IMG/VR virus record: IMGVR_UViG_3300027710_000149
Span: 1 to 22,533 of that record
Length of the DNA: 22,533 nucleotides
Direction: 5' to 3' (one strand)
Source of the DNA: a virus
Made by a program: the position numbers and the translations under genes. The notes under the pieces were generated by a model, which had not been told where the DNA came from, did not search any database, and worked only from the letters and a program-made list of their open reading frames with translations. Shown here in pieces: positions 1 through 22,533 of the stretch (its first letter is position 1; each line of letters starts with the position of its first letter).

Positions 1-521
1 TGCCAGAAGCGATATTGAGCGATGAACAATGGGACGCGCTAAAGGCCGCGAGCATAAAGGGCATTGGTGACGATGAGCTAGCCAAGGTCTTTGGGATTGA
101 ATCTAACTCGATCAGACAAAGACGTTTTCGCGATGAGGTATGGAAAGCAGCAAGGGGGCAATTGAAGCCAGTTGTAACGCAAGATGTAACCCAAGGCCAA
201 AATCCTGTAAAAACCATAGAGAACACCTCACAGATTGCGCAGAAAGTGGCCCTCACGGTGTCGGAGAACATCTCCAAGCTAGGAGAGCAGAATCGTCTCC
301 TAGCCCTTCAAATCGCAGGGAAAGGGCTAAAGCAAGCGAATGCCGCTCCGCCCGATGTGCAATCGTGGCAGGATGTCAAAGCTTTGATGGACATCGTGGC
401 GAAAGCTAGCGGCATGGATCAGGCTCAAGCGGTGCAAGTTAACGTCCTTAGCTCTCAACCCATGGATTTTTCCCCTCACTTCGAGCCGCTTGTTGAGACT
501 GATGGGGTCGTTGATGTGTAA
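1..521 (+). CDS. Small-terminase-like DNA-packaging protein, 5' end missing
   Basis: The reading frame is already open at base 3 and runs to a TAA at 519-521, so the true start lies left of the window. The first in-window initiator-type codon (TTG at 15) is probably internal. The visible 173 residues begin with a helix-turn-helix-like segment (SDEQWDALKAASIKGIGDDE, then LAKVFGIESNSIRQRR), as used by phage small terminases to bind the packaging site. An alpha-helical middle rich in Q, K and A follows, then a C-terminal part with SWQDVKALMDIVAKASGMD, a pattern I associate with small-terminase-like HTH proteins. If correct, it would recognise phage DNA and load the large terminase. No large terminase is visible in the window; it may lie upstream. 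A transcriptional regulator with the same HTH is the main alternative. Confidence 0.5.
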   Translation, partial: PEAILSDEQWDALKAASIKGIGDDELAKVFGIESNSIRQRRFRDEVWKAARGQLKPVVTQDVTQGQNPVKTIENTSQIAQKVALTVSENISKLGEQNRLLALQIAGKGLKQANAAPPDVQSWQDVKALMDIVAKASGMDQAQAVQVNVLSSQPMDFSPHFEPLVETDGVVDV

Positions 522-788
522 AGTGTTGAGTATCAACAAGGTTCAATTTGGCATGCTCGCTGTAGTTTGTAGTTATATATTAACCCGGCATTTTCCCCTT
601 CGTTCCAGCATGCCAAGGGGTAACCCGGCACCATCGAGCGCCAGGGCTGGCAGCGGCAGCGGCGTAGAGCGGTGGCCGGGGCAGTGGGGCAGCGCAGGCC
701 ACGGGTCGGGTGGGTATGGTAGTCGCGGGCCAGCCCGGCTCGTGTATAGCGTATCCATTCTCCTCGCAGGAGCACTCCCACTTGAATC
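522..788. other. Non-coding GC-rich island with direct and inverted repeats
   Basis: No convincing gene. By hand count 90 of the 120 bases at 621-740 are G or C, far above the flanks. TAACCCGGCA occurs twice, at 581-590 and 621-630. Between the copies CCCCTT (595-600) can pair with AAGGGG (615-620). TTGGCATGCT (548-557) is an exact inverted copy of AGCATGCCAA (607-616). GTGGCC (672-677) pairs with GGCCAC (697-702) around a G-rich loop, and five runs of three or four G lie in 678-713. CTCCT and AGGAG form a small hairpin near 760-772. It lies between a packaging-type gene and the 3' end of the minus-strand HNH gene, so a packaging site, replication origin, structured RNA or remnant of the HNH element are all possible. 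Confidence 0.6.
581..630. repeat. 10-bp direct repeat flanking a hairpin
   Basis: Two identical copies of TAACCCGGCA start exactly 40 bases apart. The sequence between them holds the CCCCTT/AAGGGG inverted repeat and the palindromic core GCATGC. That core also belongs to a longer 10-bp inverted repeat with 548-557. The arrangement resembles protein-binding iterons or a recombination site, but no family is recognised. Confidence 0.6.
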
Positions 789-2018
789 TTACACCCACAG
801 TTTAATACCAACTCTAGTAGCCATCTCAAACAGCTCCTTTGGTATATCCATGGCATCAAACAAACTTACATTATCCTGCCGTTCTTGATTATCTTTGCCC
901 CACAGTGGTCTGATATTCCTCCAATTGAAACAGACCACTAAATGCTCCTCATTAGTCATGTCGAAGTAGCTACATGGAATGATGTGATCCAGATGCCATC
1001 CAAACACGCCATAGTTGCTCCAGTTCATATCGGTTCCATCCAACTGCTTTTCCACATGGGCCAGCATCTCTTTGGGAGAACATCCCATGTATTTGGTGAT
1101 TGAACTGGTTTTCTGTAAACCCCTCCTTTGAAGTAATTCACGCAACCTATTGCTCAATCTGTTTTTGATTCTCACATGATTTGACTTTGGCTTTCCTTTT
1201 TCTCTAACCCGCCGCTTCTTTCTGGCATCTTTTAACTTACACCTCTTGCCACAAAACTTCTTTGTTGGGTGGATGGTTGTAAATTCAGACTGGCAAACAT
1301 GACATGTGCGATTCACCTCAACTGCCGGTTTGATTGGATTCTCCTCTCTCCATTTTTGATGCAGCCTGATTCTTCCAGCAACAGATAGGCATTTGTCGTC
1401 GCAATATCTCCTGGAATGACCTGTCTCTTTCTTACAGTGCTCACAATGAGAGTAAATAATGGTTGGCTTTTTATTCGCCTTTCTTTTCTCTCGCTCGACC
1501 TTGTTATTATTGATTTTACGGCAGGCATCGCCACAGAATGAATGCTTCCTGTATTCCATTGGCTGATGGCACTCGACGCAATGCTTCTGTGGCCTATTGG
1601 GAATGACGTATGCCCGATTCCATCTGCAAGAATCACTGCAAAGTGAGGAAGATGGATGTTTGGCTAAAAATTCCGCCTTACATTTGCGACATGCCTTTAT
1701 CTTTGGAATCCATTCGGTTTTTATCTTTGGTTTTTCAGATTTCCTTTTCTTTGCCGAACCGGCTCGGCACTTGATGGTACAGTATTTGCGCCTATAACCA
1801 ACAATCTCACATGAGCACTCCTGGCAGAATAGCGCGATCTTTTCAGGCTTGATTTTCTTCACCCTCTTGGGCCTTTGACTTTGTAGAAGTTCTCTAGCCT
1901 CCCTCTTGAGGCGACATTCTACGGCATAGAAATAGTGAAAGGCATACCCACATCTTCCAGGACATTCTTCAAATAGCATTTTGTGCGAATGGCACCAGTT
2001 GACGATTTCTCTTTTCAT
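789..2018 (-). CDS. HNH homing endonuclease with tandem Cys4 modules
   Basis: 409 residues. The C-terminal 110 form an HNH nuclease: WHLDHIIP around residues 341-348 supplies the metal and catalytic H/D-H pair, and NWRNIRPLW around 365-373 supplies the central Asn and following helix. Ahead of it sit five CxxC...CxxxC modules with first cysteines near residues 65, 110, 147, 192 and 239, each about 40 residues apart and rich in Lys/Arg. Another Cys cluster lies at 9-35. These are probably treble-clef zinc modules for DNA recognition. Such nucleases usually cut an allele lacking the gene and spread by repair. The gene is antisense to all neighbours and has an SD-like AAGGA six bases before its ATG, unlike the + strand genes, which suggests recent arrival. 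The same HNH fold recurs at 14449-15375. I am confident of the HNH assignment; the target is unknown. Confidence 0.9.
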   Translation of the reverse strand: MKREIVNWCHSHKMLFEECPGRCGYAFHYFYAVECRLKREARELLQSQRPKRVKKIKPEKIALFCQECSCEIVGYRRKYCTIKCRAGSAKKRKSEKPKIKTEWIPKIKACRKCKAEFLAKHPSSSLCSDSCRWNRAYVIPNRPQKHCVECHQPMEYRKHSFCGDACRKINNNKVEREKRKANKKPTIIYSHCEHCKKETGHSRRYCDDKCLSVAGRIRLHQKWREENPIKPAVEVNRTCHVCQSEFTTIHPTKKFCGKRCKLKDARKKRRVREKGKPKSNHVRIKNRLSNRLRELLQRRGLQKTSSITKYMGCSPKEMLAHVEKQLDGTDMNWSNYGVFGWHLDHIIPCSYFDMTNEEHLVVCFNWRNIRPLWGKDNQERQDNVSLFDAMDIPKELFEMATRVGIKLWV

Positions 2019-2023
2019 TCACA

Positions 2024-2031
2024 TTCCTTAC
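2024..2031 (-). promoter_or_regulatory. Shine-Dalgarno sequence of the HNH gene
   Basis: Reading on the minus strand, AAGGA lies six bases upstream of the ATG at 2018-2016, an ideal distance for pairing with 16S rRNA. It supports that ATG as the start. It is the only well-placed SD-like site I found before a gene in this window. Confidence 0.6.
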
Positions 2032-2069
2032 ACTATCTTTTGCTGAAGACAAATAAAACTTACACAAAT

Positions 2070-2270
2070 ATGCCACGTCCATCCAAATCTCTCCAGGGTC
2101 AGCGCAGAGGCTCCCTCGTTGTTCTCTCAATGATTGACCGAAACAAGCATGGCAACTCACGTTGGCTGTGTCGCTGCGACTGCGGGAAAGAACTTCCCGT
2201 TTGGTATCAGCACCTCACCACGGGAAAAAGTGAGTCATGTGGATGCAGGATTAAACCTGTTGAAAAATGA
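2070..2270 (+). CDS. Small CxCxCG...SCGC zinc-ribbon protein (copy 1)
   Basis: 66 residues. The start was taken at the ATG beginning MPRPSKSLQG; in-frame upstream codons overlap the divergent HNH gene. A single zinc-ribbon-like unit is visible: WLCRCDCGK with Cys 34, 36 and 38, then SESCGC with Cys 57 and 59. This pattern is common in small phage proteins and next to AP2 or HNH domains, where it is thought to bind DNA; here there is no attached nuclease. It aligns without gaps to the protein at 4102 (about 32 of the first 59 residues identical by eye) and more distantly to the one at 2343. The 51-base gap to the divergent HNH gene must carry both promoters. Function is inferred from the motif only. 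Confidence 0.75.
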   Translation: MPRPSKSLQGQRRGSLVVLSMIDRNKHGNSRWLCRCDCGKELPVWYQHLTTGKSESCGCRIKPVEK

Positions 2271-2342
2271 TCCCAAAATTTCTCCCTCTAAATTATATCT
2301 TATATCATTTGATCCTGTACGTTTGTGTGGTTACAGTTGGGA

Positions 2343-2816
2343 ATGCAATCCTTCCATTTTAACTTCAAGAACCTCACGGGCAAACGCTTTGGTCGCTGGA
2401 CGGTCTTAGCTCACGTTCCAACGGGCAAGAAAGGCTCTACCGTATGGAAATGCCAGTGCGACTGTGGACGCATCAAGGAGAACGTGTTCTACACCGCTTT
2501 AACAACGGGCAAGTCTCTCTCCTGTGGATGCCTTAGAACCGATCTACTGCGCGGTAAAGCAGTGGATGTGAAGCCGGAAAGCCCAACTGCTGCTGAAGAG
2601 CCTATTGGTGATTTGGCTGAGCTTGAGGCGATGCTGGTTGATTCCAAGAAGCCTGTGGCATCAGAGGCTAAAAAACTCATCCTTAACGATCAACGTCTGT
2701 GGCGCTGCATTGCTCGTTGTCGAGTCAAAGGACTCACCTACAAGGGTCAGAAGCCAACGGATTTCTACGTCAAGCTGGCACAGAAGGATGAGCTTGCGAT
2801 TTGGCTGAGAGGATAA
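2343..2816 (+). CDS. Zinc-ribbon protein with extra C-terminal domain (copy 2)
   Basis: 157 residues from the ATG starting MQSFHFNFKN; a GTG 18 bases upstream is possible but less attractive. Residues 11-63 carry the GKRFGRWTVL entry strand, then WKCQCDCGR (Cys 37, 39, 41) and SCGC (Cys 61, 63), the same zinc-ribbon unit as at 2070 and 4102. An acidic linker (about 75-100) leads to a C-terminal segment of about 55 residues with RLWRCIARCRVKGLTYKG and an all-helical look, which I do not recognise. The ribbon probably binds nucleic acid; the C-terminal part may give specificity or a partner contact. There is no SD before the start. It belongs to the accessory region and is probably co-transcribed with the following small genes. 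Confidence 0.75.
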   Translation: MQSFHFNFKNLTGKRFGRWTVLAHVPTGKKGSTVWKCQCDCGRIKENVFYTALTTGKSLSCGCLRTDLLRGKAVDVKPESPTAAEEPIGDLAELEAMLVDSKKPVASEAKKLILNDQRLWRCIARCRVKGLTYKGQKPTDFYVKLAQKDELAIWLRG

Positions 2817-2857
2817 ATATCTTATTGTATTTGTTGCATCGACAGAATCGGTGCGCG

Positions 2858-3205
2858 ATGGTTGATGACGATATGAAACTAACAGAACAAGAAAAACGAA
2901 TCAAGCTGGCTGAGGCTGGCGGGTGGGATGAGTCGCCGTCGGGCAAATGGAGTAATAACGGATTTATTTTGCCTGACCCTCTCAATCCACCAGACTACTT
3001 CAACGACATCAACGCGGTGCAAGAACTTCAAGATAAGTTGACGAATGATCAGCAGTTTGAATTTGTTTATCATTTAAACGATGTTCTTGAGCTTGTTCCG
3101 TTAAGTTCGCCAGCAAGCTATAGGGAGGTTGTTTTGTTTGCGTTTGCCAACGCAACCGCAGCCCAACGTGCCGAATCTCTCGGCCTAGTCCTCAATCTCT
3201 GGTAA
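2858..3205 (+). CDS. Small phage protein with predicted ABA-sandwich fold
   Basis: 115 residues if started at MVDDDMKL; a second ATG five codons later is equally plausible. The sequence goes from a basic helix (TEQEKRIKLAEAGGW) through a loop rich in Pro and Asn. It then shows PPDYFNDINAVQELQDKL and ends with SYREVVLFAFANATAAQRAESL. The order 'GW - DPLNPPDYFNDINA - helix - strand - helix of Ala residues' matches what I know of the phage ABA-sandwich domain, a widespread early-gene fold of unknown function. It sits in the same-strand run of small genes, three bases before the next start. Family recognition is by pattern, not search. Confidence 0.65.
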   Translation: MVDDDMKLTEQEKRIKLAEAGGWDESPSGKWSNNGFILPDPLNPPDYFNDINAVQELQDKLTNDQQFEFVYHLNDVLELVPLSSPASYREVVLFAFANATAAQRAESLGLVLNLW

Positions 3206-3208
3206 AAT

Positions 3209-3841
3209 ATGCGAAACATAAACCTCCCCAAAACTAAAATCTACATCCGCTGTGACGCCTTCGGTGGTCCAGAAAACGAATTTGAAACAGCTTGGCTTGT
3301 ATCTGTTCGAGCGATGCGTAACCGTCCATTCTGCTTCCAGGCATGGGTGGAGAAATACGCCGCCTGTTTCGACAAAATTCCACCTCAATGCGTCTATTGG
3401 TTCGAGCCGGAAGACGATCACAAAGCACTCCCGCTACACAAAGTTCAGATGTGGGAATGCCTTTCAGGCTCCATCGAACTCTGGCGCAAGGATCAGTTGA
3501 GCGACGTGCCGGTGCTGGTGAACCTGGGCAAGGGATTGCCGCCTATCTCAGGCCACTACTGGTTCACTCTCGACTATCTACCAGAGGGTCAGCCAAGCGG
3601 TATCCTTGACGTGGGTGATGCAGAGCTTCTTGAAGAGCACAAAGAAGGCAACGTCATCAAGCTCAGCAATGGGCAGATCGCAATCTACCCGAACAACCGC
3701 ATCAAGTGGATGCCAGTTTCATTGACTGGCAAAGATGCAGCCTCGACTATTCCTGGTTGGAACGTGGCTACTAACGCTCAGTGGGATGAGTGGTGGTCTG
3801 ATTCGGATGAAATCCTTGGTGATGCCAAGTGGGCGTATTGA
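3209..3841 (+). CDS. Hypothetical phage protein, 210 residues
   Basis: I do not recognise this protein. It starts at an ATG three bases after the preceding stop, in the typical A/T-rich leader (GGTAAAATATG). It is rich in Trp and acidic residues, has no obvious membrane segment or signal peptide, and no clear Cys motif. The middle contains LPPISGHYWFTLDYLPEGQP and the end shows WDEWWSDSDEILGDAKWAY. Alternating hydrophobic and polar stretches suggest a mixed alpha/beta soluble protein. Its position in the accessory run between an ABA-sandwich-like protein and a small unknown suggests an early or host-takeover role, but nothing in the sequence shows this. Confidence 0.7.
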   Translation: MRNINLPKTKIYIRCDAFGGPENEFETAWLVSVRAMRNRPFCFQAWVEKYAACFDKIPPQCVYWFEPEDDHKALPLHKVQMWECLSGSIELWRKDQLSDVPVLVNLGKGLPPISGHYWFTLDYLPEGQPSGILDVGDAELLEEHKEGNVIKLSNGQIAIYPNNRIKWMPVSLTGKDAASTIPGWNVATNAQWDEWWSDSDEILGDAKWAY

Positions 3842-3865
3842 GGTAACAAAAATGAATAACCTGAA

Positions 3866-4102
3866 ATGAAGACCAATATGGCCTTGATTCGGCTTCCTAA
3901 TGACGTGGCCCGTTGCGATGGCGTAGGATTCGATGAAAACGGCAGTTGGGACTGGCGCGAAGGCTGTGAGACGTGTTTACGCCGCACTGCTCCACGTGGA
4001 GACATGATGCTCATATCGTTCATCCATCCGCCTGCGATTGTCGCTTTCGAGTGCGAGTTCCTCATTGAGCCAGACAACAATCATCTCAACCTAACACCTT
4101 AA
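3866..4102 (+). CDS. Hypothetical small protein
   Basis: 78 residues beginning MKTNMALIRLPNDVARCDGV. Unrecognised. Two cysteines (ETCLRRTAPRG) and the preceding Cys17 could form a small metal site, but the spacing is not a standard finger. The C-terminal third is hydrophobic and beta-like (MMLISFIHPPAIVAFECEFLI). Its stop codon overlaps the next ATG (TAATG), so the two genes are almost certainly translationally coupled. A protein with the WREGCETCLRR pattern is plausible as a phage early product; no function can be assigned. Confidence 0.65.
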   Translation: MKTNMALIRLPNDVARCDGVGFDENGSWDWREGCETCLRRTAPRGDMMLISFIHPPAIVAFECEFLIEPDNNHLNLTP

Positions 4103-4323
4103 TGGGACGCTCACCAAAATCACTCATCAACGAAACCTTCGGCAGCTTGATCGTTGTCGAACTGGTATCTCGCAACACTCATGGCAATAGCCGCTGGCTG
4201 TGCCAATGCGAGTGCGGAAACAAGACCGAGGTATATTATCAAAATCTCACCTCTGGAAGTGTGCAGTCCTGTGGCTGCTTACCCAAGGGAAGGAAGATTG
4301 GCTCCAAGAAACAATCCAAGTAA
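4102..4323 (+). CDS. Small CxCxCG...SCGC zinc-ribbon protein (copy 3)
   Basis: 73 residues. Cys 34, 36, 38 (WLCQCECGN) and Cys 57, 59 (QSCGC) fall at exactly the same residue numbers as in the protein at 2070. The two share HGNSRWLC and about 32 of 59 residues, so they are duplicates of each other, or both were acquired from related sources. A basic tail (GRKIGSKKQSK) would suit nucleic-acid binding. Start and stop overlap their neighbours through TAATG on both sides, placing it inside a tightly coupled operon. DNA binding is inferred from the family, which often sits next to AP2 or HNH domains. Confidence 0.75.
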   Translation: MGRSPKSLINETFGSLIVVELVSRNTHGNSRWLCQCECGNKTEVYYQNLTSGSVQSCGCLPKGRKIGSKKQSK

Positions 4324-4781
4324 TGACTATGAATACAGAACACGACAAACCAACGCCTCCTCCAGGATTCAAACTTGTTAAGGGGGCTGAATTAAAAGCT
4401 CCATTTGATACCAGATTGCTCGTGTTTACCGATGAAGACACATGGGATGAATCTGTTTATGCAGGTTCAAATAGAGCAATGCTCCATGCAGACTTTTGCT
4501 CATGGTATGCGACCCCGGATACACAGCAATCCATTTCCGAGGAGGCCGCAGCAATCGTCGCTGGAGAACGTCAAGCCGACTACGGCGATGCGAACGAATC
4601 TTTTGCTCGCATTGCAAATCTGTGGAGCGCCTACACAGGTTCTACCATTGAGCCTTGGGATGTGGCACAAATGATGATTCTTCTGAAAGTCAGCCGAGCC
4701 AAGACGAGCAAGAAGCGAGACACCTTGGTTGACATCATTGGATATGCCGAGTGCGCAGCGAAACTTAACAAAGTTGAATAA
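4323..4781 (+). CDS. DUF6378-type phage protein
   Basis: 152 residues from the ATG that overlaps the preceding TAA; a second ATG two codons in is possible. Residues 1-65 form a loose N-terminal segment with LLVFTDEDTWDESVYAG. Residues 73-150 carry the recognisable block AAAIVAGERQADYGDANESF, then NLWSAYTG, PWDVAQMMILLKVSRAK and DTLVDIIGYAECAAKL. This 'R..DYGD - W - DV..mM..lK..R - D..GYa' signature is that of DUF6378, an all-helical domain common in phages. Its conserved acidic residues recall MazG-like nucleotide pyrophosphohydrolases, but that link is my inference. It is the last gene of the coupled run before a regulatory gap. Confidence 0.75.
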   Translation: MTMNTEHDKPTPPPGFKLVKGAELKAPFDTRLLVFTDEDTWDESVYAGSNRAMLHADFCSWYATPDTQQSISEEAAAIVAGERQADYGDANESFARIANLWSAYTGSTIEPWDVAQMMILLKVSRAKTSKKRDTLVDIIGYAECAAKLNKVE

Positions 4782-4989
4782 TATTTGGGCTATGCGGTCC
4801 TGATGCCAGACTTTGGGAGGGGAAAATGTGAAAAAGTGTAAAAGTCGAGCACATGCAGAAAACAGGCTGTAAACCATTGATGATCAATGAGAAAAGCGCG
4901 TAAAGCTAACATAATAGAATAGACAAGTGGTTAACACAATTCAAGATAGTTCATGTTGACTCTTAACTAGAACTAACGCATTATGAGCC
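4782..4989 (+). promoter_or_regulatory. Regulatory gap before the replication-like gene
   Basis: A 208-base A/T-rich stretch without a credible gene. It contains the 15-bp palindrome at 4875-4889 and the promoter-like pair TTGACT (4956-4961) and CATTAT (4979-4984), 17 bases apart. The downstream ATG lies only five bases after the -10-like element, which would make the transcript leaderless or nearly so. No intrinsic terminator is seen after the preceding gene. Confidence 0.45.
4875..4889. repeat. Perfect 15-bp palindrome, operator-like
   Basis: CATTGAT and ATCAATG are exact inverted copies around a single central G. The length and symmetry suit a dimeric helix-turn-helix repressor or a replication-initiator site. 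It lies about 65 bases upstream of the promoter-like -35 element before the replication-like gene. Confidence 0.5.
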
Positions 4990-5661
4990 ATGTCATTCAT
5001 CAAGGCACACTGCGAATTAGTCACTTCCTCAGTATGGGAAGGTCCGTATCACCAGAGGATTGCGTGGATGGCCCTGATGGTAACTTGTAAAACTAACGGC
5101 ATCAGCCCAATCACCGAGGCGTCTCTTTACCGGGTGGCAAATATTACCAAGGAGGAAGCGGATGACGCCATTCTAGCTTTTACATCGCCAGACCCAAAAT
5201 CACGCACCCCAGATAATGAAGGGAGACGTATCGAGCGAGTCAGCGGTGGATTCAAAATCCTGAATTATTTTCAGTATCGAGATATAAGGACTCCAGAACA
5301 AAAAAATGCCTACATGCGCGATTACATGAAAAAGTATCGCAAGCAGAAAAAGGATAACCTTTCGTGGGAGGAGGTTTACAAGATGGAGGCTGACGACGCT
5401 ATGACGCTTCCAATACCTGGTGAGTTTGATGCCTCAGTCGAGGCTGCAATAATCGACTTTCTCAATATGCGTTATGAGCTAGCGACAGCACCAAAGCGTA
5501 AGCAGGATCGAGTTCGTTTCTCTGCCTCCATGGCAAAAGCCCTTTTTGACGAAACCCGCGTGGCACTCATCACCCTGACGCCAGCAGAGATAGCTGCTAA
5601 ACTGCGCAACACGGCCATCAGTGGCTACCGTTCGCCGCGCTTTAACTCGCTCTACCGATGA
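4990..5661 (+). CDS. Phage replication-initiation-like winged-helix protein
   Basis: 223 residues. The N-terminal half has the layout of phage replisome-organiser and DnaD-like proteins. It opens SFIKAHCELVTSSVWEGPYH, followed by a short helix pair, then SPITEASLYRVANITKEEAD as the recognition region. A wing follows (RRIERVSGGFKILNYFQYRD), then the basic linker RDYMKKYRKQKKD near residues 110-122. The C-terminal half (about 145-223) ends with ISGYRSPRFNSLYR and may serve for helicase or helicase-loader contact. Such proteins bind the phage origin, often inside or next to their own gene, and recruit the host helicase. The palindrome just upstream fits an origin or autoregulatory site. Its stop overlaps the next ATG. 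The fold is fairly clear; the role in replication is inferred from family resemblance. Confidence 0.6.
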   Translation: MSFIKAHCELVTSSVWEGPYHQRIAWMALMVTCKTNGISPITEASLYRVANITKEEADDAILAFTSPDPKSRTPDNEGRRIERVSGGFKILNYFQYRDIRTPEQKNAYMRDYMKKYRKQKKDNLSWEEVYKMEADDAMTLPIPGEFDASVEAAIIDFLNMRYELATAPKRKQDRVRFSASMAKALFDETRVALITLTPAEIAAKLRNTAISGYRSPRFNSLYR

Positions 5662-5900
5662 ATATTCCAGAAACATTCAGGTTACCAGCAGAAGCCATGG
5701 CTGCTAGAAGACTAACTGGGATAACAGACGACAGCCAGCGCCAAAAGATCATCAATGAGATTTCCGAGGAAGAGTGGAAACTCGACAGGGTTGAGTGGCG
5801 AAACTGGATGGATATGATGCGAGGTAAATTTGCCAGAATACACACAACACCACAAGAACGAGTGAAAATCACTCTTGCAACCTATCGCAAAAAGCCATAA
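5658..5900 (+). CDS. Hypothetical small protein coupled to the replication-like gene
   Basis: 80 residues, starting at an ATG that overlaps the upstream TGA (ATGA). It is highly charged and mainly helical (ISEEEWKLDRVEWRNWMDMM) with a basic C terminus. No known domain is recognised. In many phages the gene after the replication organiser encodes a helicase loader or accessory factor, but this one is too short for an AAA+ loader and lacks a Walker motif. Translational coupling implies production in proportion to the upstream protein. Confidence 0.65.
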   Translation: MNIPETFRLPAEAMAARRLTGITDDSQRQKIINEISEEEWKLDRVEWRNWMDMMRGKFARIHTTPQERVKITLATYRKKP

Positions 5901-5912
5901 GCTATCAATTAT

Positions 5913-6146
5913 ATGGAAAAGAAGTTCTCTAAAACAATCAAGAATCCTGATACTGGCCGTGAAAAGACGGTGAAATACGGCCAAAAAGGCAGCAAAATTG
6001 GCCCTATTGGCAGCAAGCGTGCTGATGCGTATTGTGCTCGCAGCAACAATATTGCAGGCGACTGGCGCTCTGATCCAAATTCGCCCAATTCCCTGTCGCG
6101 TAAAAAATGGGGATGCTCAGGTGCTAAAAGCGTGAAGAAGAAGTAA
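5913..6146 (+). CDS. Basic DUF6321-like protein with YCARS motif
   Basis: 77 residues, very rich in Lys and Arg. It shows the pattern KNPDTGREKTVKYGQKGSKI, GPIGSKRADAYCARS (Cys 41), then GDWRSDPNSPNSLSRKKW and Cys 68. I recognise this 'YCARS ... DPNSPN.LSRKKW.C' signature from small proteins of environmental phages grouped as DUF6321 or relatives. The biochemical role is unknown; the charge suggests nucleic-acid or virion-core binding. A related type of basic Cys protein follows 100 bases downstream, so the two probably act together. Confidence 0.65.
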   Translation: MEKKFSKTIKNPDTGREKTVKYGQKGSKIGPIGSKRADAYCARSNNIAGDWRSDPNSPNSLSRKKWGCSGAKSVKKK

Positions 6147-6150
6147 CGCC

Positions 6151-6249
6151 ATGAATACTGAAACAGTCTGGATGTCAGTCATTCTACTTTGCATTTTCCT
6201 GGTCAAATGCCTGACTGAAATCGGAAAACATAATCTCAATCTACCATGA
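6151..6249 (+). CDS. 32-residue single-span membrane peptide
   Basis: A short frame between the two basic Cys proteins. Its ATG is four bases after the upstream stop, and its TGA overlaps the next ATG (ATGA). The product begins MNTETVWMSVILLCIFLVKC and has a hydrophobic core of about 12-15 residues (residues 7-18) followed by a short polar tail ending HNLNLP. This fits a tiny inner-membrane peptide, perhaps lysis-related or superinfection-related. The perfect fit between neighbours on both sides is the main argument that it is translated. Confidence 0.5.
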   Translation: MNTETVWMSVILLCIFLVKCLTEIGKHNLNLP

Positions 6250-6584
6250 AAGACTCATGCTACAAAAAGGTCAAAGCAAGCTACGACGTGTTTCCATCGG
6301 CTCGCGCTTCTCAAGCCATTGCTAAGTGCCGCAAGGAAAGCGGCAATGTTCGCAAGACTGAAGCTGGCTCCAATCTCAAGCGATGGGAGAAGGAGAACTG
6401 GAAAGACCAACGTACTGGTAAGCCTTGCGGATCAGGTGGCGATAACGAGTATTGCCGACCAACGAAGCGAGTTTCATCCGATACGCCTAAAACAGCTAGC
6501 GAATTAGGGCGCAATAAGGTTCAGACCAAGATGCGCGAGAAATCCCGTGTTGGCATGGGTGCTAAAGTCAGTGCAGCTAAGTAA
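6246..6584 (+). CDS. Basic DUF5872-like protein
   Basis: 112 residues. The N terminus (KDSCYKKVKASYDVFPSARA, then SQAIAKCRK, Cys 5 and 28) and the middle (RWEKENWKDQ, GKPCGS, EYCRPTKRVS with Cys 61 and 70, then TPKT) match what I know of DUF5872. That family is found in viruses and often described as a small Cys-containing basic protein of unknown role. The four cysteines could bind zinc. The C terminus is Lys/Arg rich. It is coupled to the tiny membrane peptide by an ATGA overlap and follows a DUF6321-like gene. The recurring pairing of these two families suggests a shared function, possibly in the virion or in DNA binding. Confidence 0.7.
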   Translation: MKDSCYKKVKASYDVFPSARASQAIAKCRKESGNVRKTEAGSNLKRWEKENWKDQRTGKPCGSGGDNEYCRPTKRVSSDTPKTASELGRNKVQTKMREKSRVGMGAKVSAAK

Positions 6585-6588
6585 CAAT

Positions 6589-6741
6589 TTGCCCGCCGTG
6601 CCTGTGCTAGCCGAAGTACCTCGCCAAATTGGATTGGTAATTACCGACGAGAAAGTAGTGGTCGAAAAGCGCAAGAGAGCACACAACTTATGTGAAGAGG
6701 CTCAGCCTCGGATCGAGACTCTTGCGGCGGCGGGCAGCTAA
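6589..6741 (+). CDS. Possible small protein, non-ATG start
   Basis: The 172 bases between the DUF5872-like gene and the methyltransferase hold an open frame ending TAA at 6739-6741. It could start at TTG 6589 or GTG 6598. The peptide would be about 50 residues (VPVLAEVPRQIGLVITDEKV, then a basic helix and CEEAQPRIETLAAAGS). A strand-strand-helix pattern is believable, but there is no ATG outside the upstream gene, no SD and no known family. It may be non-coding. Confidence 0.3.
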   Translation: MPAVPVLAEVPRQIGLVITDEKVVVEKRKRAHNLCEEAQPRIETLAAAGS

Positions 6742-6756
6742 TTTCAATATATCAAT

Positions 6757-7350
6757 ATGGACGAAATGACAAAATCCCACAAGTGCCGAGTCAGGCATGG
6801 AGACTATCAGTTTATTAAAGGATCAGTCCTTGATATTGGCTGTGGTCCAGACGCCATCAAACTTAATCCACCATCAACCGTTCGAGGTTGGGACTTGCCT
6901 GATGGAGACGCGCAATATCTGACCGGCGTTAATGACAAGTCGTTTGATTGTGTAGTGAGCGCCCATTGCCTGGAACACATGAACGATCCAGAAGTAGCTC
7001 TTCAAAACTGGAGCCGAGTTCTCAAAGAGGGCGGATATGTGTACATTCTAGTTCCGCTCTATAGTGCTTATGAGAAGTTCCGCGACTTCCGTTTTGGCAG
7101 TTCGCATCAAGCACGCTTTAATCCAGATCACAAAACATCGTGGGATATTGTTAGCGTGGACAAGCCGATGAACCACGATCACTACGACTACAAGCGCATC
7201 GTTCAAATGGGCAAGGATGCTGGATTGCACCTTGTTGATCTGCGTATGGAACTAGACGGCTTCCATTGGGACAAGTGGAACGATCCTGATTTTGACTCGA
7301 CTATGCACGGTGGGCTAGCTCAGTTGTGCATTGTGTTCAATAAGATTTAG
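6757..7350 (+). CDS. Class I SAM-dependent methyltransferase
   Basis: 197 residues. The SAM-binding motif I, SVLDIGCGPD, is at residues 23-32. An acidic residue of motif II is probably D47 (RGWDLPDGD). The post-motif segment FDCVVSAHCLEHMNDPEVAL (63-82) and LKEGGYVYILVP (89-100) are typical of the Methyltransf_11 group of the Rossmann-fold methyltransferases. The C-terminal part is His/Asp rich (DHYDYKRIVQMGKDAGLHLV) and may form the substrate pocket. There is no target-recognition domain and none of the DPPY or NPPF motifs of DNA amino-methyltransferases, so a small molecule, sugar or protein substrate is more likely than DNA. It is immediately followed, four bases on, by a glycosyltransferase-like gene, suggesting methylation of a glycan or of its precursor. 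Confidence 0.88.
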   Translation: MDEMTKSHKCRVRHGDYQFIKGSVLDIGCGPDAIKLNPPSTVRGWDLPDGDAQYLTGVNDKSFDCVVSAHCLEHMNDPEVALQNWSRVLKEGGYVYILVPLYSAYEKFRDFRFGSSHQARFNPDHKTSWDIVSVDKPMNHDHYDYKRIVQMGKDAGLHLVDLRMELDGFHWDKWNDPDFDSTMHGGLAQLCIVFNKI

Positions 7351-7354
7351 TATT

Positions 7355-9031
7355 ATGAATTTACTCCCGGTAGTCCTCAACATAGCGCCTCACGAAAAAC
7401 GTCAGGCTGAACGCTTGGCGCAATACCTGAAAGAGCTAGATGGCACCGAGGTAATTACGATGTCGTTTCAAGACCCTCCTGGCATGCGTTATCCAGAGGT
7501 GGCAAATTTAGCGTTCAAGCAGTGCGCTAAAGCAATGCGTGGTAAGGCTTTTATGTGGATTGAGTGTGACTCTATTCCGATCAAGAAGGGATGGCTTAAA
7601 GCGATCACTGATGAGTATGTTAAACAGGGCAAGCCGTATCTTTATCCAAAGACTCGCAATCCGCCGTTTGATAACTTTACAGGCATTGGTGTGCAAGGAC
7701 CGGACGCATACGAGCAAGCTCCAGTTGGATATACTACGGGCGGATTTGATGAGTGGATTTCTACCAATTTTCCAGATCAAATTGGACTCACTGATTTGAT
7801 TCAACACTCGTATGGCTTCTATGATTCTAGGGGTGATGTCACACTCCACGAGTTCCCGCGTGATTTGCATATTCTGCGAGATGATTCTGTGATCTTCCAC
7901 AAAGATAACGCTCAGAGTTTAATCGACCACATCATGCCATCCATGAAGCGTGATGAGATTATTGGAGTTTCTGGAGTTGGTGATTTGGGGGATGCGGTGG
8001 TAAGCTTAGCAACACTCAAACACCACGGCGGCATGTTCGATTATTACGCCCGCGATAATGGATCAACCAAGGGATTTGTTGCAAGACTGCCGCTAATCAG
8101 GCCACTGATCGAATCACAGCCATACATCAACTCTGTAAAAATCTGGAAGCGAGAGCCTATTGCTTGGGCATCAGAAGGCTTCCGACCAAGTTGGCATGAC
8201 AGAAGACGCAATCTTGCTACCTGCCATGCTCAGCATGCTCTTGACACGCACTTCATCGACACGCTACCAGACATGAGCAAGCCGTGGCTGACAGTTGAGC
8301 AAAACAAGAAGTTCAACGGCCTCATAGTCATCAATCGCAGTCCTCGCTACAATAATCCACATTTTCCATGGAGAGAGGTAGTTGAACACTATGGAAATCT
8401 TTTGTGCTTCATTGGATTGCCGCAGGAGCACGCTGATTTTGAGTATCATTTTGGCAAGGTTCGCTACATCGTCACACACGATATGCTGGAAGTTGCACAG
8501 GCGATTGCCGGAAGTGAGTTGTTTATTGGCAACCAAAGCTCGTGCATGACAATTGCCGAAGGATTGAAACACCCTCGAATCCTTGAGGGATCACTCATCA
8601 TTCCAGACTGCATTTATCCCAAAGCGCATAACGCTCAGTATGTCTTTGATGGAACGGTGACTCTTCCATCCGTCGCTCATGTTCCAGTAAAAAGCCTCAA
8701 GTCTAATGCTATTCATTGGTCAAACTTCGACACAACGATTGTGCCAAAAGTTGGACGTGGATATGGTTGGATCTATGACCATGGCAGCATTCGGATTCAA
8801 GAGGGCACCGTGAGAAAAACAGCATTCAAGGTATCCAAGCTGCTTGGAATTAGCCATGAGCAAGCCGAAGCAGAAGTTGTTAAGGCTACCGTTAAAGCCG
8901 CGCCAAACTCTTTTAGTGGCAATCTACGCATGTCAAACATGACTGCTGCAATGGATGCCCTTCGTGAGAATGGCTACACAGATCATCCAATCTTTACTCT
9001 CACGAGTGGAAATATTGGAGATTTGCTTTGA
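7355..9031 (+). CDS. Bifunctional glycosyltransferase-like protein (GT-A-like plus GT9-like)
   Basis: 558 residues from the ATG beginning MNLLPVVLNI, chosen because it lies just after the upstream stop. Residues 1-195 look like a GT-A nucleotide-sugar fold, with FMWIECDSIPIKKGWL near 66-81 as a probable E-x-D metal site. Residues 200-440 resemble the GT-B heptosyltransferase group (GT9): VSGVGDLGDAVVSLATL at 205-221, then the C-terminal nucleotide-sugar site QAIAGSELFIGNQSSCMTIA at about 382-401. The last 75 residues contain a helical pair that could be a small binding domain. Two sugar-transfer centres in one chain, next to a methyltransferase, suggest assembly of a modified glycan on virion or host surface. 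The catalytic details are inferred. Confidence 0.7.
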   Translation: MNLLPVVLNIAPHEKRQAERLAQYLKELDGTEVITMSFQDPPGMRYPEVANLAFKQCAKAMRGKAFMWIECDSIPIKKGWLKAITDEYVKQGKPYLYPKTRNPPFDNFTGIGVQGPDAYEQAPVGYTTGGFDEWISTNFPDQIGLTDLIQHSYGFYDSRGDVTLHEFPRDLHILRDDSVIFHKDNAQSLIDHIMPSMKRDEIIGVSGVGDLGDAVVSLATLKHHGGMFDYYARDNGSTKGFVARLPLIRPLIESQPYINSVKIWKREPIAWASEGFRPSWHDRRRNLATCHAQHALDTHFIDTLPDMSKPWLTVEQNKKFNGLIVINRSPRYNNPHFPWREVVEHYGNLLCFIGLPQEHADFEYHFGKVRYIVTHDMLEVAQAIAGSELFIGNQSSCMTIAEGLKHPRILEGSLIIPDCIYPKAHNAQYVFDGTVTLPSVAHVPVKSLKSNAIHWSNFDTTIVPKVGRGYGWIYDHGSIRIQEGTVRKTAFKVSKLLGISHEQAEAEVVKATVKAAPNSFSGNLRMSNMTAAMDALRENGYTDHPIFTLTSGNIGDLL

Positions 9032-9039
9032 AATTCTAT

Positions 9040-9068
9040 TTGACCACTTTCAATCAAACCCTTATAAC
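9040..9068 (+). promoter_or_regulatory. Sigma70-like promoter
   Basis: TTGACC (9040-9045) and TATAAC (9063-9068) are separated by exactly 17 bases, each matching five of six consensus positions. They lie in the 48-base gap before the second glycosyltransferase-like gene, whose ATG is 11 bases past the -10. Transcription would start only a few bases before the ATG. It would drive the second glycosyltransferase and probably the portal operon. Confidence 0.55.
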
Positions 9069-9079
9069 CAAGAAATCTT

Positions 9080-10126
9080 ATGCTCTTAGCTATTCCTGTT
9101 AGTGCCAGTGACGCCAAAAACCTGCCCCATACGGCGGAAATCTTCAAGAAGTTCGGTCCTTATGCTGGTTTCCAGTGTGCAATCTTTGCCCGTTTAGAAA
9201 TTGAGAATGAAGCTCGCGTATTTGCTGAGCAGATTAAGCCTTTATTCTCCAACCTAGACATTCACATTATCGATTTCCACTCCAATGGAGCTACGGAAGC
9301 TGCCGCTAAGCATTTCCGCGCTGTTGCTCAGACGGTAAGTGAGAAATATACCGCTGGACCTTGGTATTTCTATGAGTTGGACAATACCCCAATTCAAATT
9401 GGCTGGCTGAGTAAGCTCCAACGTGAGCATCACGAATCTGGCAAGGCCCACATGGGAGCAATCGTTCCAACTCGTGGATTTTCTATCATGCCAGACGGAT
9501 CACTCAAGCCGTCATTTGGCGATCCTCACATGGTTGGCACTGGCATCTACCATCATGCGATGGGCGCTCTTTCGCCAAACATTGGTCAACTTGACCGTTC
9601 CATGCCTTGGGCTGGCCCACTTGAGCCTTTTGACATCCGACTTCGCTATGAGGTTGTTCCACACGCTCACAATACGATTCTCATCCAGCACAACTGGAAC
9701 ACTGGCAACTACCGCGTAGAAAATGGACAAATTGTCTGTGATGATCTTTCTGGTGACGTGAACCTGAGTCACGCTAAGCCTTATGACGGCCACGCAGTAG
9801 TCGTTCACGGTTGCAAAGATGGAAGTCTCGCGAAACTGGTTTTGGCTGACAAGATCACAACTAAGGCTTCCGACACTAATAAGGTTGAACCAAAAACGGT
9901 GGTTGAAGAACCAAAAAGCCTGACTGGACAAGAAGGCCAGCTTCCATCTGTAGGGTTCCTTGCCTTCCGAATTAAAGGAGTTGTGGAGGCTAGTAAGGAT
10001 CGCCTGACAGCCAAGAAGATTGCAGAGCAACTTGGCGTTAAGATTGATGAGATCGTTTCCGCATGTTCCGAAACTGGAAGTGGATTGAAGGTTGCGGGAC
10101 CGCCTAAATGGGTTAGCCTCGTTTAA
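9080..10126 (+). CDS. GT-A-like glycosyltransferase with C-terminal winged-helix-like tail
   Basis: 348 residues. Residues 1-245 appear related to the first half of the preceding protein: YFYELDNTPIQIGWLSKL near 96-113 lines up with FMWIECDSIPIKKGWLKA there, with the acidic pair E99/D101 as a possible metal-binding DxD-type site. HNWNTGN and VVHGCKDG near the end of this domain resemble the C-terminal His of GT-A enzymes. A Lys/Glu-rich linker (258-285) joins a C-terminal segment, DRLTAKKIAEQLGVKIDEIV at 307-326. That segment looks like a helix-turn-helix and is unusual on a glycosyltransferase. A good promoter sits just upstream, and the portal gene follows two bases after its stop. Acceptor unknown. 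Confidence 0.6.
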   Translation: MLLAIPVSASDAKNLPHTAEIFKKFGPYAGFQCAIFARLEIENEARVFAEQIKPLFSNLDIHIIDFHSNGATEAAAKHFRAVAQTVSEKYTAGPWYFYELDNTPIQIGWLSKLQREHHESGKAHMGAIVPTRGFSIMPDGSLKPSFGDPHMVGTGIYHHAMGALSPNIGQLDRSMPWAGPLEPFDIRLRYEVVPHAHNTILIQHNWNTGNYRVENGQIVCDDLSGDVNLSHAKPYDGHAVVVHGCKDGSLAKLVLADKITTKASDTNKVEPKTVVEEPKSLTGQEGQLPSVGFLAFRIKGVVEASKDRLTAKKIAEQLGVKIDEIVSACSETGSGLKVAGPPKWVSLV

Positions 10127-10128
10127 TT

Positions 10129-12405
10129 ATGTCAGACGCCACAAATACCCTTGAGTCTTATAATCCTCCCGTCGTAGATGACCGGGGCAAATTCCTTGAC
10201 GAGCGAATCAAGGATGTTGGCGCTGCTCGAAGCCTTTGGTTCCGACTTCAACAGGCTGATTTGAAATCGAATCAGCAGATGGCAAAGGTTCAGGCAATGG
10301 TTGATGGCGCTCCTCCATTGGACCAAATGCAGCTTGCTAAGCAGGGTCTGGCATACATGTCCAACTTCAATCCAGGCGATGCCAAAGCTGTTCTGGATAC
10401 TTCTCTTGCTGCGTTCTATGACCTTATCTCTGGCACCGAAAGCCTGATTGACCTTCGCACCAAGTTTGGCTCTGAACAGGAACGTCAAGAATGGTCGCAG
10501 AAGATGAGCTTGAATATGAGCCGCGTTATTCGTCGCTGGCCTCAGTTCAACTTCAAGTACAGCTATATCCCACACTACATGGTTCTCCACGGTGTTGGTA
10601 TTGCTTACTTCCAAGACCCTCTCAATTGGGAATGGGATGTGACGAATCTCGCCTACTTCAAGATTCCTCGTCAGACACGCGCCAACGAAGCTGAAATCCA
10701 ATACGCCTGCCTCAAGAAGCTAGAGAATCCCGCTGACTTGATGAAGTACATCAATATGGGCGATATTGCTGATGAGCAAGGATGGGATCGCGATCAACTC
10801 AAGAAGGCGATTATGAACGCCTCTGAGCAGATTCCAGACATGCTCAACTGGATGGAATGGGAAGCTCGCTGGAAAGACAATGACATCACCTATGGCGAGA
10901 CGAGTCCGTCTATCTCTGTGATTTACATGTGGGTGCAGGAGCTTGATGGAAGCTACTCTATGTATGCTTTTGCTGAGAATGGCTACCCGATTACCGATGG
11001 AGTTCCTGAGAACTTCCTCTTTAAGCGTCGTCACCTTTATCGCAATGCTAGCGAAGCATTTACCTTCTTCACTCGCGGTATCGGCACCAATGGTAATTAT
11101 CACGGCATTCGCGGCCTTGGTTCTGATATGTTCAATGCTTTCCAGCAGTTGATGCGCTTGGAAAACAAGAAGGTTGATGTCGCACAAACCGCTGGCCCAC
11201 ACTGGCAGGTCGAAAGCGAAGAGGCAGTCGAGAACTTCCGCATCGTTCCGTATGGCGCTGGCTATCTTGTGACTCCTGGAGCAAACTTCGTCCAGGTTCA
11301 GCAGCCAAATATTATCCAGAACATTGAGCCAGCCGTTCAAAGTCTGCGTCAGACTTTCTACAACAACATTGCTCAATACACGAGCAGCAAAACGCTCGAT
11401 ACCGGCAGGGAGCTTTCCAAGTTTGAGGCGATGTCTCGAATGGAAATGGCGTCTCAGCTTTCTGTGACTTCCATCAACCTGTTCATGCAGCCGTTTGATC
11501 GACTGATGAACGAAGTTGGTCGTCGTTTCTTCCGTCCAGGATACCAACGTAGTGAGCCTGGAGGTGAGGAAGTTTGGCAGTTCCGCCAAATGTGCCTTGA
11601 AGATGGTATTCCAGAAGAAGCATTGAAGAACATGGATTTGCGCTATACGCGAGCCAGTCGTTCCATTGGCTTTGGTAGTCCTTCTGCACGTCGTTTGGCA
11701 TACGAGAACCTGATGCCAATGTACCCGTATTACGATGAATACGGCAAGCAGACTCTCATCCGCAACTTCACTGGTGCTATCGCTGGCTGGCAGATGGCTG
11801 ATGAGCTTACAACTCCTGCTGGAGCCAACCAGCGCCCACCGATTGATGCTGCAATTGCAGATGCTCAGAATGCAATTCTTGCTCAGGGTGCCACTCAGGC
11901 AATTCTGCCAAACGAAAACAAGAGCGTTCACTTGCAGGTTCATATTGCCAAGCTGACTGAGTTTTATCAGCAGTTTGACCAAGCGGGTCAGAATCCTGAG
12001 ATGTATGCTCAGATTGTTCCGCCAATGTCAAACATCTTTGATCATGCTGCTCAGACTCTTGAGCAGTTCACTGGTCCAGAAGCTCCTCAATTCCGTCAGC
12101 AACTTCAACAGTTCAATGAGATCATTGTCAACGGCTCGCGACACCTACAGAAACAGCAGGCGATGGAGGCGGAGGCATCTGGTCAACCTCAAGAAAATCA
12201 AGGGCCGTCTGAGATTGAAATGAAGATGGCGGAGTGGCGTGCAAAAATGGATCAACGAGCCGAAGAGTTCCGTATGAAAATGGAACAACGCCAAGCCGAT
12301 GCTGCTCAAGCTCGCGCTCTCAAAGATACCGCTGCCGCTGCCGCTATTGCCTTGAAGGGCGCTTCATATCAAGCGCAACAGGCATCCATTAGAAGTTCTC
12401 TATGA
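10129..12405 (+). CDS. Portal (head-tail connector) protein
   Basis: 758 residues. The length, position directly before the scaffold and capsid genes, and composition fit a podovirus-type portal, the dodecameric ring at the capsid vertex through which DNA is pumped. The middle (residues about 120-330) is rich in aromatic and acidic residues, with YIPHYMVLHGVGIAYFQDPL and the 'NLAYFKIPRQTR' block typical of portal wing and stem regions. The region near 400-470 (QNIEPAVQSLRQTFYNNIAQ, SKFEAMSRMEMASQLSVTSI) matches the usual portal clip and crown helices. The last 90 residues are Gln/Glu/Ala-rich and predicted coiled coil (KMAEWRAKMDQRAEEFRMKM), comparable to the barrel of P22-like portals. Its stop overlaps the next ATG. 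No large-terminase gene precedes it in this window. Confidence 0.85.
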   Translation: MSDATNTLESYNPPVVDDRGKFLDERIKDVGAARSLWFRLQQADLKSNQQMAKVQAMVDGAPPLDQMQLAKQGLAYMSNFNPGDAKAVLDTSLAAFYDLISGTESLIDLRTKFGSEQERQEWSQKMSLNMSRVIRRWPQFNFKYSYIPHYMVLHGVGIAYFQDPLNWEWDVTNLAYFKIPRQTRANEAEIQYACLKKLENPADLMKYINMGDIADEQGWDRDQLKKAIMNASEQIPDMLNWMEWEARWKDNDITYGETSPSISVIYMWVQELDGSYSMYAFAENGYPITDGVPENFLFKRRHLYRNASEAFTFFTRGIGTNGNYHGIRGLGSDMFNAFQQLMRLENKKVDVAQTAGPHWQVESEEAVENFRIVPYGAGYLVTPGANFVQVQQPNIIQNIEPAVQSLRQTFYNNIAQYTSSKTLDTGRELSKFEAMSRMEMASQLSVTSINLFMQPFDRLMNEVGRRFFRPGYQRSEPGGEEVWQFRQMCLEDGIPEEALKNMDLRYTRASRSIGFGSPSARRLAYENLMPMYPYYDEYGKQTLIRNFTGAIAGWQMADELTTPAGANQRPPIDAAIADAQNAILAQGATQAILPNENKSVHLQVHIAKLTEFYQQFDQAGQNPEMYAQIVPPMSNIFDHAAQTLEQFTGPEAPQFRQQLQQFNEIIVNGSRHLQKQQAMEAEASGQPQENQGPSEIEMKMAEWRAKMDQRAEEFRMKMEQRQADAAQARALKDTAAAAAIALKGASYQAQQASIRSSL

Positions 12406-12755
12406 TACCAGCAAATACACAAAAAACGCGACTTGAAAAATTCAGAGATGGAGATGGCCCCGCACGTCTTTCTGCACTGCTCAAAGACCCAGTGATGGTT
12501 GAAGCTCTAGCGATTATTGAAGAAAAAACTGAGCCTAACGACTCGATTCTGACTGGCCTTGTGCGCGATTACAAGGCGGAAGCTCCTATGGTTATCTCTA
12601 TGATCCACGCCGGACAGGCTGGTATTCGTCGCACGTTGCGATTGTTGAAAGCGTTGGCATTTAGACCTCAAGCTGACAACCAACACATGGACGCATTCAC
12701 TCTTGAAGCGTACAGCCACATTGACGAAAAATATCTCGAACAGACTCATCAGTAA
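12402..12755 (+). CDS. Hypothetical protein between portal and scaffold
   Basis: 117 residues, all helical in appearance, starting at ATGA overlapping the portal stop. Visible segments are ARLSALLKDPVMVEALAIIE, then a Gly-containing turn, then IRRTLRLLKALAFRPQ. No domain is recognised. Small proteins encoded between portal and scaffold in other phages include head-completion and maturation factors, but no motif here supports any of these. It is translationally coupled to the portal and five bases ahead of the scaffold start, so a head-morphogenesis role is a reasonable guess. Confidence 0.65.
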   Translation: MIPANTQKTRLEKFRDGDGPARLSALLKDPVMVEALAIIEEKTEPNDSILTGLVRDYKAEAPMVISMIHAGQAGIRRTLRLLKALAFRPQADNQHMDAFTLEAYSHIDEKYLEQTHQ

Positions 12756-12760
12756 AATAT

Positions 12761-13924
12761 ATGGACACCGAAAACACACAGCCACCAGAATACGACGCAA
12801 CAGCAGAAGCTCAAGCCATGTGGGATCGCGCCCAATCGTTCCTTCCAAAAGAGGAAGAAAGCGCCAAGGTTGAGGAGAAAGTTGCACCCACTGATCCAGA
12901 GCCATCCAAGGAAGATGTGAAGCGTGATGAGCCAGGGGAAAAGATCGAGGAAGTCACTGAAAACGATCTTCCAAAAGGATCTAAAGCTACTCCTGAAGCC
13001 ATTTCCACATGGAAGGACATGAAGGCTGAGTTGAAACAGCTTCGTGAAGAACGCGACAGCTTGAGGAACACGCTTCCTGAAAAGGACAAGACTGTTCAGG
13101 AGAAGATGATCGAAATCGAAGAGATGCGGAAAAAAATTGCCGAGTTTGAGGGCAAGGATATTTCCGCATACGAGAGACGCATTTCTGAGATGGAATCTAA
13201 ACTTGGTGAGCATGAGCAGTTCCGCTCTATCCATGATGTTCAGAACTCCACCGCCTACTATGAGTCCATCCTCGAACCTGCTGCCGCTATTGGTCAGGCA
13301 ATTGAAGTGCTGGCAGGCGCAAATGACGTTGATGCAAAGACGCTTCAAGGCGTTTTGGAGATTAGTGATCCTATTGAGCAGCGTAAAAAGCTGCGCGAAG
13401 TGACTGAAGGCTGGCACCCAACAGATGCTGCTGAACTCATGGAGCATGCTCGCAATACTCAAACGCTTCTCAGGAAGTCGTCCGAGATGCTTGAGAATGC
13501 TGACAGGGCTAAGCAAGAGCTTTCATTCATGGAGCAAGAGAAAGCTCGCAGAGCTAAAGAGGATGAAGACAAACAATTCTCGTCTGCTACCGAAGCTGCA
13601 AATAAGCTGCTCCAAGAGAAGATTCCATTCCTCAAGGATAACAAAGATCTCATGGAGGCAGTCTCAAAGGCTGAGATCAGAAAAGACCCTGCTAGCATGG
13701 CTGTAGCAGCGCGTGCAAGCGTGATTCTTCCACATTTGTTGCGTCAGCTTGACGAACGGAATGCCAAGATTTCTGAGCTTGAGACTTCGCTGAAGTCGCG
13801 CATTGCAGCTTCACCGCGTCCTTCTAGCACTTCTACGCCTGCGAGCACGAGCGATAACCTGCCTACTGGCTACGACATGGATTCGATTATGGCTCGATTC
13901 CAAGCGCACCAGCGGCAAGGGTGA
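12761..13924 (+). CDS. Scaffold protein
   Basis: 387 residues, strongly charged and coiled-coil. An acidic disordered N-terminal stretch (EEESAKVEEKVAPTDPEPSK) precedes helices such as ELKQLREERDSLRNTL (about 88-103) and MIEIEEMRKKIAEF. Long Glu/Lys/Gln/Ala helices continue to the C terminus, which ends with a Ser/Pro/Thr linker (AASPRPSSTSTPASTSDNLP) and a short helix (DMDSIMARFQAHQR). Scaffolds commonly bind the coat protein through a C-terminal helix, which would suit this last segment. It forms the core of the procapsid and leaves before DNA packaging. The gene ends tail-to-tail with a minus-strand gene, and the capsid gene is separated from it by that gene, an HNH gene and a leader. Confidence 0.82.
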   Translation: MDTENTQPPEYDATAEAQAMWDRAQSFLPKEEESAKVEEKVAPTDPEPSKEDVKRDEPGEKIEEVTENDLPKGSKATPEAISTWKDMKAELKQLREERDSLRNTLPEKDKTVQEKMIEIEEMRKKIAEFEGKDISAYERRISEMESKLGEHEQFRSIHDVQNSTAYYESILEPAAAIGQAIEVLAGANDVDAKTLQGVLEISDPIEQRKKLREVTEGWHPTDAAELMEHARNTQTLLRKSSEMLENADRAKQELSFMEQEKARRAKEDEDKQFSSATEAANKLLQEKIPFLKDNKDLMEAVSKAEIRKDPASMAVAARASVILPHLLRQLDERNAKISELETSLKSRIAASPRPSSTSTPASTSDNLPTGYDMDSIMARFQAHQRQG

Positions 13925-13927
13925 TGC

Positions 13928-14227
13928 TTACGGCATAATAATCAACGGCGCATCGTCAGGTTTAACTTCCTGATTTTGCTTGTTGAGAATATGAAGGTCT
14001 TCAACAGTTGCCCTTTTCTTGAAGTCGCGCACCTGAAGAAGCGCCTGCGTGATTCGCTGCATCATGCCAACGAATGGCTCATGCTCGTCTTCTGACTCAA
14101 ATACGGGAGATTTGAAGCCTGCCACTTGACCTGTTTCGTCGTTTCCAATAACGAGTTGTGCCTCAAAACGGGAGTTTGAGCCGACTGGCAGTTGGTCGAT
14201 GCGGATGTAGATGGATGGGGTTGTCAT
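13928..14227 (-). CDS. Small minus-strand protein tail-to-tail with scaffold
   Basis: 99 residues from the ATG at 14227-14225, starting MTTPSIYIRIDQLPVGSNSR. In-frame codons upstream run through hairpin sequence and make a poor protein, so this start is chosen. The body alternates strands and acidic loops (FESEDEHEPFVGMM) and ends with EVKPDDAPLIIMP. No family is recognised. Codon-level quality looks genuine, and no + strand frame competes with it. Its stop is three bases from the scaffold stop, with no terminator between. The upstream region contains the hairpin pair at 14246-14277 and 14391-14421. The gene may have been acquired with those elements or with the neighbouring HNH gene. Confidence 0.6.
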   Translation of the reverse strand: MTTPSIYIRIDQLPVGSNSRFEAQLVIGNDETGQVAGFKSPVFESEDEHEPFVGMMQRITQALLQVRDFKKRATVEDLHILNKQNQEVKPDDAPLIIMP

Positions 14228-14245
14228 ATAGGATTGAAATGGGCA

Positions 14246-14277
14246 ACGCCGTGGGAGCAACCAACTCGCCACGGCGT
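14246..14277. repeat. Hairpin H1 with bulged G
   Basis: ACGCCGTGG (14246-14254) and CCACGGCGT (14269-14277) are exact 9-bp inverted copies, with GAG (14255-14257) and CTC (14265-14267) extending the stem inside a single unpaired G (14268). A GCA precedes it and TCTGG follows. It lies 18 bases upstream of the start of the minus-strand gene. No T tract follows on either strand, so it is not a standard terminator. Confidence 0.65.
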
Positions 14278-14346
14278 CTGGCACTAAGGGACACATGAAA
14301 ACAAAACCTTGTGCGTGAGAAAACATCGCAGATGGATTTGGATTCG

Positions 14347-14361
14347 TCAAGAACCTCTTGA
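14347..14361. repeat. Short hairpin between H1 and H2
   Basis: TCAAGA (14347-14352) pairs with TCTTGA (14356-14361) around a three-base loop. Weak alone, but it adds to the clustering of structure between the minus-strand gene and the second HNH gene. Confidence 0.35.
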
Positions 14362-14381
14362 AGAGAGAGCGATCCTGGGTT

Positions 14382-14421
14382 AAAAAAGCAATGCCGCTGG
14401 AATTGGCGTTCCGAGCGGCAT
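14382..14421 (-). terminator. Hairpin H2, minus-strand terminator-like
   Basis: ATGCCGCT (14391-14398) and AGCGGCAT (14414-14421) pair perfectly. Inside them GGAA (14399-14402) pairs with TTCC (14409-14412), leaving a single bulged G at 14413. Read on the minus strand, the stem is followed by TGC and six T (complement of 14382-14387), a canonical intrinsic terminator. It would stop leftward transcription before the minus-strand gene and fits either an attenuator or an insulation role. Its architecture matches H1. Confidence 0.6.
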
Positions 14422-14448
14422 CTATCAACACAACTAAAAGAACTAGTC

Positions 14449-15375
14449 ATGCAGAATGAAATTATTATCACTGATGGGGCCGATAAGGTCAAGAAGAAGC
14501 GTTGGGACACCCGCGAAGATGGTAAGGTCTTCTGGGGAATGAGAGGAGATGGCCGTGAAATATGGCTACCCATGGAAACCGCCAAGAAGCGGCAGGCAGA
14601 TTCAGATCGTCGCAATGACGAGTACAGAAAGCGCAAGTTGGCAAAAGCTGTTAAACCGGAGAATCCTCGGAAACGTGGGGAGACGCGGGATGATGGAATG
14701 ATCTTTTTCTCGTATTCCAATGTCGGCAGTGAGGTTTGGGTGACTACTAACGAGTTTAAGCGACGTTGTGATAAACAGACTCAGGCTAGAAAGAGGTACG
14801 CCAAGGATAATGTAGAGGCTGAGAGGTTGAGAGCAAAGAAATGGCAGGAGGAGAATCCTGAAAAATTTAAGGCGTCTCATCGAGCCAGCAGAGAAAAATA
14901 CAAGGAGAAGCGTTATCAAGCCACTCGTGATTGGAGAGAGCAAAATAAAGAACACCTGCAAGCATATAATAAGGCCAACAGGGAGCGTAATCGGAAGAAT
15001 TTAAGGGAATGGGTGAAGTCCAAATATGCCTCTGATCCAAAATACGCTTTGATTATCAAGGCCCGTGGATTGATGCGCTATGCATTTAATCGTCTAGGAT
15101 TTAAGAAGACCACAAAAACAGCAGAGTTGCTTGGGTGTGATTGGGAAACATTCAAACAACATATTGAATCTCAGTTTTATGGAGAAATGACGTGGGAGTC
15201 ATTTCAGCAAAAGAACCATATTGGAACATCCATGGTTGAGATTGATCATATTATTCCAATCTCTTCTGCCAAGACAGAGGAAGATGTGATAAAGCTTTCA
15301 CACCACACGAACCTTCGACCTATGTGGTGGTGGGAGAATAGGGAGAAAAGGGATAAAATGCCGCACTCCGCATAA
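14449..15375 (+). CDS. HNH homing endonuclease with duplicated N-terminal module
   Basis: 308 residues. The C-terminal 90 residues are an HNH domain: VEIDHIIPIS near 263-272 gives the D-H pair, and HHTNLRPMWWWENREKRDK near 285-303 gives the Asn and following helix. It matches the endonuclease at 789-2018 in layout, including a shared LGC/MGC-led helix before the nuclease core. Two copies of a short module are visible, RWDTREDGKVFW...REIWL at about 19-40 and KRGETRDDGMIFF...SEVWV at 75-98, followed by a very basic helical linker (110-200). The modules may be DNA-binding units. It sits as an insertion between the scaffold and capsid genes, which are normally adjacent. The ATG lacks an SD, unlike the other HNH gene. 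Confidence 0.88.
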   Translation: MQNEIIITDGADKVKKKRWDTREDGKVFWGMRGDGREIWLPMETAKKRQADSDRRNDEYRKRKLAKAVKPENPRKRGETRDDGMIFFSYSNVGSEVWVTTNEFKRRCDKQTQARKRYAKDNVEAERLRAKKWQEENPEKFKASHRASREKYKEKRYQATRDWREQNKEHLQAYNKANRERNRKNLREWVKSKYASDPKYALIIKARGLMRYAFNRLGFKKTTKTAELLGCDWETFKQHIESQFYGEMTWESFQQKNHIGTSMVEIDHIIPISSAKTEEDVIKLSHHTNLRPMWWWENREKRDKMPHSA

Positions 15376-15643
15376 TTTCAGTAAAATAATCTTGACTGTT
15401 GAGCTTATGGTGCCATCATCGCCATGAGCTAAAAAGCGTGTATCAACGCTCCTAGGAGGCTCTCTAGGTGAAATGGTGACTGAGCGCCCTACACGGGGCA
15501 AACCCAGCAATGGGGCATTCCAGGCTCAAGAATGGAAGTAGAACAAGCGTCATGGCATTCAGCCAATGGCATCCTCTTGTTCAAACAAACAACCCGTTCC
15601 AACACCCGCCTAATAGGCAAAACAACTAAACTCACCTAAGACT
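15376..15643 (+). promoter_or_regulatory. Structured leader of the capsid gene
   Basis: 268 bases without a clear gene. Inverted pairs visible: AGCTTATGG/CCATGAGCT at 15402-15430 (one T-G wobble), GCGT/ACGC at 15436-15449, CCTAG/CTAGG at 15451-15468, GCCC/GGGC just after 15484 and GAACAAG/CTTGTTC at 15541-15582, the last enclosing two copies of ATGGCAT. CTCCTAGGAG at 15449-15458 is also a perfect palindrome. No sigma70-type promoter is obvious. A 22-codon frame at 15473-15541 lies within it. The clustering of structure before the most highly expressed virion gene suggests a regulatory RNA or mRNA-stabilising leader. Confidence 0.45.
15473..15541 (+). CDS. Possible 22-residue leader peptide
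   Basis: An ATG frame of 22 codons (MVTERPTRGKPSNG, then AFQAQEWK) ending TAG inside the capsid leader. A perfect AGGAGG lies 13 bases upstream, too far for ideal pairing, and AGGTGA is almost adjacent. Basic and Pro-containing, without a family. Leader peptides can couple translation to RNA structure, but a chance frame is quite possible. Confidence 0.2.
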   Translation: MVTERPTRGKPSNGAFQAQEWK

Positions 15644-16822
15644 ATGGCATGTACAGATATTAATCAATTTCTGGAGTCTGAGAGCCAAAGAATCGTCGAT
15701 GATCCTTCCGAGAAGCAATTCATCAGCAATCCTTGGCAGAACGACTCTATCGTTCCGCGTTCCCGCTGGCCCAATGGTATGGGCGATACCCCGAACTTCC
15801 TGACCTTTGAGCGTGCGATGCCGTACGGCTCCGATGTCTCGTTCACCACCTACGGCTTCAATGACGGCGGTAGCGGTGACGAAGGCGGTTCTTGCCAGCC
15901 TCCTGTGTCCACAATCTATCCTTCGCAGACTCGTCGCTCGATGGAACTCAAGATTGCGGCTGTCGAAAGCCCTCCCTTCTGTATCGAAGATGCTCGTATG
16001 AGCTACAACATCGTTCAGCAGGCTGCTGCCTTCATCCGTAACCTTCGTGGATACTCCCGCTACCTGTGGGAAAATCAACGCCGCGATCAGTTCACGTCCA
16101 TCTGCTCCAACAAGTACGTCGCTGACGCTGGCCTTACGGTCAACTCCGCTTCGTTCGCCACTGGAACGATTGGCACCCTGAAGCGCGAGATGCTTGATTA
16201 CATCCGCTACAGCCTCATCCGTAATGGAGCAGACATTCAGAACGGCCTCTCCGTCAACAAGATGGGTCAGCCTCTTCTGCCACTCGTCCTCTCCGATGAA
16301 GCTCAGCAGACTCTCGCTACCGATGGCGTGACCATCCAGAACATCCGCTGGGACTCCGAAAAGGTCCGTGCGCTCAACAATGCCCCTGGTTCCTTTGACA
16401 GCCTCAACGGCTTCAAGATGACCATCGACATCGCTGCTGCTCGCTGGAATCTTGTCGGTGGTGCTTGGGTGCGCGTTCCCTTCATGCTCCCTGCTACCAA
16501 CAAGGGTGATCCTGCGAACGTCAATCCAGCCTACTTCACGGCTCAATACGAAGATGCGATCATCGCCACCAAGCAGGTTGTGAAGTTTGCGATTCCTGAT
16601 TCTCAGCTTTCCGCTGGGGAAATGAAATTCGCTCCTCAGGACTACCTTGGCCGATTCAACTGGATCAACAAGTATGACCGCACTTGCAACGTGGACGAAA
16701 ACATTGGCTTCTTCCGTGGCAAGTTCGCCTACGGTGCTCAGCCAGTGATTCCTGAATACGGTGCAATCCTCCGCTTCCGTCGCTGCCCAACCAACTGGGT
16801 TGTGAACACCGCCTGCTCTTAA
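15644..16822 (+). CDS. Major capsid protein
   Basis: 392 residues. Assignment rests on position after portal and scaffold, size in the HK97-fold range, and signs of high expression: a biased, C-ending codon set unlike the neighbouring genes, its own leader, and a strong terminator right after the stop. The sequence starts MACTDINQFLESESQRI and contains the long helix-like stretch IVQQAAAFIRNLRGYSRYLW (about 125-144). A mixed beta-rich second half follows, with VLSDEAQQTLATDGVTIQNI and ending NWVVNTACS. The helix followed by alternating beta segments fits the spine helix and P domain of the HK97 fold. It would form the icosahedral shell around the scaffold. No family name can be read off with certainty. 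Confidence 0.75.
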   Translation: MACTDINQFLESESQRIVDDPSEKQFISNPWQNDSIVPRSRWPNGMGDTPNFLTFERAMPYGSDVSFTTYGFNDGGSGDEGGSCQPPVSTIYPSQTRRSMELKIAAVESPPFCIEDARMSYNIVQQAAAFIRNLRGYSRYLWENQRRDQFTSICSNKYVADAGLTVNSASFATGTIGTLKREMLDYIRYSLIRNGADIQNGLSVNKMGQPLLPLVLSDEAQQTLATDGVTIQNIRWDSEKVRALNNAPGSFDSLNGFKMTIDIAAARWNLVGGAWVRVPFMLPATNKGDPANVNPAYFTAQYEDAIIATKQVVKFAIPDSQLSAGEMKFAPQDYLGRFNWINKYDRTCNVDENIGFFRGKFAYGAQPVIPEYGAILRFRRCPTNWVVNTACS

Positions 16823-16840
16823 TCGAGTAGAACCACTTGA

Positions 16841-16878
16841 GGCGGGGTTAGTCTAAAAAACTAGCCCCGCCTTTCTTG
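16841..16878 (+). terminator. Intrinsic terminator after the capsid gene
   Basis: GGCGGGGTTAGT (16841-16852) pairs with ACTAGCCCCGCC (16860-16871) through 12 positions with one T-G wobble, around a seven-base loop, and is followed by TTTCTTGC. It starts 18 bases after the capsid stop. It would separate the abundant capsid transcript from the fibre genes. Confidence 0.88.
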
Positions 16879-16914
16879 CATACACACCAAAACTCTGCTA
16901 ATAGCTAATTGCTT

Positions 16915-17187
16915 ATGAAACTCTCTTTTACCTCACCTGAAGGCTGGCAAATGCCAGAAGACGCAACACCTGGACAGCCTTTTCAAGCTGTTGGAACATT
17001 CCTCGCCGATGAAGATGGCAATCTCACTCTGACAGCCATTGATGGAACCGAAATTCCAATGATGGAAGACGACGAGATGGAGATGGAAGATGAAGGAGTT
17101 GAAGTCGAAGTAACGATGCCTGAAAAAGAAATGTCTGAAGAAGAAGACATGATGGATCGCGCTAAGAAAATGGGCGTCTTCAAATAA
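16915..17187 (+). CDS. Acidic small protein, possible capsid decoration or linker
   Basis: 90 residues from the ATG giving MKLSFTSPEGWQMPEDATPG; an upstream TTG two codons earlier is less likely. Residues 1-48 look like a small beta domain (PFQAVGTFLADEDGNLTLTA). Residues 49-80 are almost entirely Glu, Asp and Met (EDDEMEMEDEGVEVEV), ending with a short basic helix (RAKKMGVFK). Such acidic tails can hold a partner or keep a head protein soluble. Placed just after the capsid gene and before fibre genes, it may be a head-decoration, connector or chaperone-like protein. No family is recognised. Confidence 0.65.
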   Translation: MKLSFTSPEGWQMPEDATPGQPFQAVGTFLADEDGNLTLTAIDGTEIPMMEDDEMEMEDEGVEVEVTMPEKEMSEEEDMMDRAKKMGVFK

Positions 17188-17199
17188 ACATCTCATCTT

Positions 17200-17571
17200 A
17201 TGAGGCCAGCATTTTCTGATGAAGTAAACGCAATGGTTGTCTTCGTTGCCGGAGACACATGGAATGGATTTCCGTCCATCACCGTGTCCAATCGTATTGC
17301 GCCTGGAGATCTGGCCTCAGTTAAGATGGCATTCAAGCTCAACCCAAAGAGCACAATGCCAACGCTGGAACTCACCAGTGGCAATGCAGACATCACCATT
17401 AGTGATCCGGTGAATTGGGTATTCACCATCAATCCAGGTCGATACGAATTGCCAATTGGGCAATATGTCTGGCAGATTGAAACGACTGACGACAGCACTC
17501 CATCAGCTTATGTCGAAACATTGATGGAAGGCATCGGAGAAGTGCTATCCAACTACACGACCACAACCTGA
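17200..17571 (+). CDS. BppU-like phage appendage protein
   Basis: 123 residues, beta-rich. The layout is short polar strands (TWNGFPSITVSNRIAPGD), then FKLNPKSTMPTLELTSGNAD, then VFTINPGRYELPIGQYVWQI and a closing VETLMEGIGEVLSNYT. This resembles the immunoglobulin-like or BppU N-terminal type of phage baseplate or fibre-associated proteins, where the sandwich anchors the receptor-binding module. The stop overlaps the fibre start (TGATG), so the two are coupled in translation and probably assemble together. The name is by resemblance; other phage Ig-like domains would look alike at this level. Confidence 0.55.
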   Translation: MRPAFSDEVNAMVVFVAGDTWNGFPSITVSNRIAPGDLASVKMAFKLNPKSTMPTLELTSGNADITISDPVNWVFTINPGRYELPIGQYVWQIETTDDSTPSAYVETLMEGIGEVLSNYTTTT

Positions 17572-20426
17572 TGAGCCAGACAAATATTTCCGTTAATTCC
17601 ACGCTTGGTCCAACAATTGAAGTTCTGAGTGACGGAGGCATTGTAATCAATGTTGCCACTCCTGTCAGTGGAACTGGAGATGTGACTGGTTCAAGCTCTT
17701 CTGCGGATAACCAGATTGTCCGCTTCAATGGCATAAGTGGAAGAATCATTCAGAACTCTGGAATCACGATTGCTGATGGAGTATCAGGCGCATTATCAGG
17801 AACGAATACAGGTGACGTAACAATTGGAACGGCAAACGGCTTGTCCATTGCTGGTCAGGCATTGAGCCTTGGAACCTCCTCCGCATCAACCACGGGCGCA
17901 TTGACATCCACCGATTGGAGCACGTTCAACAGCAAGCAGCCTGCTGGAAATTACATCACGGCACTAACCGGAGATGTCACTGCATCTGGCCCTGGTTCTG
18001 CTGCTGCCACACTTGCTTCAACGGCTGTAACTCCAGGAGCATACACACTGGCAAACATAACGGTGGATAGCAAAGGGCGCATCACATCTGCTGCCAATGG
18101 GTCTGCTGGAACCGTTACAAGTGTTGGCATCACTGGAACAGATGGCATCCAAGTTGATTCAGGATCGCCAGTAACGACATCTGGAGACATTCAGCTTGGT
18201 GTTGATGCTGCCACAATGAAGACCACGCTAAATCTGGCTGGCACAAATACCGGAGATCAAAACATTTTTGGCACGTTCGCTGTTGCAGGTCAAAGCAATG
18301 TAGTGGCTGATTCTACGAGCGACACGTTGACATTGGTAGCTGGGACCAACATCACAATTACCACTAATGATGCTACTGACAGCATCACCATTAACAGCAC
18401 TGCATCTGGCGGAGGAACACCCGGCGGATTAGATACTCAAGTTCAGTTTAACGATGGCGGTAATTTCGGTGGTGATTCAGGACTGACGTACGACAAAACG
18501 ACAGACACGCTTTCAGCGACAAATCTGACGGTTAGCGGTCTTTCGACATTGGCTCATATTCATGGCTCTATTGCTGGAAATCTTTACGTCCATGTCAAAA
18601 ATACCAGTGGAGTTACCATAGCAAAAGGAACGCCAGTTTATGCGACAGGCAGCGTTGGAGTTAGTGGAAGAATTGAAGTATCGGCGGCTGATTATACCAA
18701 CTCAGCTAAGATGCCAGCTATCGGGATCACTGATACCCAATTAATCGCAAACGCAGAGGGTAACGCCGTCATAGTTGGCGAAGTCACAGGACTAGCAACT
18801 AACAGCTACGCAATCAATCAAGAGCTTTTTGTTGGAACATCCGGACTGCTTGGAGCACTGCCAACAACGGGAGAAGCCCAATCAATCGCTGTTGTTTCTC
18901 GCGCTCATGCTTCCACTGGCATCATTGTTGTTAATTCTCAGGCTAGAATAGCAAATGGATCAATAACTAACGCAAGGTTGGCCAACATGGCTGCTAACAC
19001 GATCAAAGGTCGTGTTACCGCATCAACAGGCGCTCCTGAAGATATTACGCCAGCTTCGCTAACCGAAGAAACGGCACCGGCAGCAGGAGATTTCTTGTTA
19101 GGCTGGGAATCAGGAGGCGGCATTCGCAAGTTTGACGTTGGTGATTTGCCAGGAGGAGGCGGAACACCTGGAGGAGTTAACACCGAGTTGCAATTCAACA
19201 ACTCAGGAGCCTTTGGAGGTGCGGATATTCGTTGGGTTGATCCATATCTGGAGATGCCAATTGATGGAACCGTTGCGACAAGGGCAAAAATTGGAATGCA
19301 GTCTGGAGCCGATAATGGCTCTTATACAGCTAACGCTGGAAATTTACTAACATACGGTGGCGACGGTGGATCGACACCACAAAGTCCAGGAGGTGGTTCT
19401 GGCGGCGCTGGTGGAGAAATTAGAACGTATGGCGGAAACGGTTTTACAAGTGGCGAGCCTGGAGGTGACTACAGTGGAGGTACCGGCGGTTACATTCACA
19501 CATATGGAGGAGACGCAACAGATGGATTAAATGGTAATCCAGGTGGCTATATTAATACGAGCAATGGCGGAGGAAATATTGATACCAGTATTAACGGAGG
19601 ATCAATTATAACAACAGGCACAGGTTCAATTGGGTTTGGTGGACCATCTACTCGCACAACTCTCAACGGAACAGCCACATCAAACCAAACCATATCTCTA
19701 CCAGACGCCTCTGGAACTTTACTCTTACAGAATGGCGCACTTGGAACTCCATCTAGTGGAACACTTACGAATTGCACAGGATTGCCCATTGCTGGCGGCG
19801 GCACAGGTCAAACAACCGCAGTCGCTGCATTTGATGCACTCGCGCCAACCACGACAAAAGGCGATCTTATTGCTCACAATGGCACCGATAATATCCGAGT
19901 TGCTGTAGGTGCTACTAACGGCCATGTGCTTACGGTAGATAGCGCCGAGGCAAGTGGAATCAAATGGGCTGCGGCAAGTGGTGGAATTGCCCCATTATTT
20001 GCCTCCAAAACTGACACTGAGACTCTAGCCGCAGCGGCTTGGACAGATATTACCGGTCTAAGCATTGCATTTCAGGCTTTAAATATCACGCAAAAAATCT
20101 CAGTTAGAGCGTGTTTAAACGCTGGAAATCCAACTACGGCAATTATTGGTTTTAGATTAGTAAATGAAGATGGTGTTCTTCTTCAGGGCGCTGCTTCTGG
20201 ATCTCGTTTGCAATGTCACGCATTTGTTTACGGAACAGCAGCCTCAATTACTACACCAGTCACTTTTGAGGTGGTATTTACACCTGGAACTATCTCCTTA
20301 AGAAATTACAAAGTTCAGTGGTTTAGGTCTGGCTCTGGAAATGTTTATATCAATCGAACCTCAGCTGATGTAGATAGCAATTTGTATCCTCGAACTGCAT
20401 CAACCCTGTTTCTTCAATCTTTCTAA
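17571..20426 (+). CDS. Large fibre protein with repeats and C-terminal knob
   Basis: 951 residues, rich in Gly, Thr, Ser, Asn and Ala and poor in charge. It shows phage fibre signatures: TSTDWSTFNSKQPAGNYITA with ALTGDVTASGPGSAAATL, then ITVDSKGRITSAANG (about 110-180). The block GGGTPGGLDTQVQFNDGGNF near 280 recurs as GGGTPGGVNTELQFNNSGAF near 525. A Gly-rich stretch with many YGG and GGYI units (about 595-685) follows. LGTPSSGTLTNCTGLPIAGG, GGTGQTT and TKGDLIAHNGTDNIRV (about 720-775) are widely shared in tail fibres. The last 150 residues end in SLRNYKVQWFRSGSG and look like a compact beta knob for receptor binding. Probably a trimeric fibre. The position right after the capsid gene makes a head fibre as plausible as a tail fibre. 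Confidence 0.8.
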   Translation: MSQTNISVNSTLGPTIEVLSDGGIVINVATPVSGTGDVTGSSSSADNQIVRFNGISGRIIQNSGITIADGVSGALSGTNTGDVTIGTANGLSIAGQALSLGTSSASTTGALTSTDWSTFNSKQPAGNYITALTGDVTASGPGSAAATLASTAVTPGAYTLANITVDSKGRITSAANGSAGTVTSVGITGTDGIQVDSGSPVTTSGDIQLGVDAATMKTTLNLAGTNTGDQNIFGTFAVAGQSNVVADSTSDTLTLVAGTNITITTNDATDSITINSTASGGGTPGGLDTQVQFNDGGNFGGDSGLTYDKTTDTLSATNLTVSGLSTLAHIHGSIAGNLYVHVKNTSGVTIAKGTPVYATGSVGVSGRIEVSAADYTNSAKMPAIGITDTQLIANAEGNAVIVGEVTGLATNSYAINQELFVGTSGLLGALPTTGEAQSIAVVSRAHASTGIIVVNSQARIANGSITNARLANMAANTIKGRVTASTGAPEDITPASLTEETAPAAGDFLLGWESGGGIRKFDVGDLPGGGGTPGGVNTELQFNNSGAFGGADIRWVDPYLEMPIDGTVATRAKIGMQSGADNGSYTANAGNLLTYGGDGGSTPQSPGGGSGGAGGEIRTYGGNGFTSGEPGGDYSGGTGGYIHTYGGDATDGLNGNPGGYINTSNGGGNIDTSINGGSIITTGTGSIGFGGPSTRTTLNGTATSNQTISLPDASGTLLLQNGALGTPSSGTLTNCTGLPIAGGGTGQTTAVAAFDALAPTTTKGDLIAHNGTDNIRVAVGATNGHVLTVDSAEASGIKWAAASGGIAPLFASKTDTETLAAAAWTDITGLSIAFQALNITQKISVRACLNAGNPTTAIIGFRLVNEDGVLLQGAASGSRLQCHAFVYGTAASITTPVTFEVVFTPGTISLRNYKVQWFRSGSGNVYINRTSADVDSNLYPRTASTLFLQSF
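18409..19207 (+). repeat. Degenerate coding repeats within the fibre gene
   Basis: Two copies of a segment encoding GGGTPGG-x-x-T-x-x-QFN are found, the first near 18409-18470 and the second near 19145-19207, with about 735 bases between. The peptide is conserved but the DNA differs at many third positions, so they are old duplications kept for structure. Confidence 0.6.
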
Positions 20427-20428
20427 AT

Positions 20429-20809
20429 ATGGACCTTAGCCTAGCAATTGCTTACGCATACCCTTCAGCCGAATGGAGCCTGTCTGGCAACGACTACGAC
20501 ACGCTTATTTGGCACGGCCCTGGAGAAAAACCAACCTTGGCTGAATTGCAGTCAGCGTGGGATTTAAAGCCAGCAGAGCCGGTTGTCGTTTCATTCCGCT
20601 CTTTGGCATTTGCACTTCTGCAAACTGGACTTTACGAGCAAGTCAAAACTGCCGCTTTAGCAACTCCAGAAGGAGAAATTTGGTGGAACACGGCGCAAAG
20701 CACTACAGTCCATCGCGATCATCCATTTGTGATTGAGCTTGGTGCTGCTATCGGTCAAACACCTGAGCAGTTGGATGCCATTTTCGCATCGGCATTGGCT
20801 TCTCAGTGA
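20429..20809 (+). CDS. XkdW-like fibre-associated or assembly protein
   Basis: 126 residues, two bases after the fibre stop. The N-terminal part shows AYPSAEWSLSGNDYDTLIWH, then PTLAELQSAWD, the pattern of the XkdW-like small proteins found after fibre genes in many phages, where they are thought to help fibre folding or attachment. The rest is helical (FRSLAFALLQTGLYEQVKTA) and ends DAIFASALASQ. The molecular role is inferred from gene position and family, not demonstrated. Confidence 0.65.
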   Translation: MDLSLAIAYAYPSAEWSLSGNDYDTLIWHGPGEKPTLAELQSAWDLKPAEPVVVSFRSLAFALLQTGLYEQVKTAALATPEGEIWWNTAQSTTVHRDHPFVIELGAAIGQTPEQLDAIFASALASQ

Positions 20810-20818
20810 GAATTGAAT

Positions 20819-20840
20819 TTTGATTGATTTGTGAATCAAA
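20819..20840. repeat. A/T-rich hairpin after the fibre-assembly gene
   Basis: TTTGATT (20819-20825) pairs with AATCAAA (20834-20840) around an eight-base loop, ten bases after the stop codon. It lacks a following T tract on the + strand, so it is a weak terminator at best. Confidence 0.3.
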
Positions 20841-20858
20841 CGCTACAAGGTATCAACA

Positions 20859-21062
20859 ATGCCTGGACAATTACAAACACTGTCGGTTCCGCCTCCTGTT
20901 AGCGTTCCAACGCTGCTGAATGCTATTCGTGTGGGATTGGTAAACCTTAATAATCCAGGAACGATCACTTATGATCCACTGGCTGTTCCGCCGCCTCCAG
21001 TGAGCGAGCAGACGCTTTACTACGCCATCTACAATGCAGCAGGAGGAGAAATTCAATCCTAA
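20859..21062 (+). CDS. Small PPPVS-repeat protein
   Basis: 67 residues. Contains two copies of a short unit: LSVPPPVSVPTLLNAI at about residues 8-23 and AVPPPPVSEQTLYYAIYN at about 42-59. The following gene begins with a third copy. Proline-Val-Ser hinges followed by a hydrophobic helix suggest small docking motifs for assembly on a fibre or another subunit. A weak AAGG precedes the ATG. No domain family is recognised. Adjacent to, and probably co-expressed with, the larger protein that shares the motif. Confidence 0.65.
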   Translation: MPGQLQTLSVPPPVSVPTLLNAIRVGLVNLNNPGTITYDPLAVPPPPVSEQTLYYAIYNAAGGEIQS

Positions 21063-21064
21063 TT

Positions 21065-21964
21065 ATGGCTGGCGTTCCACAGACATTGCAGATACCACCA
21101 CCTGTGAGCATTCAAACGATGCTTTACAATACCTATTTGCAGATTATTGGCGGTGGAAATGCGCCATTTGTGGGACCGCTTGATGCTTTGGTATCGCAAG
21201 GAGCGACATTTTTATATGTCGGATCAAGCCAGCGGCTGTTAACCAGTTACACTGGGCCACTTTGCAGGTTGCAAGGCAACGGAACCGGAAGTCCAGAGGC
21301 TGATATTGGGTATCTAGCCAATGGCAAAATCGACCTATCAGCAGTGGCAGATATTGCAGCGCAATCTGGCGGAACAGCAGCGTTTGGCGTGACTTGGTAT
21401 GGTCAAGCTGGCGGAAGAAATGCAACGCAAGCGGCAGCGGCTAGCCGCATGAAGTTTAGCACCGCCATGAATGCCAATGGCGGATGGGGAGATGGCGTGC
21501 CAGCCGCTACTTGGATGGATCTTAATTTGGGAACTATCAGTTTTCCTTTTTATGTTTCTGCGGTGGTTAGGACCAGTGTCCTTGGCACAAGACCGCTATT
21601 AGGAACCTCTGCATCATCTTCAAATCGCTTCATGAGAACTAGTGGCGGTGCCATGCAGCAAAATTGGGGTGGGACATCCATGAGCGGCACTGCATTAGAA
21701 GTGGCCGATGGTCTTCACGTTTTGGGATATTTAGCCAATAGTGCGTCATCAAAACACTTTTTGGATGGGGCGTTGCTTTTAACCGGCAACCCAGGAACAA
21801 CTCAGACATCCATGATTAGTGGCCGTATCGGATCAGACAATTTTAGCCGGTGGCTAAACACAGCAAACACGGCTATTTTTGAAATGGTCATATTCTCAAT
21901 GGACCCAACGGGCCTTGCTGGATGGAGCGCCTTTCAAGCTAACCAATTGGCACGCTATTCATAA
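21065..21964 (+). CDS. Appendage protein with arabinofuranosidase-B/LamG-like domain
   Basis: 299 residues. Residues 1-32 hold LQIPPPVSIQTMLYNTY, the shared PPPVS motif. Residues 40-299 read like the catalytic beta-sandwich of arabinofuranosidase B (GH54) and related LamG-like domains: SSQRLLTSYTGPLCRLQGNG with DIGY and FGVTWYGQAGGRNATQAAAA (about 55-125), then strands to WSAFQANQLARYS. In phages this fold appears as a carbohydrate-binding or -cleaving domain on tail or head appendages. I cannot confirm catalytic residues, so a binding lectin without hydrolysis is equally likely. Its stop overlaps the next gene (TAATG). It may recognise or trim host glycans, consistent with the glycosyltransferases on the left. 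Confidence 0.65.
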   Translation: MAGVPQTLQIPPPVSIQTMLYNTYLQIIGGGNAPFVGPLDALVSQGATFLYVGSSQRLLTSYTGPLCRLQGNGTGSPEADIGYLANGKIDLSAVADIAAQSGGTAAFGVTWYGQAGGRNATQAAAASRMKFSTAMNANGGWGDGVPAATWMDLNLGTISFPFYVSAVVRTSVLGTRPLLGTSASSSNRFMRTSGGAMQQNWGGTSMSGTALEVADGLHVLGYLANSASSKHFLDGALLLTGNPGTTQTSMISGRIGSDNFSRWLNTANTAIFEMVIFSMDPTGLAGWSAFQANQLARYS

Positions 21965-22356
21965 TGATCATTTACGTTCCATCTTCTGCCGCTGAAGCAT
22001 TAAGCCGAGAGCTTTGGGCATTGTCGCGTCCGAGCACTATTAGCCAGCCGGGTGACACCGAGTTCATGTTCGGATGGATTGATGATGTCGTTGGTCAGCG
22101 GTGGATTGAGGTGCATGACGACTTCTCAATCATCATTCATCCAGACGCTGAGCTTGGCGGCATCGCTGACATCCTTCAACCGTGGATCGACGCTGGTGAT
22201 TTGCCAAGTGACACGAACGCGCAACTAGCCGCGATCCTTGATTCCAAGCGCGGTCAACGTCTGGTCGTTTACGACGCTTTCCCGCAGCTTTTCAAAGACA
22301 TGGGCAAGACCTACGAGCAAATGGTTGCCTCAGGGTTGCTTGAGGAACAAAACTAA
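21964..22356 (+). CDS. Hypothetical phage protein, 130 residues
   Basis: Starts at an ATG overlapping the previous stop. Begins MIIYVPSSAAEALSRELWAL and shows TEFMFGWIDDVVGQRWIEVH, an acidic middle with DAELGGIADILQPWIDAGDL, and a helical end (KTYEQMVASGLLEEQ). It appears as a small alpha/beta protein; no known family is recognised. Coupling to the appendage gene suggests a structural or assembly role in the same complex. Confidence 0.65.
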   Translation: MIIYVPSSAAEALSRELWALSRPSTISQPGDTEFMFGWIDDVVGQRWIEVHDDFSIIIHPDAELGGIADILQPWIDAGDLPSDTNAQLAAILDSKRGQRLVVYDAFPQLFKDMGKTYEQMVASGLLEEQN

Positions 22357-22366
22357 TTCACAAACC

Positions 22367-22533
22367 ATGAGCCACGACGAATCTCTCGCCATTGACGAAC
22401 TTCGCAAAACCATCCGATGGCTCATTGGTGGCGTCATTGGACTTTTAAGTGGTGCCGCTGCCGTGGGCGGATGGGTAGCAACGCAAGAAGGCCGGATCTC
22501 TAGTCTTGCTGAGGCGGACAAAATCTCCAGCAC
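22367..22533 (+). CDS. N-terminal part of a small membrane protein (holin- or spanin-like region)
   Basis: The window ends inside this frame, which begins MSHDESLAIDELRKTIRWLI. A single hydrophobic span, WLIGGVIGLLSGAAAVGGWV (about residues 18-37), follows a short polar N terminus. After it come TQEGRISSLAEADKISS, perhaps the beginning of a coiled coil. This topology suits holins, spanin-like or head-attachment membrane proteins. The full length is needed to choose among these. It is ten bases after the preceding stop. Confidence 0.5.
   Translation, partial: MSHDESLAIDELRKTIRWLIGGVIGLLSGAAAVGGWVATQEGRISSLAEADKISS

Follow-up and report, generated by a model that had tools for sequence, protein, structure and literature searches.

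The roughly 250 bases of GC-rich, non-coding DNA that lie directly 3' of a small-terminase-like (terS-like) gene in an uncultured phage record from IMG/VR (22,533 bp; this whole stretch is referred to as the window) form, as our best guess, a cis-acting DNA region of the terS locus, reaching from the terS stop codon to approximately position 770. Sequence comparisons suggest, tentatively, that this island is most likely a pac-type packaging-start region, in which a short specific core is embedded in a recombining, composition-constrained spacer. Since the island keeps the same place and a near-constant length despite its shuffled letters, it probably functions in control or as a packaging start and is not debris of the neighbouring nuclease gene. 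The features of the locus are listed in Table 1.

Table 1. Coordinates of the features at the terS locus of the window
Feature	Position	Strand	Basis
Putative small-terminase-like ORF (HTH plus long helical hairpin; start codon cut by the record end)	3..521	+	17 relatives, low-confidence model
Hairpin TGTTGA-GTA-TCAACA, starting two nucleotides past the stop codon	524..538	+	Covariation
AT-rich, TATA-like tract TTATATATTA, position conserved	573..582	+	Island alignment; without sigma-70 match
GC-rich, G-skewed, hypervariable non-coding island	594..750	+	G+C profile, position in relatives, ~67% identity, recombination
Conserved core CCACGGGTCGGGTGG	699..713	+	Only match in the window
Conserved 3' boundary motif (relatives: GCGTAGCGTATANATTCACTCYCC)	742..766	+	Island alignment
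HNH / endonuclease VII-like gene, insertion adjoining the island	789..2018	-	Weak phage endonuclease VII similarity

The island had been singled out in a sequence-only reading of the window, which estimated a G+C content of about 75% for positions 621-740. The computed profile confirmed this value against a window mean of 48% (0.482, sd 0.050; ~5 sd) and identified the same interval as the highest-G+C 120-bp stretch of the whole window. The statement that no gene covers the island also held. No reading frame was found to be conserved among the relatives, in whose islands 94% of the indels are not multiples of three, and a coding region was rejected for this reason.

A search with the terS-like protein yielded 17 loci; an alignment search added one distant locus (L040). 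Searching for the portal brought in further contigs, L061, L073 and L072, in which the region is accompanied by a different terS. L061 and L073 are identical in the fetched DNA, and after removal of duplicates the set comprised 16 distinct genomes, including the window. The island was found directly 3' of the terS-like stop codon in all 16 genomes, with the same length in nearly all of them, and was also present in those where the N-terminal two thirds of terS are replaced (L061, L072) and in the distant genome G005. Each genome carries one copy, and the island is confined to this phage group: the search for cultured or plasmid relatives of it found none in 50,697 phage records and otherwise gave a single marginal match, of 48 bp, on two Paraburkholderia records, and no relatives of terS were found in bacterial genomes. 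The core pattern also matched once in a Rhodobacteraceae MAG, which is close to the number expected by chance at that database size (approximately two by our estimate).

The gene that follows the island differs among the genomes. An HNH/endonuclease VII-like gene is the downstream neighbour in the window and in L005, a CapR-like ORF in L002 and L072, and methyltransferase-like genes, which we named from sequence motifs, in L010 and L011; in the remaining genomes the island is followed directly by the next shared gene. The only HNH gene found in the same slot as that of the window, and 35% identical to it, is that of L005/L006, so that the gene occupies the slot in 2 of the 16 genomes. The suggestion that the island is a relic of the HNH insertion was therefore refuted, since the 14 genomes without an HNH gene at the slot carry the island and the island does not go with the gene. 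Further downstream in the window, the ORFs at 2070-2270, 2325-2816 and 4102-4323 share a CapR/HNH-associated DNA-binding module (phrog_374), with a Pfam CapR match in the last of these, and the zone past the island thus looks like a homing-nuclease-rich cargo region. A second endonuclease VII-like HNH gene (phrog_1035) is located at 14449-15375, a short distance 5' of the putative major capsid gene.

Several elements of the island are conserved. The 12-bp consensus CACGGGKCGRGT (700-711) is exact in 14 of the 16 genomes, differs at one or two positions in L008 and L015, and occurs as a single copy per fetched sequence. For the 15 genomes in which the core was placed relative to the stop codon, the distance is 189-196 nt in 12, 178-179 nt in the window and L017, both of which lack 12 nt, and 121 nt in the distant G005. 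Every island measured has, around the core, a G+C content of 68-75% and a G/C ratio of 1.5-2.4, with the G excess on the + strand. The hairpin next to the stop codon has six pairs, with 95% of cells paired in 14 distinct alignment rows; three of the pairs are changed on both sides, G-U pairs are present, and slid controls scored far lower.

By comparison with other parts of the genome, the rest of the island is highly variable. Pairwise DNA identity is ~67% for the island among twelve genomes, 95% for the portal gene among seven, 87% for ORF 3209-3841 among eight, and 63% for the 5' part of terS among ten genomes with the common terS type, which makes the terS 5' half and the island the most divergent of the segments compared. 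The island is recombined at a scale of tens of bases: in the PHI test neighbouring sites showed greater compatibility than under permutation (the observed value was reached in none of 2,000 permutations), and linkage decays to background by ~40 bp, with the fine alignment of the island being uncertain in places, which weakens these column statistics (PHI, LD). Island distance was not related to the type of the TerS DNA-binding domain (Mantel r = 0.02, for only 12 sequences). L003 and L004 have an identical domain and islands that are 59% the same; for L003 and L061 the island figure is 84% and the domain figure 29%, indicating that the variable part of the island is not matched to the terS DNA-binding domain. 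In L005 (5627-5704), the island contains a 26-bp repeat in three tandem copies, absent from the window, which suggests slippage or unequal exchange.

The individual features that the sequence-only reading had listed are mostly private to the window or near chance. Its 10-bp direct repeat (TAACCCGGCA at 581 and 621) and 10-bp inverted repeat (548-557 with 607-616) are both exact; a direct repeat and an inverted repeat of 10 bp arise in 5.3% and 1.7%, respectively, of dinucleotide shuffles of 522-770, and the two repeats of the window were found in none of 15 relatives. The CCCCTT/AAGGGG stem is present and also appears in the predicted fold. The five G-runs proposed to form a quadruplex exist, but the strict G4 pattern (G3+N1-7 x4, i.e., four runs of at least three G with loops of 1-7 nt) occurs nowhere in the window and is missing from 10 of the 16 islands; a conserved G-quadruplex element was thus rejected. 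Of the structured RNA, the part that stood is the covarying 15-nt hairpin; the GC-rich part folds no better than shuffles, and a structure extending across the island was rejected. Folding of the region as single-stranded DNA gave z = +0.30 against shuffles, and RNA folding gave z = -1.8 for the window and an average of ~0 for the relatives. Fold energies match those of composition-preserving shuffles, which are blind to selection on G+C itself, on both strands, with whole-island and local z-scores near 0. Neither an Rfam family nor a tRNA was found in the island, and no sigma-70 promoter or terminator was matched in the three islands scanned, that of the window among them.

The ORF upstream of the island is probably a TerS, as its position, the HTH and the helical hairpin of the low-confidence model suggest. 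The name is a putative one, since the ORF had no match in Pfam or PHROG, and the predicted model was too poor for a fold search. In L061 and L072 the protein is modular, with a very different N-terminal part and a retained C-terminal tail, QAVQVNVLSSQPM. The phages represent a new group with genomes of ~62-66 kb. Four contigs of 62-66 kb (G004, G028, G003 and G001) are near full circles; G004 carries a repeat of 123 bp at its ends, and the ends of the other three map near each other. Each of these contigs is opened at a different place, which is what circular or permuted DNA would give. A leftward block of replication and recombination genes encodes DnaB, an O-like initiator, a RecE-type exonuclease and a resolvase, and the rightward block opens with terS. 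A 602-aa TerL-like protein with the Walker and nuclease motifs of large terminases is encoded ~27 kb downstream in G003; its name rests on these motifs and on weak similarity, by tblastn, to annotated terminases, and a search with Pfam Terminase_6N found no TerL.

Among other observations on these genomes, the large-terminase-like gene is split in G021 and G028 (loci L061 and L073; G028 16667-19160), its last 30 residues being encoded ~600 bp beyond the rest, which suggests an intron or a nuclease insertion. The window ORFs at 10129-12405 and 15644-16822 had no family match, and their labels as portal and major capsid genes are our assignment from size and gene order. A single gene in G003 (42118-51630) and G005 (48286-59307) encodes a protein of 3,170-3,673 aa, possibly a giant virion protein, for which no Pfam match was found in G003. 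No tyrosine integrase was found in five long genomes, and an attachment site was rejected as a reading of the island.

Among the functions proposed in the sequence-only reading, a packaging site is the best candidate by position and by its conserved short core, the function being putative. Under this reading, the core would be a specific landmark for the terminase, and the G-rich, length-constrained spacer would act via composition or DNA shape, not exact sequence, and would be continually re-assorted by recombination. The terS-like protein would act on the island, and the packaging cut would start there. As for a pac-type site, the candidate adjoins the putative small terminase gene in one copy in all 16 genomes. 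Packaging, the role that a site at this location would most naturally have, is favoured because the island is in the same place throughout, single-copy, non-coding and folded no better than shuffles, because its core, spacing, G+C content and G excess are kept, because a TerL-like protein is present, and because the near-circular contigs are opened at differing places. It is weakened by the absence of a family-model match for TerS, by the distance of ~27 kb to TerL in G003, by a core that is not fully invariant, and by island alleles that are unlinked to the DNA-binding domain, contrary to simple HTH-pac co-evolution. For the HK97 small terminase, 15 bp suffices and the site is read inside the channel of the protein (PMC11331095); a short core could therefore still be read in another way. 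If the island is a packaging start, the site would tolerate divergence of approximately one third around a 12-bp core even as the neighbouring gene exchanges its DNA-binding domain, a point relevant to how small terminases locate their DNA, an open question.

The main rival to packaging is a recombination boundary; next in order come an untranslated-region element and an origin of the R-loop type. Phage nuclease genes have been found at exchange boundaries, and the region by the terminase is a hot spot (PMC10448857). The island could, though we consider it somewhat unlikely, be a hot spot of terS-island allele exchange driven by homing-type nucleases (HNH and CapR-type ORFs) and a RecE/RecT-type system, without a packaging role, its GC-richness being a by-product of exchange or of a shared donor pool. 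The PHI result, the short range of linkage and the divergence of the terS 5' half and island agree with this, as do the RecE-type exonuclease of these genomes and the adjoining CapR-type and HNH ORFs. However, exchange alone leaves the conserved core, the near-constant length and the kept G-skew unexplained, and the island persists without an adjoining nuclease gene. Should the island be a recombination boundary and nothing more, it would be a clear natural case of very fine-scale exchange at the terminase locus. We regard as doubtful a cis-element that works mainly by composition (G-skewed, 68-75% G+C) with a fixed length and the 12-bp core, the remainder being freely shuffled; an example would be a start site for packaging or replication that is prone to R-loops or read by its shape and doubles as a recombination hot spot.

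It is unlikely that the hairpin and a GC-rich transcript shield or insulate the mRNA of terS, or control how downstream cargo genes are expressed; the covarying hairpin with its G-U pairs and the very GC-rich transcript in all relatives are consistent with such a role, but fold energies equal to those of shuffles and the lack of terminator or sigma-70 promoter matches in the three scanned islands argue against it. Similarly doubtful is a replication origin, possibly of R-loop type, at which the TATA-like tract and then the G-skewed non-template strand would prime replication. All islands have an AT-rich tract followed by a G-rich, G-skewed stretch, and no iterons are evident around the O-like gene, which would suit an R-loop origin. 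Against it, the hallmarks of an iteron-type origin were not found at the island, which shares no initiator-binding iterons among relatives and shows no switch in a flat cumulative GC skew; no promoter was matched, and the replication genes belong to the leftward block next to it. A cos site, with fixed cohesive ends cut in the island and the HNH protein helping as in HK97, is very improbable. The GC-rich site beside terS and the HNH gene adjoining in 2 of 16 genomes would fit, but most relatives lack this gene, the near-complete circles are opened elsewhere, and no mapped contig end of the relatives falls within the island, which, contig ends being an indirect proxy for virion ends, speaks mildly against it.

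The island resembles several known systems in part. Like the pac sites of the headful phages P22 and SPP1, the putative packaging-start region is located at or beside a small terminase gene and would have a short specific sequence, and in both cases genome assembly gives circles whose opening point varies. In P22, pac spans 22 bp within the terS gene (PMC9611059), whereas the candidate site is located past the gene, in a GC-rich spacer of ~250 bp of which about one third varies between near relatives. The cos region of HK97 has a short recognition sequence near the terminase genes, to which the candidate core would correspond, and a close HNH gene (HK97 gp74), as is seen here in two relatives. 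Unlike in HK97, however, most relatives lack the HNH gene, TerS and TerL are ~27 kb apart in G003, and contig ends, as a proxy for virion ends, do not point to fixed ends within the island. With homing-endonuclease hot spots (PMC10448857) the island has in common HNH and CapR-type ORFs by a packaging-type gene and strong local mosaicism; it differs from them in that it also exists without the HNH gene and has a conserved core and spacing of its own.
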